Positions 1-64,000 of a stretch of DNA of 64,000 nucleotides are shown here, one piece after another. How positions within the stretch are numbered: the stretch's first letter is position 1; every line of letters starts with the position of its first letter. The notes below the pieces were generated by a model. The model saw only the letters and a program-made list of their open reading frames with translations, did no database searches and was not told where the DNA came from. Both the position numbers and the translations under genes were made by a program. This stretch comes from Halorussus halophilus (GTDB lineage: Archaea; Halobacteriota; Halobacteria; Halobacteriales; Haladaptataceae), in NCBI RefSeq assembly GCF_008831545.1, contig NZ_CP044523.1:2294001-2358000 (forward strand). Reading direction: 5' to 3'.

Positions 1-137
1 AGGTCGATGGCGTCGTAGTCGTACGTCGGGTCCAGTATGCCCCCACACTCCGGGCAACGATGAGTCGCTTCCTCGGCGTCGAACTGCTCGCCACAGTCCA
101 CGCACCGGAGGCCGTCGAACGCGTCGGTAGTCTCCAT
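1..137 (-). CDS. thrC: Threonine synthase, N-terminal fragment (cut by window edge)
   Basis: The reverse strand reads from an ATG at 135-137 off the left edge and gives 45 residues. They carry a four-cysteine zinc ribbon (CVDCGEQF, then CPECGGILDP) followed by TYDYDAID. This arrangement is typical of the N-terminus of archaeal PLP-dependent threonine synthase, which converts O-phosphohomoserine to threonine in the cytoplasm. The catalytic domain lies outside the window, so the call rests on the leader alone. Other zinc-ribbon PLP enzymes are possible but less likely. Confidence 0.75.
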   Translation of the reverse strand, partial: METTDAFDGLRCVDCGEQFDAEEATHRCPECGGILDPTYDYDAID

Positions 138-281
138 GTGCGGCAGTTACGACCGGAGCGACTAATCCCCTGCTGTTCCGGACTGCTGGTTCGCCCTGTC
201 GTCCCGGGCTATTGGTTCGCCCTGCTGTCCGAGACCGCTGGTTCGGGACGTTTATTATCCCCACCGCAGTTGACAGGACTG

Positions 282-1166
282 ATGAACGACGAATCGAACG
301 CCGCGGCCGCGTTCGGTCTGGTAGCCGACGAGACGCGCCTCTCCATCCTCTGGGCTCTCGGGAGCGCGCCCTACGAGGAGTACGGCAGTTCGTTGCGCTT
401 TTCGGAACTCCGCGAACGCGCCGAGGTCCGCGACAGCGGGAAGTTCAACTACCACCTCCAACAGTTGGTCGGGCCGTTCGTCCGCGAACGCGACGATGGC
501 TATAGCTTGAACTACGCGGGCGAACTGCTGTACCGAACCGTGGTCGCTGGTTTCTTCACCGACGAGGTGGACTTGGAGGGCTTAGAGTCGGACAGTCGCT
601 GTTTGAACTGTGACACGCCGCTCACTGCACGCTACGAAGACAACCGCCTCCGGGTCGCGTGTTCGGACTGCGGCCGCGAGTATCAAGACGTTCCGTTCCC
701 GCCGAGTGCGGTCGAGACGTGGGACGACGATGAGTTGTTGGAGGCCTTCGACCAGTGGGGTCGCCACAACATCCTGCTGTTCAACCGCGGCATCTGCAAG
801 TGGTGTGGCGGGCCGATGCCGGGGGAGTTCGACCGAGTCTCAGATTCCCATCTGACTGGCGAACGCGAGTCGGCGGTCTACGTCGCACGCACATGCGAGA
901 ACTGTCACGGATTCATGTTCACGACACCGGGTGAGAGCGTCTTGAACCATCCCGCAGTCGTCTCGTTCTTCTACGAGCGCGGCATCGACGTGACGACGCG
1001 ACCGCTCTGGGAACTGGATTTCGTCGCTGACGGCGTCCGCGAGGTCCACTCGGAGGACCCGTGGGAGGTCGAAGTCGCCGTCGCTCACGAGGGCGACGAA
1101 CTGCGATTCGTGCTGGACGAGGACATCGAAGTCGTCGAGACGGAACTGCGAGAGGGCGTCGAGTAA
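282..1166 (+). CDS. ArsR-like winged-helix regulator with C-terminal zinc ribbons
   Basis: The protein has 294 residues. The first 80 or so form a winged helix of the ArsR type (AFGLVADETRLSILWALG, then SGKFNYHLQQLVG). The remainder holds Cys pairs that look like zinc ribbons: CLNCDTP with CSDCGREY, and CKWCGGP with CENCHGF. Haloarchaea have a large family of such HTH plus metal-ribbon proteins, mostly without known ligands. The ATG at 282 is preferred to an in-frame ATG at 60 because the upstream 74 codons do not look like haloarchaeal protein and overlap the start of thrC. A TATA-like stretch (tttattatcc) lies at 250-259. Role inferred: transcription regulation. Confidence 0.8.
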   Translation: MNDESNAAAAFGLVADETRLSILWALGSAPYEEYGSSLRFSELRERAEVRDSGKFNYHLQQLVGPFVRERDDGYSLNYAGELLYRTVVAGFFTDEVDLEGLESDSRCLNCDTPLTARYEDNRLRVACSDCGREYQDVPFPPSAVETWDDDELLEAFDQWGRHNILLFNRGICKWCGGPMPGEFDRVSDSHLTGERESAVYVARTCENCHGFMFTTPGESVLNHPAVVSFFYERGIDVTTRPLWELDFVADGVREVHSEDPWEVEVAVAHEGDELRFVLDEDIEVVETELREGVE

Positions 1167-1186
1167 CCGAAGGCGAAGAAACGCAC

Positions 1187-1492
1187 TCAGACGGCGACTT
1201 TGAACAGTATCGCCCCGACGAACGCGACGACGAACGTGAATTGGAGCACGCGCCAGAGCGGCATTCCGAACCAGAACAGCACGGCGAGCGCGGCGACGAG
1301 GACGCCGAAGAAACCGACTGCGACTGCGCGGTTCACTCTTCGGAAGAATCGGGCACGTGCTATCTCCCCGGGGTCGAGCGGCGGTTCTGCGTCGAGTCCC
1401 GCTTCGAAGACGTGCCAGTTCCGGTCGAGAATCGCCCGCGGTATCGAGTAGACGCCCTGCGAGGCGATTCGTTTCTCGACGCCCGGCGTCAT
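1187..1492 (-). CDS. Small two-helix membrane protein
   Basis: The protein has 101 residues: a soluble N-terminal half, then two adjacent hydrophobic segments at about residues 55-75 and 80-100, so the C-terminus ends in the membrane. I recognise no family. It begins 6 bases after the stop of the membrane-protein gene at 1499-2083 on the same strand, so the two are very probably co-transcribed and may work together. Confidence 0.65.
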   Translation of the reverse strand: MTPGVEKRIASQGVYSIPRAILDRNWHVFEAGLDAEPPLDPGEIARARFFRRVNRAVAVGFFGVLVAALAVLFWFGMPLWRVLQFTFVVAFVGAILFKVAV

Positions 1493-1498
1493 CGACAG

Positions 1499-2083
1499 TC
1501 AGAGTAGCGCGTCGTCACCGGTGTTCACGCGGTGGACGCTCGACACCATTCGGAGGTCCAGCTCGCGCCACTGCCCGTATCGGTAAGTTCTGAGCGTCAG
1601 CGACTCGGCGTCGAGTTCGCCCTTCGAACTCAGTGCGCCCGCGAGTGCGTTGCACGCTGCGGCGACGAACAGTAGCTCGAACCAGTACGAGAAAGCCTCG
1701 GACTGCGGCAGTCGGAGTCCGTGCTGGTCGAGCGCGAGCAGGCCGACGCCGAGGAGAAGCGTGATGGCGACGAGTATCGAGGGCCGATACACCGACAGCC
1801 AGTCGCGCAGCAGCCACCACCGCTCATGTGATTCGTCTCGAATCGCCCGCCGGAACCAGAGCCAGAACGACGCCCAGCGAGCGAGCGCGAGGACTAACAC
1901 TGCACCGACTGCCAGCACCCACCGATTCCCTGCGAGCAGGTCAGGGAGGACCAACTGCCCGCCAGCGACGACCCAGAACAAGAGCAGTCCGCCGAGGGAC
2001 CCCTCGGCCAGATAGAGACAGACGCGAATCAGTCGAGACTCTGCGGGGCCGAGTGTCCACGCGTCCTCGCTTTCGGTGGCCAT
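1499..2083 (-). CDS. Membrane protein of unknown function with PH-like tail
   Basis: The protein has 194 residues. There are two pairs of hydrophobic segments (about residues 22-42, 52-75, 100-118 and 125-145). The soluble tail contains LDAESLTLRTYRYGQWRELD, which resembles the beta-strand pattern of bacterial PH-like (bPH2) membrane proteins. The family and function are not recognised. It is the first gene of a probable two-gene unit with the small membrane protein 6 bases downstream. Confidence 0.65.
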   Translation of the reverse strand: MATESEDAWTLGPAESRLIRVCLYLAEGSLGGLLLFWVVAGGQLVLPDLLAGNRWVLAVGAVLVLALARWASFWLWFRRAIRDESHERWWLLRDWLSVYRPSILVAITLLLGVGLLALDQHGLRLPQSEAFSYWFELLFVAAACNALAGALSSKGELDAESLTLRTYRYGQWRELDLRMVSSVHRVNTGDDALL

Positions 2084-2162
2084 CTCTGTCGCTCGCTACA
2101 TAAGTCGGGAAACGCGGGCAAAGGTATGACTCACTTACGTCGCTCCTCGAATGCGTCGGCCG

Positions 2163-2939
2163 CTACTCGAACTCCGGTTCGCGGTCTTCGAGGAACGCCT
2201 CCATCCCCTCGCGCTGGTCGTGCGTGCCGAACATGCCGCTCCAGAGGCGTCGCTCGTAGCGCAGGCCCGCTTGTTGAGTCGTCTCGTGGGACTGATTGAG
2301 TGCTTCTTTCGCCGCCGCCATCGCGTAGTGGGGCTTGGCCGCGAGGTCCGCCGCGAGTTGCGAGACGTGGTCGTCCAGTTGGTCGCCCGCGACGATTTCA
2401 CCGACCAGACCGTGTTCGTGGGCGTCTTGGGCGTCGATGCGCTCGCCGAAGAAGATGAGTCGGCGCGCGACTTCGTCGCCGACGAGTCGCGGGAGTCGCT
2501 GGGTGCCGCCCCAACCGGGGATGATGCCGAGGTCGATTTCGGTCTGGCCGATGATGGCCGACTCGCTGGCGACTCGCAGGTCGCAGGCGAGCGCGAGTTC
2601 ACAGCCGCCGCCGAACGCGTAGCCGTTGATGGCCGCGATGACTGGCGCGGGGAACGTCTCGATTTTGTCGGCGACGCGGTGGCCCAACTCGGCATAGGCT
2701 TGGGCTTCGGGCGTCGAGAGGTCCTGCATGTAGCTGATGTCTGCGCCCGCGACGAAGGCGTCGTCGCCCGCACCTGTGAGAACAACTGCGCGTGCCTCGT
2801 CGTTCTCCGCCTGTTTGAGTGCTTCCTCGATAGCTTCCAAGGTATCGACGTTCAGCGCGTTCAGTCGGTCCGGACGGTCTACGGTGAGCGTGGCGACGCC
2901 TCCCTCCTGTTCGAGCGTGATGGTCTCCCAGTCGGACAT
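2163..2939 (-). CDS. Enoyl-CoA hydratase/isomerase (crotonase) family protein
   Basis: The protein has 258 residues, full length for a crotonase. Oxyanion-hole segments are visible (AGADISYM and NGYAFGGGCELALACD). Both catalytic glutamates expected of a true hydratase are present, one in GGGCEL and one in GQTEIDLG, followed by the family motif PGWGGTQRLPRLVG. It should add water across 2-enoyl-CoA in the cytoplasm, in fatty-acid or branched-chain amino-acid oxidation or in 3-hydroxypropionyl-CoA chemistry. The exact substrate cannot be read from sequence. It is transcribed alone, divergently from the gene at 3018. Confidence 0.9.
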   Translation of the reverse strand: MSDWETITLEQEGGVATLTVDRPDRLNALNVDTLEAIEEALKQAENDEARAVVLTGAGDDAFVAGADISYMQDLSTPEAQAYAELGHRVADKIETFPAPVIAAINGYAFGGGCELALACDLRVASESAIIGQTEIDLGIIPGWGGTQRLPRLVGDEVARRLIFFGERIDAQDAHEHGLVGEIVAGDQLDDHVSQLAADLAAKPHYAMAAAKEALNQSHETTQQAGLRYERRLWSGMFGTHDQREGMEAFLEDREPEFE

Positions 2940-3017
2940 ACCACCGAGGACAACGGCGCGCGGAATAATCCTTCCCTTCCGGAAAGCCGAAATATCACCC
3001 CGCCGTAGCGTCGGCCA

Positions 3018-3518
3018 ATGACTCTCTCTGAGGAAGCCAAAGAGCGGTTGGCGGATTTGGTGGAGCTACAGCCCACGAAGAACGCCGAACTACAGGAGCG
3101 ATGGGACCTCGAAAGCGGGAGCGAGGTCCACCAGTACCTCGAAAACAACCTCAAGGACTACTACTACCGCGACGACAACAGCCTCATCCGCGCGACGAGC
3201 GAGGCGGCCGAGCTAGTGGACGTGGAACCGGGCGTCGAAGCCGACGAAGAGGGTTCGGTTCCCGACGTGATTCGCGTGCCGGAACTCCAGAAGCAGGTGT
3301 TCGAAGTCGTCGCCGGACCGGACGACGAGTCAGAGAGCGTCGTCTCGGTGCTGAACAAGGTGCGCGACCGATTCGACGTGAATCCCGAAGCAGAGGACGT
3401 TCGGAGCGCGCTCCAGAGTCTGCGTCGGAAAGGCGTCGTGGAAGTCGTCTACCGGACGGTACCGACGTTCAAACTGACCGTCGAGCGCGACGAGATTACC
3501 GTCGAAGTCGCGGACTGA
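3018..3518 (+). CDS. Haloarchaeal DUF5797-type protein
   Basis: The protein has 166 acidic residues and no membrane segment. The N-terminus (LSEEAKERLADLVELQPTKN) and the C-terminal stretch VRSALQSLRRKGVVEVVYR look like two small helix-turn-helix or winged-helix units, so DNA binding is possible but unproven. I recall this family as DUF5797, found only in haloarchaea. It is convergent with the gene at 3532-4596, with stop codons 13 bases apart. Confidence 0.75.
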   Translation: MTLSEEAKERLADLVELQPTKNAELQERWDLESGSEVHQYLENNLKDYYYRDDNSLIRATSEAAELVDVEPGVEADEEGSVPDVIRVPELQKQVFEVVAGPDDESESVVSVLNKVRDRFDVNPEAEDVRSALQSLRRKGVVEVVYRTVPTFKLTVERDEITVEVAD

Positions 3519-3531
3519 GACAACTCACCGA

Positions 3532-4596
3532 TTACTCCGACCGCTCGCGTTCTCTCCGCTCCTGCAACAACCGCTGAATCCCTTTTCCGGGGCCGCCCTC
3601 GATAGGCCATCCGTTCGTCCGCCACTGCGGCGGTTCCGGCGCGAATTCCGAACAGGACCCCGAACACTGCCGGTCGGTCTGGTGCCTGCCTTTCGCTGGA
3701 CACCACGGTAGAAGCGCACGCCCGACTCGCTTCAGTTCGAAGTGCCGACAGTCCGGGCGCATCGTGTCGTGGTAGGAGCGCCACCCTTTCTCGAAAGCCC
3801 GCTCGGCGATTGCGAGGCGCTTGTCGGCCTTCCAGTCGGGGTCGGCGTACTCGAAGCGCGCCGCCGAAGCGTCGTACTTTCCGCCGCTCGGGCGTTCAAG
3901 GATGCGTGTGCCGGGGTCCTCGGCCGAGAGGCTTCGGGGGAACCACTCGACCGTCGCGGAGAGGTCGCGGGCGTTCGTGTTGGTTGCGGCTCCTGTCTGG
4001 ACGGATAGAATCCCCGCTTCGACCGGCAGTCGTTCGAGGAGCGCGGGTTCGACGCGCTCGCCCGTCGCACGCGTGGCGACCCACACCTCGTCGGCGAGTC
4101 CCATCGCCACGTCGTACTCGATTTGATTGCCGAGCGCGCGCGCCGCGCTGGCGTCTAGGTCTGGCTTGTTCTCGATAGCGACGATTCGGTCCACCCAGTC
4201 GGGGTACTCCCACTTGCGGCGAATCTGGAGTCGATTGCCGTCCTTGCGCACGTCCAAAATTCCTCGGTCGGCGGCCTGATGAATCGTCTCGCGGACGTAC
4301 CGCCACGGATAGCCGGGATACGGGAGCGCGTCCTGATACCACGCCCACGCTTCGGGTGCGTGCTGGACGACGTGCAGGAGGTCCGAGTCGAGGCGTTGCT
4401 CGCCGAAGTTGCGCCGCTGGCGAAGGCCCTCGGGGTCCGCTTCGAGGACGATGGTGTCCCAACGGCGGCGTTTCGTCCCGAGTTGCCGGGCAACGAGAAC
4501 TGCGTTCGTGGGAGATTCGTCTTCCGGCGGCCAGTGGAGTTCCGCCCACCGGCACGTCTGCAACTCGAAGACGAATTCGGAGTCTCCCTCGTTCAC
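3532..4596 (-). CDS. DUF5787-type protein; possible Fe-S PD-(D/E)XK nuclease
   Basis: The protein has 354 residues. The annotation I recall is DUF5787, function unknown. What is visible: Cys15 near the N-terminus, a winged-helix-like region at about 75-128, then a strand-loop VDRIVAIENKPD whose Asp136, Glu142 and Lys144 have the spacing of a PD-(D/E)XK core, followed by GNQIEYDVAMGLADEVWVAT. Near the C-terminus are Cys283, Cys299, Cys311 and Cys315. One early cysteine plus a late triad around an ExK core recalls the iron-staple nucleases Cas4, AddB and Dna2. A nuclease role is inference only. It stands alone on its strand. Confidence 0.75.
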   Translation of the reverse strand: MNEGDSEFVFELQTCRWAELHWPPEDESPTNAVLVARQLGTKRRRWDTIVLEADPEGLRQRRNFGEQRLDSDLLHVVQHAPEAWAWYQDALPYPGYPWRYVRETIHQAADRGILDVRKDGNRLQIRRKWEYPDWVDRIVAIENKPDLDASAARALGNQIEYDVAMGLADEVWVATRATGERVEPALLERLPVEAGILSVQTGAATNTNARDLSATVEWFPRSLSAEDPGTRILERPSGGKYDASAARFEYADPDWKADKRLAIAERAFEKGWRSYHDTMRPDCRHFELKRVGRALLPWCPAKGRHQTDRQCSGSCSEFAPEPPQWRTNGWPIEGGPGKGIQRLLQERRERERSE

Positions 4597-4716
4597 GGTC
4601 GGCGTTCGAAGTGCGTCAGGGTAAATGGTTCGGACGCCCGACTACGGACCTTGAACGTAGCCGCACTGCTACACAGTCGCTACCCCCGTCGGAAAACGGT
4701 GTTCCGAACGACCTCT

Positions 4717-5154
4717 TCAGAGGTCGCCGTTCTCTTTCTTCTCGTTCAGGAACTCGTGGGCGTCTTCGAGTATCTCGCGCGGGCCGTCCTGCGTGATGGT
4801 GTTTATCGCCTGGTCGTAGTCGCGCCACTGGTGGTCACGGTGTTCGTGGGACAGCTCGGCACTAGCCTCGTAGGACTTGGCGATGAACAGGTGGACCGTC
4901 TTGTGAATCGTGTTGCCGTTGGCTTCGAAGACGTAATCGTAGTCGTCTCTGAAGCCGTCGAGGAGGCGGAAATCTTCGATTCCGGCCTCTTCTTTGACTT
5001 CACGAATCGCTGTTTGCTGTAGCTCTTCCTCGCCCTCCACCCCGCCTTTGGGGAACTCCCAGTCCCCCGGTCGGCTCTTGAGGAGGAGGTATTCTCGACG
5101 ACCACGGGTGTCCCGAAAGAGGATCGCACCCGCGCTCGTTGCATTGACCGTCAT
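4717..5154 (-). CDS. NUDIX hydrolase, diadenosine tetraphosphatase type
   Basis: The protein has 145 residues and is a single NUDIX domain. The full NUDIX box is present at about residues 37-59: GG, then EEL, then REVKEEAGI, matching GX5EX7REUXEEXGU. The N-terminal SAGAILFRDTRGRREYLLLK and the KGGVEGEEE region match the Ap4A hydrolase branch, which splits bis(5'-nucleosyl)-tetraphosphates. Substrate assignment in NUDIX proteins is uncertain. It is divergent from the uS10 paralogue; a TATA-like cttaacg at 5177-5183 on its strand would give a leaderless transcript starting at 5154. Confidence 0.88.
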   Translation of the reverse strand: MTVNATSAGAILFRDTRGRREYLLLKSRPGDWEFPKGGVEGEEELQQTAIREVKEEAGIEDFRLLDGFRDDYDYVFEANGNTIHKTVHLFIAKSYEASAELSHEHRDHQWRDYDQAINTITQDGPREILEDAHEFLNEKKENGDL

Positions 5155-5263
5155 TTACTGGAGTATAAACGGGGGTACGTTAAGAGAATGTCGGACAACT
5201 GCCGTCGTCTGAGAGATTTCGACCTGCCGCCCGAAGCGGCCGACCCCGACCGAAGAGCAGTCG

Positions 5264-5272
5264 ATTTACATA
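5264..5272 (+). promoter_or_regulatory. TATA box of the uS10-like gene
   Basis: The sequence atttacata sits about 40 bases before the ATG at 5311. Transcription would then start near 5295, which excludes an in-frame ATG at 5188 as the start of the protein. Confidence 0.5.
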
Positions 5273-5310
5273 CCTCCACAGAAAAGCAGTACGACACCCA
5301 GTTCCCAGCC

Positions 5311-5637
5311 ATGACCTTCGTCACTAGAATCCGACTCCAGAGCGGGAATCGGCCCGCGCTGGAACGCGTGGTAGAACAGATTCGCTCGACAGCAGAACGA
5401 AAGGGCGCAGAACTTCGCGGCCCGCACTCCGAACCGGCCGAACGCTTGGACGTGCCACTGCACAAGACGACTTCCGGCGACAACTCCAGGACGTTCCGCT
5501 CGTGGGACTATCAGGTGTTCACCCGGCAACTGGAAATCGTCGGCCACAACGACGTCGCGCGCCGCGCCACGGAAATCGACTTCCCGAGCGGCGTCCACGT
5601 CGAAGTCGAGTTGGAACAGGTCGAACAGATGGCCTAG
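5311..5637 (+). CDS. uS10-like ribosomal protein paralogue
   Basis: The protein has 108 residues. MTFVTRIRLQSGNRPALERV, the middle DVPLHKTTSGDNSRTFRSW and the C-terminal FPSGVHVEVELEQVEQ follow the uS10 fold (compare the R-I-x-L-S opening and the PTK loop of RpsJ). It is not in a ribosomal or elongation-factor operon, so it is likely a paralogue, of the type databases call uS10/mL48. It could bind the ribosome or have another role. The ATG at 5311 is chosen from the TATA box at 5264 and because the family begins there. Confidence 0.7.
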   Translation: MTFVTRIRLQSGNRPALERVVEQIRSTAERKGAELRGPHSEPAERLDVPLHKTTSGDNSRTFRSWDYQVFTRQLEIVGHNDVARRATEIDFPSGVHVEVELEQVEQMA

Positions 5638-5743
5638 CGACGGGTCGTTTCTCTTCACGTTCTGCAATTTCGCGTCCGAATGAAGTGTCGAGAAGTATCG
5701 CTGTAGTCGAAGTTTGAGGAGGGACGGTGAACAGTGCGACCAC

Positions 5744-6030
5744 GAACAGCACTATCGCCGAAACCGATGAGACCGCACAGCACCGCGAGGGCCACGTCCT
5801 CGCCAGCCGATTCCTTCGTTCGCTTCGCTCACTCAGTCATCCCTCGAGCGAACATGTCGCGGCATGAAGCACCGTCGGACAAACCGCGTCCGCCGAGCCT
5901 GCACTCGCTTCGCTCGCGCAGACAGCGACCGCACGCGCTGGTTGTTTGGGTAGTTTCGGTAGTTTCTCTCGATTTCAGTTGCAGTCGGCGCGGTGCTGTG
6001 CGGTCTTCTCGGTATCGAGAGTAGCTAGCC
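5744..6030. repeat. MITE-like dispersed element, copy A
   Basis: A 287-bp non-coding element between the uS10-like gene and the amidohydrolase gene. A perfect 16-base inverted repeat pairs 5771-5786 (gaccgcacagcaccgc) with 5990-6005. Outside it, the left edge (gaacagcactatcgccg) and the right edge (gtagctagcc) align as two variants of one terminal repeat. Bases 5744-5772 are identical to 52807-52835 of copy C. Bases 5960-5992 match 50593-50625 of copy B exactly in reverse complement, over 33 bases. I see no open frame of interest and no clear target duplication. The rest of the 5638-6156 gap shows only an AT-richer stretch before the next gene. Confidence 0.8.
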
Positions 6031-6156
6031 ACAACCTATTCGCAACTCTATTTAATTGTGAAATTGCCATCGTCCTCCGAACGTAAACACGACCATTCCC
6101 GGCAATTCCACCCAGACTCTCAAGCACTTATCACCCCCCACAACCACAGGACAGTC

Positions 6157-7440
6157 ATGAGCCAACAGGCGACACGCGACCACCTCGTAGACTTGCGGCG
6201 CGACCTCCACAAACACCCCGAACCCGCGTGGCGGGAGTTCTACACGACCGCCCGAATCGTCGAAGAACTAGAGCGAATCGGCGTGGACGAACTCTACGTC
6301 GGTCCGGACGCCATCAACACCGACGAGCGAATGGCCGTGCCGGACGACGAGGAACTCGACAGCTGGTTCCAGCAGGCGAAAGACGCTGGTGCGAACCCCG
6401 AAACCCTCGACCAACTCGAAGGCGGCTACACGGGCGCAGTCGCAGTCATCGAGCAGGGTGCAGGCCCGACCGTCGGCCTCCGTGTGGACATCGACGGCCT
6501 GCTCCGTGACGAATCGACCGACGAGGACCACGCCCCCGTCGAAGAGGGCTTCCGCTCGGAACACGACGGCGCGATGCACGCTTGCGGGCACGACGCCCAC
6601 GCGACCATCGGCATCGGCACCATCGAGAAAATCAAGGAGAGCGACTTCGAGGGCACGCTGAAGGTGTTCTTCCAACCCGGCGAGGAGATGATAGCCGGGG
6701 GCAAGTCGATGGCCGAGAGCGACCACATCGAAGACGTAGACTACCTGCTCGCTGCGCACATCGGTCTCGACCACCCCACGGGTGAAGTCGTTGCGGGGCT
6801 GGACGGTTTCCTCGCGGTGAGCCACTTCCTCGCGGAGTTCGAGGGCGTCCCCGCCCACGCTGGCGGCCGACCGAACGAGGGCGAGAACGCGATACAGGCG
6901 ATGGCCGCCGCGGTGCAGAACCTGTACTCGATTCCGCGTCACGAGGACGGAGCCACGCGCGTCAACGCCGGAAAAGTCGGCGGCGGCACCGCGACGAACA
7001 TCATCCCCGAACAGGCCCACGTCGAGGGTGAAGTCCGTGGCGAGACGACCGAACTGAAAGACTACATGAAGGAGCGTGCAGACCGCGTTCTGCAAGGGGC
7101 GGCCGACATGCACGGCTGTGAGGTCACGACGACGACCAACGGCGAGGCACCCAGTGCCGAGAGTGACCAGGGTCTCGTGGATATCGTGGGAACCATCGCG
7201 GGCGACACCGACGGCGTCGAGAACGTCGTCGAGCGTGACGAACTCGGCGGGAGCGAGGACGCCACCTATCTGATGCAGGCCGTCCAGAAACAGGGCGGCC
7301 TCGCGGCGTACATCGGCGTCGGGACGGACCACCCCGGTGGCCACCACACCGCGACGTTCGACGTAGACGAAGCGTCGCTGCCAATCGGCATCGACGTACT
7401 CGCAGGTAGCATCGAGCACATCGCAGAGTCGCGGCCGTAG
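6157..7440 (+). CDS. M20-family amidohydrolase, AbgA-like
   Basis: The protein has 427 residues. It carries the M20D signature MHACGHDAHATIGIG (metal-binding Cys/His), FFQPGEEMI with the catalytic Glu pair, and a late GHHTATFDVDE. An insertion after the first 40 residues (VGPDAINTDERMAVPDDEEL) matches the equivalent stretch of E. coli AbgA, the p-aminobenzoyl-glutamate hydrolase subunit, better than indole-acetyl-amino-acid hydrolases. It should split an acyl- or aryl-amino-acid amide in the cytoplasm using two metal ions. The ATG at 6157 is chosen because the conserved domain starts there; 33 upstream in-frame codons look non-coding. No AbgB partner is adjacent. Confidence 0.88.
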   Translation: MSQQATRDHLVDLRRDLHKHPEPAWREFYTTARIVEELERIGVDELYVGPDAINTDERMAVPDDEELDSWFQQAKDAGANPETLDQLEGGYTGAVAVIEQGAGPTVGLRVDIDGLLRDESTDEDHAPVEEGFRSEHDGAMHACGHDAHATIGIGTIEKIKESDFEGTLKVFFQPGEEMIAGGKSMAESDHIEDVDYLLAAHIGLDHPTGEVVAGLDGFLAVSHFLAEFEGVPAHAGGRPNEGENAIQAMAAAVQNLYSIPRHEDGATRVNAGKVGGGTATNIIPEQAHVEGEVRGETTELKDYMKERADRVLQGAADMHGCEVTTTTNGEAPSAESDQGLVDIVGTIAGDTDGVENVVERDELGGSEDATYLMQAVQKQGGLAAYIGVGTDHPGGHHTATFDVDEASLPIGIDVLAGSIEHIAESRP

Positions 7441-7523
7441 AACGTCGCTCCCGAGGACGACGCGAGCGCCTCGGTCAGAGGCACTGTTCGGTGCGAACCT
7501 TTTTTCGCTCGGCGTCGTAGCCC

Positions 7524-8159
7524 GTGAGGATGGTGGGGGAACAACAAGCGGAAGGTTCGCGCCGAGAGACGACCATTCGGTCCGACTCCCTTTCGCGCCG
7601 CGAATTTCTACGAACAGCGGGCGGTGCGACCGGTGCGGCGACGGCCGCCGCCGCGGGAGCGGAAACTGCCACGGCCCAGCAACAGACGACCATCGACATG
7701 ACCGACAGCCTCGTGTTCGACCCCGACGAGACGACGGTGACACCGGGGACGACGGTGACGTGGGAGAACGTCGGGAGCGTCGGCCACTCCGTGACTGCTT
7801 ACGAGGACGAGATACCGGACGGCGCGGAGTACTTCGCCAGCGGCGGATTCGACTCCGAGCAGGCGGCCCGAAACGCGTATCCCGACCCCGGCGAAATCGG
7901 TGGCGGCGAGACGTACCAGCACACTTTCGACGTGGAGGGGACCTACGGTTACTTCTGCATTCCGCACGAAAGTGCAGGGATGGTCGCGGAACTCACCGTT
8001 TCCGCAGACGCGGGCGGTGACGGCGGCGACGGTGAGATGCTTCCGACCCTCCCGAACAGCGCGCTCGTCATCGGAATCGCTACGACCGTTGCGATGGGAT
8101 TCATCGTCGCTCTCGCGTACTTCTTGCTGAAGTACGGCGGCGACTACGAACTCGAATGA
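7524..8159 (+). CDS. Halocyanin-like blue copper protein, Tat-exported and membrane-anchored
   Basis: The protein has 211 residues. A twin-arginine signal (SRREFLRTAGG at about 24-34) with an Ala-rich h-region shows Tat export. The plastocyanin fold follows. Type I copper ligands are visible: His in GSVGHSV, Cys in GYFCIPHE, His in the same motif, and the downstream Met in AGMVAEL. After a Gly/Asp linker a C-terminal membrane helix (SALVIGIATTVAMGFIVALA) anchors it on the outer face. The expected role is one-electron transfer in the respiratory chain. The start could also be the ATG at 7530. It is transcribed alone. Confidence 0.9.
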   Translation: MRMVGEQQAEGSRRETTIRSDSLSRREFLRTAGGATGAATAAAAGAETATAQQQTTIDMTDSLVFDPDETTVTPGTTVTWENVGSVGHSVTAYEDEIPDGAEYFASGGFDSEQAARNAYPDPGEIGGGETYQHTFDVEGTYGYFCIPHESAGMVAELTVSADAGGDGGDGEMLPTLPNSALVIGIATTVAMGFIVALAYFLLKYGGDYELE

Positions 8160-8170
8160 GCCACACTCGT

Positions 8171-8216
8171 GTTAGAACACTAACTGCTTCAATGGAGTTA
8201 CGATGATTTTTTATAT
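8171..8216 (+). promoter_or_regulatory. Promoter region of the HalOD1 gene with a palindrome
   Basis: A T-rich TATA element (ttttttatat) at 8207-8216 lies about 22 bases after an inverted repeat gttag-aaca-ctaac at 8171-8184. The palindrome could be an operator or the tail of the preceding gene. A Shine-Dalgarno-like ggagg at 8253-8257 precedes the chosen ATG at 8268. Confidence 0.45.
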
Positions 8217-8267
8217 GTGGCTGGAGCAAACTTGAGTACTCCGACTGCACATGGAGGCACATTACAG

Positions 8268-8564
8268 ATGAGTGAGAACCTGAGCGAGATGCACGGGAGT
8301 ACCGTCAACGACACCGATTTCCAATTGGGCGAGCGACGTGAACCGCTCAGTGCCGTCGTCGTCGAGGCGGTCGCAGAGGCCGCAGACGTGGACCCTGCTG
8401 AACTCGGCACTCCTCTCTACGAGCAGATAGACCCTGACGCGCTGGACAACCTCTTCAGCGACAGGCACAACGGCATGCCACGCGGCAGCGGCCACGTGAC
8501 CTTCGAACTGCTGGAGTTCGAAGTGACTGTCTACAGCGACGGGCACGTCGTCGTCCGCGAGTAA
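8268..8564 (+). CDS. HalOD1 output-domain protein
   Basis: The protein has 98 residues. It matches the haloarchaeal HalOD1 output domain: PLSAVVVEAVAEAADVDPAE, then LGTPLYEQIDPDALDNLF, then VTFELLEFEVTVYSDGHVVV. This small alpha/beta domain is found alone or behind receiver domains in haloarchaeal signalling proteins; its biochemical role is unknown. The ATG at 8268 has a Shine-Dalgarno at 8253-8257; an ATG at 8289 is the alternative. It is a single-gene unit. Confidence 0.85.
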   Translation: MSENLSEMHGSTVNDTDFQLGERREPLSAVVVEAVAEAADVDPAELGTPLYEQIDPDALDNLFSDRHNGMPRGSGHVTFELLEFEVTVYSDGHVVVRE

Positions 8565-8770
8565 CGGGCGAGCCACGAGTGTCGGGAGTCGCGACTCGAC
8601 ACTGAGGTGTGCCGTGAGAAGCCCAACCGACGACGCGAGCGGTCCCGGTACGCGGTAGTACGGTTCGACGCTGTTTCTGCCTTCGACGCTGCACTCGATT
8701 TCGATTTTTGGCGACGTTCTGGAAAGGTTGGTTCGAAAAGTCTAATCGGGAGGCCTTCGAACCTGCGCGT

Positions 8771-9064
8771 ATGGCTGACGACAACGAAGAAGAAGCGGAC
8801 GAACCTGCGGTCGAACTCGGTGAGGGCGAATCCGTCGAGGGTGCGCCGCTCGCGCGCGTCGCTTCGCGACTCCACTGGCCGATTCAGAAGAGCGAAATCG
8901 AGCGGAAAGAGGGCGACGCGACCGTCCGAACGCCCGACGGCCCGCGCGAACTCTCCGACGTACTCGGCGACGTAGACGAGACGTACTTCGAGAGTCGCCA
9001 AGAGTTCCAGCGACTCGTCCGCGACGCCGTCGGAACCGGACCGATTCCGACCGCAGACGAGTAA
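8771..9064 (+). CDS. DUF5789-type small protein
   Basis: The protein has 97 highly acidic residues. The core SRLHWPIQKSEIERKEGDA followed by RELSDVLGDVDETYFESRQE matches the haloarchaeal family I recall as DUF5789, function unknown. There is no membrane segment or cysteine motif. The next gene starts at a GTG only 1 base after its stop, so the two form an operon. The ATG at 8771 is used because upstream codons (from 8708) do not resemble the family. Confidence 0.75.
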   Translation: MADDNEEEADEPAVELGEGESVEGAPLARVASRLHWPIQKSEIERKEGDATVRTPDGPRELSDVLGDVDETYFESRQEFQRLVRDAVGTGPIPTADE

Positions 9065-9065
9065 C

Positions 9066-9746
9066 GTGTCCGTCGTTCAGTCTGTCCGGCGGGAACTCAC
9101 CGATATCGGGTGGGTCCCGCGCGCGCTGGTCGCGGGTGCCGTCTTGACACTCGTGTGGATGTCGTGGGACGTCCGCGGACTGAACGAACGACTCGTGCGC
9201 GACACGCTAGTCTACATTCTCGCACCGCTCGCGCTGGCGGTCCGACACGGCCGCCACTTGGGATTCAGGGTGGACCGAACGGCACTGCGAAACACGCTGT
9301 TGCTCTCGCTGTTCGTCGTCCCCTTCTACGTCGTCGGGTCGTCGCTCCCGACGATTCGACACTACTACCCGATGTGGGAGACGGGCGCGGCGCTCAACGA
9401 GTTCCTGCCCCACGCGCTGAAGCAGTTTATCGTCGCGCTCGCCGCAGAGACGTACTACCGGGGACTGCTCTGTGTCGGCGTGCGGGAAATCGGGTTCAAG
9501 AGCGTCTTCATCAGCCCGTTCCTCTACGCCATCCACCACCTCTACAAGCCGCCCATCGAACTCATGTTGTCGGCTCCCACGGACGTGCTGTTCGGCGCGG
9601 TGGATTACAAGAGTCAGTCGATACTTCCCTCCGTGGTCGCCCACGGCATCGGTCTGGGCGTCCTCGACTGGCTCGTCTTGCACGAACCGCTCATACCTAC
9701 GGAGCAAGTAGTTCGGTGGCTGTCGTGGCTTCCAGTGCCACTGTAG
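9066..9746 (+). CDS. CPBP-family intramembrane protease-like protein
   Basis: The protein has 226 residues and about six membrane segments, starting at a GTG. The CPBP/Rce1-type motifs are recognisable: AETYYRG (motif 1), YAIHHLYKP (motif 2) and SVVAHGIGLG (motif 3), the last two supplying His. In most relatives motif 1 is EExxxRG; here the first Glu is Ala, so catalysis may be altered or lost. Members cleave prenylated peptides or process peptides in membranes, or act as scaffolds. It is co-transcribed with the DUF5789-type gene 1 base upstream. Confidence 0.78.
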   Translation: MSVVQSVRRELTDIGWVPRALVAGAVLTLVWMSWDVRGLNERLVRDTLVYILAPLALAVRHGRHLGFRVDRTALRNTLLLSLFVVPFYVVGSSLPTIRHYYPMWETGAALNEFLPHALKQFIVALAAETYYRGLLCVGVREIGFKSVFISPFLYAIHHLYKPPIELMLSAPTDVLFGAVDYKSQSILPSVVAHGIGLGVLDWLVLHEPLIPTEQVVRWLSWLPVPL

Positions 9747-9813
9747 CGAACGCTGGTCGCTGTCTGCCGGAAGCGGACGACTTTTTCACCGTGCAGTGGC
9801 AAGGGAGTCTTGC

Positions 9814-10260
9814 ATGACGCTCCCAATCGACCCCGCGCAGTTCGACGCCGAGGACATCGGCGAGAAGGAGACGACGCTCGAAATGGACCACGAGGACGCA
9901 ATCGAACACGTCCGCGAGGCGTTCACGGACGCCGGGTTCGGCGTCGCCACGGAGTTCTCCCCCTCCGAGATGCTCAACGAGAAGGTAGACGCCGACCGCG
10001 ACCCCTACTACGTGCTGGGCGCGTGTAACCCGAACATGGCCGACCGCGCACTCGACGCGAGCGACAAGCGTATCGGCGGCCTCTTCCCCTGCAACGTGGT
10101 CGTCTGGCAGGAAGCACCCGGAGTGCAGAAAGTCTATCACGTCAGCATCATGAAGATTGCGCGACTGACTGGGATGGCTCCGGACGACGAGACCATGGCA
10201 GAGATAATCGGCGACACCGGAGAACTGGTCGAAGACGCCTGGGCAAATCTCGACGACTGA
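9814..10260 (+). CDS. DUF302-domain protein
   Basis: The protein has 148 residues. The central region fits DUF302: TLEMDHEDAIEHVREAFTDA, then DPYYVLGACNPNMADRAL, then IGGLFPCNVVVW. This is a small alpha/beta domain of unknown function, sometimes near redox or copper proteins. Met and Cys residues (ACNPNM, LFPC) could touch a metal, which is speculation. The start is the ATG at 9814, where the family begins. It is a single-gene unit, convergent with the gene at 10270. Confidence 0.85.
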   Translation: MTLPIDPAQFDAEDIGEKETTLEMDHEDAIEHVREAFTDAGFGVATEFSPSEMLNEKVDADRDPYYVLGACNPNMADRALDASDKRIGGLFPCNVVVWQEAPGVQKVYHVSIMKIARLTGMAPDDETMAEIIGDTGELVEDAWANLDD

Positions 10261-10269
10261 CCGACTGAT

Positions 10270-10548
10270 TTAGCGGTCGCGCTCGGAATCTCGATTTCTT
10301 TCGCCGCTCTCGTCGCGTCCGACGTGCTGGCGGTCGTCCTCCAACTGTTCGACCTCCTCGCGAAGGTACTCGACTTCGTGGCGGAGCGCTTCGAGTTCGC
10401 TCGTCTCCGCGTCGTCGCTGTTGACGTGCCGATAGGCGACCAGAAGACCACCGGCGAGCGCGATTGGAATGCCGAACATGAAGACGGCGACGAGGAGAAT
10501 GACCATTATCTCCATGCCGCCGGGGACGGGGCCGAACAGGGGAAACAT
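10270..10548 (-). CDS. Small membrane-anchored coiled-coil protein
   Basis: The protein has 92 residues. One membrane segment at about residues 13-37 (IMVILLVAVFMFGIPIALAG) is followed by a charged alpha-helical stretch, SELEALRHEVEYLREEVEQL, with heptad spacing, then a polar tail. I know no specific function; such proteins often scaffold membrane complexes. The start at 10548 (MFPLFG) is preferred to an ATG at 10653 because the upstream 35 codons are rich in Arg, Gly and Cys and unlike a haloarchaeal protein. Confidence 0.65.
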   Translation of the reverse strand: MFPLFGPVPGGMEIMVILLVAVFMFGIPIALAGGLLVAYRHVNSDDAETSELEALRHEVEYLREEVEQLEDDRQHVGRDESGERNRDSERDR

Positions 10549-10656
10549 ACCAGACGATGGTGTCGCCACGGAAATAAGTCTTCTACCTGCGCGAGTTCCG
10601 TTGTGGACTTTGCCGTGGCCTCTCCAGCACGTGGACTCTTCCACGGGAGCCACTCG

Positions 10657-11916
10657 TCAGGAGAAGTCCGCGAGGTTCGCCTGCAAGCCCGACAACATGT
10701 CGGACTTTCGCCGGAGGTCCCCGTGCGAGATTGGAAGTTGGGGGACGATTTCCCGTACTGCGCCGTGGAACGTCTCGGCCTCGCCGTAGCCGTCCTCGAA
10801 GGCGTTTCTGACTCCTTCGCGGACCTGCCAGACGCCGACCGGTGCCCAGTAGTCGTCCGAGACTTCGCGCAGGACGAGACACTTCGCCTGTCGCCCGATG
10901 GCGTCTAGGTGTTCGAGGGCCCCCAGTCGGGAGGCGTAGTACGCTCCAGCGGTCTCCTCGACGTACTTCGTCCGGCCCTCGTAGCCCTCGCTGGCGCTGC
11001 CCATCCACACCTCGCCCGTGGGGTCTTGGTTCCAGATGCTACCCGGGGCTTTCATCTCGACTAGTTCGTACTCCCATTGGCCGGGCGTGAGAATCGCCCA
11101 GTAGCGGTTGCCCATGTACTCGTTGACCCAGACTTGCGTCTCGTCCACGCTCGGGTTGTCTCGAATCTTCCCGCGGAGATACTGTCCGATAGTGTCGTCA
11201 ACCGCTGTTATTGACCACCGCGTCGGGACGAGTCGGCGGTTCCGCCCTCTGCCGAGCGCGCCCGCCGAGAGAATGTCGTTGATGTCGTACACGTCGAATC
11301 CTCGCCGGTAGAGGTAGGTCATCGCACCCTGCGCCTGCCAGTCGTCGTCTTCGAGCGTTTTCTTCACTGGTCGGGGCACGTGGGGGTTCTCCGCCAAATC
11401 TGCGGATGTAGCACGCGCTGTCGGCCCCGTGGGAGAAGTCACGTCGTCGATGCCCAAGTCGAGGTCCAACTTGTCCGAGAGGCCGATTTCCACGTCTACC
11501 GGTCGGTCGGCGATGGCGACTTCGCGCTGGGTGCCGAGAAAGCCGTCCCACGAGTCGGCGACGTTCGTTACGTTCGTCCCGCGGTTGGAGTTCAGCAAGC
11601 CGGTCCGGTACTGAAGCACGTCGTCGATGCCCAACCCGCGGTCGTACCAGTCGCCGCTGACCGCGTGGTCGGCGGCCTGCTCTTCCGACCCGACGGGCGA
11701 GAGGATGCCGGTCGAGACGTTCGGGTAGTTCGACCGGCCGACGAAGACGGAGGGCGAGGTGCTACCGAACAGCGAGTCGCCCTGCGTGACCTCCGAAAAG
11801 CGGTCTTCGAAGTCCTCGACGTAGTCGAGAATCTCGTAGGACTTCTCCTCGGCGAGGCGGCGCTTGCGCTGGGCCTCGTCCGGTTTCAGGTCCTCGATGT
11901 ACTCGTCGAGACGCAT
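10657..11916 (-). CDS. nreA: Archaeal DNA repair protein NreA
   Basis: The protein has 419 residues. It contains the NreA-family blocks LFGSTSPSVFVGRSNYPNVS near residue 50, then LDLDLGIDDVTSPTGPTA, then VPTRWSITAVDD, and a C-terminal region. It ends in QANLADFS, which fits a PCNA-interacting motif (Q-x-x-L-x-x-F). NreA in Haloferax volcanii has been linked to repair of mitomycin-induced DNA damage through PCNA. Its biochemical activity is not established. The gene is alone, separated from tfb upstream on the same strand by a 680-base non-coding gap. Confidence 0.9.
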   Translation of the reverse strand: MRLDEYIEDLKPDEAQRKRRLAEEKSYEILDYVEDFEDRFSEVTQGDSLFGSTSPSVFVGRSNYPNVSTGILSPVGSEEQAADHAVSGDWYDRGLGIDDVLQYRTGLLNSNRGTNVTNVADSWDGFLGTQREVAIADRPVDVEIGLSDKLDLDLGIDDVTSPTGPTARATSADLAENPHVPRPVKKTLEDDDWQAQGAMTYLYRRGFDVYDINDILSAGALGRGRNRRLVPTRWSITAVDDTIGQYLRGKIRDNPSVDETQVWVNEYMGNRYWAILTPGQWEYELVEMKAPGSIWNQDPTGEVWMGSASEGYEGRTKYVEETAGAYYASRLGALEHLDAIGRQAKCLVLREVSDDYWAPVGVWQVREGVRNAFEDGYGEAETFHGAVREIVPQLPISHGDLRRKSDMLSGLQANLADFS

Positions 11917-12052
11917 TCACCGTTTTTTGGGTGGCTAGTGCTTTGAAGGTTGCGTGGTTTCGGAGCGGGACGGTTCTGTATCGCTGGCGTTACTGATTCG
12001 GAAGTTCCCATCTGCTTGCCACGGACCCAGAGGTTCGAGTGATTGTAACCGT

Positions 12053-12180
12053 CTCGAAAGCCCCCGGTTGCTCGCGGCCGCTCGCCGACATATCTGTGGC
12101 TCTCAGCACCGCCCGCCACAGATAGAGGTCGGCGAGACGACCACGTAAACGCGAGCAACCGGCCCCTTTCAGTCCCACCT
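12053..12180 (-). repeat. Conserved-end hairpin element, copy F
   Basis: Read on the minus strand it begins ggtgggactgaaaggggcc (12161-12179) and ends ctttcgag. Between the ends, 13-base arms pair perfectly (12064-12076 with 12150-12162). Inside are two more perfect stems: 12081-12089 with 12128-12136, and 12092-12100 with 12115-12123. The conserved ends recur at 18817-18924 around different arms. It is non-coding and lies in the gap between nreA and tfb. The function is unknown; it could be a mobile-element relic or a structured RNA. Confidence 0.7.
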
Positions 12181-12597
12181 GCGCCAGTGTCACCAGCAGT
12201 TTCTGGCGGTTGTTCGGCCGGGCGTTTCTGGTCGCAGGTGGCACCGAGCGTCTGCTAGTGGGTGGTTCCCAGTCGTCACTGCTCGGGTCCGACTACCGCT
12301 CTGAACATCCGGAAGACTCGCTTCGCTCGCCTTCCTTCCAGTGAAAGCGCGGCGCGCCCTGCGCGACGCGCGCTCACCAGTACCCGAGAAATCGAACAGG
12401 GAGTGTCTGGGAGCGCAGTCGCTCGCGGTGGCGCGACAGACTGCGCGCGACTCGTGGAACGGCGACACCACCGATTTCGCTGACCGTTCCACGGCGACAG
12501 TTAGAGCATGCCGCGAGGTGGCCGCGGCTCCGTATTTGAATCTGCGGGTGCGAAAACGGGAGAAAGCGAAGAGTAGTGCTAGACGGTCAGACAGACT
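12181..12597. other. Non-coding stretch rich in inverted repeats
   Basis: No convincing gene. Perfect short stems are visible: 12454-12462 with 12484-12492 (9 bases), and gcgcagtc at 12413-12420 with gactgcgc about 19 bases later. A GC-palindromic run (gcgcgccctgcgcgacgcgcgc) lies near 12351-12373. It sits downstream of tfb and upstream of nreA. It could be a decayed repeat element or a structured RNA; I do not recognise RNase P, SRP or tRNA features. Bases 11917-12052 hold the nreA upstream region. Confidence 0.4.
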
Positions 12598-13563
12598 TCA
12601 GCTGTGGATGCCCATCGCTTCGATCTGCTCTTGGTAGCGGTTGCGGATGGTGACTTCCGTCACCTGCGCCACGTCGGCGACCTCGCGTTGGGTCTTCTTC
12701 TCGTTGCAGAGCAGTGACGCCGCGTAGATGGCCGCCGCGGCGTAGCCGGTCGGCGACTTGCCCGAGAGCAGGCCCTCTTCCGCGGTGGTTTCGATGATTT
12801 CGTTCGCCTTGGTTTGGACCTCTTCGCTGAGTTCGAGTTCAGAACAGAACCGCGGGACGTACTTCTTCGGGTCTACCGGCTTCATCTCCAGACCGAGTTC
12901 TTGGGAGATGTAGCGATAGGTCCGGCCGATTTCCTTCCGTTCGACGCGCGATACTTCCGAGATTTCTTCGAGACTTCGCGGGATGCCTTCCTTCCGACAG
13001 GCCGCGTACAGTGCCGAGGTTGCGACGCCCTCGATGGAGCGGCCACGGATGAGGTCTTCTTTGAGCGCTCGTCGGTAGATGACGCTGGCGACTTCCCGGA
13101 CCGAGCGCGGCACACCGAGTGCGCTCGCCATCCGGTCGATTTCGCTGAGTGCGAACTGTAGGTTGCGTTCGCCCGCGTCCTTGGTCCGAATGCGTTCCTG
13201 CCACTTGCGCAGACGGTGCATCTGACTGCGCTTCTTCGACGAGATAGAACGTCCGTAGGCGTCCTTGTCCTTCCAGTCGATGGTGGTGGTCAGCCCCTTG
13301 TCGTGCATCGTCTGGGTCGTCGGCGCACCGACACGGGACTTCTCCTGCCGTTCTTGGTGGTTGAACGCTCGCCACTCCGGACCGGGGTCTATCTTTTCTT
13401 CTTCGACGACGAGTCCACAATCGTCGCAGACGAGTTCCGCCCTGTCAGAACTCTTCACGAGATTGTCAGAATTGCACTCCGGGCATGCTCGTACACCCTC
13501 TTGCTCGTCCTCCGTCTGCTCCGCCTCGGTTTGGCGCTCCCGCTGGCGAGTAGACCGTGTCAT
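12598..13563 (-). CDS. tfb: Transcription initiation factor TFB (TFIIB homologue)
   Basis: The protein has 321 residues. The N-terminal zinc ribbon uses Cys27, Cys30, Cys46 and Cys49 ([16 protein letters not shown]). The B-finger/linker follows with [11 protein letters not shown], then two cyclin-like repeats, the second starting near [16 protein letters not shown], and a helix-turn-helix at the end ([19 protein letters not shown]). It recruits RNA polymerase to TBP-bound promoters and contacts the BRE. Haloarchaea carry many TFB paralogues; which one this is cannot be decided here. It is a single gene with a strong promoter at 13591-13603. Confidence 0.95.
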
Positions 13564-13590
13564 CGCACTTTTATAGTAGTAGCTCCAACG

Positions 13591-13603
13591 TACTTAAATC
13601 CTT
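13591..13603 (-). promoter_or_regulatory. Promoter of the TFB gene
   Basis: On the minus strand the sequence reads aaggatttaagta: a BRE-like purine stretch and a TATA box about 30 bases before the ATG at 13563. The transcript would have a leader of only a few bases. Confidence 0.6.
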
Positions 13604-13708
13604 GCCCGGAATTATTCTGTCTGATAAGGAACAAAATACTGGTGTAGGCCCCTACGAACGGAATTACGCCGATGGAGACGAAACCGCCCGCTGAAGCGTC
13701 ATCGCAAC

Positions 13709-13735
13709 CGGTATATACCACTATCGTGGAGGTGA
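13709..13735 (+). promoter_or_regulatory. Palindromic TATA element and strong Shine-Dalgarno of rnhA
   Basis: A palindrome ggtatatacc (13710-13719) can serve as TATA or operator. The sequence ggaggtga at 13728-13735, 4 bases before the ATG at 13740, is an unusually complete Shine-Dalgarno for a haloarchaeal first gene and fixes the start. Confidence 0.5.
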
Positions 13736-13739
13736 CCCC

Positions 13740-14333
13740 ATGCCCGTCATCGAGTGTGACGTCGAAGCCGCGCGTGAAACGTTAGTCGCCGCTGGAGCGG
13801 AGATGGCGGCGGGCAACTCCGAACACGAACGCTGGCACGCCGAGTACGGCGACGCCGTCGCGGTCGCGTACGACGACAAAGTCGTGATTCAGGGGTCGAA
13901 CCCGCAAGACATCGAGGCACTGCTCCGCGACGAAGGCGGCCACGCCTACTGCTACTTCGACGGCGCGAGTCGCGGGAATCCGGGCCCAGCCTCGGTCGGC
14001 TGGGTCATCGTCACCAGCGACGGCATCGCGGCCGAAGGGAGCGAGCGCATCGGTCGCGCGACGAACAACCAGGCCGAGTACGAGGCCCTGATTCGCGTGC
14101 TGAAAGCGGCGCGCGACTACGGCTTCGACACTATCGAGGTGAAAGGTGACTCCCAACTCATCGTCAAACAGGTCACTGGTGCGTGGAACACCAACGACCC
14201 CGACCTGCGAGAACACCGCGTCACGGTCCACGAACTGCTCCGGGAGTTCGACGACTGGGAGCTACAGCACGTTCCGCGAGAGATAAACGAGCGAGCGGAC
14301 AAGCTAGCGAACGAGGCACTGGACAATGACTGA
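13740..14333 (+). CDS. rnhA: Ribonuclease HI with N-terminal extension
   Basis: The protein has 197 residues. The RNase H domain starts near residue 68 and has all four catalytic acids: Asp74 (YFDGASRGNPG), Glu113 (NNQAEYEAL), Asp137 (KGDSQLIV) and Asp187 (NERADKLANEA). It cleaves the RNA strand of RNA-DNA hybrids. The first 65 residues form an extra domain seen in haloarchaeal forms. The next gene overlaps by 8 bases, so the two are translationally linked. Confidence 0.93.
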   Translation: MPVIECDVEAARETLVAAGAEMAAGNSEHERWHAEYGDAVAVAYDDKVVIQGSNPQDIEALLRDEGGHAYCYFDGASRGNPGPASVGWVIVTSDGIAAEGSERIGRATNNQAEYEALIRVLKAARDYGFDTIEVKGDSQLIVKQVTGAWNTNDPDLREHRVTVHELLREFDDWELQHVPREINERADKLANEALDND

Positions 14334-14952
14334 GGAGAAACCTGCTACTGACGAGGACCCAGAGACGGCTGGCGAAGAGGATGAGAGTGCGACTGGGGAG
14401 GAAGCAACTGGCGACGAAGAGATTCCCCAAGAGACGGTCGAGGAAGCCGAACGACTCACTCGACTGGCGCGCGACGCCGTGGACGACGCAGAAGCCGAAA
14501 CCTATCTCGAAGACCGCGACGAACTCGTCGCCGAACACGAGTTCGCGGTGCGAGTTCGTGAAGACGACACGAACGACGTACTCGTCCTCCATCCCGAAGA
14601 GTGGGTCGAGGACGGGAGAATTCGGGTCGAACGCGTCGAAGACACCGACCGCGCGGTGGAGATTCGACTGGACGGTCCCGGCGACCCCGAAGACTGGGAA
14701 GCAGTCGATGCGCACAACGCAGAAGTCGCAGACCGAGTCCACGAGGAACACGGCGAAGTCCACGGGGAAAACGCGAGGGCGTTCGCTGATTTCATGAGTA
14801 ACCACTACGCGCGACCCGTCGAATCTGCGACGAGCGGCGAAGTCGAGGAGTTCCTCAACGAGTACTATCCACGGAACGCGTGGCCGTCGAAAAAACAGCG
14901 GAAAGCCGTTGGGGAGTCGGTCGAACTCGTCTTCGACGAGGGAGACGAGTAA
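14326..14952 (+). CDS. rnhA-operon acidic protein of unknown function
   Basis: The protein has 208 residues. The first 45 are almost only Glu, Asp, Thr, Ala and Gly (a disordered acidic tail). Then comes a helical segment ETVEEAERLTRLARDAVDDA and a domain ending FADFMSNHYARPVESATSGE and YPRNAWPSKKQRKAVG. It is known from haloarchaea only as the rnhA operon protein. Its start overlaps the rnhA stop by 8 bases, which suggests a role connected with RNase HI, not yet shown. Confidence 0.75.
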   Translation: MTEEKPATDEDPETAGEEDESATGEEATGDEEIPQETVEEAERLTRLARDAVDDAEAETYLEDRDELVAEHEFAVRVREDDTNDVLVLHPEEWVEDGRIRVERVEDTDRAVEIRLDGPGDPEDWEAVDAHNAEVADRVHEEHGEVHGENARAFADFMSNHYARPVESATSGEVEEFLNEYYPRNAWPSKKQRKAVGESVELVFDEGDE

Positions 14953-14953
14953 C

Positions 14954-15307
14954 TTACTGGTCGGCGATTAGCTCTCGAATCTGCTCGGCTCGGTCGTCGT
15001 CGGTGACGAACTTTGCGAGCGTCCATTCGAGCGAATCGACGACGGCGGCCAGACCTTCGTCGGTCAGTTCGTACTGGTTCGTCCGCTTGTCCAGTTCGCT
15101 CTTCTCGACGAATCCCTTCTCGACCAGCGTGTCGAGGTTGGGGTAGAGTCGGCCGTGGTTGACTTCCTCACCGTAGTAGTCCTCGAGTTCGCGCTTGATA
15201 GCGAGGCCGTACATCGGCTCCTCGGAGAGGATAACGAGGATGTTGTGCTGGAATGCAGTGAGGTTGCGCGCGGTACTGGTCTCTGTGAGTGTCTGTGCCT
15301 CTGACAT
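14954..15307 (-). CDS. PadR-family transcriptional regulator
   Basis: The protein has 117 residues when started at the ATG at 15307 (MSEAQTLTE); an in-frame ATG at 15334 would add nine. The winged helix is clear: LTAFQHNILVILSEEPMYGL, then HGRLYPNLDTLVEKGFVEKS, then TNQYELTDEG, followed by a short dimerisation helix. PadR proteins repress by binding palindromic operators and release on small ligands. The ligand and targets are unknown. It is divergent from the pyrophosphatase gene and convergent with the rnhA operon, stops 1 base apart. Confidence 0.9.
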   Translation of the reverse strand: MSEAQTLTETSTARNLTAFQHNILVILSEEPMYGLAIKRELEDYYGEEVNHGRLYPNLDTLVEKGFVEKSELDKRTNQYELTDEGLAAVVDSLEWTLAKFVTDDDRAEQIRELIADQ

Positions 15308-15339
15308 AGAGTCTGACAACCCGAAATTTGTCACGATGG

Positions 15340-15350
15340 TATTTAATCCT
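15340..15350 (-). promoter_or_regulatory. TATA element of the PadR-type gene
   Basis: On the minus strand aggattaaata lies about 35 bases before the ATG at 15307, giving a leader of roughly ten bases. This supports 15307 over 15334 as the start. Confidence 0.5.
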
Positions 15351-15530
15351 TCGCAACTCGGACGCAGTTTCTGATTCTGTTCGCCATTTATCTCCCAGAA
15401 TATTATGGAAATTAATCTCCCCAGCGAACGGCAGACAGAGCTGACACGAGAGTTTCATGTAAATTCGTTACGTCAGGGCGGTGGATGCCGAAAGTACTTT
15501 CCCCGCCTCCAACCCAGTTTAATCCGCACT

Positions 15531-16064
15531 ATGACGAACCTCTGGGAAGATTTGGAGACTGGACCGAACCCGCCGGAAGAGATCTACGCCGTCGTCGAGT
15601 GTCTGAAAGGCGAGCGGAACAAGTACGAGTACGACAAGGACATTCCGGGCGTCATGCTCGACCGCGTCCTCCACAGTAACGTCCACTACCCCTCCGACTA
15701 CGGTTTCATCCCGCAGTCCTACTACGACGACGAGGACCCCTTCGACGTACTCGTCCTCGTCAAAGACCAGACGTTCCCCGGTTGCGTCATCGAAGCGCGC
15801 CCCGTCGCCCTGATGAAGATGGACGACGACGGCGAGCAGGACGACAAGGTCATCGCCGTGCCCACCGAGGACCCGCGCTACGACCACATCGAGGACGTAG
15901 ACGACCTCACCGACCAGAAGAAGGCCGAAATCGACGAGTTCTTCGAGACCTACAAGAACCTCGAAGCGGGCAAGGAAGTCGAGACGCTCGGTTGGGAGGA
16001 CAAAGCCGCCGCGAAAGACGCCATAGAACACGCGATGGGTCTGTACGAAGAGAAGTTCGCCTAA
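15531..16064 (+). CDS. ppa: Inorganic pyrophosphatase, family I
   Basis: The protein has 177 residues, the usual size of the soluble family I enzyme. The substrate and metal-binding stretch is intact: NKYEYDKDIPGVMLDRVLH, then HYPSDYGFIPQS, then DEDPFDVLVLV. It hydrolyses pyrophosphate from biosynthesis to two phosphates and needs magnesium. The ATG at 15531 is where the family begins; in-frame upstream codons from 15405 are not protein-like. It is a single gene. Confidence 0.93.
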   Translation: MTNLWEDLETGPNPPEEIYAVVECLKGERNKYEYDKDIPGVMLDRVLHSNVHYPSDYGFIPQSYYDDEDPFDVLVLVKDQTFPGCVIEARPVALMKMDDDGEQDDKVIAVPTEDPRYDHIEDVDDLTDQKKAEIDEFFETYKNLEAGKEVETLGWEDKAAAKDAIEHAMGLYEEKFA

Positions 16065-16152
16065 CTCTCCCATCCCTCTCCACTTTTCGAGAGTTTCAGT
16101 TCGAAGACACCTGCCAGAAACTATTAGGTACTGGCACAGACACCCCGAACCG

Positions 16153-17268
16153 ATGGCGACTGGGCCTTCCTTCGGCAATGCTGAGATGGTGATGTTGGCA
16201 GCGACGCTCCTACTCTCTGGTGGGTTAGTCTTCTACGCCGCACAGTCGTTCACCGACTGGCGGCGCGAAGAAGACGACACGGGCGTCGAGGCGCTTCGCT
16301 CGACTGTCGCCGGACAGAACAACGTCGCACTCGTCGTCCCGGAAGGCCCGAGCATCGACGCACTCGCCGCGGCTGTCGGTCTGCAAGCCCTCTGTAGCGA
16401 GTGGGGCGTCACCGGTCGGTTGTTCGCCGAAGGACCGGTCACTGGAGAGGACAGCAAGACGTTCTCGAACATCTTCGACCTCGAACTGACCGTCATCGGC
16501 GCGGCGACGGATTCGCTGACCGACTGTGACGCCGCCATCGCAGTCGGCGGTGGCGGTGCAGTTCCGCGACTCTCGAACAATCCACCCGTCGTGGCTGTCA
16601 TCCGTCACCGGCCGACTGCCGAGGAGAACATCTTGACGGTGACGCCGACCGACGACGGCGCGACTTCGACGACGGTCACGCATCTGTTGAACGACGAGGG
16701 CGTCGTTCCGGACCAGCGCGTCGCGACCGCGCTCCTGCACGGCATCCGCGCTGGCACGCGAGAGTTCCGTCGCGCGAACGGGCCGAACGACTACGAGGCC
16801 GCAGGATTCCTGCACGCCTACGCCGACCTCGGACGCATCGAGGACCTGCGCTCGCCGGGCATGAGCGGCGACACGTTCGACGTAATCAGCGACGCTATCG
16901 CGAACCGCGAGCGAAGAGCCAGTTTCGCGGTGACGAACGTCGGGGCGGTACCTTCCGTGAGCGCGCTGGAGGAAGCGGCTGACACGATGCTTCGCTTGGA
17001 GGGCGTCTCGACGGCCGCCGTCTTCGGCATCCACGAAGAGACTATCGTCGTCTCCTGTCGCGCCGAAGACGTGCGCACCAACGCCTTCGACATCCTCGAC
17101 AGCGCGTTCGAGACGAGCGAAACGACCGGCGGCAACACCGACGCCGCGACCTCGCGGGTCCCACTCGGCCTGTTCGCGCAGGTCAACAGCGACTACGAGG
17201 AGACGTTGGACATGCTCATCGACGCGAGCACGCGCAAGGCGTTGTTCGAATCGTTCGAGAGTTCCTGA
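16153..17268 (+). CDS. DHH-family protein with degenerate catalytic motifs, membrane-anchored
   Basis: The protein has 371 residues. There is an N-terminal membrane helix (about residues 11-31), then a DHH/DHHA1 fold. Compared with the intact relative at 33093-34277, motif I reads GPSIDALA (still one Asp), but the VDHN motif is replaced by AVGGGGA and the DHH motif by VIRHRPT, so most metal ligands are gone. The C-terminal domain is kept (TNVGAVPSVSALEEAADTM, LRLEGVSTAAVFG). It probably no longer hydrolyses phosphodiesters and may bind nucleotides or a partner. It is a single gene. Confidence 0.8.
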   Translation: MATGPSFGNAEMVMLAATLLLSGGLVFYAAQSFTDWRREEDDTGVEALRSTVAGQNNVALVVPEGPSIDALAAAVGLQALCSEWGVTGRLFAEGPVTGEDSKTFSNIFDLELTVIGAATDSLTDCDAAIAVGGGGAVPRLSNNPPVVAVIRHRPTAEENILTVTPTDDGATSTTVTHLLNDEGVVPDQRVATALLHGIRAGTREFRRANGPNDYEAAGFLHAYADLGRIEDLRSPGMSGDTFDVISDAIANRERRASFAVTNVGAVPSVSALEEAADTMLRLEGVSTAAVFGIHEETIVVSCRAEDVRTNAFDILDSAFETSETTGGNTDAATSRVPLGLFAQVNSDYEETLDMLIDASTRKALFESFESS

Positions 17269-17386
17269 CTCTGCTCCGGAAGCGTTCGGGCGTTTCAAAA
17301 CCAACACCAATCCTACACGATTGTTCAGGTTGTGAAACAGTTACACGAAAAGAAATTTCTTGTATCCCCTCGTCGTACAGTAGCGT

Positions 17387-18730
17387 ATGGGTCTCTTCGA
17401 TAGGATCCGTGGCGAAGATAAGCCACGCGTCGCCTTCTTTGGTATCGACGGCGTGCCGTACAGCTTTCTCGAAGACAACTTCGACGAGTTCGAACATCTT
17501 TCGGCGCTTGCGAGCGAGGGGTCGTCCGGGGAGATAGAGAGCATCGTCCCACCCGAATCGTCTGCCTGCTGGCCGTCTCTCACGACCGGCGTCAACCCCG
17601 GCCGCACGGGCGTCTACGGGTTCCAAGACCGCGAAGTCGGTTCGTACGACACGTACGTCCCGATGGGTCGCGACGTGCAAGCAACTCGCGTCTGGGACCG
17701 CGTACAGGACGCGGGCCGCGACGCGACGGTCATGAACGTCCCCGTGACCTTCCCGCCACAGCGCAACGTCCAACGGATGGTCTCCGGGTTCCTCTCGCCG
17801 GGCGTGGACAAGGCCGCGTACCCCGACGAGATGCGCAACTACCTCGAATCCATCGACTACAAGATGGACGCGAACGTGAAACTCGGCCACGACGACGACA
17901 AGGCCGCGTTCATCGAGAGCGCCCACGAGACCCTCGACGCGCGCTACGAGGGCTTCAAACATTACCTCCAGCAAGACGACTGGGATCTGTTCTTCGGCGT
18001 CTTCATGACGACCGACCGTGTGAACCACTTCCTCTACAAGCACTACGAGGAGGACATGGAGTACAAACAGGAGTTCATGGACTTCTACAAGAAGGTAGAC
18101 CGCTACCTCGGCGAGATTCGCCAGAACCTGCCGGACGACGTGACGATGATGGTCGCCTCCGACCACGGCTTCACCAGCCTCGACTACGAGGTCCACTTCA
18201 ACACGTGGCTCGAAGAGGAAGGCTGGCTCTCCTACGAGGACGACGACCACGACAGCCTCGAAGACATCAGCGACGACACCGAGGCCTACGCGCTCGTCCC
18301 CGGTCGCTTCTACATCAACCTCGAAGGTCGAGAACCACGGGGAAGCGTCCCCGAGAGCGAGTACGAGGAAAAGCGCGACCAACTCAAGGAAGCCCTCGAA
18401 AACCTCGAAGGGCCGAACGGCAACAAGGTCTGTGAGCGCGTGGTCGAGAAGGAAGAAGTCTACCACGGCGACCACGAGGACATCGCCCCGGACCTCATCG
18501 CCATCCCGAACTACGGCTTCGACCTCAAGGCCGGGTTCAAGGGCCACGACGACGTGTTCGGCGTCGGCCCGCGCAACGGCATGCACAGCTTCGACAACAC
18601 GTCGCTGTTCATCGACGACCCAAGTGCGAACATCGAGGACGTGAACCTCTACGACATCGCGCCGACCATCCTCGACCTGATGGAGGAAGACTTCGAGGCC
18701 AACGAGTTCGACGGGCGTAGTCTGGTCTGA
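17387..18730 (+). CDS. Alkaline phosphatase superfamily phosphodiesterase/nucleotide pyrophosphatase
   Basis: The protein has 447 residues. Superfamily metal motifs are visible: VAFFGIDGVPYSF (first Asp), ESSACWPSLTTG (nucleophile region), MTTDRVNHF, ASDHGFTSL and NGMHSFDNTS. It ends with the usual YDIAPTILDLMEEDF. There is no signal peptide, so it is probably cytoplasmic. It should hydrolyse a phosphomonoester or diester using two metals; the substrate is unknown. It is a single gene preceded by an AT-rich stretch containing the palindrome agaaatttct. Confidence 0.87.
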   Translation: MGLFDRIRGEDKPRVAFFGIDGVPYSFLEDNFDEFEHLSALASEGSSGEIESIVPPESSACWPSLTTGVNPGRTGVYGFQDREVGSYDTYVPMGRDVQATRVWDRVQDAGRDATVMNVPVTFPPQRNVQRMVSGFLSPGVDKAAYPDEMRNYLESIDYKMDANVKLGHDDDKAAFIESAHETLDARYEGFKHYLQQDDWDLFFGVFMTTDRVNHFLYKHYEEDMEYKQEFMDFYKKVDRYLGEIRQNLPDDVTMMVASDHGFTSLDYEVHFNTWLEEEGWLSYEDDDHDSLEDISDDTEAYALVPGRFYINLEGREPRGSVPESEYEEKRDQLKEALENLEGPNGNKVCERVVEKEEVYHGDHEDIAPDLIAIPNYGFDLKAGFKGHDDVFGVGPRNGMHSFDNTSLFIDDPSANIEDVNLYDIAPTILDLMEEDFEANEFDGRSLV

Positions 18731-18816
18731 CTCGGCGAACTACCGTTTCGGATTTCGTTTTTGGTTGTTTCTACTGCCGGCTTTTGAGATGCGAAAACAA
18801 ATTCAACATCCGAACG

Positions 18817-18924
18817 GGTGGGACTGAAATGGGCCGTCCGCTAAACGAACCCTGACGAAGTAAGCACCGCAGCGAAGCGAAGAGCGCAGCGAGTCACGGG
18901 AGTTTAGCGGACGGGGCCTTTCGA
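18817..18924 (+). repeat. Conserved-end hairpin element, copy G
   Basis: It begins ggtgggactgaaatgggcc (18817-18835) and ends ggggcctttcga (18913-18924). The arms 18836-18846 (gtccgctaaac) and 18902-18912 pair perfectly. The first 19 bases differ from copy F (12161-12179, minus strand) at one position, while the arm sequences share nothing. It occupies most of the 18731-19036 gap; the rest shows no gene. Confidence 0.7.
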
Positions 18925-19036
18925 AGTGGTCGCAGTCACGTCTCCATCGTCGCAAATCCGTCCATTGCTCACAATATGACCGAGGCCTAGTTCCGACACC
19001 CACACCTTCAACTCCCTGCCCTCCAACTCACACCCC

Positions 19037-20869
19037 ATGACACGCGACGTGCGCCGGTACTTCACTGCAAAGAAGACCGTAGCGCCCACGCTCTCACGGG
19101 ACAACAGAGTAGCCTTCCTCGCCGACACCACGGGAACCAAGCAGGTCTGGACCACCGACGAACCGCTCTCGTGGCCCCGACAGCGAACCTTCTACGACGA
19201 ACGCGTCTCGTTCGTCTCGTGGTCGCCAAACGGAGACTACATCGCCTTCGGGAAGGACTCCGGAGCGGACGAACACGACCAACTGTTCCTGTTGGACCCC
19301 GAAACCAACGCCGTCACTCGACTGACCGACCGCGAGGACGCAATCCACATGTGGGGTGGCTGGAGTCCGTCCGGCGACCGCATCGCGTTCGCGGCCAACC
19401 GCCGCGACTCGTCGGTGTTCGACGTGTACGTGATGGACGTAGATGCCGAAAGCGACCCCGACGCCGAGAGCGAACCCCAACTCGTCTGTGAGGGCGACGA
19501 GGGCTTCCTCTCTGTCGAAGGCTGGAGTCCGTCCGGCGACCGACTCGTCGCCAGCGAAGCCAACGCAAGTTCCGACGGCGACCTCTTCGTCGTGGACCTC
19601 GAAACCGGTGACCGACAGCACGTCACGCCCCACGACGGACACGTGCGCTATCACTGGCCAGCGTTCGGCCCCGCAGGAGAGGCCATCTACTGCCTGAGCG
19701 ACGCGAACGCCGACACGAAAGAGTTGGTCCGAATCGACCTCGATACTTTCGAGAGCGAAACCGTCCTCTCCGGTCACGACTGGAGTTTCGACCAGTTCGC
19801 GTTCGACGCCGATTCGGGCCGACTCGCCATCACTCGTAACGTCGATGGCTACTCGGAACTCCAAGTCGGTCGCTTCGCGAGCGCGACGCACGCCAACACT
19901 GAGGAAGTAACACTTCCGGAGGGCGTCGTCCACGACCTCTCGCTCGGCCCCGACGGCGAGCGAGTCGCCGTGACTCTCTCGACGCCCGACCAGAACCATT
20001 CGGTGTTCGTCGTGGACGCCGCGAGTCCGGACACCGAGGGAGTCTTCGACGCGGAGCGCTGGACCCGCCCGTCGCCCGGTGGCATCTCGCTCGGCGACTA
20101 CGATTCGCCCGACGTAGTTCACTACGAGACGTTCGACAATCGGGAGATTCCGGCGTACTTCACGCTTCCAGACGACCCAATCCCCGGCGAGACGCCGGTC
20201 GTCGTGGACATCCACGGTGGTCCCCATCACCAGCGCAGACCGTGGTTCCGGCCGATTCGCCAGTACTTCCTCGACTCGGGCTACGCGGTGTTCGAACCGA
20301 ACGTTCGCGGGTCGTCAGGCTACGGCGGGGAGTACGCCGCGCTAGACGACGTGGAGAAGCGAATGGACTCGGTTCGAGATATCGCCGAAGCCGTCGAGTG
20401 GCTGACCGACCGGCCGGAAATCGACGCCGAGAAAGTGGTCGCCTACGGTCGCTCCTACGGCGGGTTCATGGTTCTCGCCGCGATTACGGAGTACCCCGAC
20501 CTCTGGGCGGCCGCCGTCGATTTCGTCGGCATCGCCAACTGGATTACGTTCCTCGAAAACACGGGCGACTGGCGGCGTTCCCATCGCGAAGCCGAGTACG
20601 GGTCGCTCGAAGACGACCGCGAGTTCCTCGAATCTATCAGCCCGATTCACGAGGTCGAAAACGTCGAGTGCCCGCTGTTCGTCCAACACGGCGCGAACGA
20701 CCCTCGAGTTCCGGTCGGCGAAGCCCGCCAAATCGCCGAAGAGGTCGCCGAACAGGGGATTCCAGTCGAGACGCTCGTCTTCGAGGACGAGGGCCACCAC
20801 ACGACGAAGTTGGAGAATAGAATCGAGATGTTCGAACGCATCGCGGCGTTCTTAGACGACCACGTGTAG
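19037..20869 (+). CDS. S9-family serine peptidase (acylaminoacyl-peptidase type)
   Basis: The protein has 610 residues. Residues 1-360 form a beta-propeller with TolB/WD-like blades, two of them nearly identical (GGWSPSGDRIAF and EGWSPSGDRLVA). The C-terminal alpha/beta-hydrolase domain has the triad Ser473 (AYGRSYGGFM), Asp555 (GANDPRVP) and His587 (DEGHHTTK), with the oxyanion HGGPHHQ. It should release N-terminal residues or acyl-amino acids from short peptides in the cytoplasm; no signal peptide is seen. It is a single gene, convergent with cetZ. Confidence 0.9.
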   Translation: MTRDVRRYFTAKKTVAPTLSRDNRVAFLADTTGTKQVWTTDEPLSWPRQRTFYDERVSFVSWSPNGDYIAFGKDSGADEHDQLFLLDPETNAVTRLTDREDAIHMWGGWSPSGDRIAFAANRRDSSVFDVYVMDVDAESDPDAESEPQLVCEGDEGFLSVEGWSPSGDRLVASEANASSDGDLFVVDLETGDRQHVTPHDGHVRYHWPAFGPAGEAIYCLSDANADTKELVRIDLDTFESETVLSGHDWSFDQFAFDADSGRLAITRNVDGYSELQVGRFASATHANTEEVTLPEGVVHDLSLGPDGERVAVTLSTPDQNHSVFVVDAASPDTEGVFDAERWTRPSPGGISLGDYDSPDVVHYETFDNREIPAYFTLPDDPIPGETPVVVDIHGGPHHQRRPWFRPIRQYFLDSGYAVFEPNVRGSSGYGGEYAALDDVEKRMDSVRDIAEAVEWLTDRPEIDAEKVVAYGRSYGGFMVLAAITEYPDLWAAAVDFVGIANWITFLENTGDWRRSHREAEYGSLEDDREFLESISPIHEVENVECPLFVQHGANDPRVPVGEARQIAEEVAEQGIPVETLVFEDEGHHTTKLENRIEMFERIAAFLDDHV

Positions 20870-20893
20870 TCGCTCGAAAGCCGCGTCCTCGCG

Positions 20894-21973
20894 CTAAATC
20901 AGGTCGTCCAACTGGTCGTTGCTGAACATCTCCGCGGGGTCCTCGCGTTCTTCTTCCTCTTCTTGGCTCGCCTTCTTCGCCCGCTCGATGAAGTCCTCGA
21001 CGCGCTGGGAGCGTTCGACGCCGCCGAGCAGGACGAGTGTGGCGAGACGGCCGCTGTCGAGTGGGAAGTCGCCGCCACGCACTTGGAGGCTTCCAGTCTC
21101 CTCTTCGAGCCACTTCCGCGAACGCTCGACGCCTTTCCGCGGAATCGACTCGGGTTGTCCGGCCACGACGAGCAATCCGGAGTCGGCGTCGATGGCGTTC
21201 GGCAGGCTGAGGTTGCTCAGTAGTGCCTTTCGCGTTGCGGAGGTAACCGTGTTGATGTTCTCTTCGGCGTCCTCACTGGCCTCTTCGGTGGCGAATCCGA
21301 GTGTGGCGATGCCGCCCGAGCGAAGCGTGTTGATGACTTCGCTGGAGTCCACGACGCTCTCGCCGACCCCTTCGATGGCCTCGCCAGAGGCGAAGAGCAA
21401 CCCGACTCGCTGGGCGATGTTCTGGTTGATTTTGTCGAACGCTTCGCCCATGCTCTCGCCGGAGGTGTGCCACGCGTCGTTGTCGATGAGGAGGGTCGCG
21501 TCGGCTTCTCGGACGAGCGTCTTCAGCGAGCGTCCGGCGTTGACTTGGTACATCGCACCCTCGCCGCGGCCGGGGAGGACGCCCAGTCCGTAGACGGGGA
21601 TGTCGTAGACGCGGTTCAGTTCGCGAGCGAGAACCGGCGCACCGCCCGACCCGGTACCGCCGCCGAGTCCGGCGACGACGAAGATAGCCTCTGCTTGGGC
21701 CGTGATGCGGCCGTCGAGCGCATCCATGACTTCCGTCGCGTCGTTCTGCATCACTTCCGCGCCGAGTTCGTTGTCACCGCCGACGCCGTGGCCCTTGACG
21801 CGGTCCTGTCCGACGAGCACCGTGTCGAGATCGAGTGCTGACAGGTCCGTCTCCGCGGAGTTAACTGCGAGTGCACCCTGTACCGCACCGAAGCCCATCT
21901 TCTGGTCGTACTCTGCCAACCGCTGGGTGAGTTTACCCCCTGCTTGTCCGACACCAATGAGGACGACTTTCAT
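20894..21973 (-). CDS. cetZ: CetZ, tubulin/FtsZ-superfamily cytoskeletal GTPase
   Basis: The protein has 359 residues. The tubulin signature AGLGGGTGSGG sits at about 101-111; the opening MKVVLIGVGQAGGKLTQRL and DRVKGHGVGGDNELGAEVM are typical of CetZ rather than FtsZ. CetZ proteins polymerise with GTP and control cell shape and motility in haloarchaea. The start at 21973 is set by the family N-terminus and by a TATA at 21993-22002. The C-terminus ends in an acidic tail and FSNDQLDDLI. It is transcribed divergently from the Tad-like cluster. Which paralogue it is cannot be told here. Confidence 0.93.
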   Translation of the reverse strand: MKVVLIGVGQAGGKLTQRLAEYDQKMGFGAVQGALAVNSAETDLSALDLDTVLVGQDRVKGHGVGGDNELGAEVMQNDATEVMDALDGRITAQAEAIFVVAGLGGGTGSGGAPVLARELNRVYDIPVYGLGVLPGRGEGAMYQVNAGRSLKTLVREADATLLIDNDAWHTSGESMGEAFDKINQNIAQRVGLLFASGEAIEGVGESVVDSSEVINTLRSGGIATLGFATEEASEDAEENINTVTSATRKALLSNLSLPNAIDADSGLLVVAGQPESIPRKGVERSRKWLEEETGSLQVRGGDFPLDSGRLATLVLLGGVERSQRVEDFIERAKKASQEEEEEREDPAEMFSNDQLDDLI

Positions 21974-21992
21974 GCGAGTTGGGTCGAATTGG

Positions 21993-22002
21993 TAGTTAAT
22001 CA
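21993..22002 (-). promoter_or_regulatory. TATA box of cetZ
   Basis: Minus-strand gattaactac sits about 25 bases before the ATG at 21973, giving a nearly leaderless transcript. Confidence 0.55.
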
Positions 22003-22147
22003 ACCTTCCGGCGTTGGGACGTGAGGACCGCATTTCCGTCCGAAAAGTGGTAATACCTATTCGCTTACTTGTATGTCTGTGAAACCACACTTTCCCCGCT
22101 GTCTCAGGATATATCCCTCGACCAATCTTCCCAGACCACTACTCGAA

Positions 22148-22155
22148 TTTAAATA
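22148..22155 (+). promoter_or_regulatory. First promoter of the Tad-like cluster
   Basis: The sequence tttaaata is a near-consensus archaeal TATA box 31 bases before the ATG at 22179, so the transcript should be leaderless. It is the most TATA-like sequence near the cluster and divergent from the cetZ promoter. Confidence 0.65.
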
Positions 22156-22178
22156 GTAAGCCGAGACCAGCACGGGCT

Positions 22179-22625
22179 ATGCCGACTTCCGAATCACTCG
22201 ACGAGCGACTCCAAGCAGTCGAACGCGCACTCATCGACGCCGACACGAACACCGACCACGACCTGACGGCCCTCCGGGACGCCGCAGAAGTCGATGCGCA
22301 ACTCGCTGCGCACACCGAACGACTCGACACGCTCGAAGCGCGCGTCGAAGAACTGGAGGCCGCGACCCAAGCGCTCAGAGGCTACGTCGGGAACGTCAGG
22401 GCAGTCAACGACGCCGTGGAACGACGGGCGGACGCCGCGCTCGCCAAAGCCGAATCGGTGGAACAGGCGGTCGGTTCGACCGATTCCGAGGCGTTCGAGA
22501 TGGACTCGTTCCGGAGCGTCCAACGAGACACCGACCGCGAGCGCACCCCCGAAGCGGACGACGGCGAGGACATCTGCGAGGGCTCGGCGCGCGGCCTGCT
22601 CGCTCGCCTCGCCGGGGTCTCGTAG
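22179..22625 (+). CDS. Coiled-coil protein, first gene of the Tad-like cluster
   Basis: The protein has 148 acidic residues and no membrane segment. Residues 5-105 are almost entirely helical with heptad spacing (DAQLAAHTERLDTLEARVEE), then a polar linker and a C-terminal GSARGLLARLAGV. I recall related sequences as DUF7310. The role is unknown; as the cytoplasmic first gene of the cluster it could be an assembly or regulatory partner of the ATPase. It overlaps the next gene by 1 base. Confidence 0.7.
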   Translation: MPTSESLDERLQAVERALIDADTNTDHDLTALRDAAEVDAQLAAHTERLDTLEARVEELEAATQALRGYVGNVRAVNDAVERRADAALAKAESVEQAVGSTDSEAFEMDSFRSVQRDTDRERTPEADDGEDICEGSARGLLARLAGVS

Positions 22626-23104
22626 TGTTACGAACCGTTCTCGCTGTCGTCCTCGCAATCGTAATCGTCGGGGTCGTCTCCCCAGCATTCGAAGACGCGA
22701 GAATCGCGCGGAGCGAGAGCCAGACCGAAACCGAACTCGTACGCCTCCGAGTGGCCGCTACCGAACTCGCGCGCGAGCAGAACGTCGGCGCGCGCCGGAC
22801 GCTCGAACTCTCGGTTCCAGACGAATCTGTGACTCGCGCTTCGGTCGCCTTCGTGGCGCTCGGCGGCGTTCCAGACGGGCAAGCGGACACCGACACGCCA
22901 CACTCCGACCGACTCGCATATCGCGTCGAAGGGGGCGACACGCACGTCTTTCGTCTCCCGGTCGATCTGCTCGTCGCGGGTGAAAACCAAGCCAGCGATG
23001 CCAACGCGCTCGTCGTCCACGGCGGAACGGTTCGTCTGACTCTCCGACTAGTCCGCGACGGCGACAGACCAGTCGTCGCCGTCGAACACTCCGGTTCCCA
23101 GTAG
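22625..23104 (+). CDS. Single-pass membrane protein of the Tad-like cluster, pseudopilin-like
   Basis: The protein has 159 residues, with a GTG start overlapping the previous stop. The first 19 residues are a membrane helix (LRTVLAVVLAIVIVGVVSPA). A long charged helix (RSESQTETELVRLRVAATEL) and a beta-rich domain follow, the layout of a type IV pilin or minor pseudopilin lacking a classical leader. It is related to sequences I recall as DUF7311. Function unknown; membership in the pilus-like machine is inferred from position. Confidence 0.65.
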   Translation: MLRTVLAVVLAIVIVGVVSPAFEDARIARSESQTETELVRLRVAATELAREQNVGARRTLELSVPDESVTRASVAFVALGGVPDGQADTDTPHSDRLAYRVEGGDTHVFRLPVDLLVAGENQASDANALVVHGGTVRLTLRLVRDGDRPVVAVEHSGSQ

Positions 23105-23120
23105 TCGCTCGACCGCGCCC

Positions 23121-23156
23121 GGAGATTTATGACCGGAGACGGGACCAACCCGCGGC
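23121..23156 (+). promoter_or_regulatory. Internal promoter before the secretion ATPase gene
   Basis: The stretch from tttat (23126) to the ATG at 23157 aligns without gaps to the stretch before the gene at 26791. TATA-to-ATG spacing is 31 bases in both, and the last 15 bases (ccaacccgcggcatg) are identical. The simplest reading is a pair of matched leaderless promoters in the cluster. Confidence 0.55.
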
Positions 23157-25028
23157 ATGTCTCTGCTGTCGCGCTTCCGCGAGGGGCCGCCGAACTGCCG
23201 GTGTGTCCCCGCCTTCGAGAGCGACCGACTCCTCATCGACGCCAGCGACTGCCCCGGTTCTGGCGACCTCGCGGCCGCTACTGAGTGTCGTAACACTGCC
23301 GTCTCGGCGCTCGCAGACCGAGACGCCGAGGAAGTCGTCGTCCGAACGACCGGAGTCGAACGAGCCTACGAAGGCGATTCGGCGGCACTGCTGGTGTCTG
23401 CCGGTCGGTTCGCCGAGCGGGTCGCCTTCTACGACGCGACGCTGGCCGAGAGAGCGACGACCGACCCGCTCGGGGCTGCTCAGGCGGCCGTCGGCCGCGC
23501 TGGACCGGTAGGCGACGTCGCGGCCGAGACGGGGTTGGCGGACAGCATCCAGCAGTTCGAAGGGACGAACTACGACGACGCACTCGGCGCGCTCGTCGGG
23601 CCACGAATCGCTCGTGCTCGCGTCGCCGAGAGTCCGCCACGAGAAGCGACGCTGGAGGACGAGCGAACGCTCGACAGCGGCGCGACCGTCCGCGTCTACT
23701 CCTCGCCCGACCACGCGCTCCGTACCTACCACCTCGAACCAGTGGAGTTCGCGCTCGACGACGACGCGCTCACGACGCTCGCTCGCGCCTACGAGTTGCT
23801 GGCGGAGGGCGCAGTTTCGGGCGGCAACCGCGCGCCGGGTCGTGCAGTCCGACGAGTCGCCAGCGACTCGGACCCAATCGAAATACTCTCCTCGGCGCTC
23901 GAAAAGCACACTCGCGGCTTCGGCGTCTTCGCCGACTTCTTCGCAGATTCTACCGTCTCGGACGTGTTCGCCACCGCACCGGTCGGCCAGAACGCGCTCC
24001 GTGTCTCGGTGGCCGCCGAACGGATGCGGACGAACGTCAGACTCACCGACTCGGGGGCGGAGACGTTGGCCTCCCGACTCCGGCGTGCGAGCGGGAACGC
24101 GTTCTCTCGGGCCTCTCCGACGCTCGACGCCAGTGTCGAGACCGAAGGCGGCACCGTCAGAGTCGCCGCCGTCACCGACCCTGCTTGCGACGGCCCGGGG
24201 TTCACCTTTCGCGCCCACGACGAGTCGGCGTGGACACTTCCCGCGCTCGTCGCCAACGGAACCCTTCCGGCCGACGCGGCCGCACTGCTCTCGATTGCAG
24301 TCGAGCGTGCGGCTTCTGGACTCGTGGCCGGTACGCGCGGCGCTGGCAAGACGACGTTGCTGGGCGCACTACTCTGGGAACTCCCCGCGGAGACCCGAAC
24401 GGTCTGCATCGAAGACACGCCGGAACTACCGATTGGGGCACTCCAACAGCACGGCCGCGACACGCAACCGCTCCGCGCGACGACCGACGGCGGTCCCCGC
24501 CTCGCGCCCGCCGAAGCACTGCGAACCGCGCTCAGACTCGGTGAGGGCGCGCTGGTCGTCGGCGAAGTCCGGGGTGAAGAGGCGGCCGTCCTCTACGAAG
24601 CCATGCGAGTCGGTGCGAGCGGGAGCGCGGTGCTGGGAACCATCCACGGCGACGGCGCAGAAGCGGTCCGCGAACGCGTCGTCTCGGACCTCGGCGTCCC
24701 CGAAACCGCTTTCGCCGCCACGGACCTCGTGGTCACGCTGGAACCCGTAGAGGACGGCAAGCGCGTCACAACCATCGAGGAAGTCGTCGCTCCCGACCGG
24801 TTCCAGTCGCTGTTCGAGTCGCGAGACGGTACACTCGAACCGACCGGCAGAATCGACCGCGGCAACAGCGAACTGGTCGCCGACCTCGCGCGGAGTGGGG
24901 AGTCATACGCCGACGTACGGCAGGCGCTCGAATCACGTGAGCGACTGCTCTCGACGCTCGCAGACGAGGAGCGAACCAGTTGCGCCGACGTGGTGAGCGC
25001 GTACGCGAGTCGTGGGAGGGACGCGTGA
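23157..25028 (+). CDS. Type II/IV secretion ATPase (GspE/VirB11/TadA type)
   Basis: The protein has 623 residues. The first 190 or so are a region of unknown fold. The C-terminal motor has Walker A GTRGAGKTT (Lys398), an Asp box (CIEDTPELP), Walker B-like LVVGEVRGEEAAVLYEAM and a His box (LGTIHGDGAEAVRERV). Such hexameric ATPases power assembly of pili or secretion pseudopili from the cytoplasmic face of the membrane. The organisation with a TadC-type partner downstream fits the Tad/archaellum branch. The stop overlaps the start of the next gene by 4 bases. Confidence 0.9.
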   Translation: MSLLSRFREGPPNCRCVPAFESDRLLIDASDCPGSGDLAAATECRNTAVSALADRDAEEVVVRTTGVERAYEGDSAALLVSAGRFAERVAFYDATLAERATTDPLGAAQAAVGRAGPVGDVAAETGLADSIQQFEGTNYDDALGALVGPRIARARVAESPPREATLEDERTLDSGATVRVYSSPDHALRTYHLEPVEFALDDDALTTLARAYELLAEGAVSGGNRAPGRAVRRVASDSDPIEILSSALEKHTRGFGVFADFFADSTVSDVFATAPVGQNALRVSVAAERMRTNVRLTDSGAETLASRLRRASGNAFSRASPTLDASVETEGGTVRVAAVTDPACDGPGFTFRAHDESAWTLPALVANGTLPADAAALLSIAVERAASGLVAGTRGAGKTTLLGALLWELPAETRTVCIEDTPELPIGALQQHGRDTQPLRATTDGGPRLAPAEALRTALRLGEGALVVGEVRGEEAAVLYEAMRVGASGSAVLGTIHGDGAEAVRERVVSDLGVPETAFAATDLVVTLEPVEDGKRVTTIEEVVAPDRFQSLFESRDGTLEPTGRIDRGNSELVADLARSGESYADVRQALESRERLLSTLADEERTSCADVVSAYASRGRDA

Positions 25029-26758
25029 AGCGGACTCACGCGACTGCGAAGGTCGTCTCCGCACTCGCTTCGTGGTGGCCGTTGCCAGTCGAACCGAGCG
25101 CGGATCTCGTCCGCGCGTTGGCGTTTCTGGGCGCGAGTATCGACGCTCGAAGCCTCCTTCGAGCGAGTAACGTCGTCGCTACGGCGGTCGCTCTGGTCGG
25201 AATCCTCCCCGTTCTCCTCGCGCCTCCCTCGATTCGCCTCGTGGCCGTCGCGACGACGCTCGCGCTCTCGTTCGCCATCGCTCACGTCGCGCGCCGCGGT
25301 CCACTCCTGCTCGCTACGGCACGGCGAACCAGCGCGCTCGGAACCGCGCCAGCAGTGCTCGGCCGAGCGGTCCTGCGGATGCGAATCGAACCGGCCAGCG
25401 AGCGAGCGGCGGCCTTTGCTGCTCGCACCGGGTCGGGACCACTCGCCGCGAGTTTGCGGGACCACGTCCGGCGAGCGGACGGAACACCGCGCTCGGGTCT
25501 CGCCGACTTCGGGGCGACGTGGGCCGACTGGAACCCACCGCTTCGCCGTGCGACGCTCCTCGTGGAAGCGGCCGCGGACGCGCCTGCCGGTGAGCGCGGT
25601 CGAACGCTGGACCGCGCGACGACCGCCATCGTGGAGGGCACCCGCGACCGCATGGCGACCTTCGCCGAGGACATTCACGGCCCGACGACTGCGTTGTACG
25701 CCTTCGGTGTCCTGCTCCCGCTTGCACTCGTCGCGGTCCTACCGGCGGCGCGCGTGGCTGGTCTGGCGCTCTCGACGCCCGTGCTGGTCGCGCTCTACGA
25801 CGTGCTGTTGCCGCTCGTCCTCGTCGGTGCGAGTGCGTGGCTGCTCGTCCGACGCCCGGCGGCGTTTCCGCCGCCGGCCGTCTCCTCGTCCCACCCCGAC
25901 GTGCCCGACCAGCGGTGGCCAGTGCTTCTCGGTGGCGTCGTCGTCGGAGCTTGTGCGTTCACCCTCGTTTCGGTGGCTCCGCTTCCGGCGTGGTCGCGCT
26001 GGCTGGCGGCGATTGGTGCAGGCTGTGGAACCGTCCTTCTGGGCTGGTTTCGTCCGGTCAAGCAGGTCCGTGACCACGCCCGAGCGGTCGAATCGAATCT
26101 GACTGACGCGCTCTACCACGTCGGTCGTCGCGTCGAGGAGGGCCGCGCAGTCGAGGGAGCACTCGCCGACGCCGCGGCGGAGGTTGCGGGCGAAACTGGC
26201 GAGACGCTCGACGCTGCCGTCGGCGTCCAGCGGCGGTTGCGACTGAGCGTCCGCGACTCCTTTCTCGGCGAGTACGGCGCGCTCGCGGACGTGCCGAGTC
26301 CGCAGGCTCGAAGCGTGGCTCACTTGCTCGCGGTCACTGCGCGCGAGGGACGCCCGGCCGGTCGGGCCGTCGTGACGATGGCTGACCACATAGACGACCT
26401 CCAGCGCGTCGAGCGCGACGCGCGGCGCGAACTCACTCGCGTGACCGGAACCTTGCGAAACACGGCGGCCGTCTTCGCGCCGCTGGTCGGTGGCGCGACG
26501 GTGGCGCTCGCGGAGGGGATGGCCGCACCGGAGGGGAGTACCGGTACGCAGTCACTCGCAACCCCGCTCCCGGCCGACGCGCTCGGTCTCGCTGTCGGCG
26601 CGTACGTCCTGCTGCTCGCGGTGATTCTCACCGCACTTGCGACTGGCTTGGAGCGCGGTCTCGACCGCGCGCTCGTGGGCTACCGCGTCGGACTCGCACT
26701 GCCGACGGCGACGACGACCTACCTCGCGGCGTTCGTCGGCGCAGGATTGCTCACGTAG
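25025..26758 (+). CDS. Type II secretion F-domain membrane platform (TadC/FlaJ type)
   Basis: The protein has 577 residues with about eight membrane segments in three groups. Cytoplasmic T2SSF-like helical regions lie at about 120-210 and 360-480, the second with the FlaJ-like stretch ADHIDDLQRVERDARRELTR before the last membrane group. This is the integral platform on which the ATPase acts. The start is the GTG at 25025 that forms a GTGA overlap with the ATPase stop; an upstream ATG at 24980 would overlap the ATPase by 49 bases and is less likely. Confidence 0.85.
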   Translation: MKRTHATAKVVSALASWWPLPVEPSADLVRALAFLGASIDARSLLRASNVVATAVALVGILPVLLAPPSIRLVAVATTLALSFAIAHVARRGPLLLATARRTSALGTAPAVLGRAVLRMRIEPASERAAAFAARTGSGPLAASLRDHVRRADGTPRSGLADFGATWADWNPPLRRATLLVEAAADAPAGERGRTLDRATTAIVEGTRDRMATFAEDIHGPTTALYAFGVLLPLALVAVLPAARVAGLALSTPVLVALYDVLLPLVLVGASAWLLVRRPAAFPPPAVSSSHPDVPDQRWPVLLGGVVVGACAFTLVSVAPLPAWSRWLAAIGAGCGTVLLGWFRPVKQVRDHARAVESNLTDALYHVGRRVEEGRAVEGALADAAAEVAGETGETLDAAVGVQRRLRLSVRDSFLGEYGALADVPSPQARSVAHLLAVTAREGRPAGRAVVTMADHIDDLQRVERDARRELTRVTGTLRNTAAVFAPLVGGATVALAEGMAAPEGSTGTQSLATPLPADALGLAVGAYVLLLAVILTALATGLERGLDRALVGYRVGLALPTATTTYLAAFVGAGLLT

Positions 26759-26790
26759 CTTTAAGTCCGAAGCCGGGGCCAACCCGCGGC
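26755..26790 (+). promoter_or_regulatory. Second internal promoter of the Tad-like cluster
   Basis: The sequence tttaag at 26760-26765 is 31 bases before the ATG at 26791. The whole stretch matches the one before 23157, with the last 15 bases identical. It lies at the junction between the platform gene and the block of small membrane proteins. Confidence 0.55.
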
Positions 26791-27255
26791 ATGTTCGACG
26801 CGCCCGTCGATGCGTGGTACGTCTGGCTCGGAGTCGCCCTCGCAAGCACCACTGCCTTCGGACTCGCGGCCTCGCTCCCCGACGAACCGCCGCCGGACGC
26901 CGCGGGTGTCGCGGCAACTGTGGACGCCGTGGCCGCGAGTCAGCACGCGACGACTGCGACACACCCACTCGGCGCTGACGCTGTCAAACTCGCCCCAAAT
27001 CGCGTCGCGCTCAGAGCGGATGGGACAGTCGCGCACGCCACTTTCGCCTACGGACCAGTGGTGCCTGTCGTCCCCGGCTCTGGGCTCTGGGAGGTGCTTC
27101 GCGGGACGCCGCCTGACCATGCATTTAGCTCGTCTGCCGAGTTCCGCCACTCGGTCGAGTCGGCCAGAGAGCGCCCCGCTTCGTGGCGAGCGTGCGAGGA
27201 ACTGACCGTGCGGACTGTCTCGTGGGAGGGGGTCGATGTCACGCTGGTCGGCTGA
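26791..27255 (+). CDS. Single-pass membrane protein of the Tad-like cluster
   Basis: The protein has 154 residues. After eight residues comes one membrane helix (AWYVWLGVALASTTAFGLAA), then a domain outside the membrane with AGVAATVDAVAASQHATTAT, beta strands, and WRACEELTVRTVSWEGVDV. I recall the family as DUF7283, restricted to haloarchaea. Pilin-like topology suggests a minor pseudopilin or an assembly component. It has its own promoter and overlaps the next gene by 20 bases. Confidence 0.7.
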   Translation: MFDAPVDAWYVWLGVALASTTAFGLAASLPDEPPPDAAGVAATVDAVAASQHATTATHPLGADAVKLAPNRVALRADGTVAHATFAYGPVVPVVPGSGLWEVLRGTPPDHAFSSSAEFRHSVESARERPASWRACEELTVRTVSWEGVDVTLVG

Positions 27256-27664
27256 GTCCGAGCGCAGACCCGGCGGGTCTGACGAGTCCGGACAGGTCGA
27301 ACCGCTCGCCGCGCTCGTCGCCGTCTTCGCGGTCGGGGTGGCGCTGAGTGCCTACGCAGGGGTCCTTTCCGACGCACTCCCGACGCCAGAGCGGAACGTC
27401 GCAGAGCCGACGGCACACCGCGCACTGGCCGAAGTTCGCGTCGGCGCAGTCGTCTCTCCGGAGCGACTCCAGGCGGGAATCTTGGCTGCACCGGAGGGTT
27501 ACGACTGCAACCTTACGCTCACTGCGGCGGGCAGCACGTGGCACGCGGGGCCGCCGGTTCCCGAGCGAAAGTTCGAGACCGATACCGCCACCCGAACTGC
27601 GAGCGTTCGGGTCGCGCCCGGCCACGTCCGGCCGGGGACGCTTCGCGTGGTGGTCTGGTCGTGA
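27236..27664 (+). CDS. TadE/pseudopilin-like membrane protein
   Basis: The protein has 142 residues. A short polar N-terminus ends in DESGQVEPLAALVAVFAVGV, a Gly-x-x-Glu entry into the membrane helix (about 22-43) that resembles TadE/TadF and pilin helices where Glu lies at position +5. The outer domain contains YDCNLTLTAAGSTWHAGPP and ends VRPGTLRVVVWS. I recall it as DUF7285. The start overlaps the previous gene by 20 bases and the stop overlaps the next start by 4, so expression is tightly coupled. Confidence 0.7.
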   Translation: MSRWSAESERRPGGSDESGQVEPLAALVAVFAVGVALSAYAGVLSDALPTPERNVAEPTAHRALAEVRVGAVVSPERLQAGILAAPEGYDCNLTLTAAGSTWHAGPPVPERKFETDTATRTASVRVAPGHVRPGTLRVVVWS

Positions 27665-28536
27665 GGGCCATCAGTACCGTCCTCGACGTGTCGCTCTGTC
27701 TGCTACTCGTCGCCGCGAGCGCGACGACGCTCGCCGGTGTTCCGCTCCAGAAATCGGGGGGCTCGAACGCGCACTCGGCAGAAGCGACCGCCACGCTCGT
27801 GGCGACGAATACGGCGTCGGTCTCGTACGCACTCGGTGAGAACAGAACAGACGGCAACGTCTCAACAGTCCACGACACGCTCGCTGGCCTGCTGGCAACT
27901 GTCGCCGTGGCGAGTAGCGAAGTGGATGCCGACTCCGAAGAAGTCGCGCTTTACCCCGAAACCGACGAATTCCGTGAGAACGCGACCCAAGCGGTCGCTC
28001 GTGGCCTCCGACGCTCAGAAGTTCCCTCACACGTTCAGGTCGTCGCTCGGTGGAAACCGTACGCTGGCGCAGCAATCCGTGGGCGTGCAGTAGCAGGTTC
28101 GACACCACCACCACGCGCGGACGTGCGTGCCGCGACGTTTACCGTGCCGAGTGGATTCCCCACCGAGCGTGCAGACGCAGTGACTGCGGCCCACGCAGAC
28201 GGCTACAGCGGCGTCGCGCACGTCCTCGCTCGGGGTCTCGTCGCCGGGTGGTTTCCGGGCAACGGGACCGCCTTGCGCGACGACACTGCTCTCCGCAACG
28301 AAACCGCCGCGCGCTATCGACGCGTCGCCGAAGCATACGACACAAGCGTCGAAGACGGACTTTCGGCCAACGTTTCGCGCGCCACGGACGTTTCCCAAGC
28401 AAACCGCAACCTCGTCCGCGCGCTCGCCGCCGACGTCGAACCGCGCCTCCGAGAGCGGTTCGACTCGCCGCAGGCGGCCGCTCGCGCAGTCTCTGTGGGT
28501 CGAGTCAGCATCACCGTCAGGACGTGGTCGGCGTGA
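27661..28536 (+). CDS. Pilin-like N-terminus protein with large outer domain
   Basis: The protein has 291 residues, with a GTG start in a 4-base overlap with the previous stop. The N-terminus MRAISTVLDVSLCLLLVAAS resembles the R-A-V-S-P-V-I-G-V opening of haloarchaeal type IV pilins, here with the helix directly at the start. A domain of about 260 residues outside the membrane follows, with several N-x-S/T sequons (ENRTDGNVSTV, RNETAARY, LSANVSRATDVS). I recall it as DUF7284. It is probably a surface-exposed part of the machine. Confidence 0.7.
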   Translation: MRAISTVLDVSLCLLLVAASATTLAGVPLQKSGGSNAHSAEATATLVATNTASVSYALGENRTDGNVSTVHDTLAGLLATVAVASSEVDADSEEVALYPETDEFRENATQAVARGLRRSEVPSHVQVVARWKPYAGAAIRGRAVAGSTPPPRADVRAATFTVPSGFPTERADAVTAAHADGYSGVAHVLARGLVAGWFPGNGTALRDDTALRNETAARYRRVAEAYDTSVEDGLSANVSRATDVSQANRNLVRALAADVEPRLRERFDSPQAAARAVSVGRVSITVRTWSA

Positions 28537-28564
28537 GGTGCGGGACGAACGGCAGGAGGCCCCG

Positions 28565-31500
28565 ATGAAACTCGCCGAAGACGAGCGCGGCCGGATCCCG
28601 TTCGCACTCGTCGGCGTCCTGCTGCTCGTGACCAGTGCCACGCTCAGCGTAACGCTCACGGCCTCGCCCGAACCACAGGTAGACCGCTCGGTCGGTGAGG
28701 CGGTCGAACGGGCGACTGCGGCAAGCAACACCGCACTCCGCGGGGCCGTCTCGCGGGCCGGACGGCGCGCGGCCAGCGCGCCGGTGACGGCGACGGCGAA
28801 CACCACCTTCGGTGCAGTCGTCAACGACTCGACGCCGTACCGCGACGCGCTCCGCATCCGCATCTATCTCGCGGCACGGGAGGCTCTGGGTAGCGTCTCG
28901 GCACGCGCCGCGGGCGTCGAAGCGTCGGCGTCGCTTCCGGCGACGCCGAACGCGAGTGCGCTTCGGGCCGCCAAGCGGCGGGTCCACGTCGAGCGGACTG
29001 GTGAGCGCGGCGCGTCCGGGCTTCGAGTCACCATCGAGAACGTCACCGTCACTGCGAGCAAGTCCGAGCGAATTGCCGAACAAACAACCTACTCGCCGAC
29101 GCTGACTGTCGCCAGCCCTGCGCTCGCGCTCCACGAGCGAACCGAACGATTCGAGACGAGACTGAACCATGGGCCGCTCAGCCCCGGACTCGGTCGCAGA
29201 CTCACCGCGAGCCTCTACCCTGTGGCGTGGGCGCGTGGCTACGCCCACTACGGCAGGGCCCCCATCGAGAACGTCGTGGCGAATAGGCACGTCGCACTCG
29301 TTACGAACGGAGCGATTCTGCGCGAACAGCGGCGTGTCTTCGGCCGCACGGACCCGGCCGGACGCCGCGCGCTCGGATGGGCGACGGTTCGCGTCGGCAC
29401 CACCGACCTCGTGGAAGCGACTCACACCGAGCGCGCGAGTCGTTGGACCAACCTTCTGCTGGAAGCCGCCAAGAAGAACACGCAGTCAGCACCCCTGATG
29501 AGCGGGAAATCCAGACAGACCGGGACACAGACGCCACTCCGCGTCGGCGTCAATCGAACTGCCGACCGAGCGTACCTCGGGGTACTCTCCGACTCTAACC
29601 TCTCGTCGATCCTCGAAACCGCCTACGGTGCGGAGGTGCGGCTCCACGCCGCGGTTCGCCCGGAACGAATCGAGCAGCAACCGACGCCGCGACCGCCGGG
29701 CGAAAACTGGACGAAGGCGAACGAGCGCGTCCGAACGACGGTTCGAGTTACGGACGCGAGCGCGCCGGTTCCCGGGACGACTTCGGGATGGCATCGGCTA
29801 CAGAGCGCGACGCGTGAGGTCGTCCAGCGGCATTCGCTGGTAGTCGAGTGGGAGCGAAGCGCGGACGTGGAGGGGAAAAACAACGAGACGCGACGAACCG
29901 TCTCGCGCTGGACCGAGACGTACCGTGTCGGCGTCCTGTTGGCTGGCAACCACCGGTCGGTCGCAGGTCCTGTTAATGTCCCGACCCGCCAAATCGTGGG
30001 CGTCCACCAGCGGGGCGGCCCGCTCGACGGGCCGAACCTCCGAGACGTGCGCGCGCTGGCCGCGGAGCGACTCGTCACGAATCGCGGTGGCTTCGACCGA
30101 CTCGCCGAGCGCGCAGTCCTCGGTACGCTCGACACACGCCCAGTCACCGTCTCTGGCCGCCATCCTGTCGAACTCAAACCATGGGTCGTCGCAGACCTGC
30201 GTTCGTTGCGCAAACGCGTCCGGAACGTCACCGTCGCAGTCCCGCGGCGGAAGGTGGCGACCGGCGACGCGAATCCGGCGGCCGAACTCGCACAGAAGCT
30301 CGAAAGTCGCCGAGAGGCACTGATGGACGCACCAGCGAGCTACGACGGCGTAGCCGACCGAGCGCGAGTTACGGTGCGCGCGGCCTATCTCGACCGGGTG
30401 ATTCGGCGACTCCACGCTCGTGGAAATCGAGAGAAGCGCCTGAACCGCGGCGTGGACGACGTGTTAACCGAGGCCGGACTCTCCGCGGAGCGAATCCAGC
30501 GAATCGCGAGCTCGAAAGCTGGCGTCGAGACGCCGTCACAGAAACCGATGCCAGCGGCAGGTCCCGGCCGGTCGGCGAACCTGAGCGTCGATGGCGCGCC
30601 ACCGTATCTCACGCTATCGCCCATCGACCACGAGCAGGTCGCCGCAGTTCCGGCGGGCGACCGGCGGTATCCGCTCGCGGCGCGCAACGTGAACCTGTTC
30701 ACGGTTCCCTACGCCGACGCTGCCGACACGGCGATTGGATTGCTCGACGGCACGAGAAGCAACCAGCGAACCGACTTGCAGTCGGCCGCGCTCTCGCTCC
30801 GGGCGGCCAACCGGACGCTGGCCGAGAAGCAGAACGAAACGCTGGCTGAGAACCGGGACGCGCTTCAACGCTCGCTCGCTGGCTCGCTGGACGCCGTTCG
30901 ACGGCGACTCGCCGCGCGCCTCGCGGACAGAGACGACCGGCGGTCGGCGGCGGCCTACCGAGACATCGTCGATGCGGGACTCACGCGCTGGAACACCACG
31001 ACAGCACAGACACTGGCAGTGACGAACGGGTCGGCAGCCGACGCAATTGTGGCCGAGTTGGTCCGACGGGAATCGACTTCGAAACCGTCGATTCGAGCGG
31101 AACGAGTCGAACTCCGCGTTCGGTTCGCACTCGAAGCGACCCGCAAACACGTCGATGGCCCGCGCCAGTCGCTGGTCGGGCAGACGAGCAAGAAGGCTCG
31201 CTGGGTCGCTCGCGAAGAGGTCAAGCGCGTCGTCGGCGACACGGTCGCGAACGCTACCAAGCGCGGTGCCGACCGCATCAAAGACCGCTGGTTCGGGAAG
31301 GTGCTATCGGACGTTCACGCCGGACTACCAGTCGCGCCGGTCCCGGGGTACTGGTACGCGACGGCGAACGTCTGGCACGTCGAGGTGAAGGGCGGGTACG
31401 CGAAGTTCACGGTTCGCACACCGCAGGGGTCGCCACTCGAAACGGGTAGCAGCGACCGCGGCGTGACCTACGTTCGCAAGACTGGGCGCGTCCGAATCGA

Positions 31501-31663
31501 CGTTGACGACGACGGAGACCGGGAGGTTCTGGGTCGAACGACGCCAGTCTCGTTCGAGACGAGTACTGTCGTCGTGGTCGTCGTACCGCCCGGTCCGCCC
31601 GGCGTCGGCGACACCGACGGCGACGCCGACGAGCGGTCGCCGGGGTGGTCGGCCAAACGGTAA
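28565..31663 (+). CDS. Giant TadG-like surface protein of the cluster
   Basis: The protein has 1032 residues, the largest in the window. After DERGRIP comes one membrane helix (about 11-31). The rest is outside: helical Arg/Ala-rich segments, many N-x-S/T sequons, and near the end VAPVPGYWYATANVWHVEVK. It closes with TSTVVVVVVPPGPPGVGDTD and a polar tail. An N-terminal helix plus a very large outer domain recalls TadG. I recall it as DUF7286. The ATG at 28565 has a Shine-Dalgarno (ggagg) 10 bases before it; an in-frame GTG at 28538 is the alternative. Confidence 0.7.
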   Translation: MKLAEDERGRIPFALVGVLLLVTSATLSVTLTASPEPQVDRSVGEAVERATAASNTALRGAVSRAGRRAASAPVTATANTTFGAVVNDSTPYRDALRIRIYLAAREALGSVSARAAGVEASASLPATPNASALRAAKRRVHVERTGERGASGLRVTIENVTVTASKSERIAEQTTYSPTLTVASPALALHERTERFETRLNHGPLSPGLGRRLTASLYPVAWARGYAHYGRAPIENVVANRHVALVTNGAILREQRRVFGRTDPAGRRALGWATVRVGTTDLVEATHTERASRWTNLLLEAAKKNTQSAPLMSGKSRQTGTQTPLRVGVNRTADRAYLGVLSDSNLSSILETAYGAEVRLHAAVRPERIEQQPTPRPPGENWTKANERVRTTVRVTDASAPVPGTTSGWHRLQSATREVVQRHSLVVEWERSADVEGKNNETRRTVSRWTETYRVGVLLAGNHRSVAGPVNVPTRQIVGVHQRGGPLDGPNLRDVRALAAERLVTNRGGFDRLAERAVLGTLDTRPVTVSGRHPVELKPWVVADLRSLRKRVRNVTVAVPRRKVATGDANPAAELAQKLESRREALMDAPASYDGVADRARVTVRAAYLDRVIRRLHARGNREKRLNRGVDDVLTEAGLSAERIQRIASSKAGVETPSQKPMPAAGPGRSANLSVDGAPPYLTLSPIDHEQVAAVPAGDRRYPLAARNVNLFTVPYADAADTAIGLLDGTRSNQRTDLQSAALSLRAANRTLAEKQNETLAENRDALQRSLAGSLDAVRRRLAARLADRDDRRSAAAYRDIVDAGLTRWNTTTAQTLAVTNGSAADAIVAELVRRESTSKPSIRAERVELRVRFALEATRKHVDGPRQSLVGQTSKKARWVAREEVKRVVGDTVANATKRGADRIKDRWFGKVLSDVHAGLPVAPVPGYWYATANVWHVEVKGGYAKFTVRTPQGSPLETGSSDRGVTYVRKTGRVRIDVDDDGDREVLGRTTPVSFETSTVVVVVVPPGPPGVGDTDGDADERSPGWSAKR

Positions 31664-31701
31664 GTGAAATCCATTTCAACTGCGCGCCCCACAACAGAGA
31701 T

Positions 31702-32133
31702 ATGCTCTACGACGAAGTCGCCGACCCCGAGGAGACGACGCCCGAGGAACTCCGCCAGAACTACGAGTCTGAACTGGCCGAAATAGTCGAGACGGTCGGC
31801 GTCGAAGCCGCCGCCGAGGAGAGTGGCGTCGAACGGAAGAAACTCGACGCACTCGTCGCGGGCGAGTCGCCGCGACTGCTACTCGAAGACGCGGCGGCGA
31901 TTTTCGCCCTCCGAGAGGACGCCCCGGCGAAAGACGACATCCTACTGGAGACCCGCGACCACCTGATGATGGGGATGACGACGGCCATCCTCGACGTGGA
32001 CACCATCGCGGCCGAACTCGACTCCGGCATGGACAGCAAGGAGATTCAACAGAAGATAGAGGGTCGGATGGCGATGCCACTGGAGCAGTTCGCGCTCGTC
32101 CAGCACTTCATCGCCAGCAGAAGCGGGATGTAG
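31702..32133 (+). CDS. DUF5791-type protein
   Basis: The protein has 143 acidic residues, mostly helical and soluble. VGVEAAAEESGVERKKLDAL looks like a small HTH-like unit, then LLLEDAAAIFALREDAPAKD and METRDHLMMGM-type helices. It matches a haloarchaeal family I recall as DUF5791, function unknown. The gene starts 38 bases after the giant cluster protein; the epimerase gene begins 1 base after its stop, so these two are co-transcribed. The ATG at 31702 is preferred over one at 31645 that would overlap the previous gene. Confidence 0.75.
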   Translation: MLYDEVADPEETTPEELRQNYESELAEIVETVGVEAAAEESGVERKKLDALVAGESPRLLLEDAAAIFALREDAPAKDDILLETRDHLMMGMTTAILDVDTIAAELDSGMDSKEIQQKIEGRMAMPLEQFALVQHFIASRSGM

Positions 32134-32134
32134 T

Positions 32135-33028
32135 ATGAACGTCGTTATTCTCGGTTGTGGCTACGTCGGTCTCGAACTCGGCCGTCAGTTGACCGACGCT
32201 GGTCACCGAGCAGTCGGCGTTCGCCGGTCTTCGGACGGTATCGACGCCATCGAGGACGCAGGCTTCGACGCCGTGCAGGCCGACGTGACCGACGCCGATT
32301 CGTTGGAAGCGGTACCGGACGCCGACCACGTCGTCTTCGCGGCCAGTTCCGGCGGCCGGGACGCCGCGGCCGCCCGCGAGGTGTACGTCGAGGGGCTTCG
32401 AACCGCAATCGAGGCGTTCGGCGTACGCGAGAACTCCCCCGAGCGATTCGTCTACACGTCCAGCACCGGCGTCTACGGCGACCACGGCGGCGACTGGGTG
32501 GACGAGGCGACGCCGTTGGAACCGACGACTGAGAAGACCGAGGTTCTCGTGGAGGCCGAGCAAGTGGCCCGAGAGGAGCCTCCCGAGTGGGGAATCGACG
32601 GCACTGTCGCGCGCCTCGCGGGTATCTACGGACCCGATAGGACGCGGCTTGAGCGATATCTGGACGGCCCGGTGACTGAGGGCTATCTGAACATGATACA
32701 CCGCGACGACGCCGCGGGCGCGATTCGATTCCTGTTGGAGCGAGACCTCGCGCGCGGCGAAGTCGTGCTGGTCGTGGACGACGAACCGGTCTCGAAGTGG
32801 ACGTTCGCTGATTGGTTGGCCGACGAGTGTGGCGTGGCGCGACCAGCGAAGCAGACTACCGAAGAGCGACTCGCGGACGAGGGCCTCTCAGAGCGCGTTC
32901 GTCGGCGACTGCTGACGAGCAAACGCTGTTCGAACGAGCGGCTTCGGTCTCTCGGATACGAGTTCACTTATCCGACATACAAAGCGGGTTACCGGACCGC
33001 TATCGACGCTTACGTCGGGCAACGTTAG
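32135..33028 (+). CDS. NAD(P)-dependent sugar epimerase-like SDR (YeeZ type)
   Basis: The protein has 297 residues. It opens with the dinucleotide motif ILGCGYVGLELG. The extended-SDR active site is recognisable as YTSSTGVYGDHGGDWVDE, followed by ARLAGIYGPDRTRL. Related proteins are epimerases or reductases acting on nucleotide sugars or other small molecules in the cytoplasm; the substrate is not predictable. In the usual YxxxK position the sequence reads TEKTEVLVEAEQ with no clear Tyr, as in YeeZ-like relatives. It is co-transcribed with the DUF5791-type gene. Confidence 0.83.
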   Translation: MNVVILGCGYVGLELGRQLTDAGHRAVGVRRSSDGIDAIEDAGFDAVQADVTDADSLEAVPDADHVVFAASSGGRDAAAAREVYVEGLRTAIEAFGVRENSPERFVYTSSTGVYGDHGGDWVDEATPLEPTTEKTEVLVEAEQVAREEPPEWGIDGTVARLAGIYGPDRTRLERYLDGPVTEGYLNMIHRDDAAGAIRFLLERDLARGEVVLVVDDEPVSKWTFADWLADECGVARPAKQTTEERLADEGLSERVRRRLLTSKRCSNERLRSLGYEFTYPTYKAGYRTAIDAYVGQR

Positions 33029-33092
33029 GGAATTGGGGATTGACACAACTATCGGGAAAATTTCTTGTTGGTCGGGGTACTCAGCTATCGAT

Positions 33093-34277
33093 ATGCAACT
33101 GCCAGCACTCCCGGAACTCCAGTTCCAAGGCGTCCTCCGGGCCGTAGAGAACTACGGTCTGGAGAACCCGGAACTGGCGGGGGCGGCCGTCCTCGGGGCG
33201 GTCGCACTGCTGGCCTCGTTGTGGCTGGTCGTGCGATGGATTCGCCGACCGATGGGCGCGCGTCTGAAGCGCGCGCTGGCCAAGCGCGAGGCAATCGCCA
33301 TTCTGATGCACCCCAACCCGGACCCCGACGCGATGGCCTGCGCGATAGGCATCGCCCATCTCGCCGGAGAAGTCGGAACCGATGCGACGCTCCAGTTCAC
33401 CGGCCAGATACGCCACCAAGAGAACCGTGCGTTCAGGACCGTCCTTGACCTCGAACTGGAGTGCATCGGCCACATCGAGGAGTTGGCCGCGGAGGACGTA
33501 GTCCTCGTAGACCACAACACTCCCCGCGGCTTCGACGGGGCGGAACGACTAGAACCGTACGCAGTCGTAGACCACCACCCCGGCAACGGCACGGGCGAAG
33601 TGTTCACCGACCAGCGAACCGACTACGGTGCGTGTGCCACCATCGTCGCCGAGTACCTCGACGACTTGGGCGGCGAACCGCTCGGCCCGGACGACTCCGA
33701 GGACGCAGACTTCGTCGTCCCTTCCGAGGTGACGACCGGACTGCTCTACGGGATTCAATCCGACACGAAGCACCTGACGAACGGCTGTACCGGCGCGGAG
33801 TTCGAGGCCGCCGCGTACCTCTACGAAGGGGTAGACGAGGACCTGCTCGACCGCATCGCCAACCCGCAGGTCAGCGCGGAAGTACTGGAAGTCAAGTCGC
33901 GCGCCATCTCCGGACGCGACGTTCGCGGTGCGTTCGCGGTCAGCGACGTGGGCCGACTGAGCAACGCCGACGCCGTCCCGCAGGCCGCCGACGAACTCCT
34001 ACACTTGGAGGGCGTCACCGCGGTCGTCGTCTACGGCCGCCGAGAAGACACGGTGTACGTCTCGGGTCGTTCGCGCGACGACCGTGTTCACATGGGCAAG
34101 GCACTCGAATCGGTCGCCGCCGACATTCCCGGCGCGAGCGCAGGTGGCCACGCCCGAATGGGCGGCGGGCAGGTACCGGTCGAAGGCGCGGCGTACACCC
34201 ACGATTCGGAGATACAGACGTGGGACCAGAGCGAACTCACGACCGACATCTTCGCGGCACTGAACGGCGACGTGTAA
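33093..34277 (+). CDS. DHH-family phosphoesterase, membrane-anchored
   Basis: The protein has 394 residues. There is a membrane helix at about 28-48. The DHH motifs are complete: HPNPDPDAMACAIGIAHLAG, VLVDHNTPRG and AVVDHHPGNG, then the DHHA1 domain ending GGHARMGGGQVP. It probably hydrolyses short oligonucleotides or a cyclic dinucleotide with manganese, near the membrane. The ATG at 33093 is used; an upstream ATG at 33033 begins 4 bases after the previous stop but adds a Cys/Trp-containing stretch unlike the family. Confidence 0.88.
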   Translation: MQLPALPELQFQGVLRAVENYGLENPELAGAAVLGAVALLASLWLVVRWIRRPMGARLKRALAKREAIAILMHPNPDPDAMACAIGIAHLAGEVGTDATLQFTGQIRHQENRAFRTVLDLELECIGHIEELAAEDVVLVDHNTPRGFDGAERLEPYAVVDHHPGNGTGEVFTDQRTDYGACATIVAEYLDDLGGEPLGPDDSEDADFVVPSEVTTGLLYGIQSDTKHLTNGCTGAEFEAAAYLYEGVDEDLLDRIANPQVSAEVLEVKSRAISGRDVRGAFAVSDVGRLSNADAVPQAADELLHLEGVTAVVVYGRREDTVYVSGRSRDDRVHMGKALESVAADIPGASAGGHARMGGGQVPVEGAAYTHDSEIQTWDQSELTTDIFAALNGDV

Positions 34278-34329
34278 CCGGCCGTTCCGAACCCCACGAC
34301 GTTATCCTCGCCGAGCGAGTAGTTCCGAT

Positions 34330-35418
34330 ATGGCCACTGCGGACGGCACCTACGAGTACAAACTCCAACACGGCGACGAGTTCGGCCGCACCTACTTCCG
34401 GCGGTTCAACGACCTCGCCGTCTCCAGCATCGGTGCGGGGACGTATCTGGGCGACCCGACCGACGCCGTCGATTCGCGCTACCACGACGCACTCACGACG
34501 GCGTTCGAAAGCGGCATCAACGTCGTAGACACTGCCAGCAACTACCGCTGTCAGCGGAGCGAACGCGTCGTCGGACGAGCAGTCGAGGACGCCGACGTGT
34601 CCCGCGACGCTATCTTCGTCTCCACGAAAGGGGGGTTCCTCCCCTTCGACGGCTCTCGACCCGAGAACCCCGGCGAGTACGTTCGAGAGGAGTTCGTCGA
34701 GACGGGCCTCGTCTCGCGGGAGGACCTCGTGCGCGGCAGTCACTGCATCGCGCCCGACTTCGTAGACGCGCAACTCGACCAGTCGCTCGCCAATTTGGGA
34801 GTCGAGGAAATCGACTGCTACTACGTCCACAATCCGGAGACGCAATTAGAGGACAACTCGCCCGAGGACGTGTACGACCAACTCGAAGCGACGTTCACGC
34901 GCCTCGAAGAGCGAGCGGCGGCGGGCGATATCTCGACGTACGGCGTGGCGACGTGGAACGCATTCCGGGTGCCCGAGGGCGACGACCAGTACCTCTCGCT
35001 TCCGGAAGTGGTCTCGCGGGCCAGAAAAGCCGCGAAGGTCGCCGAGAACACTGCGACGCACTTCCGCGCCGTGCAGTTGCCGTTCAACGTCTTCATGGCC
35101 GACGCGTTCACCGTCGAAGCCCAATCGGGTCCCGAGGGCGACCAGAGCGCGCTCTGGTTCGCTCACGAAGCGGGCCTGAACGTCTTCACTAGCGCGAGCA
35201 TCGCGCAGGGCGACTTGGCGAGCCAGATTCCCGCGGAGGTCGCAGAAACGTTAGAGGGAGATTCCACGGTCCAGCGCGCCATCAACTTCGCGCGGAGCGC
35301 GCCCGGCGTCACGTCCTCGCTGGTCGGGATGAGTCGCTCCGAACACGTCGAGGAGAACGTCGAGGCAGGCCGGTTCGACCCGATGGGCGCGGACGCCTTC
35401 GACGCCGTGTTCGAGTAA
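34330..35418 (+). CDS. Aldo/keto reductase
   Basis: The protein has 362 residues and a TIM-barrel AKR layout. The catalytic tetrad region is visible: Asp and Tyr in VVDTASNYRCQRSERVVG, Lys in VSTKGGF, and His in YYVHNPETQLED. The NADPH-binding end reads FARSAPGVTSSLVGMSRSEH. It reduces aldehydes or ketones; the substrate is unknown. Longer than most AKRs (about 320), because of insertions after the second and fifth strands. It is a single gene. Confidence 0.88.
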   Translation: MATADGTYEYKLQHGDEFGRTYFRRFNDLAVSSIGAGTYLGDPTDAVDSRYHDALTTAFESGINVVDTASNYRCQRSERVVGRAVEDADVSRDAIFVSTKGGFLPFDGSRPENPGEYVREEFVETGLVSREDLVRGSHCIAPDFVDAQLDQSLANLGVEEIDCYYVHNPETQLEDNSPEDVYDQLEATFTRLEERAAAGDISTYGVATWNAFRVPEGDDQYLSLPEVVSRARKAAKVAENTATHFRAVQLPFNVFMADAFTVEAQSGPEGDQSALWFAHEAGLNVFTSASIAQGDLASQIPAEVAETLEGDSTVQRAINFARSAPGVTSSLVGMSRSEHVEENVEAGRFDPMGADAFDAVFE

Positions 35419-35455
35419 GGAAACTGTTATCAGCGCGGGATTTGCCAGTTGTCGT

Positions 35456-35623
35456 GTGAAAATCTCTCTCTTCACGCCTCACGAACTCGTCGGGTTCTTT
35501 CTGGCGTGGGGTATCATCTGGTTCGTACACTCTGGAATAAACGGGAACCCGTTCAACAGTTTTCTCGTCGTCGCTTCGTTCGTCGGACTCGTCCTCCTCA
35601 AAGTGTTTCGCGGTGAGTCGTAG
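35456..35623 (+). CDS. Small two-helix membrane protein (55 residues)
   Basis: A GTG start gives 55 residues: KISLFTPHELVGFFLAWGII, then WFVHSGINGNPF, then a second hydrophobic segment FLVVASFVGLVLLK and FRGES. Two membrane helices joined by a short loop are predicted. Codon third positions look haloarchaeal. I know no family. It lies 38 bases after the aldo/keto reductase. No gene follows until 35766 on the other strand; 35624-35765 holds a hairpin-like cccac/gtggg around 35725-35747. Confidence 0.55.
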   Translation: MKISLFTPHELVGFFLAWGIIWFVHSGINGNPFNSFLVVASFVGLVLLKVFRGES

Positions 35624-35765
35624 TTGTTCGAGACCAACGTAGTCGTACGAGTGACCCTACACTCGCCGAGAAACGCATACGCTAACCGATTACTCGTGCG
35701 AGAAACAGGGAGGGCGGCAAACCCACTGTACTATACTGTGGGGTAGTTGTGGTCGGTAGTCTATC

Positions 35766-35921
35766 CTACGTCGTCTTCCACTCCTTGCCACAGTCAGGGC
35801 ACGCTCGCACGTGCTGGCCGTCGTTCGACGCCAGCGACTCCTTGCAGATACCACACGAGAATCGTCCGCGGGTATCCTTCTCCACTTCGTGTTCGTTCAG
35901 TCCGCGACGTATCGATTTCAT
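35766..35921 (-). CDS. Small zinc-finger protein, HVO_0758-like
   Basis: The protein has 51 residues from the ATG at 35921. The pattern MKSIRRGLNEHEVEKDTRGR, then CGICKESL, then CPDCGKEWK gives two C-x-x-C pairs for one zinc. It resembles the small haloarchaeal zinc-finger proteins typified by HVO_0758 of Haloferax volcanii. Such proteins affect diverse processes and may bind nucleic acid or proteins; the role here is unknown. The longer reading from 35996 adds 25 residues that lack conservation. Confidence 0.75.
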   Translation of the reverse strand: MKSIRRGLNEHEVEKDTRGRFSCGICKESLASNDGQHVRACPDCGKEWKTT

Positions 35922-36326
35922 GTGGACTCTGCTACAATGGATTCGGATGAAAAAGCTAGGGGCTGTTTCGGCCGTTGCAATTGGGACTCGGTGCAACCGA
36001 ACGCGAGGGAACGGACTGCCTCTCGAAATTAACTCTCTTTCGAGTTTCCTTCTTCCAGCCGGGTCACGCGAGGGATTTCCCGGTTGTGATTACAAACGAT
36101 TTCGCCGAAACGGTGTAGAACAGAGTTACGTCGCGGCTTAATTGATGGGTAAGACCGCCAATCTGCGTTAGAGACCCGGTTCTCGGTCTGCTCCCGCGAC
36201 CCACTCGCTCTTCGAAACTGCCGCCATTGGCGTGTTCACTACCCCCATACGACCAAGTGGCGTACTTTCACCGCCTGTTCTGCCCGTTTCGGAACCTTTG
36301 ATTACCTCCCCACGCAACCAAGGTCC
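35922..36326. other. Non-coding gap of about 400 bases
   Basis: No gene or recognisable repeat seen. It holds the upstream region of the zinc-finger gene (minus strand) and of the MFS gene (plus strand). AT-richer stretches occur near 36010-36060 and 36090-36140. Confidence 0.5.
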
Positions 36327-37526
36327 GTGTCACGAGGCCGGTTGTTCGCGTCGCTGTGTACGATGGTCTTTCTCGTCAACCTCGCTCGCGTCGTGTTCGC
36401 CCCGCTGTTGGAACCGTTGTCTGCCGCGTTCACGATGACCGAGGGAACGGCGGGCTTAGTCGCCACGCTGGCGTGGTTAGGCAGTGCCTTACCACGTATT
36501 CCGACGGGATACCTCCTCACTCGCGTCCGCCGCCATCGTGTCGTCCTCGGGACCGGTGTCGTCCTGACCGGTGCCGCGGCGTTCACCTCCGTGGCGTCCT
36601 CGGTGGCGATGCTCGGCGTCGGCGCGTTCCTGATGGGTTTGGCCAGCGGCGCGTACTTCATCGCCGCGAACCCGCTCATCACGGAACTGTACCCAGAGCG
36701 AGTCGGCCGGGTCATCGGCATCCACGGAACGGCGAGTCAGATCGCTGCCGCAATCGCTGGCCTGTTCGTCGGTGCGGTGTTGCTCGCCGGGGAGTGGCAG
36801 TTGGCGTTTCAACTCATCGCCGTCGTCGCGGCACTGACGACGGCCGTCTTCTATCGGACGGCAAAGCGAACTGAACTGCCGGACGTGGGGAGCGCGGACC
36901 GCGACCTGTTCGCGGCCGCTCGCCGACAGTGGCCCATCATCGTGAGCGGCGTCGCCATTCTCGGTGCGACCGGGTTCGTCTGGAACGGGTTCTTCAACTT
37001 CTTCCCGCAGTACGTGAACGCCTCGAAGGCGGGACTCGGGCCTGCGACCGGTCGGACGCTCCTCACCGTCGTCTTCGCGGCTGGGGTGCCTGCGTTCTGG
37101 CTGACGGGACGACTCGCCGACAGAGTGCCCCACGTCCCGCTGATGTTGACCGTCCTCGGCGCGTTCATCGCGTGTCTGTTGGTGCTGACTGTCGTCCAAG
37201 GCTTCTGGGCCATCGCCGTCGTCACCGCGATTCTGGGCTACGTCATCCACAGTCTCTTCCCGGCGATGGACACCTACCTGCTCGACTCACTGCCGGACGA
37301 AAATCGTGCCAGCGCCTACTCGCTGTACAGCGGTGCGATGATGATAGTGCAGGCTGGCGGCAGTTGGGGCGTCGGCGAGTTGGTCGAAGCGGGCTATCAG
37401 TACGACACCATCTTCCGAACGTTCGCGGGCGCGCTTGTCGCTATACTGGCCGTGCTGGTCGTGCTGTACGCCGCGAACAAACTACCGACCGGTGGACGGG
37501 ACCCCACCGTAGCACGCGGCGATTAG
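36327..37526 (+). CDS. MFS transporter
   Basis: The protein has 399 residues, starting at a GTG. It has twelve predicted membrane segments and the MFS loop 2-3 signature in degenerate form (GYLLTRVRRHRVVLG), repeated in the second half as GRLADRVPHVPLML. It moves a small molecule across the cell membrane by proton- or ion-coupling. The substrate cannot be predicted; relatives are annotated nitrate/nitrite or generic carriers. It is a single gene. Confidence 0.88.
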   Translation: MSRGRLFASLCTMVFLVNLARVVFAPLLEPLSAAFTMTEGTAGLVATLAWLGSALPRIPTGYLLTRVRRHRVVLGTGVVLTGAAAFTSVASSVAMLGVGAFLMGLASGAYFIAANPLITELYPERVGRVIGIHGTASQIAAAIAGLFVGAVLLAGEWQLAFQLIAVVAALTTAVFYRTAKRTELPDVGSADRDLFAAARRQWPIIVSGVAILGATGFVWNGFFNFFPQYVNASKAGLGPATGRTLLTVVFAAGVPAFWLTGRLADRVPHVPLMLTVLGAFIACLLVLTVVQGFWAIAVVTAILGYVIHSLFPAMDTYLLDSLPDENRASAYSLYSGAMMIVQAGGSWGVGELVEAGYQYDTIFRTFAGALVAILAVLVVLYAANKLPTGGRDPTVARGD

Positions 37527-37697
37527 AAAAATCGGAGTAACGTCACTCGGAGTTAGAGTGCTTCCCGACAGACCGCAATCGCGGGCGGAATCAGTTCCTC
37601 GTCGTCTCGTCACCCGACGATCACGACCCGTGACTGACGGGGACCTCGATTACCGATTCCGGCCCATTTTCAACCCTCGCTTCCCAACTCTCACGCG

Positions 37698-38804
37698 ATG
37701 GAGTACGGCCAAGAGCGCATCGCCACCCTTCACGAGTTGACCGACCACGTCCCCGACGCACCGACGAGTCGCGCCGCCGTGGTGGTCCCGATGACCGAGC
37801 GCGAGTACGCCGGACTGGCCGCCGAGCGCGTCCTCTCGGAGTTAGAGCGGGTGTCACCCGGTCGGGTGGTCGTCCCGCTCCGCGCGCCTGCCGAGAAGGT
37901 GTCGGCGTTCTGCGAGTGGCTCTCGGCGTTCGACCTGCCGCTCGACGTGCTGTGGTGCAACGGCCCCGGCGTGACCGACCTGCTGGCCGACCACGGCCTG
38001 AACGGCGACGCCGGAAAGGGCCGGGACGTGTGGCTTGCCCTCGGGACCGCCGCGGCGACTCACGACTACGTCGTCGTCCACGACGCCGACGCGAAGACCT
38101 ACGAGGCCGCGGACGTGTCCCGTCTGCTGTCCCCGCTCGCGCAGGGCTACGACTTCGCCAAGGGCTACTACGCTCGCGTCGAGAACGGCAAACTGTACGG
38201 ACGGCTCTGTCGGCTCTTCTACGCGCCGCTCGTGCAGGCACTCGCCGATGAGAATCCGGACGCAGAAATTCTTCAGTATCTCGACGCGTTCCGCTACGCA
38301 CTGGCTGGAGAGTTCGCCATGACCGCGGACCTCACTCGCTCGGTCCGCGTCGAGCGCCACTGGGGACTCGAAGTCGGGACGCTCGGCGAGGCGTTCGACT
38401 ACGCCGGATTCGAGGGAACTGCACAGGTCGATTTGGGCCACTACGAACACGACCACCGTGCGGTCTCCGGACCGACCGGACTCGGCGACATGAGCGAACA
38501 CGTCGCCGCCGCGCTCTTTCGGACTGTCGAATCTCGTGGCGTCGAACCGTCGTACGCCGACTTGGTCGAAAACTATCGACGCGTCGCCGACGAGTTCGTC
38601 GAGCAGTACGCTGCCGACGCGGCGTTCAACGGCCTTTCGTACGACCGTATGGCCGAGCGCGAGCAGGTCGATATCTACGCCGAGGCGATTTCGCCACTTG
38701 GTGGGAAGGACTCGCGTCTGCCGACGTGGACCGAGACCGACCTTCCGCCAGCGACGGTGCTGGAGACGTCCCAGAGCGACGTCTCGGACGTTCGTGACGA
38801 CTAA
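37698..38804 (+). CDS. GpgS-like glycosyltransferase (glucosyl-3-phosphoglycerate synthase family)
   Basis: The protein has 368 residues. The nucleotide-sugar motifs match GpgS/MpgS-type enzymes: GKGRDVWLALGTAAATHDYV, then VVHDADAKTYEAADVSRLL (D-x-D), then FAKGYYARVENGKLYGRLCR and YALAGEFAMTADLTRSV. These enzymes use a nucleotide sugar to make glucosyl-3-phosphoglycerate, a compatible-solute precursor. The acceptor here is inferred from family only. No phosphatase partner is adjacent. It is a single gene. Confidence 0.82.
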   Translation: MEYGQERIATLHELTDHVPDAPTSRAAVVVPMTEREYAGLAAERVLSELERVSPGRVVVPLRAPAEKVSAFCEWLSAFDLPLDVLWCNGPGVTDLLADHGLNGDAGKGRDVWLALGTAAATHDYVVVHDADAKTYEAADVSRLLSPLAQGYDFAKGYYARVENGKLYGRLCRLFYAPLVQALADENPDAEILQYLDAFRYALAGEFAMTADLTRSVRVERHWGLEVGTLGEAFDYAGFEGTAQVDLGHYEHDHRAVSGPTGLGDMSEHVAAALFRTVESRGVEPSYADLVENYRRVADEFVEQYAADAAFNGLSYDRMAEREQVDIYAEAISPLGGKDSRLPTWTETDLPPATVLETSQSDVSDVRDD

Positions 38805-38819
38805 GAGCCTGTTAGTTTC

Positions 38820-39494
38820 CTACTCGTCGTCCGACTCTGCTCCGTCGAATTCGCCCAAGAGCGGCGGCACCGCGGGTGGCTCTCGTCGCCCGAACGGAAG
38901 CGCCCCCCGAACCATCTGCGGGAGGTTGATGCGACCCTTCGAGAGCCACGTGTCGGCAGTCTTGCGCAGGCGAACGCTCCGCCGGAGGTCGTCGGGCGTG
39001 ACGGTGTCGCACTCGCCGACGAAGGAGTGCATCCAGTCGAGGTGCGACTGGAAGATTTCGTCGTCAGTGTCGTCCGCGCGGTAGTACCAAGCGAGTTCGA
39101 GGTTCTTCCCGAGTCCGTCCCACGTGAGGTTCGCCGACCCCATGACTAAGGCGGGGTCCTCGCCGTCACGGATGTAGAGTTTCGGGTGGATGAACCCGTC
39201 CCGGTAGGTCAGTAGCTGACAGCGGTCGTCCACGTCGAGGTCCCAGATTGCGTTGGCGACCAGACGGGAGAACTGGTCTGCGCCGGTCGAGACGACGATT
39301 ACGACACGGTTGTCCGGATTCCGCGCCAGAAACTCTCGGAGCGAGTCGGCGATGGTGAGATAGCCCGACCACGTCAGGTAGCCCGTCGCCAGATAAACCG
39401 TGCCGTCGGATTCGAACAACCGCAGGACTGCCTCGGCGACCAACTTCCCAGTGAGGCGATTGTCGAAGACTTCCTGCTCGACCATCGCCACCAC
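38820..39494 (-). CDS. Phospholipase D-like (HKD) domain protein
   Basis: The protein has 224 residues. One HKD motif is visible: GFIHPKLYIRDG followed by LVMGSANLTWDGLGKNLE. One motif per chain means it must dimerise to be active, as in Nuc or BfiI-type nucleases. The opening VFDNRLTGKLVAEAVLRLFE and YLATGYLTWSGYLTIADSLR are typical of the DISARM/helicase-associated and stand-alone PLD proteins. Substrate DNA or lipid not determined. The start may also be the ATG at 39485. It is downstream of the metallophosphoesterase on the same strand (38 bases). Confidence 0.82.
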   Translation of the reverse strand: MVAMVEQEVFDNRLTGKLVAEAVLRLFESDGTVYLATGYLTWSGYLTIADSLREFLARNPDNRVVIVVSTGADQFSRLVANAIWDLDVDDRCQLLTYRDGFIHPKLYIRDGEDPALVMGSANLTWDGLGKNLELAWYYRADDTDDEIFQSHLDWMHSFVGECDTVTPDDLRRSVRLRKTADTWLSKGRINLPQMVRGALPFGRREPPAVPPLLGEFDGAESDDE

Positions 39495-39532
39495 TCTACG
39501 TCGCCTATCACACTAAAACGATACCCCTGTAC

Positions 39533-40375
39533 TCAGAACGAGACGCCGGAGATGGGGGTTCCGAGCGCGTCGAGCGACCCCGTCGAGTCGCCCTCGGGAC
39601 TCTCGGCGGCGTCGGCGTCGTCGTACTGGTAGAGTTCGATGTCGCCGTCCTCGACGACCAGAAACGTGTTGTGAACTGGCGCGGTCGATTTCCACGACCC
39701 CGGATTCGCCACCGTGTTGTCCGGGTGGACGTACGGGACGTGGGTGTGGCCGTAGACGAGTTTGTCCGCCGCTATTTCCTCGACGTGGGAGTGTGCACGC
39801 CGTTCGCGGCGCGGGTACGTCGGCGTCCCATCGAACCCCGCGTCAGCGCCGAGTAGGGAACTCGCCGCCAACTTGAGTCCTCGCTTGCTTCGCTGGACGA
39901 GTCGGCGGCCGCTGGCCACTATCGGGTCTTTGCGGCCGTTAGTGGGGTCGATGTCGCCGCGGTCTCCGGCCCCCGAGAGGTAGGTCGAGACCACGTCCGA
40001 TTGGAGTCTGTCGAACGATTGCCCGTGGCGGAACTGCACCCGCTGGCCGCCGCTTTCGAGGGCGTGCTGGTCGCGGAACTCGACGCCGTACAGCGCGTCG
40101 TCCAAGTTCCGGAGGTACGTGTCGTGGTTCCCGTAGACGAACGAGACCGGTATCTCCTCGGCCAACCGCTTCAGGCGCGTCACCGTCTCGCTGGTCTCCC
40201 ACGCGCACCCGAACGGGTCTCGGCGCACGAGGTCCCACACGTCGCCGAGCAGGACGAACTGTTCGATTCCGGTACAGTTCTGCGAGACGCTATCGAGGAA
40301 GCCACCGAACGCCTCGGCGTTCGCGTTCTCGGCCCCGAGGTGAACGTCTCCAGCGACGAGTATTTTGCTGCTCAC
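39533..40375 (-). CDS. Calcineurin-like metallophosphoesterase
   Basis: The protein has 280 residues from a GTG at 40375. All five metal-binding blocks are present: VAGDVHLG, LLGDVWDLV, VYGNHDTY, FRHGQSFD and KLVYGHTHVPYVHPDN. Layout resembles LpxH-type and other dinuclear phosphoesterases, but the substrate in haloarchaea is unknown. It is divergent from the Get3 gene with about 120 bases between the starts. A longer frame from 40486 would add Arg/Ser-rich residues and run into that shared promoter region. Confidence 0.87.
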   Translation of the reverse strand: MSSKILVAGDVHLGAENANAEAFGGFLDSVSQNCTGIEQFVLLGDVWDLVRRDPFGCAWETSETVTRLKRLAEEIPVSFVYGNHDTYLRNLDDALYGVEFRDQHALESGGQRVQFRHGQSFDRLQSDVVSTYLSGAGDRGDIDPTNGRKDPIVASGRRLVQRSKRGLKLAASSLLGADAGFDGTPTYPRRERRAHSHVEEIAADKLVYGHTHVPYVHPDNTVANPGSWKSTAPVHNTFLVVEDGDIELYQYDDADAAESPEGDSTGSLDALGTPISGVSF

Positions 40376-40497
40376 TTGAATTACGCTAGTGTCCTTGAAG
40401 ACTTGACTGCTCCGATACCGAGTCGGAGACGGCGACCTTCGAACGAAGCGTGTGGGAGACCGACGAGTACACAAGCGTTCGTCCACGACTCACCGGT

Positions 40498-41625
40498 ATG
40501 GCCGAACTCGACGTGGAAGCGGTCGAGGACATCGACGACACGGACGTGCCGACCGGCGTAGACGCGCCCGAGTACGTCCTCTACGGGGGGAAAGGCGGCG
40601 TGGGTAAGACGACGATGGCGGCCGCGACGGGTCTCGCCAGCGCCCGGGACGGCACGCCGACGCTGGTCGTCTCGACGGACCCCGCCCACTCGCTGTCGGA
40701 CACCTTCGAGACCCAGATTCCCGCCGACCCGAAACAGATACGCGAGGACGTTCCGCTCTACGCCGCGGAAATCGACCCCGAGGCGGCGCTGGAAGACGGA
40801 CACGGGTTCTTCGGCGGCGGAGCGGGCGGTCCAGATTCGGCCGATTCGACTGAAGCCGCCGACGCGAGCGATGCAAACGGGGCGAGCGACCCGAACGCAG
40901 AGGGTGGAGCGGTTGGCGGTCCGATGGGCGGCATGCTCGACGGCGACGACCCGATGAGCGCGATGCTCGGCGGCCAGATGCCCGGCGCGGACGAAGCCGC
41001 GGCGATGCAGAAACTACTGGAGTTCATGGACGACCCGCGGTTCGACCGCGTCGTCGTGGACACCGCGCCGACCGGCCACACGCTCCGACTGCTCGAACTG
41101 CCCGAACTGATGGACTCGATGGTCGGCAAAATCATGAAACTCCGCCAGAGGTTCCAGGGAATGATGGACGGTCTGGGCGGTCTCTTCGGTGACGACGCCG
41201 ACCCCGAGCAAGGAATGGCCGACCTAGACGAACTGTCGGCGCGCATCGAACGCCTCCGAGCGACCCTTCGCGACCCGACTCAGACGGACTTCCGGGTCGT
41301 ACTCGTCCCCGAGGAGATGAGCGTCTTCGAGTCGAAGCGACTGCGCGAGCAACTCCAGGACTACGACGTGCCGGTCGGTACCGTCGTGGTCAACAAGGTG
41401 ATGGAAGATTTGGCCTCGGTAGCGAACGGCGTCGATTCGGACGCGTTCGTCTCGCCGGACCTCGACAGTTGCGAGTTCTGCCAGCGCCGCTGGGAAGTCC
41501 AACAGCAGGCACTGTCGGAGGCTCAGGAACTGTTCCGCGGACACGACGTCCGGCGCGTTCCGCTGCTGGCCGACGAAGTGCGAGGCGAGCGGATGCTTCG
41601 TCTCGTGGCGGCCTGCCTGGAGTAG
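40498..41625 (+). CDS. Get3/ArsA-family ATPase with tail-anchored-protein targeting features
   Basis: The protein has 375 residues with one ATPase domain. The P-loop GGKGGVGKTT includes Lys32 and Lys37; the switch regions are STDPAHSLSDTF and VVDTAPTGHTLRLLELPEL. Cys325 and Cys328 (SCEFCQRRW) match the zinc CxxC of eukaryotic Get3. The region 104-165 corresponds to the client-binding helical part of yeast Get3 but is longer and rich in Gly, Met, Ala and Asp. It should therefore target tail-anchored membrane proteins rather than pump arsenite; this is inference from motifs. It is a single gene. Confidence 0.88.
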   Translation: MAELDVEAVEDIDDTDVPTGVDAPEYVLYGGKGGVGKTTMAAATGLASARDGTPTLVVSTDPAHSLSDTFETQIPADPKQIREDVPLYAAEIDPEAALEDGHGFFGGGAGGPDSADSTEAADASDANGASDPNAEGGAVGGPMGGMLDGDDPMSAMLGGQMPGADEAAAMQKLLEFMDDPRFDRVVVDTAPTGHTLRLLELPELMDSMVGKIMKLRQRFQGMMDGLGGLFGDDADPEQGMADLDELSARIERLRATLRDPTQTDFRVVLVPEEMSVFESKRLREQLQDYDVPVGTVVVNKVMEDLASVANGVDSDAFVSPDLDSCEFCQRRWEVQQQALSEAQELFRGHDVRRVPLLADEVRGERMLRLVAACLE

Positions 41626-41705
41626 CGACTGACGGCGTTCTGGTGAACTCTGACTCGGTGGACGCGAATCTTTATTTTCCCCTCGAGTGATGACAGCCGT
41701 AGCAC

Positions 41706-42404
41706 ATGAGTGTCGAAGAAATTCAGTTACCTGTCGGCGAGGACAGCGTTTCAGGCCGTCTGAACGTTCCGAACGACGACGCGAAGCGTGGCGACGCGGA
41801 GCGCGGTATCGTCTTGTTACCGGGCGCGGGCCACGGACCCTACGGCGACATCTTCGACCAGTTCGCAGACACTGCTACCGAAGACGGTCACCACGTCTTG
41901 CGGTTCCAGAGTTGGAGGTCACCTGACGAACTATGGGAGAAGACGCTCGGCGAACTGCACGCGGAAATCGATGCCGCAGTCGCGTTTCTGCAAGACAGCG
42001 GTTGTTCGAACGTCAGTCTGGTCGCCAAAAGCTTCTGCGGCGGCGTGTCGCTGACGCACGTCCCCGACGCTATCGAGCGGATGGTACTGTGGGCGCCGGC
42101 AATCAGAGTCGGCGAGCAAGCCACTATCGAAGAAATCGAGACCACGAAACTGAGCGAGGCCGAGTCGATGCAGATAGACGACGCCACGTTGGCCGCCATC
42201 GAGACGCCGACGCTGATTCTGCACGGCGACGAGGACGAAGGCGTGCCAATCGAAGGCTCCGAACGGATGGTCGAGCACATGCAGGACGCACGACTGGCAG
42301 TAATCGAGGGCACGGATCACTCGTTCTTGGGGACCGACCCCCGAGAGGAGACCGTGGAGAAAACCGCCGCGTTTCTGTCGAACGGACTCCGCTGTCACTC
42401 CTAG
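41706..42404 (+). CDS. Alpha/beta hydrolase (KANL3/Tex30-like)
   Basis: The protein has 232 residues. Hydrolase landmarks: LLPGAGHGPYGDIFDQFADT (oxyanion loop), nucleophile Ser in VAKSFCGGVSL, Asp in LHGDEDEGVP and His in GTDHSFLG. The nucleophile elbow KSFCGG departs slightly from G-x-S-x-G, as is common in the Tex30 group. Cytoplasmic; substrate unknown. It starts about 80 bases after the Get3 gene and is convergent with the SDR gene, whose stop follows directly. Confidence 0.83.
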   Translation: MSVEEIQLPVGEDSVSGRLNVPNDDAKRGDAERGIVLLPGAGHGPYGDIFDQFADTATEDGHHVLRFQSWRSPDELWEKTLGELHAEIDAAVAFLQDSGCSNVSLVAKSFCGGVSLTHVPDAIERMVLWAPAIRVGEQATIEEIETTKLSEAESMQIDDATLAAIETPTLILHGDEDEGVPIEGSERMVEHMQDARLAVIEGTDHSFLGTDPREETVEKTAAFLSNGLRCHS

Positions 42405-43247
42405 TTAGTCGCTCGACGACCGCTTCGACAACAGCGAGAAGCCGAACCCGTACAGTTTGTCCATGATAGTCGCCGGGACGAACCGCGCGAACGTGGACGC
42501 TTCGGCTATCTTTCCGACCGGATAGCGCGCGGCGGGGTCGGTGAGGTTCGCGGCGTCGAGAATCGTCTCGGCGACTTCGACCGGCGAAATCTCGCCCGGC
42601 GCGCCACTGCCGAGCGTTCCGGCATCGTCCAAGATGGAGTAGATGTCGTCGTAGGCGTCCGAGCGTTCGAAGCCGTTCGCTTCGCTTTCTGCGCGTTCGG
42701 CGAACGCCGTCTCGACCGGGCCGGGTTCCACGAGTACCACGTCGATGCCGAACCGGTCTACCTCCGGGCGGAGCGCATCGCTCATCGACTCCATGGCGGC
42801 TTTCGACCCGCAGTAGACGCCCATGCCGGGCGTCGAGACGCGCCCCGCGACGCTGGAGACGTTGACGATAGTCCCGGTCTGGCGCTGGCGCATGTGCGGC
42901 AGGACGGCACGAGTGAGTCGATGTGGCCCGAAGACGTTCACGTCGAACTGCTTCTCGACGCTCTCGACGGGGACGTCCTCGATAGGCCCCAGTTGGCCGT
43001 AGCCCGCGTTGTTGACCAGACAGTCGATGCGGCCTTCCTCGTCGATGATTCGGTCCACGACGCGCTCTACGTCGCCGTCGTCGGTCACGTCGAGCGTGGC
43101 GATGTTACAACCTTGCTCGCCTAACGCTTCGATGTCTGCGGGGTTGCGAGCGGTCGCGTACACTTCCCACCCGTCGGCGAGGAACGACTCTGCAGTCTCG
43201 CGTCCGATGCCAGACGAACAACCCGTGATGAGGACGGTCTCTGTCAT
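42405..43247 (-). CDS. Short-chain dehydrogenase/reductase
   Basis: The protein has 280 residues from the ATG at 43247; an in-frame start three codons earlier (43256) also exists. Classical SDR motifs are intact: ITGCSSGIGRETAESF for NAD(P), LVNNAGYGQLG, VNVSSVAGRVS (catalytic Ser) and GVYCGSKAAMESM (catalytic Tyr-x-x-x-Lys). It oxidises or reduces an alcohol/ketone; substrate unknown. The C-terminal RFVPATIMDKLYGFGFSLLS is longer than core SDRs and partly hydrophobic. It is a single gene. Confidence 0.9.
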   Translation of the reverse strand: MTETVLITGCSSGIGRETAESFLADGWEVYATARNPADIEALGEQGCNIATLDVTDDGDVERVVDRIIDEEGRIDCLVNNAGYGQLGPIEDVPVESVEKQFDVNVFGPHRLTRAVLPHMRQRQTGTIVNVSSVAGRVSTPGMGVYCGSKAAMESMSDALRPEVDRFGIDVVLVEPGPVETAFAERAESEANGFERSDAYDDIYSILDDAGTLGSGAPGEISPVEVAETILDAANLTDPAARYPVGKIAEASTFARFVPATIMDKLYGFGFSLLSKRSSSD

Positions 43248-43318
43248 TACTCTCATTGTCTCGGCGTGGACAGTTAACTACTGGCGGTTCAGGTTACCAC
43301 TCGGCGCAGAGATTCGGC

Positions 43319-44152
43319 TTACCGTTCGGACTTCACTTCGTCGGCGTAGGCGTCCGCCAGTCGCGTCGGTTCCGGGAGCTTGTAGCCCGCACAGAGTCGC
43401 CAGACGAGTTCCGTGGCCGTCTTCGCCGATACTCGGTGGCCGGGGCTGACGTACAGCGGATTGACGTACCGCCTGCTCGGGTTGTCGTACTGCTTCGACT
43501 GGAGCGCGTAGCCGATGACGGTCCCCTCGGGTGCGGTCACGTCCTCGTCGGCTTTGATTGGCACGCGAACACCCTCCGGGAGCGGTTCGTCCAGCGGTTC
43601 CTCAGCGCGACCACAGAGCAGGTTCTTGGCGACGCCGATTGCTGGCAGGTCGAGCGTGACGCCGACGTGCGTCGCCAGTCCTGCCTGCCGAAAGTGGATG
43701 CGGCCGCTCCCGTCCACGATTGCGAGGTCGGGTTCGACTGACAACTCCTCGAACGCCGAGAGGATAGCTCCGCCTTCGCGAAACGAGAGCAGACCGGGGA
43801 TGTACGGTATCTGGCAGGGTTCGACGGCGTGGACACGTTCGACCACGTCGCCGTCTTGCACCGCGACGATGGCACTGATTGCCTGTTCGCCGTCGCTCGT
43901 GAACGCTTGGTCTACCCCAACGACCATCGGTGGGTCGCGCTCGCGCTCTCTCTGTTCGCGTTCTTCGGTCGTCTCGTCGAGCGTAGTCTGGGAGCGTTCG
44001 CTCGCTTCAGTAGCGTCGGTCCCGACGTTCGTCGGGTCGAACGAGAAGTCGTCTTCGAACACCGCGGCGTCCGCGATGTCGCGCTGTACCTGTTCCATCT
44101 CCGCCCGCGAGAGCGAGGGGTCAGGAACGAACTCGGGGTGGACAGGGTCCAT
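43319..44152 (-). CDS. nfi: Endonuclease V
   Basis: The protein has 277 residues from the ATG at 44152. Catalytic acids of the family are present: Asp81 (VVGVDQAF), Glu126 (YIPGLLSFREG) and Asp147 (AIVDGSGRIHFRQAG); the late block HRVSAKTATELVWRL also fits. It nicks DNA (or RNA) near deaminated bases such as inosine. An acidic insertion at 38-72 (Asp/Glu/Ser/Thr) is haloarchaeal. Its start overlaps the stop of the rhomboid gene by 1 base, so they are co-translated. Confidence 0.92.
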   Translation of the reverse strand: MDPVHPEFVPDPSLSRAEMEQVQRDIADAAVFEDDFSFDPTNVGTDATEASERSQTTLDETTEEREQRERERDPPMVVGVDQAFTSDGEQAISAIVAVQDGDVVERVHAVEPCQIPYIPGLLSFREGGAILSAFEELSVEPDLAIVDGSGRIHFRQAGLATHVGVTLDLPAIGVAKNLLCGRAEEPLDEPLPEGVRVPIKADEDVTAPEGTVIGYALQSKQYDNPSRRYVNPLYVSPGHRVSAKTATELVWRLCAGYKLPEPTRLADAYADEVKSER

Positions 44153-45063
44153 CAGAAGCGACCGGGCCCCCGACCGCCGCCGCCCATGCCGCCACCGCCG
44201 CCACCGCCGAACTGGAGTTGCTGTGGTCCGCGCTCGCCTTCGGCCTTGAGTTTCGCGCCGTAGGCGAGTCCGATTGCCACGCCCATGAGGTGGGCGAGTT
44301 GTGCGACGCCGCCCGCACCGATGCCGCCGCTCGCGCTGACGAACGCCGAGTAGCCGACGAACAGTGCCGTCGCCAGCCACAGCGGCATCGGGATGAAGAA
44401 GTACAGGTAGATGCGCAGGTTCGGGTTCAGGACTGTGAGAACTCCCATCACGGCGGCGATGGCACCGCTCGCCCCGAGGACACCCGAGGAGACGCCCATG
44501 AACGCCGAGACGCCGACCTGTGCGAGACCCGCGACCATCCCGGAGATGAGGAACAGCGCGACGAACTTCTTGCTCCCGATGCGCCGCTCGACGACGGGGC
44601 CGAAGAAGTACAGCACCAGTCCGTTGAAGAACAGGTGCATCGGGCCGCCGTGCGCGAAGATGGACGTGACCCACGTCCAGACGTAGTTGATGTGGTTGGA
44701 CTGGAGGATGAACAAGAATGCCTCCAAGTCAGGTCGCCCTAGAATCACTCGTAGCGTCATCTGGACGGCGAACGTAACCACCATCAGTCCGAGGAAGAGA
44801 TACGTCATGTTGCCCCGGAAGTAACCCAGCGGGCCGCCCGTGCTCGTGTTCAACCGACTCGTCACGCCGCCGGAAGAGCCACCGCGGTTCTCGACGCTCT
44901 CGTCGAAACCGCTGTCGAAGACGCCATCGGGGTCGTTCCACTCGTTCAACCCTGGGCACTCGTGGCTCTCGGGGAGTCGATGTTCCCCACAGTAAGTGCC
45001 GCCACACCGGCGACACTTGTACGGCATGTTCTCGTGTTCGCCGCACGCGTCACACTTCGCCAT
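44152..45063 (-). CDS. AN1 zinc-finger rhomboid intramembrane protease
   Basis: The protein has 303 residues. Residues 1-37 are a complete AN1 finger (Cys4, Cys7, Cys17, Cys20, Cys25, His28, His34, Cys36). After a polar linker come six or seven membrane helices with HGGPMHLFFN, the catalytic Ser199 in GVLGASGAIA and His258 in AHLMG. Rhomboids cut membrane helices of substrate proteins; haloarchaeal members have been tied to surface glycoprotein processing. The tail FGGGGGGGMGGGGRGPGRF is Gly-rich. It is the first gene of the unit with endonuclease V. Confidence 0.92.
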   Translation of the reverse strand: MAKCDACGEHENMPYKCRRCGGTYCGEHRLPESHECPGLNEWNDPDGVFDSGFDESVENRGGSSGGVTSRLNTSTGGPLGYFRGNMTYLFLGLMVVTFAVQMTLRVILGRPDLEAFLFILQSNHINYVWTWVTSIFAHGGPMHLFFNGLVLYFFGPVVERRIGSKKFVALFLISGMVAGLAQVGVSAFMGVSSGVLGASGAIAAVMGVLTVLNPNLRIYLYFFIPMPLWLATALFVGYSAFVSASGGIGAGGVAQLAHLMGVAIGLAYGAKLKAEGERGPQQLQFGGGGGGGMGGGGRGPGRF

Positions 45064-45274
45064 TGGGTTTGGCTTGGGGGTGTGACTTGAAAGGGGTTTG
45101 GGTAATCGGCATTCAGGCCGAGAGAACGCTTTCGAGTTCGGGTTCTGTCCGGTTGACTGAGATGTGTGACCTCGGAGTGCTGGTCGTTCCGAGTAGGATT
45201 CCCTCTGTACCGGTGTGTTTCCGGTACTGATTTTCCAGAAGTAACGAGCCGATTTTTCTCCGCGGTGCAGGTCT

Positions 45275-45482
45275 TCGCTAACTACTCCCGTCACAACTGA
45301 GAAACCGCACCCGCACTGCGAGGACCACACGCCTCCCCAACCGATTCCCTTCGCTCCTTTCAGTCGCTCCGGTCGTCCACCGACAGAGCTGACTCTGTCG
45401 AGACGTCGCTCGCTTCGCTCGTGAAGACCTCGCGCAGAATCGGTACGAACTGAACTCGACCCAGCGCGCGCCATGACCCAAG
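45275..45482. repeat. MITE-like dispersed element, truncated copy E
   Basis: The left end reads gctaactactcccg, one base different from copy D at 59356. It continues with gagaaaccgcacccgca, then ctccccaaccgattcccttcg, and near the end the family motif cagcgcgcgccatgaccc. The right-hand terminal repeat is missing, so the copy looks truncated at about 45482, close to the stop of the methyltransferase gene. The rest of the 45064-45504 gap has the rhomboid upstream region and no gene. Confidence 0.65.
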
Positions 45483-45504
45483 AGTAGCGTTTCGAAACCT
45501 TGCC

Positions 45505-46194
45505 TTACTCCGGTTTCTGTCCGCCGTACACCGCGAAGTTGTAGTACTGCCAGATAGACGTGACCGCTTCGAACTCAGACTCTCGAAGCCATACGAGTTG
45601 ATCGGTCAGCGTCGAGGGGTTGTCGTAGTCGTCACTGGCTTCCCACTCGTCCATGAAGTCCGCTTCCTCCCAGCCTTTCGAGCGGACCCAGTTCTCTATC
45701 ATGTCGCCCGAGAGTGCCTCCAAGTGAGGGGCGTCGAACTGCACGACGTCGCCGTTGATGAACCAGCCACCGGGGTTCAGACAGTCGTAGATAGCGTCGA
45801 AGAGAGCCTTCTTCTCGCCCTCGTCCAAGTGATGAACCGCCAGTGAGGAGACGACCAAGTCGAATTCGTCAGTTTGGTCGGGGTAGTCCTCGGGGAACGC
45901 GCCCTGTCCGAGTTCGACTCGGTCGCCGAACGTCTCCAGTTTACGCTCGGCCTCGACCAGCATCTGTTCGCTGTGGTCGGCCGCCAGCACTGAACTCTCG
46001 GGGAATCGTGTGAGGAGTTTCGCCGTCAACTCGCCGGTTCCGGTACCGAGTTCCAGCACCCGAATCGCTTCCGAGCGGTCGTGGGGCGGGGAGTTCAGAA
46101 TCGCGTCGTGAAGCTCGTCGTACCGCGGCACGATGGCTTCGATGCCGGGGTCGTAGACGCTCGCGTCGGCAAACACTTCGCCGGGCTTCTTCAT
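45505..46194 (-). CDS. Class I SAM-dependent methyltransferase (UbiE-like)
   Basis: The protein has 229 residues. SAM-binding motif I is RVLELGTGTGELTAKLLTRF, with the acidic loop VLAADHSEQML, motif IV DLVVSSLAVHHLDEGEKKAL and LNPGGWFINGDV. It transfers a methyl group to an unknown small acceptor in the cytoplasm. The C-terminal block TDQLVWLRESEFEAVTSIWQ is common to this subgroup. It is a single gene. Confidence 0.87.
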   Translation of the reverse strand: MKKPGEVFADASVYDPGIEAIVPRYDELHDAILNSPPHDRSEAIRVLELGTGTGELTAKLLTRFPESSVLAADHSEQMLVEAERKLETFGDRVELGQGAFPEDYPDQTDEFDLVVSSLAVHHLDEGEKKALFDAIYDCLNPGGWFINGDVVQFDAPHLEALSGDMIENWVRSKGWEEADFMDEWEASDDYDNPSTLTDQLVWLRESEFEAVTSIWQYYNFAVYGGQKPE

Positions 46195-46331
46195 GCCGAT
46201 TCGTAGTCAGTCCACGCACCTATGCTTTTGTTGGAATTATCCGCGCCGACTGGAAGTATTCCTATCGTGCATACCTGGCGAGACGCGCCCTTCGCGGTGA
46301 CTTTTTGCCGGTTGCGTCCCGATAGAGAGGT

Positions 46332-46769
46332 GTGAAGGAGTACGAGCGAAAGCAACTGCTCGAACGGGTCGAGCGCGAGGGCGCGACCGTCGGTGCGGAC
46401 ATCCCCGAGACCATCGACGTGCAGGGAGAGGACGTGAACCTCCGAGAGTTCGTCTTCGAAATCAAGCGCCGGGACACGATTCCGGCGGGCGAACGCGACC
46501 GGGTCGAGCAGGCGAAGAAGAACCTCCGACGCGAGCGACTCCAGCGCAAGCAGCGACTGGAGGAAGCCGACATCACGCGTGAGGAGGGCGAAGACTTCGT
46601 GGGGGCTATCATTGGCATCGACCGGGCGATGAACGCCCTCGAAAGCCTCGGCGCGACGAACATCGAAGACGAGGCCAAAGCCAAGGAAGCCGCCGACCAG
46701 AAGCGCTGGATGTCGTTCCTGAAACAGGCGCTCGGACGCGAGGATTCGAGCAGTCGCGGTCGATTCTAG
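46332..46769 (+). CDS. DUF5788-type protein
   Basis: The protein has 145 residues, starting at a GTG, strongly charged and helical: EYERKQLLERVEREGATVGA, then DVNLREFVFEIKRRDTIPAG, then a long basic-acidic helix RDRVEQAKKNLRRERLQRKQ, and IIGIDRAMNALESLGATNIE. It fits the haloarchaeal family I recall as DUF5788, function unknown. It lies 11 bases before the polX gene and is probably co-transcribed, which hints at a DNA-related role. Confidence 0.78.
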   Translation: MKEYERKQLLERVEREGATVGADIPETIDVQGEDVNLREFVFEIKRRDTIPAGERDRVEQAKKNLRRERLQRKQRLEEADITREEGEDFVGAIIGIDRAMNALESLGATNIEDEAKAKEAADQKRWMSFLKQALGREDSSSRGRF

Positions 46770-46780
46770 GACAACAAACC

Positions 46781-48520
46781 ATGAGACGAAACGCCGAAAT
46801 CGCCGAGTTACTCGAAGCGTACGCCGACCTACTGGACGCCCAAGACGTAGGCTACAAGCCCAAGTCCTACCGCCGGGCCGCAGAGAGCATCCGAGATTCC
46901 CCAGCAGACATCGAAGACCTCGCCGACCAAGGACCGGAAGCCGTCCAAGAAATCCCCGACGTGGGCGAGTCCATCGCCGAGAAAGTTATCGAGGCCGTCG
47001 AGACGGGGACGTTCCACCAATTAGAGGAAAAGCGCGAAGAACTCCCCGTCGAGATGGCCGAACTCACCGCCGTCGAGGGCGTCGGCCCGAAGACGGTGGG
47101 TGACCTCTACCGCGAACTCGGCGTGCAGGATTTAGACGACCTCGAAGAAGCCGCCAGCGGCGGCAAGATTCAGGAGATTTCGGGCTACGGCGAGAAGTCA
47201 GAGCAGAACATCTTGGAGGGCATCGACTTCGCTCGCCAGTCCCGCGAGCGCGAACTGCTCGGCGACGCCCGGCCTGTCGGCGAAGAGGCACTCGACTTCT
47301 TCGAGTCGATTCCGGACACAGGGAGATGCGAACTCGCGGGGTCGCTCCGTCGGTGGAAATCCACCATCGGCGACATCGACGTACTAGTCGCCAGTGACGA
47401 TGGCGAGACAGTCATCGACGCGTTCACCGACTGGGACGAGGCCGACGAAGTCATCGAGGCCGGAACGGACAAAGCCAGCGTGCGCTCGAACGGCCAGCGC
47501 GTCGATTTGCGCGTCGTGGTACCCGACGAGTTCGGGAGCGCGTTGCAGTACTTCACCGGGAGCAAGGAACACAACATCCGACTGCGCAACTACGCCATCG
47601 CGCGCGACCTGAAGATAAACGAGTACGGCGTCTTCGATGTGAGTGACATCGACGACCCCGACGAAGGCCAGCGAGTCGGCGAGCGAATCGCGGGCAGAAC
47701 AGAGGACAGCGTCTACGAAGTCCTCGACCTCCCCCCGATAGCGCCCGAGATGCGCGAAGACCGGGGCGAAATCGACGCCGCCGCGAACGAGGACCTCCCG
47801 GACCTCCTCGAAGAGGGTGAGATTCGCGGCGACCTCCACCTGCACACCGAGTGGTCCGACGGAGAGTACACCATCGAACAGATGGCCGACGCCGCAGCAG
47901 AGTTCGGCCACGACTACATCTGCGTCTCCGACCACGCGACTGGGCCGGGGATGGTCGGCGGGGTCGGACTGGACGACGAGGAACTGCGCGAGCAAGTAGC
48001 CGAAATCCGCGACCTCGAAGCGGATCTCCCCATCACCGTCTTCGCTGGCGTCGAAGCCAACATCGACGCCGACGGCGGAATCAGCGTCGGCGACGACCTG
48101 CTAGCGGACCTCGACTGCGTGGTCGCCTCGCCACACAGTGGACTGGACGGTGACGGAACCGACCGTCTGGTCGCCGCCGTCGAACATCCGAGCGTCGATA
48201 TTCTGGGCCACCCGAGCGGTCGGATTCTCAACGGTCGTCCCGGGTTGGAGTTCGACATCGAGACCGTCGCAAAGGCGGCCGCCGAACACGACACCGCACT
48301 CGAAATCAACAGCAATCCGCACCGACTCGACCTCTGGGGGAGCGCGGTCAAGCAGGCCGTCGAAGCAGGCGCGACCATCGCCATCAACACGGACGCTCAC
48401 GGCCCGCCGGAGTACGCGAACGTCCGGTACGGCGTCCACACCGCCCGTCGCGGGTGGGCCGAGACGGCAGACGTGCTGAACTCGCGGGACGCCGACGGCG
48501 TGCGCGAGTTCTTCCACTGA
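46781..48520 (+). CDS. polX: Family X DNA polymerase with PHP phosphoesterase domain (PolX)
   Basis: The protein has 579 residues. The N-terminal part has helix-hairpin-helix units (IPDVGESIAEKV, VEGVGPKTVGDL, ISGYGEKSEQNI). The polymerase palm includes AGSLRRWKSTIGDIDVLV with the paired Asp, and YFTGSKEHNIRLR. The C-terminal PHP domain starts at RGDLHLHTEWSDGEYT and keeps the His/Asp set (CVSDHATG, HPSGRILN, NTDAHGPPEY). It fills short gaps in repair and trims 3' ends. It is flanked by the DUF5788-type gene and the Mut7-C gene, 1 base after its stop. Confidence 0.93.
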   Translation: MRRNAEIAELLEAYADLLDAQDVGYKPKSYRRAAESIRDSPADIEDLADQGPEAVQEIPDVGESIAEKVIEAVETGTFHQLEEKREELPVEMAELTAVEGVGPKTVGDLYRELGVQDLDDLEEAASGGKIQEISGYGEKSEQNILEGIDFARQSRERELLGDARPVGEEALDFFESIPDTGRCELAGSLRRWKSTIGDIDVLVASDDGETVIDAFTDWDEADEVIEAGTDKASVRSNGQRVDLRVVVPDEFGSALQYFTGSKEHNIRLRNYAIARDLKINEYGVFDVSDIDDPDEGQRVGERIAGRTEDSVYEVLDLPPIAPEMREDRGEIDAAANEDLPDLLEEGEIRGDLHLHTEWSDGEYTIEQMADAAAEFGHDYICVSDHATGPGMVGGVGLDDEELREQVAEIRDLEADLPITVFAGVEANIDADGGISVGDDLLADLDCVVASPHSGLDGDGTDRLVAAVEHPSVDILGHPSGRILNGRPGLEFDIETVAKAAAEHDTALEINSNPHRLDLWGSAVKQAVEAGATIAINTDAHGPPEYANVRYGVHTARRGWAETADVLNSRDADGVREFFH

Positions 48521-48521
48521 G

Positions 48522-49061
48522 ATGCATGAAGACGAGCGTTCTTCGTCCGCTGACACCTCGCTCTTGCTCGACGTGATGCTCGGCAAACTGGCGACCTATC
48601 TACGGATGTGTGGCTACGACGCGGCGTATGCGCTCGACTGCGAGCCACGAAGTGACTCGGAACGGACGAGCGGGGAGGAGCGAAGTGACGACCCGCGAGG
48701 CGTCGAAGCCGACGACCGATTGCTCGAACTGGCGCGCGAAGACGATCGGTTGCTCCTGACCCGAGACGTGGCGCTCGCAGAGCGTGCAGGCGAGGACGGC
48801 ATGTTGCTCGAATCGCACGGCGTGACCGACCAACTGGCAGAACTCGCGTCGGCGGGATTCGAACTCGAACTGACAGAGCCAGCGCGCTGTGCGTCGTGTA
48901 ACGGCGAACTGGTGGAGGTGGACGGAACGAGTGAACAACCGACGCCCGAGTACGCGCCGAGTACCGAGGAGCGGCGCGTCTGGCGATGCGCTGAGTGCGG
49001 GCAGCACTTCTGGAAAGGAAGCCACTGGGAGTCGGTAAAAGAGACGCTCTCTACAATCTAA
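48522..49061 (+). CDS. Mut7-C RNase-domain protein
   Basis: The protein has 179 residues. The domain opens LLLDVMLGKLATYLRMCGYD and continues DDRLLLTRDVALAERA, as in Mut7-C PIN-like nucleases. The end is a zinc ribbon (CASCNGELVEV, CAECGQHFWKG). Compared with relatives, about 22 residues (CEPRSDSERTSGEERSDDPR) are inserted between the first motif and the second; the DNA there contains repeated gaagtgac. It is expected to act on RNA. It is 1 base after polX and thus in the same operon. Confidence 0.85.
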   Translation: MHEDERSSSADTSLLLDVMLGKLATYLRMCGYDAAYALDCEPRSDSERTSGEERSDDPRGVEADDRLLELAREDDRLLLTRDVALAERAGEDGMLLESHGVTDQLAELASAGFELELTEPARCASCNGELVEVDGTSEQPTPEYAPSTEERRVWRCAECGQHFWKGSHWESVKETLSTI

Positions 49062-49074
49062 AGCCCCGTCGGAC

Positions 49075-49287
49075 CTATCCTGTCCGGCGCGGTGGCGGGC
49101 CGTCCATGTCTGCGTCCGTAGCGACCGCGAGCGCGGCGGCGAGCAGCGCCATGCCGAGGCCGATGGCGACCCAGAACGAGTGTGCGCTAGCGGCGATGGG
49201 AATCGCGGCGGCCACGACGCCGAGGACGCCTAACGCGAGCGGCCACTTCTTGCTCACGTCGCTTGGGCGCTCTGCTGAACGCTTCAT
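49075..49287 (-). CDS. Small two-helix membrane protein
   Basis: The protein has 70 residues: a short basic N-terminus, two Ala/Gly-rich membrane helices (about 16-34 and 39-58) and a polar tail DADMDGPPPRRTG. I recognise no family. It is single, convergent with the polX operon. Confidence 0.6.
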   Translation of the reverse strand: MKRSAERPSDVSKKWPLALGVLGVVAAAIPIAASAHSFWVAIGLGMALLAAALAVATDADMDGPPPRRTG

Positions 49288-49380
49288 ACTACACTGTTAC
49301 TCTATGCCACATTAAATGTTGGGGGATCTACCATTCGCCGTGAGAAATCGGCAACTGTTCGCGTCTCGTCTGTTCGCGAC

Positions 49381-50292
49381 TCAGCTATTCGGTTCCCACT
49401 CGTCGCAGGCGTCCATGTCGTCCATGGCGCGGCCGTAGAAGCCACAGTGGGGTTGCATCCCGTTGCCCGACCGGACGTACTGGAAGTGCTTGCAGTTCCC
49501 GCAGTAGGTGTCGGTCGTCCGCTGGTTCGACAGTCCCTCCGCGTTCGGGTCGTCCAACGGTGAACTGATGTCGTTCGCGGCGACCGTGCCGCCGTCGGCG
49601 TGGGTCCCGCCCGGCGCGTCGTCCATCGGCACGTCGCCCAGGAAGCCGACGCCGCCGTATCCGGTGGGCTTGCGCTCGGAGTCGTCGCTGTACTCGCCGG
49701 GGGCGGCCAACTCGGTCTGCATCGCGCGCAGTTCGTCCAAGTTGTCGAAGTCGTCTAAGTCGTCGGCGTCAACTTCGACAGTTCGAACTTCGCCCTCCTT
49801 GTTGATTTCGAGCGTGACGGTGCCGCCGGGGTCGTTGCGCGTCTTGAAGTTCGCGACGGCGACGAACAGACACCAGAAGGTAACGATGAGGCCACAGAAG
49901 TAGACGGCGACGACCTGCAAGGTCTGTGCGCGACTGTCGCCTGCGCCCGCCCAGTCGTAGGGGTAGGCGTTCGTGAACAGTGCCACGCCGAGGACGGCGA
50001 TTCCTGCGCCGATTGCGGCGGCCGCGCGAACGCGCTCGCTGGCGGGCAAGATGGTGAACACGCCGACGAACACCGCTGGAACGCCGAGTCCGGCGAGGAC
50101 GCCTGCGATTTCGCGCGCGTGGTACCACTTGACGCCGAACCCGGCGAGCAAATCGACGCCTATCGTGGCGGTCAGCATGCCGGTCACGACGAGCAAGGCT
50201 CCGGTGGCGAACAGCCCCACGCCGAGGTAGAGTCGGCGTTTGTTGCCCACCTCGCCGACGTTCTCCTCGTAGGTCTCCGCGAGGCTTGTCAT
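49381..50292 (-). CDS. Four-helix membrane protein with Cys-rich C-terminus (DUF7139-like)
   Basis: The protein has 303 residues. Four membrane segments lie in the first 150. A cytoplasmic domain with a charged strand region (TVTLEINKEGEVRTVEVDAD) follows, then a polar linker. The end has CGNCKHFQYVRSG, CGFYGRAMDDMDACDEW, a zinc- or iron-binding pattern like that of small haloarchaeal ribbons. I recall DUF7139; function unknown. It is divergent from the NhaC gene. Confidence 0.72.
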   Translation of the reverse strand: MTSLAETYEENVGEVGNKRRLYLGVGLFATGALLVVTGMLTATIGVDLLAGFGVKWYHAREIAGVLAGLGVPAVFVGVFTILPASERVRAAAAIGAGIAVLGVALFTNAYPYDWAGAGDSRAQTLQVVAVYFCGLIVTFWCLFVAVANFKTRNDPGGTVTLEINKEGEVRTVEVDADDLDDFDNLDELRAMQTELAAPGEYSDDSERKPTGYGGVGFLGDVPMDDAPGGTHADGGTVAANDISSPLDDPNAEGLSNQRTTDTYCGNCKHFQYVRSGNGMQPHCGFYGRAMDDMDACDEWEPNS

Positions 50293-50402
50293 GTGCGGGC
50301 CAATGCATTCCAGACCGTTAACCTTGCGTCAGACGCGCGGCATATGATGGCGGTATTTTTGGTATCGAGATTGCGGGAAGGATTGTCGGGGGTGGTCACG
50401 TT

Positions 50403-50690
50403 GAAGAGCAGTAACTGTCGAAACCGTAGCCAACTCGACGGATGAGTTCGTGACCGCTACTTACACGATACAAAGGGAACCGCACCGCTACCGCACCACA
50501 TACCTCCCCAGCCGATTCCTTCGGCGCTCGCGTTGCTCGCTTCTCAGTCATCCCTCGCACGGGGTTCGCCACGACGCAGGGTCGTGCCAGCGCGCGCCGA
50601 CTGCAACTGAAATCGAGAGAAACTAGCCAAACCTCCGGCGCGCGCTGGCGGTGCTGGGCGGTTCTCCTAAGCACCGGCAATAGTCTGTTC
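50403..50690. repeat. MITE-like dispersed element, copy B
   Basis: 288 bp. The left edge gaagagcagtaactgtcg and the right edge (read inward on the other strand) gaacagactattgccgg align with the left edge of copies A and C. Inside are the family blocks ccccagccgattccttcg, ctcagtcatccctcgcac, cagcgcgcgccgactgc and gcggtgctgggcggttctc. Bases 50593-50625 match copy A exactly in the opposite orientation. The rest of the 50293-50880 gap holds promoter sequences only. Confidence 0.75.
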
Positions 50691-50822
50691 GCGGACTCGT
50701 TCGAGATGCTAAATCCGAAGTTGTCGTATCTCCACCAACACTTACCAAACCCGTCTCACCGACAAACGAATCCGACACAACGAACCCAATCACCCCAAAA
50801 TACCGACCACTACTAGCGAATC

Positions 50823-50850
50823 TCGCCGTTAGCTGGCGATTATTTATAAG
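50823..50850 (+). promoter_or_regulatory. NhaC promoter with an inverted repeat
   Basis: TATA tatttata at 50841-50848 lies about 33 bases before the ATG at 50881. Directly upstream is tcgcc-gttagct-ggcga (50823-50839), a perfect 5-base inverted repeat that could be an operator overlapping the BRE. Confidence 0.5.
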
Positions 50851-50880
50851 CCCCCTCAGTATGAAAACACACATCACAGC

Positions 50881-52455
50881 ATGGGCGAGTCAGACGACAA
50901 TCGAGAACAAACAGTCGAACAGGAACTCGCGGAGGCCCAGCAGGCCAGACGCGGTAGGGAAATAGAGTTCTACGGTGGCCCGGCCGCGAGTGCGATACCC
51001 ATCGCGTTGTTCATCGCGTGGGCCATCTTCCAGAGCGGCGTCTTGCGAATCGGCGACACGACCGGACTCGTCGCCGGTATGCTGGTCGCACTCGTCGTCG
51101 GGATGTTCTTCGCCAAGGGCGACTGGAAGACCTACGCCAACACCATCTTCGAGGGGATGACCCAGCGCGTCGCGGCCACCGCAATCGTCGCGTGGCTCTG
51201 GGCGGGCATGTTCGCCGACACCATCCAGACGGGTGGCTTCGTCGGCGGACTCGTCTGGGCCTCGGAAGCACTCAACGTCGGAGCCACACTGTTCCCCGCG
51301 ATTACGTTCATCCTCGCGGCACTGCTAGCGACGGGCATCGGCACCGGCTACGGGACGACCATCGCGTTCACTGGCCTCTTTTTCCCCGCCGGGATTCTAC
51401 TGGGTGCGAACCCGACGCTCCTGTTCGGAGCGATTCTCTCCGGCGCAGTGTTCGGCGACAACCTCGCACCGGTTTCGGACACCACCATCGTCTCCGCGGT
51501 CACGCAGGACTCGGACATCGGCGGCGTCGTCGCGTCACGGTTCAAGTACGCTATCGTCGCGGCGTCGTTGGCGTTCGTCGCCTACTTGATTGCTGGCAGT
51601 ACGATGTCCGGCGTCGAGATTTCGGCCGCACAGGACGTACTGGCTGGACAAGCCACGTCGGCGGGTCTCGTCCACCTGCTCTCGATTGGCGTGGTCATCT
51701 TCACCGCGATTCGTGGCCGCCACATCGTGGAAGCGATTTCGTGGGGGCTCATCGTGGCAATCGCTTCGAACTTGCTCTTCGGACTCGCGTCGGTGTCCGA
51801 CATGCTCGTGTTCCGCGCGCCGTCGAGCGGTATCACTGAGACGTTCGCCGTCCTGCCGTTCGTGACGACGGTCCCGGCCACGTCCGACCAAATCGGCGTC
51901 GGCGGGTCGATTCTGAACGGTGCGGCCGGGTTCTTCCCGCTCATCGTCCTCACGCTGCTCATCGTCTCGGGCGCACAAATCATGATTCGCGGCGGCGGCT
52001 TCGAAGCCATCCAGAACTGGCTGTTGGAAAACGTCGCGACCAACGTCCGCCGCGCGGAGACGACGATGGTACTCGGCACTGCGAGCGTCAACGCGATGAT
52101 TACCATCAACACGGCGGCCGAAATCGCCATCGCGCCGTACATCGCCCGCATCGGCGAGCGGTTCAACGTCAACGGCTACCGACGCGCGAACATCCTGGAC
52201 GCCAACACCTCCGCGCTGGGCTACATCTTCCCGTGGGCGGGCGGCGTCCTCGTCGGCTACGCCGAGATGCGCACGCTCGTCGGGTCCGACAACTTCCAGT
52301 GGTTCACCCGCGAGATGCTCGTCAACCCCGCCGAAGTCTGGCCGTTCGTCTTCCACGGCTGGTTCCTCTTCGGCGTGTTCCTGATTTCGGCTCTGACCGG
52401 GTTCGGACTGGAGTACATCTCTGACCGCGAGTCCGAGGAGGTGGCCCGCGTATGA
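50881..52455 (+). CDS. NhaC-family Na+/H+ antiporter
   Basis: The protein has 524 residues with about twelve membrane segments. Family features include GTGYGTTIAFTGLFFPAGIL, GAVFGDNLAPVSDTTIVSAV (the conserved Asp-Asn and SDTT motif) and a late NTAAEIAIAPYIARIG. Members exchange sodium for protons or a dicarboxylate/amino-acid pair. In a salt-loving cell sodium export is the likely role. It overlaps the next gene by 4 bases (ATGA). Confidence 0.87.
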   Translation: MGESDDNREQTVEQELAEAQQARRGREIEFYGGPAASAIPIALFIAWAIFQSGVLRIGDTTGLVAGMLVALVVGMFFAKGDWKTYANTIFEGMTQRVAATAIVAWLWAGMFADTIQTGGFVGGLVWASEALNVGATLFPAITFILAALLATGIGTGYGTTIAFTGLFFPAGILLGANPTLLFGAILSGAVFGDNLAPVSDTTIVSAVTQDSDIGGVVASRFKYAIVAASLAFVAYLIAGSTMSGVEISAAQDVLAGQATSAGLVHLLSIGVVIFTAIRGRHIVEAISWGLIVAIASNLLFGLASVSDMLVFRAPSSGITETFAVLPFVTTVPATSDQIGVGGSILNGAAGFFPLIVLTLLIVSGAQIMIRGGGFEAIQNWLLENVATNVRRAETTMVLGTASVNAMITINTAAEIAIAPYIARIGERFNVNGYRRANILDANTSALGYIFPWAGGVLVGYAEMRTLVGSDNFQWFTREMLVNPAEVWPFVFHGWFLFGVFLISALTGFGLEYISDRESEEVARV

Positions 52456-52718
52456 GCCGCAAGCGCAAGTTCTTCGCCGGGATCGGCTTCCGGACGAACA
52501 CGCCCAGTTTCGACGCTGGTGAAGAGATTTCGGCGTTCATCACGGGCTACGACGGTGACGTGCCGGTTGCCCGGATTGGTGATTCGATTCTGCGTATCGA
52601 GGGCGCGCCGGATGGGGCAGTGGACATCCGGGCGATTCTGAAAGTGGAGTCGTTCGACGATTCGAATCATACGGGGACGGCGACGTTCGTGGAGAAGACC
52701 GGGGAATCGGCGTACTAG
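52452..52718 (+). CDS. Small beta-rich protein after NhaC (DUF7513-like)
   Basis: The protein has 88 residues, with ATG overlapping the antiporter stop by 4 bases. Short beta strands are suggested: EEISAFITGYDGDVPVARIG, SILRIEGAPDGAVDIRAILK, TGTATFVEKTG. The pattern recalls a TRAM-like or OB-like fold. I recall the family as DUF7513, function unknown. The overlap implies co-translation with the antiporter. Confidence 0.75.
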   Translation: MSRKRKFFAGIGFRTNTPSFDAGEEISAFITGYDGDVPVARIGDSILRIEGAPDGAVDIRAILKVESFDDSNHTGTATFVEKTGESAY

Positions 52719-52806
52719 TAATTCTGTTTCTTCGTTTTTTGTGTGGTGGTAGTTCGTGGGATTTGGACTGGTACCGCGACAGCGACTACAATTCAATTGA
52801 ATCTCT

Positions 52807-53093
52807 GAACAGCACTATCGCCGAAACCGATGAGAAACCGCCCCGCCCAGCATCGGGATAGCCACATTCCTCCCTAGCCGATTCGCTCGTTTCACTCACT
52901 CATCCACCGGAAGAGCAAGCTCTTCCGAGCCTCGCCTCACTACGCTCAGCGAAACCTCGCGCGGAGTTTGGCGCGACACGAAGTCGCGCAAGCGCACGCC
53001 ATGACCTAAAATCGAATTGCAGGAACCGTCCTGCGCGTGGCTGATGCGGTGCTGGGCGGTGCGGTCTTCTATGTATCGGAAGTAGCTAGCTTC
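52807..53093. repeat. MITE-like dispersed element, copy C
   Basis: 287 bp, the same length as copy A. It starts gaacagcactatcgccgaaa (29 bases identical to 5744-5772) and ends agtagctagcttc. Inner terminal repeats pair the left accgccccgcccagca with gcggtgctgggcggtgcggt at 53046-53065. Inside are agccgattcgctcg, ctcactcatcc and caagcgcacgccatgacc. Bases 52719-52806 and 53094-53238 around it show no gene. Confidence 0.75.
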
Positions 53094-53238
53094 GACCTGT
53101 TGGCAATCCTGTCGCTGTCTGTCACGCCCGAATGTCGAAGTCGCAGTCGTCAACCCTCCGGTTCAGAAACGCCCCTCAACGCTCCTATTTCGTACCCGAT
53201 GCACCACGCTTTTCCACGCGGCACGCGAATCACCGGCT

Positions 53239-53637
53239 ATGGCAGACGACGAAGCCAACGAGCAACCTGACAACGGAGACGAGGGCGAGGAGAAGTCCTT
53301 CCGCGAGCGCGTCGAGGAGATTCGAGAGAAGCGCGCCGAGGAGGGCGAGGGCGACGAAGACCGCCGCGAGAAGATGGAAGAGATGATGGGCGGCGGCCCC
53401 GGTGGCGGCCCCGGCGGCATGGGTGGCGGCGGCAACCCGTTCGCCCAGATGATGGGCGGCATGATGGGCGGCGGTCCCGGTGGCGGGCCCGGCGGCATGG
53501 GTCCCGGCGGCCGACCCGGCGAAAGCGAGAGCGGCGGGAACGAGGAACTCGTCCGCGAGATTCGACAGCTCCGCGACGAGATGCGCGACCAGACCCGAGC
53601 TATCAAGCGCATCGCCGACGCGCTCGAAGACGACTAA
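53239..53637 (+). CDS. Gly/Met-rich low-complexity protein with coiled-coil ends
   Basis: The protein has 132 residues. Residues 18-48 are a charged helix (FRERVEEIREKRAEEGEGDE), the middle (49-93) is Gly/Met/Pro repeats (MMGGGPGGGPGGMGGGG and a near copy), and the end is another helix with heptads (ELVREIRQLRDEMRDQTRAI). The DNA of the middle is a direct duplication of about 40 bases. I recognise no family. It may be an oligomeric scaffold; nothing more can be supported. Confidence 0.7.
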   Translation: MADDEANEQPDNGDEGEEKSFRERVEEIREKRAEEGEGDEDRREKMEEMMGGGPGGGPGGMGGGGNPFAQMMGGMMGGGPGGGPGGMGPGGRPGESESGGNEELVREIRQLRDEMRDQTRAIKRIADALEDD

Positions 53638-53748
53638 GCAGACGGCACCGCGAGCGGGCACCACAGCCGCTTTTTCGTCGCTCCTCACGTTGTCAGTAGC
53701 ACCGCGTCACGGCTCTCGATAGACCCAACAGTTTCCGCGAGCCGTGGA

Positions 53749-53756
53749 CTTATTAG
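53749..53756 (+). promoter_or_regulatory. TATA box of the second MFS gene
   Basis: The sequence cttattag about 34 bases before the GTG at 53786 suggests transcription from about 53778. This rejects the upstream in-frame GTG at 53744 as the start. Confidence 0.5.
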
Positions 53757-53785
53757 CGTCACACCTACTATTTCGATTCGTAACA

Positions 53786-55078
53786 GTGGGCGAATCGGCA
53801 AACGGGTCACTCGGCCTGTTCGGCAATCGCGAGTTCGTCGCGCTCGCCAGCACCGCGTTCGCCCGGAGTCAAGCCTACTCGACGATTCTCATCGCGTTGG
53901 CACTCTACGCCGACCTCTTCCAGACATCTGGTACCGTCGAGGGACTGTTCGGCACAGCGTTCGCCGCGATTCAGTTGCTCATCGTGCTTCCGTTGGGTCG
54001 CTGGGTAGACCTGCAGGACTCGAAGAAGTTCCTCTTGGTTGGCTTGGGCTTGAACGTCGTCGTCTTCGTCGCGTTCGCGTTCGCCTCTTCCGTTTCGGAC
54101 GTCATCCTCATCCGGATGGTGCAGGGTCTGAGCGCGTCCATTCTCTGGCTAACCGGCACGACCGTCGTCGGCGAAATCAGTCCCGACGAATCGCGTGGCC
54201 TCTGGATAGGAACGTACAACCAAGTCGGCGCGTTCTCCAGCCTCTTCGGCGACATCTTCGGCGGTTTACTGCTGTACGTCTACGGCTTCCAAGCCACCTA
54301 CGCAGTGCTGTCGGTGATTACGATTGGGGCATTTCTCGCAGTCTGGGGCTTCCTCCGGGACAATCCCGGCGGGAAAGCCGACCCCGAGGAGACCAGCGGC
54401 CGCGACGCCATCAAGACCTTGATGGGCCGCCGCGCGATTCAGGCGCTCGTCTTCTTCCGCGGCGCGTTCAGCGTGGGCAAGATGGCAGTCATCATCTTCC
54501 TGCCAATCTACGCCCGCACCGAATTCGGCATCAACCCGCTCGTCATCGGCGGCATCATGGCCGGTGGGAAGTTAACGAAATCGCTCACGCAAGGCAAGGT
54601 CGGCGACTGGACCGACCGCTTCGGCAGTCGCTACCGGTTCATCTTCGCCGGGGCACTCGTCTACGCCGTCGGCACCGCCATGGTACCGTTGGCAGGATTC
54701 GCAGAGTCGTACATTCCCAGTGTCACACTCACCGCACTCGGAAGCGAACTCGTACTTCCGGGGGCGTTCTTCGTCCTCTTCTCGGCCTACGCCGTCCTCG
54801 GCGTCGGCGACAGCCTGCGGCTCCCGGCCAGCATGGCACTGTTCGTGGAGGAGGGCGAACACTTCGACGCGGTGGGGTCCTCGCTCTCTTTGCGCTCCAT
54901 CTCGTGGAAAGTCGGGCAAGTCGGCGGGCCAGTGCTAGTCGGCTTCATCTGGGACGCGACGAGCGTCCTGATTGCCTTCTGGACCGCCGCCGGGTTCATC
55001 GTCGTCTCCTCGGTGGTCTTTACGGCCCTGTTCGCGGTGGAGCCAGCGCCGGAGGTTGACGCGGTGGCTGGGGATTAG
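53786..55078 (+). CDS. MFS transporter
   Basis: The protein has 430 residues from the GTG at 53786. Eleven to twelve membrane segments are predicted, with signature-like LPLGRWVDLQDSKKFLLVG between segments 2 and 3 and GKVGDWTDRFGSRYRFIFAG in the second half. It is of the drug/metabolite-efflux MFS type; substrate unknown. It is convergent with the small gene at 55109. Confidence 0.87.
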   Translation: MGESANGSLGLFGNREFVALASTAFARSQAYSTILIALALYADLFQTSGTVEGLFGTAFAAIQLLIVLPLGRWVDLQDSKKFLLVGLGLNVVVFVAFAFASSVSDVILIRMVQGLSASILWLTGTTVVGEISPDESRGLWIGTYNQVGAFSSLFGDIFGGLLLYVYGFQATYAVLSVITIGAFLAVWGFLRDNPGGKADPEETSGRDAIKTLMGRRAIQALVFFRGAFSVGKMAVIIFLPIYARTEFGINPLVIGGIMAGGKLTKSLTQGKVGDWTDRFGSRYRFIFAGALVYAVGTAMVPLAGFAESYIPSVTLTALGSELVLPGAFFVLFSAYAVLGVGDSLRLPASMALFVEEGEHFDAVGSSLSLRSISWKVGQVGGPVLVGFIWDATSVLIAFWTAAGFIVVSSVVFTALFAVEPAPEVDAVAGD

Positions 55079-55108
55079 GGCAACAAAGTCGCAGAAAGTG
55101 GGGATTCC

Positions 55109-55375
55109 TTAGACTGCCATCTCGCTGGCGTGCTTGACGACGGTCAGCGCCTCAGCGTCGATGGACTCCGTGTCGAGGAAGTGCGGGACGTAGTTGCGCT
55201 TCTCGAAGTCCTCCCGCTCGTCTTCCGTGCCGATGACGCACCAGAGTTGCGGTTCGTCCGGACCGTGCCAGTCGCCCTGTCGGCTGATGGAGAAGCAGAC
55301 CCGCTCGCCGTCGTCGTACTCGATGACGGCGTCCTTGCGGATGCCGGGGTCGCCGTGGATGATGAGTCGCTTCAT
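55109..55375 (-). CDS. HAH_0734-family protein
   Basis: The protein has 88 residues from the ATG at 55375: MKRLIIHGDPGIRKDAVIEY, then DGERVCFSISRQGDWHGPDE, PQLWCVIGTEDEREDFEKRN and a C-terminal helix. The sequence fits the small haloarchaeal family I recall as HAH_0734, function unknown. Cys residues are isolated, so no metal site is evident. It is divergent from pyrF with 100 bases between. Confidence 0.8.
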   Translation of the reverse strand: MKRLIIHGDPGIRKDAVIEYDDGERVCFSISRQGDWHGPDEPQLWCVIGTEDEREDFEKRNYVPHFLDTESIDAEALTVVKHASEMAV

Positions 55376-55475
55376 GCTCGTGGATTCGGAAAGAGCCTGT
55401 TTAAGCGCTTCGGGACTGCGCGACGAGCGGCGAGTAGGAACGTTTGTAACCGCCCCGGTGAAATTTCTGCGACAG

Positions 55476-56282
55476 ATGACAGCCTTCTTCGACCGCGTGG
55501 CCGACCGCATCGACGCCATCGACAGCATCCTCTCGGTCGGCCTCGACCCCGACGAAGACCGACTCCCCGAGGAGGTTCGGGACGCCGACCTCCCGCGCTG
55601 GGCGTTCAACCGCCGAATCATCGACGCGACCCACGAACACGCCGCGGTGTTCAAGCCCAACGCGGCCTTCTACGAGGACCCCGACGGCTGGCGGTCGCTG
55701 GAAAAAACGGTCGAGCACGCCCACGGGAAGAGCGTTCCAGTACTGCTCGACGCCAAGCGTGCCGACATCGGGAACACCTCCCGGCAGTACGCCCAAATCC
55801 TCGACAAAGTGGACGCCATCACGCTGAATCCGTATCTCGGACAGGACGCGCTGGCTCCGTTCCTCGACCGCGAGGACGCAGGCTGTGTCCTGCTCTGTCG
55901 CACCTCGAACCCCGGCGGTGCGGACGTGCAGGAACTCGAACTGGAATCGGGCAAACTCGTCTACGAGGCAGTCGCAGACATGGCGAGCAACCAGTGGAAC
56001 GAGAACGGAAATATCGGTCTCGTCGTCGGTGCAACCACGCCAGACGAACTCTACGCCATCCGCGAGCGCGTGCCGGACCTGCCGTTCTTGGTGCCGGGCG
56101 TCGGCGCGCAGGGCGGCGACGAGAAAGCGGCGGCGACCTGCGCCACCGCGAGCAACGGCGCGGGCCTCGTCAACTCGACTCGTGGCATCATCTTCGCGGG
56201 CGAAGAGTCGGAGTTGGCGTTCGACGACGCGGCAGGCGAGGCCGCCGCCGAGTTGAAGGCACGACTGAATCAGTATCGGTGA
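55476..56282 (+). CDS. pyrF: Orotidine 5'-phosphate decarboxylase
   Basis: The protein has 268 residues, the longer type of PyrF. The active-site block is LLDAKRADIGNTSRQYAQ, with SVGLDPDEDRLPEEV at the start, KPNAAFYEDPDGW, and FLVPGVGAQGGDEKAA plus NSTRGIIFAG at the phosphate site. It converts OMP to UMP, the last step of de novo pyrimidine synthesis. The start is the ATG at 55476; an in-frame ATG at 55194 would overlap the gene on the opposite strand. It is a single gene. Confidence 0.94.
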   Translation: MTAFFDRVADRIDAIDSILSVGLDPDEDRLPEEVRDADLPRWAFNRRIIDATHEHAAVFKPNAAFYEDPDGWRSLEKTVEHAHGKSVPVLLDAKRADIGNTSRQYAQILDKVDAITLNPYLGQDALAPFLDREDAGCVLLCRTSNPGGADVQELELESGKLVYEAVADMASNQWNENGNIGLVVGATTPDELYAIRERVPDLPFLVPGVGAQGGDEKAAATCATASNGAGLVNSTRGIIFAGEESELAFDDAAGEAAAELKARLNQYR

Positions 56283-56336
56283 CGACCGAGAACCAGTATC
56301 GACAATTCTAATCGCCGTCGCTCCCAACTCCGAATC

Positions 56337-56606
56337 GTGACAGACGAGATTCGCTCTAGCCGTCCTATCTTCGCCGTCGTCGCCGTCGTCGTAATCGCGC
56401 TCTCCGGACTCATGGGTGCGGTCGTCGGCACGACCGGACAAGAACGCGGGCGGGCGATGGAACTGCTCGGCGTCGAGTTGTTCCAGTTCTCGCCCGTCTC
56501 GATGGCGCTGTTCGGGATGGTGTTGACCACCTGCGTACTGGCACTGCTGTTCGGACTCGTGAGTTTCGCGTCGAAGCGCGACGGCGAGGCGGTTTCGGGG
56601 CGGTAA
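56337..56606 (+). CDS. Small two-helix membrane protein (DUF7520-like)
   Basis: The protein has 89 residues from a GTG start: a first membrane helix at about 10-30 (IFAVVAVVVIALSGLMGAVV) and a second at about 52-76. I recall the family as DUF7520, function unknown. The gene lies between pyrF and the acetyltransferase gene, same strand, gaps of 54 and 31 bases. Confidence 0.72.
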   Translation: MTDEIRSSRPIFAVVAVVVIALSGLMGAVVGTTGQERGRAMELLGVELFQFSPVSMALFGMVLTTCVLALLFGLVSFASKRDGEAVSGR

Positions 56607-56637
56607 GAATTTACGAGTTCCCTCCGAGTCGCCAGCT

Positions 56638-57057
56638 TTGGCAGACCCCCGAATCGAGGAACTGACGACCGAGGAGGAGTGGGACGCGGCGATTCCGATT
56701 CTCAAGGAGCTCTGGACCGATGCGAGCGATGAGTTCGTCCGCTCGTGGCGCGACGAAGACGGCTATCGGCTGTTCGGTCTTTTCGTGGACGAGGAACTGC
56801 GAGGCGTCGTCGGTCTCTCGATTCAGCGCGTCCTCCACCACGCTCGCCACGCGTGGATTCACGACTTCGTGGTGACAGCGGCGCATCGCGGAGAGGGATA
56901 CGGAAGCGAACTGCTCGACTTCGTCGAATCGTGGGCCGAAGCGCGGGACTGCAAGTACGTCGCGCTGGCGAACCGGGAGGGCAACGACGACGCGCTCGAA
57001 TTCTACGAGGGCGAGGGGATGGAACGGTGGGGCTACGTGGTCGAGACGGAGCTTTGA
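56638..57057 (+). CDS. GNAT-family N-acetyltransferase
   Basis: The protein has 139 residues from a TTG at 56638. The acetyl-CoA motif is VVTAAHRGEGYGSELLDFVE (R/Q-x-x-G-x-G/A type), followed by DALEFYEGEGMERWGYVVE. It acetylates an amine in the cytoplasm; substrate unknown. No ATG or GTG lies close to the conserved start, so TTG is the only good choice. An in-frame stretch after its stop (57058-57219) looks coding-like. Confidence 0.83.
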   Translation: MADPRIEELTTEEEWDAAIPILKELWTDASDEFVRSWRDEDGYRLFGLFVDEELRGVVGLSIQRVLHHARHAWIHDFVVTAAHRGEGYGSELLDFVESWAEARDCKYVALANREGNDDALEFYEGEGMERWGYVVETEL

Positions 57058-57219
57058 ACGGAACCGTCTCGAAAGGCATCGAACATTCAAGCCGTCTGCA
57101 TCTACACCGATTTCGCAATCGTCGCGACGAGCATCGTGGTCGTCTCGCTCGTCTTACAGCATCCGGAAGTCGCGCTAGCGGCGGCCCACGCGAGTTTCGG
57201 CGGCCAGTGGACCACCTAA
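57058..57219 (+). pseudogene. Possible remnant of a membrane-protein gene
   Basis: Reading directly on from the acetyltransferase stop in the same frame there is a 53-codon open stretch with haloarchaeal codon use: IQAVCIYTDFAIVATSIVVV, then SLVLQHPEVALAAAHASFGG, QWTT and stop. It has one hydrophobic segment but no ATG or early GTG/TTG. It may be a fragment of a decayed gene or a small protein with an unusual start. Weak evidence. Confidence 0.3.
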
Positions 57220-57269
57220 TCGTCTCGCTGTCGGCCGTCCCTCTCACCACGACTGGGAGAACTGGTGCA

Positions 57270-57707
57270 TCAGTCGGAGTTCGTGAACTGACCGCCCGAC
57301 AAATCGGTCGAATCCCGGAACGCTGGCCAGGCATCGCAGAGGTAGAGACCGAACGGCAGCCACCAGAGCAGGTCGTTCGTGAGGACGAGGACGACCGTTG
57401 ACGGTGGCCAAGCACCAGTGACGATGACGAAGGCGAACCCGAGTGGACCGAGCAGTTTCCCGGCGAGGCCGACTGCGGCGACGAGCCAACCTCGTTCTGG
57501 TGCGCGAGCGACCTCCAGATACAGGATTCCGTACAGGCCGATGACCATCCCGAGCGTCATGAAAATCTCGGGGTGACGCATCGGTGCCATTCCGGCGAAG
57601 CGGAACAACCACTGGGGGTCGATTGCTGCGTAGAGGCCCCACGCCATGTTGTACACGCCAGCGAGAACGAACGTAATCCGGTGGACTCGACGCCGCGGAA
57701 TCACCAC
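57270..57707 (-). CDS. Four-helix membrane protein of unknown function
   Basis: The protein has 145 residues and four predicted membrane segments: ITFVLAGVYNMAWGLYAAI, then IFMTLGMVIGLYGILYLEVA, LVAAVGLAGKLLGPLGFAFV and VVLVLTNDLLWWLPFGLYLC. The pattern ND near the fourth helix and the repeated Gly resemble alkane- or DoxX-like small membrane families, but I cannot name it. It is a single gene, 119 bases after the TRIC gene on the same strand. Confidence 0.65.
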   Translation of the reverse strand: MVIPRRRVHRITFVLAGVYNMAWGLYAAIDPQWLFRFAGMAPMRHPEIFMTLGMVIGLYGILYLEVARAPERGWLVAAVGLAGKLLGPLGFAFVIVTGAWPPSTVVLVLTNDLLWWLPFGLYLCDAWPAFRDSTDLSGGQFTNSD

Positions 57708-57826
57708 GAACTCATCTCTCTGCTCGTCCTACTCGATGACTGCAACTTAATTCCTCCTGACTTCCCAATCCATCCAGCACGGTCGCTGACCCTCAGCACC
57801 GTTTCGGAGTCGCAATAACCGTCCTC

Positions 57827-58438
57827 TCAGACGGTCGGCAGTTCCCACTCGTAGCGAATCGCAAGCAAGCGAAGGACGAAGACGACGGCGGCACAGACGA
57901 GGGCGCTCGGTCGGCGACCGATGCCGACAGTCGTCGCTAGCCAGAAGACCACGCCGCCGAGTATCGCGCAGGTCGCGTAGAAGTCTTCGACGAGGACGAA
58001 CGGGACGTTCTGGAGTAAGAGGTCACTGACGAGGCCGCCACCGACGCCCGTCACGGTCGCGAGGACGACCACGCCGAACGGCGAGAGACCCGCGCTGGTG
58101 GCAACGAGCGCACCGGTCGTGGCGAACGCCGCGAGACCGACCGCGTCCGGCAAGAGGACCAGCGAGTGGTCGGTCCGGTCCGCGACGCCGAAGTGGCCCA
58201 GCGCGACGGCGACGGCGACCCCGAGGAGCGCGACGCTCACGTCGGTGGTCGAACGGAGCGCCACCGGGACGGAGTCCACGAGCAAGTCGCGGGTGACGCC
58301 ACCGCCGAGGGCGGTCATCACGCCGAGGACAGCGACACCCAAGAGGTCGAACTCGGCGTCGATAGCGCGCAGGGAACCGACGACGGCGAACGCGAGCAGA
58401 CCCACGACGTTCATCACCGCGAAGGAGTCCAGCGCCAT
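57827..58438 (-). CDS. TRIC-type cation channel (UPF0126/YadS family)
   Basis: The protein has 203 residues and seven membrane segments, made of two similar halves. Each half has the Gly-rich block: VMTALGGGVTRDLLVDSVP and TVTGVGGGLVSDLLLQNVP. This is the trimeric intracellular cation channel fold of prokaryotes. It may let potassium pass. The ATG overlaps the stop of the SAM-hydroxide adenosyltransferase gene by 1 base. Confidence 0.85.
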   Translation of the reverse strand: MALDSFAVMNVVGLLAFAVVGSLRAIDAEFDLLGVAVLGVMTALGGGVTRDLLVDSVPVALRSTTDVSVALLGVAVAVALGHFGVADRTDHSLVLLPDAVGLAAFATTGALVATSAGLSPFGVVVLATVTGVGGGLVSDLLLQNVPFVLVEDFYATCAILGGVVFWLATTVGIGRRPSALVCAAVVFVLRLLAIRYEWELPTV

Positions 58439-59214
58439 CAGCGCTCCAGTCGGAGTTCATCTCCGACGTCGAGGGAGAACGCCTCGTCACCTCGGCCTCG
58501 GTTCACCGCGAGTTCGACGTTGCCGTGGCTCCCGACCGTGAGGAGTCGCTGACCTGCGGGGAGTTTCGCGTAGGCGTCGGTGACGGGGGCGGTTTGGCCG
58601 TTGACCGTAGCTTCTCGTTTGCCCGCCAGCAGGTCGCCCGGCAGGTTCGTGACGACGTTTCCGAAGCCGTCTACGACGAGGACTTCGCCGATTGCGACTT
58701 CGTGGTCAGATTCGTCGTCTACTTCGATTTGAGGTTCCGGGAATCGCAGGTCTACGTACTCGTCGGCGGGCGTGATGCGTTCGATGGTTTCCAGCGATTC
58801 GACGCCTGCCTCGTGCACGTCGGCGGCGGCGGGCGCGAACACGTCGCGGCCGTGGAAGGTGGTGCTTTCCGTGTCTGCGTACTCGACTTCGAAGACCACC
58901 AGAGCAGTGTCTTCCGAGCAGAGTTCGCGTGCGACGGGAAGCAACACGCCGTTGTCCGGGCCGACGAGCGCGTGGTCGCCTGCCCGAATCGCGAGTGCCT
59001 TGCGGTCGGTGCCGACGCCGGGGTCTACGACGACGAGGTGGACCGCTGGCGGGAAGTACGGCAGGACTTCTCGGAGCCAGAACGCCGCCGTCTGGACGTT
59101 CTGTCGCGGGAAGTCGTGGGCGACGTCCACGAGTCGGGTGTCGGTGCGTTGGAGCATGACGCCCTTCATCGCCGCCGGGTACGGCGTGCCGAAGTCGGAG
59201 GCGAGTGTTATCAT
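58438..59214 (-). CDS. SAM hydroxide adenosyltransferase (DUF62 family)
   Basis: The protein has 258 residues. Motifs of the chlorinase/fluorinase-like family: ITLASDFGTPYPAAMKGVM at the start, VVVDPGVGTDRKALAIR, HALVGPDNGVLLP, and C-terminal VLVVDGFGNVVTNLPGD. Members split S-adenosylmethionine to adenosine and methionine with hydroxide; some archaeal ones are of this type. It is the first gene of a two-gene unit with the TRIC channel. Confidence 0.88.
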   Translation of the reverse strand: MITLASDFGTPYPAAMKGVMLQRTDTRLVDVAHDFPRQNVQTAAFWLREVLPYFPPAVHLVVVDPGVGTDRKALAIRAGDHALVGPDNGVLLPVARELCSEDTALVVFEVEYADTESTTFHGRDVFAPAAADVHEAGVESLETIERITPADEYVDLRFPEPQIEVDDESDHEVAIGEVLVVDGFGNVVTNLPGDLLAGKREATVNGQTAPVTDAYAKLPAGQRLLTVGSHGNVELAVNRGRGDEAFSLDVGDELRLER

Positions 59215-59352
59215 AGCTGGGTGTTTGGGGGTCGGTGCTGTAAAGGGGGTGGGAACGACGTGATGGAGTTGCTACTTCGAGGTGGAGTGCTGTGAGGAGC
59301 GCAGTGAATTCGGACGAAAAACGGAGAAGCGAACCTCAGATGGTAAGACGGG

Positions 59353-59780
59353 GAGGCTAGCTACTCCCGAAGCCTAGAAGACCGCACAGTACCGCAACCG
59401 ATTCAGCCACACCCTCCCCAACCGATTCGCTCACGTTCGTTCGCTCATCCCTCGCACGGATTTGAGGCGGCCCAAACCACGGGCCGCCTCAGCGCGCGCC
59501 ATGACCCCACGTCAGTTTCTCGCATTTTCACTGCCGACCCGGCGCGTGGGAGCGACGACAGGAGCGACTCGCGCGAGGGACGAGTATCGGAACGCGGACC
59601 ACGCGACCTTTAGTGTCGCGTCGTCCGGACCTGAGTAACACAGTCGGGTGGGGAGGGACGCGAGGCGCGCGAACGGTGCGGAGAGCGCGCCTCGGTTAGT
59701 GAGCGGTGGAACCGCTAAGGTGTGGCTGAAGCGGTGCTGTGCGGTGCGGTTTCACATAGGTTTCGGGAGTAGCTAGCTTC
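59353..59780. repeat. MITE-like dispersed element, long copy D
   Basis: 428 bp. The ends are a perfect 16-base inverted repeat (gctagctactcccgaa at 59356-59371; its complement at 59762-59777), continued inward by accgcacag and by ttcagccacacc (59402-59413 paired with 59719-59730). Family blocks in the left half are ccgattcgctc, cgctcatccctcgcac and cagcgcgcgccatgacc. A central region of about 200 bases (from 59510 to 59715), rich in short inverted repeats, is absent from copies A, B and C. Bases 59215-59352 and 59781-59971 show no gene. Confidence 0.8.
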
Positions 59781-59971
59781 TATGAGTCGTCCGGAGTGCA
59801 GTTCGAGGAGTCGTCTACAGTCCTCTTCGAAAAGTCGTCCTCACTCCCATTGGAAAAGTCTCCTACAATGCGGGTCGAGAGACCAGCAAAGACTACAATC
59901 ACATCAAACCCCCATCCACAGTATTCACCCCCACCCAGACTTTTATCCGCCACTCAACCCCATCTCAAGGC

Positions 59972-61237
59972 ATGGAACGGTACGACCAACTCTATCGGCT
60001 CTACGACGAGTTCGACGCCGAGACCCTGCGGGCCTACCAGGACTTCGTGGACCTCTTTCCCGCGGTCGATTCGCGCGTCGCACTCGAACACTGGCAGGAC
60101 GCCAGCGACGAACTCGACGCTCGCAAAGACGAGATTCGGGACGCCTTCCCAGACACCGGCGAGACGTTCGCCGAAATCGCCGCCCGCGCAACTCGAAGTC
60201 AAGCGTTCACCGCGCTGGACCTCTGTACGAAGTACGACCGCGACGTCAACGTTCTCGTGCTGGACGTAGACGAGACACTGCGCTCCGCTGGCGGCACCGA
60301 CAACGAGATTCCCCGCGAGACGCTCCACTTGCTCACGGAGTTCTACGAGCAGGGCGTGCCCATCGTCGTTTGTACCGGGCAAACACTCGAAAACGTCAAG
60401 GGATTTATGATTCAGGGGCTCGGCAACGAAATCGTCCACTCCGGAGACCTCTCTATCGTCTACGAGGCCGGAACCGGCGTGTTCACGCCCGGCCACGGCG
60501 CGGACACCAAGCAACTGCTCTACGAGAAACTGGACGACGACGTGCGGGCCATCTTCGACGACGTGCGCTCGCGGGTCCTCTCGGAGGCCCCCGACGACCT
60601 GCGGCGTGGCTGTCACCTGCAGGGCAACGAGTTCAACGTCACGATGAAGCCGAATTTCGAGACGGGGAGCAGGCAGGCCCGTGAAATCATCGACGAGGCA
60701 CTCGTCTACGAACTCGACCTGTTGGGGGACGCCGTGGTCTCCCAACTCGCCACAGCGGGCGACGCAGACCCCGACCAAGCGAACCCCAGCGAGTGGGCGC
60801 GCGCCTACTACGCCGACCAAGACCCCGAGATTCGCGGCGTGCTAGAACAGGAAGGCGGGACGCCGGACTGCTCGACCGACGACGTGCCAGAAACCGTCGC
60901 CGACCTCTTCGAGCGCATCGACGTGGCCTACTACGAGGCCGACGCCGCCGAAATCGGGAGCCTCGAACTGAACAAAGTCGTCGGCGTTGAGGGAGCCTTC
61001 GACGTGCTGGGCATTGAGGACCCGTTCACGGTCGTCATGGGCGACAGCAAGAGCGACCTCCGGGTGATGAAGTGGGTCGCAGAAAATAAATACGGACTCG
61101 GGGCCGCCCCCGAACACGCCTCCCGGGACGTGCTGGACCACGTCGTCCGCACCGACGAACTCGTCTTCGACCGCGGGAAGGCGGGCGAGATTCTGCGGAC
61201 TGTGTTAGCGCTGAATCGGTTGGCGAAACTCAGCTAA
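59972..61237 (+). CDS. HAD-superfamily hydrolase
   Basis: The protein has 421 residues. HAD motif I is VLVLDVDETLRSAGG (nucleophile Asp and acid Asp), motif II VVCTGQTLENVKGF, and motif IV VMGDSKSDLRVMKWVAENK. The first 90 residues form a helical extension (RYDQLYRLYDEFDAETLRAY), and the cap is large. It probably dephosphorylates a small metabolite; substrate not known. It is a single gene, downstream of copy D. Confidence 0.85.
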   Translation: MERYDQLYRLYDEFDAETLRAYQDFVDLFPAVDSRVALEHWQDASDELDARKDEIRDAFPDTGETFAEIAARATRSQAFTALDLCTKYDRDVNVLVLDVDETLRSAGGTDNEIPRETLHLLTEFYEQGVPIVVCTGQTLENVKGFMIQGLGNEIVHSGDLSIVYEAGTGVFTPGHGADTKQLLYEKLDDDVRAIFDDVRSRVLSEAPDDLRRGCHLQGNEFNVTMKPNFETGSRQAREIIDEALVYELDLLGDAVVSQLATAGDADPDQANPSEWARAYYADQDPEIRGVLEQEGGTPDCSTDDVPETVADLFERIDVAYYEADAAEIGSLELNKVVGVEGAFDVLGIEDPFTVVMGDSKSDLRVMKWVAENKYGLGAAPEHASRDVLDHVVRTDELVFDRGKAGEILRTVLALNRLAKLS

Positions 61238-61276
61238 GGCGAGCGGACGAGAAATAAACCTCCGCCGTGGAACGGG

Positions 61277-62395
61277 TTACTCCGGTGTCGCCTGCCCTAA
61301 ACCACTCTGGTCGGACTCGTACTCTCTGTCGAGTGGGTCCTCCAGTTCTCCCATTACGGCCTCCAACGCGTCGGTCGCGGTGAGGAGACCGACCACGTCG
61401 CCCTCCGAGAGCACCAGCGCGAGTTCCTGTCGCTCGGCCTGGAACTGGTCGATGGCGTCGCTGACGGTGGTGTCGGCCGAGACCGTCATCGGCGGTGCCG
61501 CAATCTCCGCGAACGTCACGTCACCGGCTTTCAACTCCTCGATACAGTCCACGACGCTCGGAACGTAGACGACGCCTTCGAACTCGTCGGTGTCTTCTCC
61601 GATAAGTGGGTAGCGCGTGTGCGGCGTCTCGGAGACGCGCCGGAGGTTCTCTTCGACAGAGACGGTGGTCGAGAGCGGAACCATGTCCTCCTCGTCCACC
61701 ATCACGTCCCGGACTTCGGTTCGTCCCGCCGCCAGTGCGTTGACGATTTCGTCGTGGCGCTCGTCGGAGATTTCTCCCTGCTCCAGCAGGGAACTCATTC
61801 GATTGCGCAGTTGGGCACGAGTCTCGATTGCGTCTTCCTCCGCTTCCAGCCACGCGCCGGTCATCTCGATGCCGAACAGTCGAAGCGTCCACTTGGCGAC
61901 GTAGTCGCCGAGCGTGATGAGCGGCGAGATGAGTAGGTAGAACCAGTAGAGGGGCGTCGCACCGTACCGACACACCATCCGCGAGCGCTCGACCCCGAGG
62001 TAGGTCGGGGCCTGCTCGCCGTGGGTGAGGTGGATGAGGTTGATAATCGCGTACGCGATGATAGCGCCAGCCCCGATTCTGGCGAGAGCGGTCCCACCGA
62101 ACAGCGGCTCGAACAGTGCAGCGAGCGCCGGTTCGGCGACGATACCGACCGCGATGCTCGACGCCGTAATACCGACTTGACAGGTCGTCAGATACAGTTC
62201 GAGGTCCTGTGTCATCTCCCACGCGCGTTCGAGCTTCGAGTTGCCGTCCACGAACTCGTCTTCGGTGAACTGCCGAGCGCGCGTCAACGCGAACTCGATG
62301 GCGACGAAGAAGCCGTTCGCGAGGATGAGCAGTACGCCAGCGACGAGGCGGAGACCGATTTCGCCTGAGTTCATCGGTTGTACGTCGCTGTTCAC
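61277..62395 (-). CDS. CNNM/CorC-type transporter with CBS domains
   Basis: The protein has 372 residues. The N-terminal DUF21 (CNNM) domain has four membrane segments, with GFFVAIEFALTRARQFTEDE, TTCQVGITASSIAVGIVAEP and IHLTHGEQAPTYLGVER. The cytoplasmic CBS pair follows (RDVMVDEEDMVPLSTTVSVE, MTVSADTTVSDAIDQFQAER). Members move magnesium or other divalent cations. The start is the GTG at 62395 or the ATG at 62374. It is divergent from the Lrp-type gene. Confidence 0.9.
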   Translation of the reverse strand: MNSDVQPMNSGEIGLRLVAGVLLILANGFFVAIEFALTRARQFTEDEFVDGNSKLERAWEMTQDLELYLTTCQVGITASSIAVGIVAEPALAALFEPLFGGTALARIGAGAIIAYAIINLIHLTHGEQAPTYLGVERSRMVCRYGATPLYWFYLLISPLITLGDYVAKWTLRLFGIEMTGAWLEAEEDAIETRAQLRNRMSSLLEQGEISDERHDEIVNALAAGRTEVRDVMVDEEDMVPLSTTVSVEENLRRVSETPHTRYPLIGEDTDEFEGVVYVPSVVDCIEELKAGDVTFAEIAAPPMTVSADTTVSDAIDQFQAERQELALVLSEGDVVGLLTATDALEAVMGELEDPLDREYESDQSGLGQATPE

Positions 62396-62431
62396 TCCCG
62401 AGACTTTTGTAACCGTTGACTCTGTCCATCA

Positions 62432-62443
62432 GTATAAATAGTA
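62432..62443 (-). promoter_or_regulatory. TATA box of the CNNM/CorC-type gene
   Basis: Minus-strand actatttatact gives a transcription start near 62410, just upstream of both possible start codons. Confidence 0.55.
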
Positions 62444-62504
62444 AGTTGCTGTTTCGATAAAATATAGTCGCAAATTTCTCGTTCTGACACCACCCTGTGA
62501 GTGT

Positions 62505-62512
62505 CCTTTTAT
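62505..62512 (+). promoter_or_regulatory. TATA element of the Lrp-type gene
   Basis: The sequence ccttttat lies about 30 bases before the ATG at 62538, which supports that start over the ATG at 62511. Confidence 0.45.
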
Positions 62513-62537
62513 GAGAGGCGACCGAACATCCGCTCGA

Positions 62538-63011
62538 ATGGCGAGCCGAGAACTGGACTCTCTCGACAAACGAATCCTCTATACACTGCAAAGAGACGCC
62601 CGACGCACCTCCTCAAGCGACGTGGCGGCGGAACTCGACGTGTCGGCGAGTACCGTTCGGAACCGCATCCAACGACTCGAAGCGGATGGCGTCATCAGAG
62701 GCTACCACGCCGACGTCGATTACGGAGCGACGGGCCACCAACTGTTCACGCTCATCGTCTGTACGGCACCGATTCCGAAGCGCGAGGAGTTAGCGGCGGC
62801 AGCAGCCGAGATTCCCGGCGTCGTGGAGGTTCAAGAAGTGATGACTGGCGAAGCGAACGTCCTCGTGCGAGCTATCGGCGTGAACGGCGACGACCTCACC
62901 CGAATCGGCGAGGAGTTGGACGAACTCGGTCTGCGAGTCTCGGATGAAGACTTGATACGAAACACGCATCGCCGTCCGTACTCCCGATTTCGGGAGGCTA
63001 CCGACGAGTGA
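62538..63011 (+). CDS. Lrp/AsnC-family transcriptional regulator
   Basis: The protein has 157 residues. The helix-turn-helix is ELDSLDKRILYTLQRDARRT, then SSSDVAAELDVSASTVRNRI. The RAM-like ligand domain follows (LIVCTAPIPKREELAAAAAE, VVEVQEVMTGEANVLVRAIG). It should bind DNA as a dimer or octamer and sense an amino acid or metabolite. Its stop lies inside the first unit of a 24-bp tandem repeat, so the C-terminus may have been longer. It is divergent from the CNNM gene. Confidence 0.9.
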   Translation: MASRELDSLDKRILYTLQRDARRTSSSDVAAELDVSASTVRNRIQRLEADGVIRGYHADVDYGATGHQLFTLIVCTAPIPKREELAAAAAEIPGVVEVQEVMTGEANVLVRAIGVNGDDLTRIGEELDELGLRVSDEDLIRNTHRRPYSRFREATDE

Positions 63012-63084
63012 GGAAGACGAGAAACTGACGAGCGAAGAGGACGAGAAACTGACGAGCGAAGAGGACGAGAAACCGACGAGCGAG
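63003..63084 (+). repeat. 24-bp tandem repeat across the stop of the Lrp-type gene
   Basis: Three units (63003-63026, 63027-63050, 63051-63074) and a ten-base partial unit. The repeat period equals eight codons. In the regulator's own frame a T in place of C makes the stop codon in unit 1; units 2 and 3 stay open to a stop at 63087-63089. In the next frame the units read T-S-E-E-D-E-K-L. Bases 63090-63178 show no gene. Confidence 0.75.
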
Positions 63085-63178
63085 AGTGAAAAAGGGGAGT
63101 GCCGTTAGATAGTAGCCGCTGGAATCGGGCTGGAAACGGCGAGAACGTCGAAGACGGAAACTCGAACGCGGGAACTTC

Positions 63179-63451
63179 TCAAACGTTCAAACTCAGTCGG
63201 ACCGTGTCGCCGGACTCCAGGTTACTGCCGGTCGAGAGCGTCTCGGCCGTATCGACGGATTCTCGAATTGCGACCGTGTCCGAGCGGAGTCGGTGACCGT
63301 CCAGCACGCCAGCGCGGACCTGCGGGCCGTGCTTGTCTGCGAGTTTCTCCACCACGTCACCCACCGTCGCGTCCTCCGACACGCCGACACGGGCTTCCCG
63401 GGTGCCAGTTCGGGCGACGAGCGTCCCCGTGAGTTTGACTGTCACGTTCAT
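63179..63451 (-). CDS. MoaD/ThiS-like beta-grasp protein without terminal diglycine
   Basis: The protein has 90 residues from the ATG at 63451: MNVTVKLTGTLVARTGTREA, then VSEDATVGDVVEKLADKHGP, VRAGVLDGHRLRSDTVAIRE and VESGDTVRLSLNV-type end. The fold and length match ubiquitin-like sulphur carriers and SAMPs, which need Gly-Gly at the C-terminus. Here the chain ends LSLNV, so adenylation and conjugation by E1-like enzymes should not occur. It may be a binding or regulatory member. It is divergent from the aldolase gene at 63552. Confidence 0.78.
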   Translation of the reverse strand: MNVTVKLTGTLVARTGTREARVGVSEDATVGDVVEKLADKHGPQVRAGVLDGHRLRSDTVAIRESVDTAETLSTGSNLESGDTVRLSLNV

Positions 63452-63551
63452 ATCTCTCCCTCTAGTCGCCGGGCACAAAAAGTTTACTCACACTCGAAAA
63501 AGAACTGCCGAGACGGAACGGCTTAAGGACGCGGCCCGTGACCATTCGCAC

Positions 63552-64000
63552 ATGCACGACGAACGCGACGGACACAGCGCATCCGACGGCGGCCACGCGC
63601 CGAAACCGGGCGCGGACGACCCTCTCGGCATGCACGGCGTGGTACCGCCGACGATTACGGCGTTCGACGAAGACGAATCGGTCGATTACGAGGCGACGGC
63701 CGCCCACGCGCGCTACGTGGCCGAAGGCGGTGCCCACGGGGTCTTCCCGCTGGGAACCAACGGCGAGTTTCCCCTGCTGACGCCCGAGGAGCGCGAGGGC
63801 GTGGTCGAGGCAGTCGTGGAAGAAATCGACGGCGACGTGCCGGTCATCGCGGGCGTCGGCGCGCCGAGTACGCGCCAGACGGTCGCACACGCCGAGCACG
63901 CCGAGTCCGTCGGCGCGGACGGCGTCGTAGTCGTCACGCCGTACTACTTCCCGCTGGACCACGACGGGGCCGTGAACCACTACCAGCGAGTCGCCGACGC
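63552..64000 (+). CDS. DapA/KDG-aldolase family protein, N-terminal part (cut by window edge)
   Basis: 149 residues are visible. After a 26-residue His/Asp/Gly-rich extension, the DHDPS-fold start is GMHGVVPPTITAFDEDESVD, then AEGGAHGVFPLGTNGEFPLL (phosphate/pyruvate-binding G-T-N-G-E) and ADGVVVVTPYYFPLDHDG with the conserved Tyr. The Schiff-base Lys lies beyond the edge. It condenses or splits pyruvate adducts; dihydrodipicolinate synthase versus ketodeoxygluconate aldolase cannot be decided. The ATG at 63630 is an alternative start. Confidence 0.82.
   Translation, partial: MHDERDGHSASDGGHAPKPGADDPLGMHGVVPPTITAFDEDESVDYEATAAHARYVAEGGAHGVFPLGTNGEFPLLTPEEREGVVEAVVEEIDGDVPVIAGVGAPSTRQTVAHAEHAESVGADGVVVVTPYYFPLDHDGAVNHYQRVAD

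Follow-up and report, generated by a model that had tools for sequence, protein, structure and literature searches.

The PilB2/PilC2 machine encoded by Halorussus halophilus is probably the DNA-capture pilus of a ComEC-free haloarchaeal DNA-uptake (competence) system. This assignment is based on sequence analysis of a window of 64,000 nucleotides (contig NZ_CP044523.1, positions 2,294,001 to 2,358,000), in which the locus carries a promoter element in common with candidate DNA transporters, pumps, DNA-binding proteins and nucleases elsewhere, pointing to a probable role in the uptake of outside DNA. We lean, by a narrower measure, towards a competence regulon without ComEC that stands under one palindromic element in most of the class and would comprise the DNA-capture pilus, a TctA-family channel and a HerA-type pump, together with a secreted nuclease, a single-strand binder resembling NucS, MinD positioning proteins and a small RNA family.

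Haloarchaea frequently exchange genes and can grow on extracellular DNA. To our knowledge, no dedicated DNA-uptake genes or uptake machine are known in these organisms, and in the literature searched no demonstration of natural transformation by a dedicated machine was found for haloarchaea.

The locus encodes a conserved type IV pilus-type machine

The ORF list of the window contained eight ORFs on the plus strand at 22179-31663, with overlaps of 1, 4, 20 and 4 bases:

22179-22625, plus strand: coiled-coil protein DUF7310 (Pfam, 100 bits)
22625-23104, plus strand: DUF7311, single N-terminal membrane helix (Pfam and helix prediction)
23157-25028, plus strand: PilB2-type secretion/pilus ATPase (T2SSE), N-terminal cysteines 14, 16, 32 and 44, Walker A K398
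25025-26758, plus strand: PilC2/TadC-type membrane platform (T2SSF in 15 of 25 orthologues)
26791-27255, plus strand: DUF7283, single membrane helix, without class III signal (Pfam, 180 bits; motif in 0 of 80)
27236-27664, plus strand: DUF7285, pilin-like subunit (motif in 76 of 80; C-terminal domain common with DUF7287; AlphaFold pLDDT 88)
27661-28536, plus strand: DUF7284, single-pass subunit, N-terminus RAISTVLD (Pfam, 240 bits)
28565-31663, plus strand: DUF7286, giant subunit with pilin-like leader, RG-RIPFALVGVLLL (Pfam, 1139 bits; motif in 73 of 80)

The DUF7286 ORF opens at 28538, but the conserved start is more likely the ATG at 28565. One N-terminal membrane helix was predicted in each of DUF7311, DUF7283, DUF7285, DUF7284 and DUF7286. 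An earlier note on this DNA had described eight one-strand genes with the same overlaps, coding for a coiled-coil protein, a single-pass protein, an ATPase, a platform and four further single-pass proteins, and the same composition was found here. The HMM search that it had proposed for all eight proteins assigned DUF7310, DUF7311, T2SSE, DUF7283, DUF7285, DUF7284 and DUF7286.

The ATPase matched T2SSE with 69.9 bits (Pfam cut-off 24.9) and has the Walker A motif GTRGAGKTT with lysine K398, in agreement with its previous description as a GspE/VirB11-type ATPase with Walker A Lys398. Among solved structures it matched Archaeoglobus GspE, CpaF and FlaI. The window's own platform protein had no Pfam match and gave no significant hhalign result against three paralogues encoded in this genome, but a per-orthologue Pfam scan identified T2SSF in 15 of 25 orthologues (best 6e-7), which is consistent with the TadC/FlaJ-type platform proposed before. 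The combination of an ATPase, a platform and several single-pass subunits had been taken as that of a type IV filament-type machine; indeed, the machine is, with near certainty, of the type IV pilus type.

All eight genes were found in the same order in 68 of 80 named loci, and the DUF7283-7285-7284-7286 block was present in 80/80. Therefore, the cluster is not a chance arrangement, and the synteny check suggested earlier gave a conserved order across Halobacteria. DUF7286 is present in 299 of 391 Halobacteria genomes, with conserved gene order. Since the DUF7286 and DUF7284 profiles also match in Methanosarcina acetivorans, these two families are not strictly haloarchaeal, which corrects the previous statement that the small subunits belong to haloarchaea-only families; that the machine has no assigned role agrees with the earlier note. 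A literature search on the DUF numbers yielded no papers.

The locus corresponds to a catalogued pilus next to cetZ2

The locus matches PilB2-PilC2, subclade 4F of the archaeal T4P, which adjoins cetZ2; it has thus already been catalogued and is not new as such. Subclade 4F was catalogued without a function by Makarova, Koonin and Albers (2016; PMC4858521), and Brown and Duggin (2023; PMC9856176) described the PilB2-C2 regulon beside cetZ2, also without a function. Legerme and Pohlschroder (2019) placed PilB2 in clade 4C instead of 4F. The correspondence extends to gene content, CetZ2 identity, synteny and the Cys-rich ATPase N-terminus: common to both are the TadC-type platform, the coiled-coil protein, several pilins, one large surface-type protein, the FtsZ-like cetZ neighbor, and flanking genes for a predicted transcription factor and an epimerase. 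From the description in PMC4858521, DUF7310 is probably arCOG07564. The likely major pilin in the published account of subclade 4F is arCOG02981 (PMC4858521, PMC9856176). The flanking genes in the window are:

20894-21973, minus strand: cetZ2 (tubulin-like), divergent neighbor without the element (Pfam CetZ_C, 222 bits)
31702-32133, plus strand: DUF5791, cetZ2-linked neighbor without the element (Pfam, 164 bits; 0 of 71 score)
32135-33028, plus strand: NAD-dependent epimerase-like protein, cetZ2-linked neighbor without the element (0 of 70 score)

The solved chain closest to cetZ2 is 4b45, H. volcanii CetZ2 (516 bits), compared to 334 bits for CetZ1 (4b46; chain names from PMC9856176). DUF5791 is probably arCOG04674, a predicted transcription factor, and the epimerase-like protein probably corresponds to arCOG03095, judging from PMC9856176. 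As the element was found at 0 of 55 cetZ starts, cetZ2 was rejected as a member of the control group.

DUF7285 and DUF7286 have pilin-like leaders

Class-III-like signals were identified in 76 of 80 DUF7285 and 73 of 80 DUF7286 orthologues, compared to 15 of 205 controls; in DUF7283 the class III motif was found in 0 of 80. The window's own DUF7285 deviates, with S-G where its orthologues have R-G or R-A. The earlier statement that the cluster holds no pilin with a classical leader is partly wrong, since leaders of the pilin-like kind do occur. The absence of a prepilin peptidase from the cluster means little because a Peptidase_A24 gene is located elsewhere in the genome (C1:3443425).

The C-terminal domain of DUF7285 is common to DUF7287 of the PilB4-type pilus (hhalign probability 95, E 3e-8), which favors a pilin fold for DUF7285. 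The PilB4-C4 pilus of haloarchaea (DUF7287, DUF7288, DUF7289) otherwise differs, as its remaining subunits were unrelated to the present locus by hhalign and its locus lacks the promoter element. The AlphaFold model of DUF7285 (pLDDT 88) shows an N-terminal helix and an alpha/beta head. Foldseek searches of the PDB gave no match below E 0.001 for this model or for that of DUF7286 (pLDDT 80), a candidate tip/envelope subunit. A uS3-like match of the DUF7285 model (E 0.018, Foldseek) was regarded as topology resemblance only. Nothing convincing emerged when the platform and DUF7285, DUF7284, DUF7286 and DUF7311 were compared with the PDB as sequence profiles; the matches of DUF7284 to uL16 (E 0.007) and of DUF7311 to PilE1 (E 0.86) were dismissed.

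Three promoters of the locus have the same element

Among the locus genes, TATA hexamers about 30 nt upstream of the start codon were observed solely at DUF7310, the ATPase and DUF7283. Behind all three TATA boxes lies one common element, TTtA-N10-CGGGACCA-about 9 nt-ATG, conserved after the TATA box as acGGGaCCA..CCGgcCC-ATG. This element would act as an operator. Its copies in the window are:

22148-22181, plus strand: promoter 1, TATA box and element, TTTAAATAGTAAGCCGAGACCAGCACGGGCTATG (PWM 27.8)
23126-23159, plus strand: promoter 2, TATA box and element, TTTATGACCGGAGACGGGACCAACCCGCGGCATG (PWM 27.5)
26760-26793, plus strand: promoter 3, TATA box and element, TTTAAGTCCGAAGCCGGGGCCAACCCGCGGCATG (PWM 30.9)
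12507-12540, minus strand: fourth copy, before a candidate small RNA at about 12509-12400, minus strand (PWM 26.1)

The candidate small RNA had no Rfam match. With the promoter PWM, none of the internal genes of the locus scored, and in this genome the loci for PilB3, PilB4 and the archaellum have no such site. Makarova et al. (2016) and Brown and Duggin (2023) describe neither promoter structure nor regulon, and the promoter data are from the present analysis.

The element is found at candidate DNA-import genes

Enumeration of the pattern gave 30 matches in 59 genomes (1 in the backward control), and a second enumeration gave 68 matches in 44 genomes (control 1). Certain genes recurred downstream of the element. 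Besides the locus itself, these encode the pilin-like DUF7382, a TctA-like transporter of the archaeal type, a HerA-like ATPase, a protein with NucS_N and a Zn ribbon, a PLD nuclease that is secreted, and DUF7857, which is followed by MinD; candidate small RNAs recurred as well. The element was located upstream of DUF7857 at four loci (L223, L257, L339, L346), and a MinD gene followed in both loci examined (L223/L307 and L257). The list was built from pattern searches and is incomplete. Recurrence of DUF7382, NucS_N, PLD and DUF7857 was found via the pattern itself, and the pattern-independent members are TctA and a few neighbors in one other haloarchaeal family, f4.

The membership of tctA was forecast from a Methanococcus transformation screen before scoring with a PWM that was trained on the locus promoters only (threshold, 99% background quantile). 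All 34 archaeal-type tctA starts scored above this quantile (minimum 10.9 vs. 4.6), while 8 of 2440 background starts reached 10 and the element was found at 0 of 5 bacterial-type tctA starts. The top-scoring background starts were the f4 neighbor genes: in f4, the HerA gene immediately precedes DUF7310, DUF7382 is divergent beside it and MinD is a few kb off. Element and tctA are also present in genomes without DUF7286 (e.g., G004, G020, G034, G043, G044), thus the regulon does not strictly require the PilB2-C2 pilus. ComEC was rejected as a member, as the PF03772 model exceeded its cut-off in 0 of 39 haloarchaeal genomes.

The co-controlled set is dominated by candidates for DNA handling or DNA import, and also includes loci without an obvious DNA-uptake role (small RNAs, a uridine phosphorylase). 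The links of DUF7382, TctA, HerA, NucS_N and PLD to the PilB2-C2 locus are new here. The cargo, previously considered unknown, can be narrowed, since the common promoter element points to DNA; the products of the element-bearing genes would then cooperate with DNA as their substrate.

Discussion

In Methanococcus, a transposon screen showed that transformation depends on a T4P-like pilus, an operon of MinD and a hypothetical gene, one OB-fold and one TctA-like protein, and also on a nuclease and an archaeosortase; TctA is needed in Methanoculleus as well (PMC10133366). The machinery of Methanococcus maripaludis and Methanoculleus thermophilus resembles the haloarchaeal set in its T4P-like pilus, TctA-like membrane protein, pair of MinD and a hypothetical gene, nuclease and lack of ComEC; the DUF7857-MinD pair and the element at all 34 tctA starts fit this pattern. 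Haloarchaeal TctA is likened to MMJJ_13030 by the Pfam family in common. The methanogen pilus is of the Epd type (clade 1), whereas the haloarchaeal one is 4F. For the OB-fold protein no counterpart was detected, and the haloarchaeal set instead includes the NucS_N/Zn-ribbon protein and the HerA-like ATPase. Unlike in the methanogen comparison, the haloarchaeal genes are tied by a common promoter element. Bacterial competence pili work similarly, as type IV filaments co-regulated with DNA-import genes, but they act with ComEC, and no homologous minor pilins were found here.

In the proposed mechanism, the ATPase and platform would polymerize DUF7285, DUF7284, the giant DUF7286 and the stand-alone DUF7382, encoded elsewhere, into a short filament, the pilin-like subunits being cleaved by the single prepilin peptidase of the genome. 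The filament would bind DNA outside the cell, the secreted PLD-family nuclease would trim it, and the archaeal TctA-like membrane protein may be the entry channel that replaces ComEC. The HerA-like ATPase would pull the DNA inward, the NucS_N/Zn-ribbon protein may handle incoming single strands and MinD-type proteins may position the machine, with the single promoter element turning on the whole set together.

The locus might instead encode a pilus for adhesion or surface sensing, as PilB3-C3/PilA does, and the element would then be a general switch, tied to growth phase or surface contact, that happens to drive DNA-related genes too. PilB1-C1 and PilB3-C3 act in adhesion in H. volcanii (PMC6491452), 4F was modeled along the lines of such pili (PMC4858521) and DUF7286, given its size, could act as an adhesin; however, within this genome neither the PilB3-C3 adhesion system nor the PilB4 or archaellum locus has the element, and the predominance of DNA-related candidates makes this explanation unlikely. 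We give slightly less credence to cell-to-cell DNA exchange, in which the pili would draw cells together and HerA-like and TctA-like proteins would import partner DNA as with the UV-inducible Ups pili and Ced importer of Sulfolobales. A pilus, a HerA-family ATPase and a multi-pass membrane protein do occur in one control group, and the HerA-like protein matched the CedD model weakly, below cut-off (1.5e-5). Haloarchaeal DNA exchange through bridges is reported (PMC7838353), but these have continuous cytoplasm in Haloferax mating; moreover, TctA is tied to free-DNA transformation in the two methanogens (PMC10133366), and cetZ2, without the element, is down and not up at most time points in mating conditions (PMC7749143).

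Protein export by a machine of the Tad or type II secretion kind, the type named in the earlier note, appears improbable; DUF7286 would then be its cargo or its tip. The ATPase is nearest to GspE/CpaF among solved structures and to the TadA model, and the many single-pass subunits, one very large, would suit an exporter; nevertheless, the pilin-like leader is kept in DUF7286 orthologues, and the sole secretome-type cargo linked by neighborhood or element is the PLD nuclease.

A DNA-capture role would give PilB2-C2, for which the 2016 catalogue lists no function, a candidate one. It bears on how archaea may import DNA without ComEC, and the common element yields a concrete gene list of pilus, channel, motor, DNA binder, nuclease, positioning proteins and small RNAs. 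TctA-like proteins have been proposed as DNA transporters of archaea, and the common element would add support for this from a second archaeal lineage.

The locus in the genome and across Halobacteria

When the open reading frames in the window were read again, the eight genes of the earlier note were found in place, with the overlaps it claimed and Walker A lysine 398. In gene order, the Pfam matches were DUF7310 (coiled coil), DUF7311, T2SSE ATPase, none for the platform protein, DUF7283, DUF7285, DUF7284 and DUF7286; in a per-orthologue Pfam scan, 15 of 25 platform orthologues matched T2SSF. The solved structures nearest to the ATPase are Archaeoglobus GspE, CpaF and FlaI. At 4.45 Mb, the H. 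halophilus genome, whose nearest named relatives are Halorussus, encodes four systems of the type IV filament kind: the archaellum, assigned by gene content and order, a PilB3-type system recognized by its PilB3_N/C domains, a PilB4-type system with DUF7287/7288/7289, and the present locus. No prepilin peptidase lies in the cluster, as had been noted, but one is encoded elsewhere in the genome.

Of 391 Halobacteria genomes, 299 encode DUF7286, and these belong to 66 of the 86 genera. The family also has matches in Methanosarcina acetivorans, as does DUF7284, so the earlier view that the subunit families are exclusively haloarchaeal needs correcting. Synteny across Halobacteria was confirmed: all eight genes occur in order in 68 of 80 named loci, the DUF7283-7285-7284-7286 block is kept in 80/80, and a divergent cetZ lies upstream in 50. 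The cetZ is CetZ2-like, and DUF5791 and an epimerase gene follow downstream. In the Halorussus relatives L089, L090, L091 and L093 the locus is split into movable blocks (cetZ2-DUF7310-DUF7311, ATPase-platform and DUF7283-7285-7284-7286), which match the three promoters described below. In locus L185, DUF7286-7284-7285 is retained and two cetZ genes replace the missing DUF7283, platform and ATPase.

This is the locus described as subclade 4F, which has a halobacteria-specific coiled-coil protein, a Cys-rich ATPase N-terminus, an S-layer-like protein and an FtsZ-like neighbour (Makarova et al., 2016; PMC4858521), and as the pilB2/C2 regulon adjoining cetZ2, arCOG04674 and arCOG03095 (Brown and Duggin, 2023; PMC9856176); judged from the published descriptions, the DUF families probably correspond to the arCOGs named there. 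Both studies left the function open. The locus was already known in silico; as far as searched, the proposed function, promoter element and gene set are new, no description of them being found in the open-access literature.

Pilin-like subunits

A class-III-like motif, [KR][GA] ahead of an uncharged helix, was scored in 80 mutually non-independent orthologues per family and was found in 76/80 for DUF7285, 73/80 for DUF7286 and 0/80 for DUF7283, compared with 15/205 control proteins whose N-terminus has a hydrophobic stretch. The earlier statement that no PilA-type pilin with a classical leader lies in the cluster is thus partly wrong, although the DUF7285 copy in the window has S-G instead of R-G/R-A. 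Many, not all, DUF7284 orthologues begin with RAISTVLD. The C-terminal domain of DUF7285 recurs in DUF7287, a protein of the PilB4-type pilus (E 2.7e-8 and probability 95 in hhalign; controls with shuffled columns reach at most 0.5). DUF7285 is predicted as a helix followed by an alpha/beta head (pLDDT 88) and DUF7286 as a large mixed protein (pLDDT 80); neither model had a significant match in the PDB. The DUF7286 C-terminus (gene at 28565-31663) carries a near-invariant motif, VVVVPPG..GVGD.DG.ADE, possibly metal binding.

Three promoters with a shared element

In the intergenic gaps of locus orthologues, TATA-like hexamers were observed ~30 nt upstream of the start codon of DUF7310 (26/71), the ATPase (33/72) and DUF7283 (68/80), and before none of the internal genes, so that the locus probably comprises three transcription units. 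Given how near the TATA box is to the start codon, leaderless transcripts are probable. Directly before the ATG, all three promoters have a second element, which would then lie between TATA and transcription start. Its consensus is acGGGaCCA..CCGgcCC, often an inverted repeat GGG-ACCAA-CCC, and the copies in the window are:
CGAGACCAGCACGGGCT
CGGGACCAACCCGCGGC
CGGGGCCAACCCGCGGC

A pattern search of the H. halophilus genome returned the three locus promoters and a few other genes. Two pattern versions gave 30 hits in 59 Halobacteria genomes and 68 hits in 44, and the backward pattern one hit each. The same gene types lay behind the element in unrelated genomes:
DUF7382 protein, a possible stand-alone pilin, with an Ig-like domain and an R-A-IEGLPIRLVIALVVG leader
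protein combining a NucS_N domain with a topoisomerase Zn ribbon
DUF7857, then MinD
secreted PLD-family nuclease
HerA-like ATPase
TctA
short ATG-NNN-stop sequences, then hairpins

Small uncharacterized proteins starting behind the element in L118 (2905-3270, minus strand), L349 and L355 are possible further regulon members. The candidate small RNAs behind the element (window 12509-12400, minus strand; L244, L258, L256, L249, L319, L321, L338, L340-L344, L347, L348, L352, L354) form a family, with several copies in some genomes. They consist of ATG-NNN-stop, then a hairpin rich in GC, then a 3' box resembling GTCGCCTGTCAGCCC; inspection by eye suggests that in several members this box can pair with the loop of the hairpin. 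No match was found in Rfam.

The element before tctA and linkage by position

Transformation of Methanococcus maripaludis needs a T4P-like pilus, a MinD gene and partner, an OB-fold protein, a TctA-like 11-helix protein, a nuclease and an archaeosortase; a TctA homologue is required in Methanoculleus too, and archaea are without ComEC (PMC10133366). Likewise, no ComEC match exceeded the PF03772 cut-off in 39 haloarchaeal genomes. Therefore, haloarchaeal tctA genes, collected by protein family independently of the pattern, were examined, and the element was present before the archaeal type. With a PWM trained on the locus promoters alone (background 2440 starts, 99% quantile 4.6), 34/34 archaeal-type tctA starts exceeded this quantile (minimum 10.9, H. 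halophilus 29.7), although scoring the best of possible starts near the N-terminus somewhat favours tctA (31/34 are ATG). Bacterial-type tctA (0/5) and internal locus genes, cetZ, DUF5791 and epimerase (0) gave none. Only eight background starts reached 10; the top scorers were four DUF7382 and two MinD-like genes, all from loci of one other haloarchaeal family (f4) that had been collected for a different purpose. In H. halophilus no site >10 was present at the archaellum, PilB3 or PilB4 loci. The only strong sites in the 64-kb window were the three locus promoters and a minus-strand site at 12509, which precedes a candidate small RNA.

In the f4 loci L176, L177, L181, L182, L184 and L188, DUF7310 is directly preceded by a HerA-like gene (in L176 with a DUF87 match of 36 bits), with DUF7382 divergent beside HerA in 5/6 and MinD-DUF7125 within a few kb of the locus in 2/6. 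Thus, both gene position and the promoter element link pilus, HerA, DUF7382 and MinD. In L176, L177, L178, L182, L184 and L188, DUF7286 is divergent, and HerA, DUF7382 or MinD adjoin the pilus genes in place of DUF5791 and epimerase.

A possible role in DNA uptake

Haloarchaeal TctA may be orthologous to the methanogen protein, with which it has one Pfam family in common; this is one weak point of the argument. In the genomes G004, G020, G034, G043 and G044 the regulon persists without DUF7286, so that another pilus or another use would be needed there. The analysis establishes the type of machine, its synteny, the promoters with their common element and the linkage of the genes. On this basis the locus is best read as a pilus for DNA uptake, served by a TctA-type channel and a HerA-type motor, whose products would cooperate, with DNA as the probable substrate.
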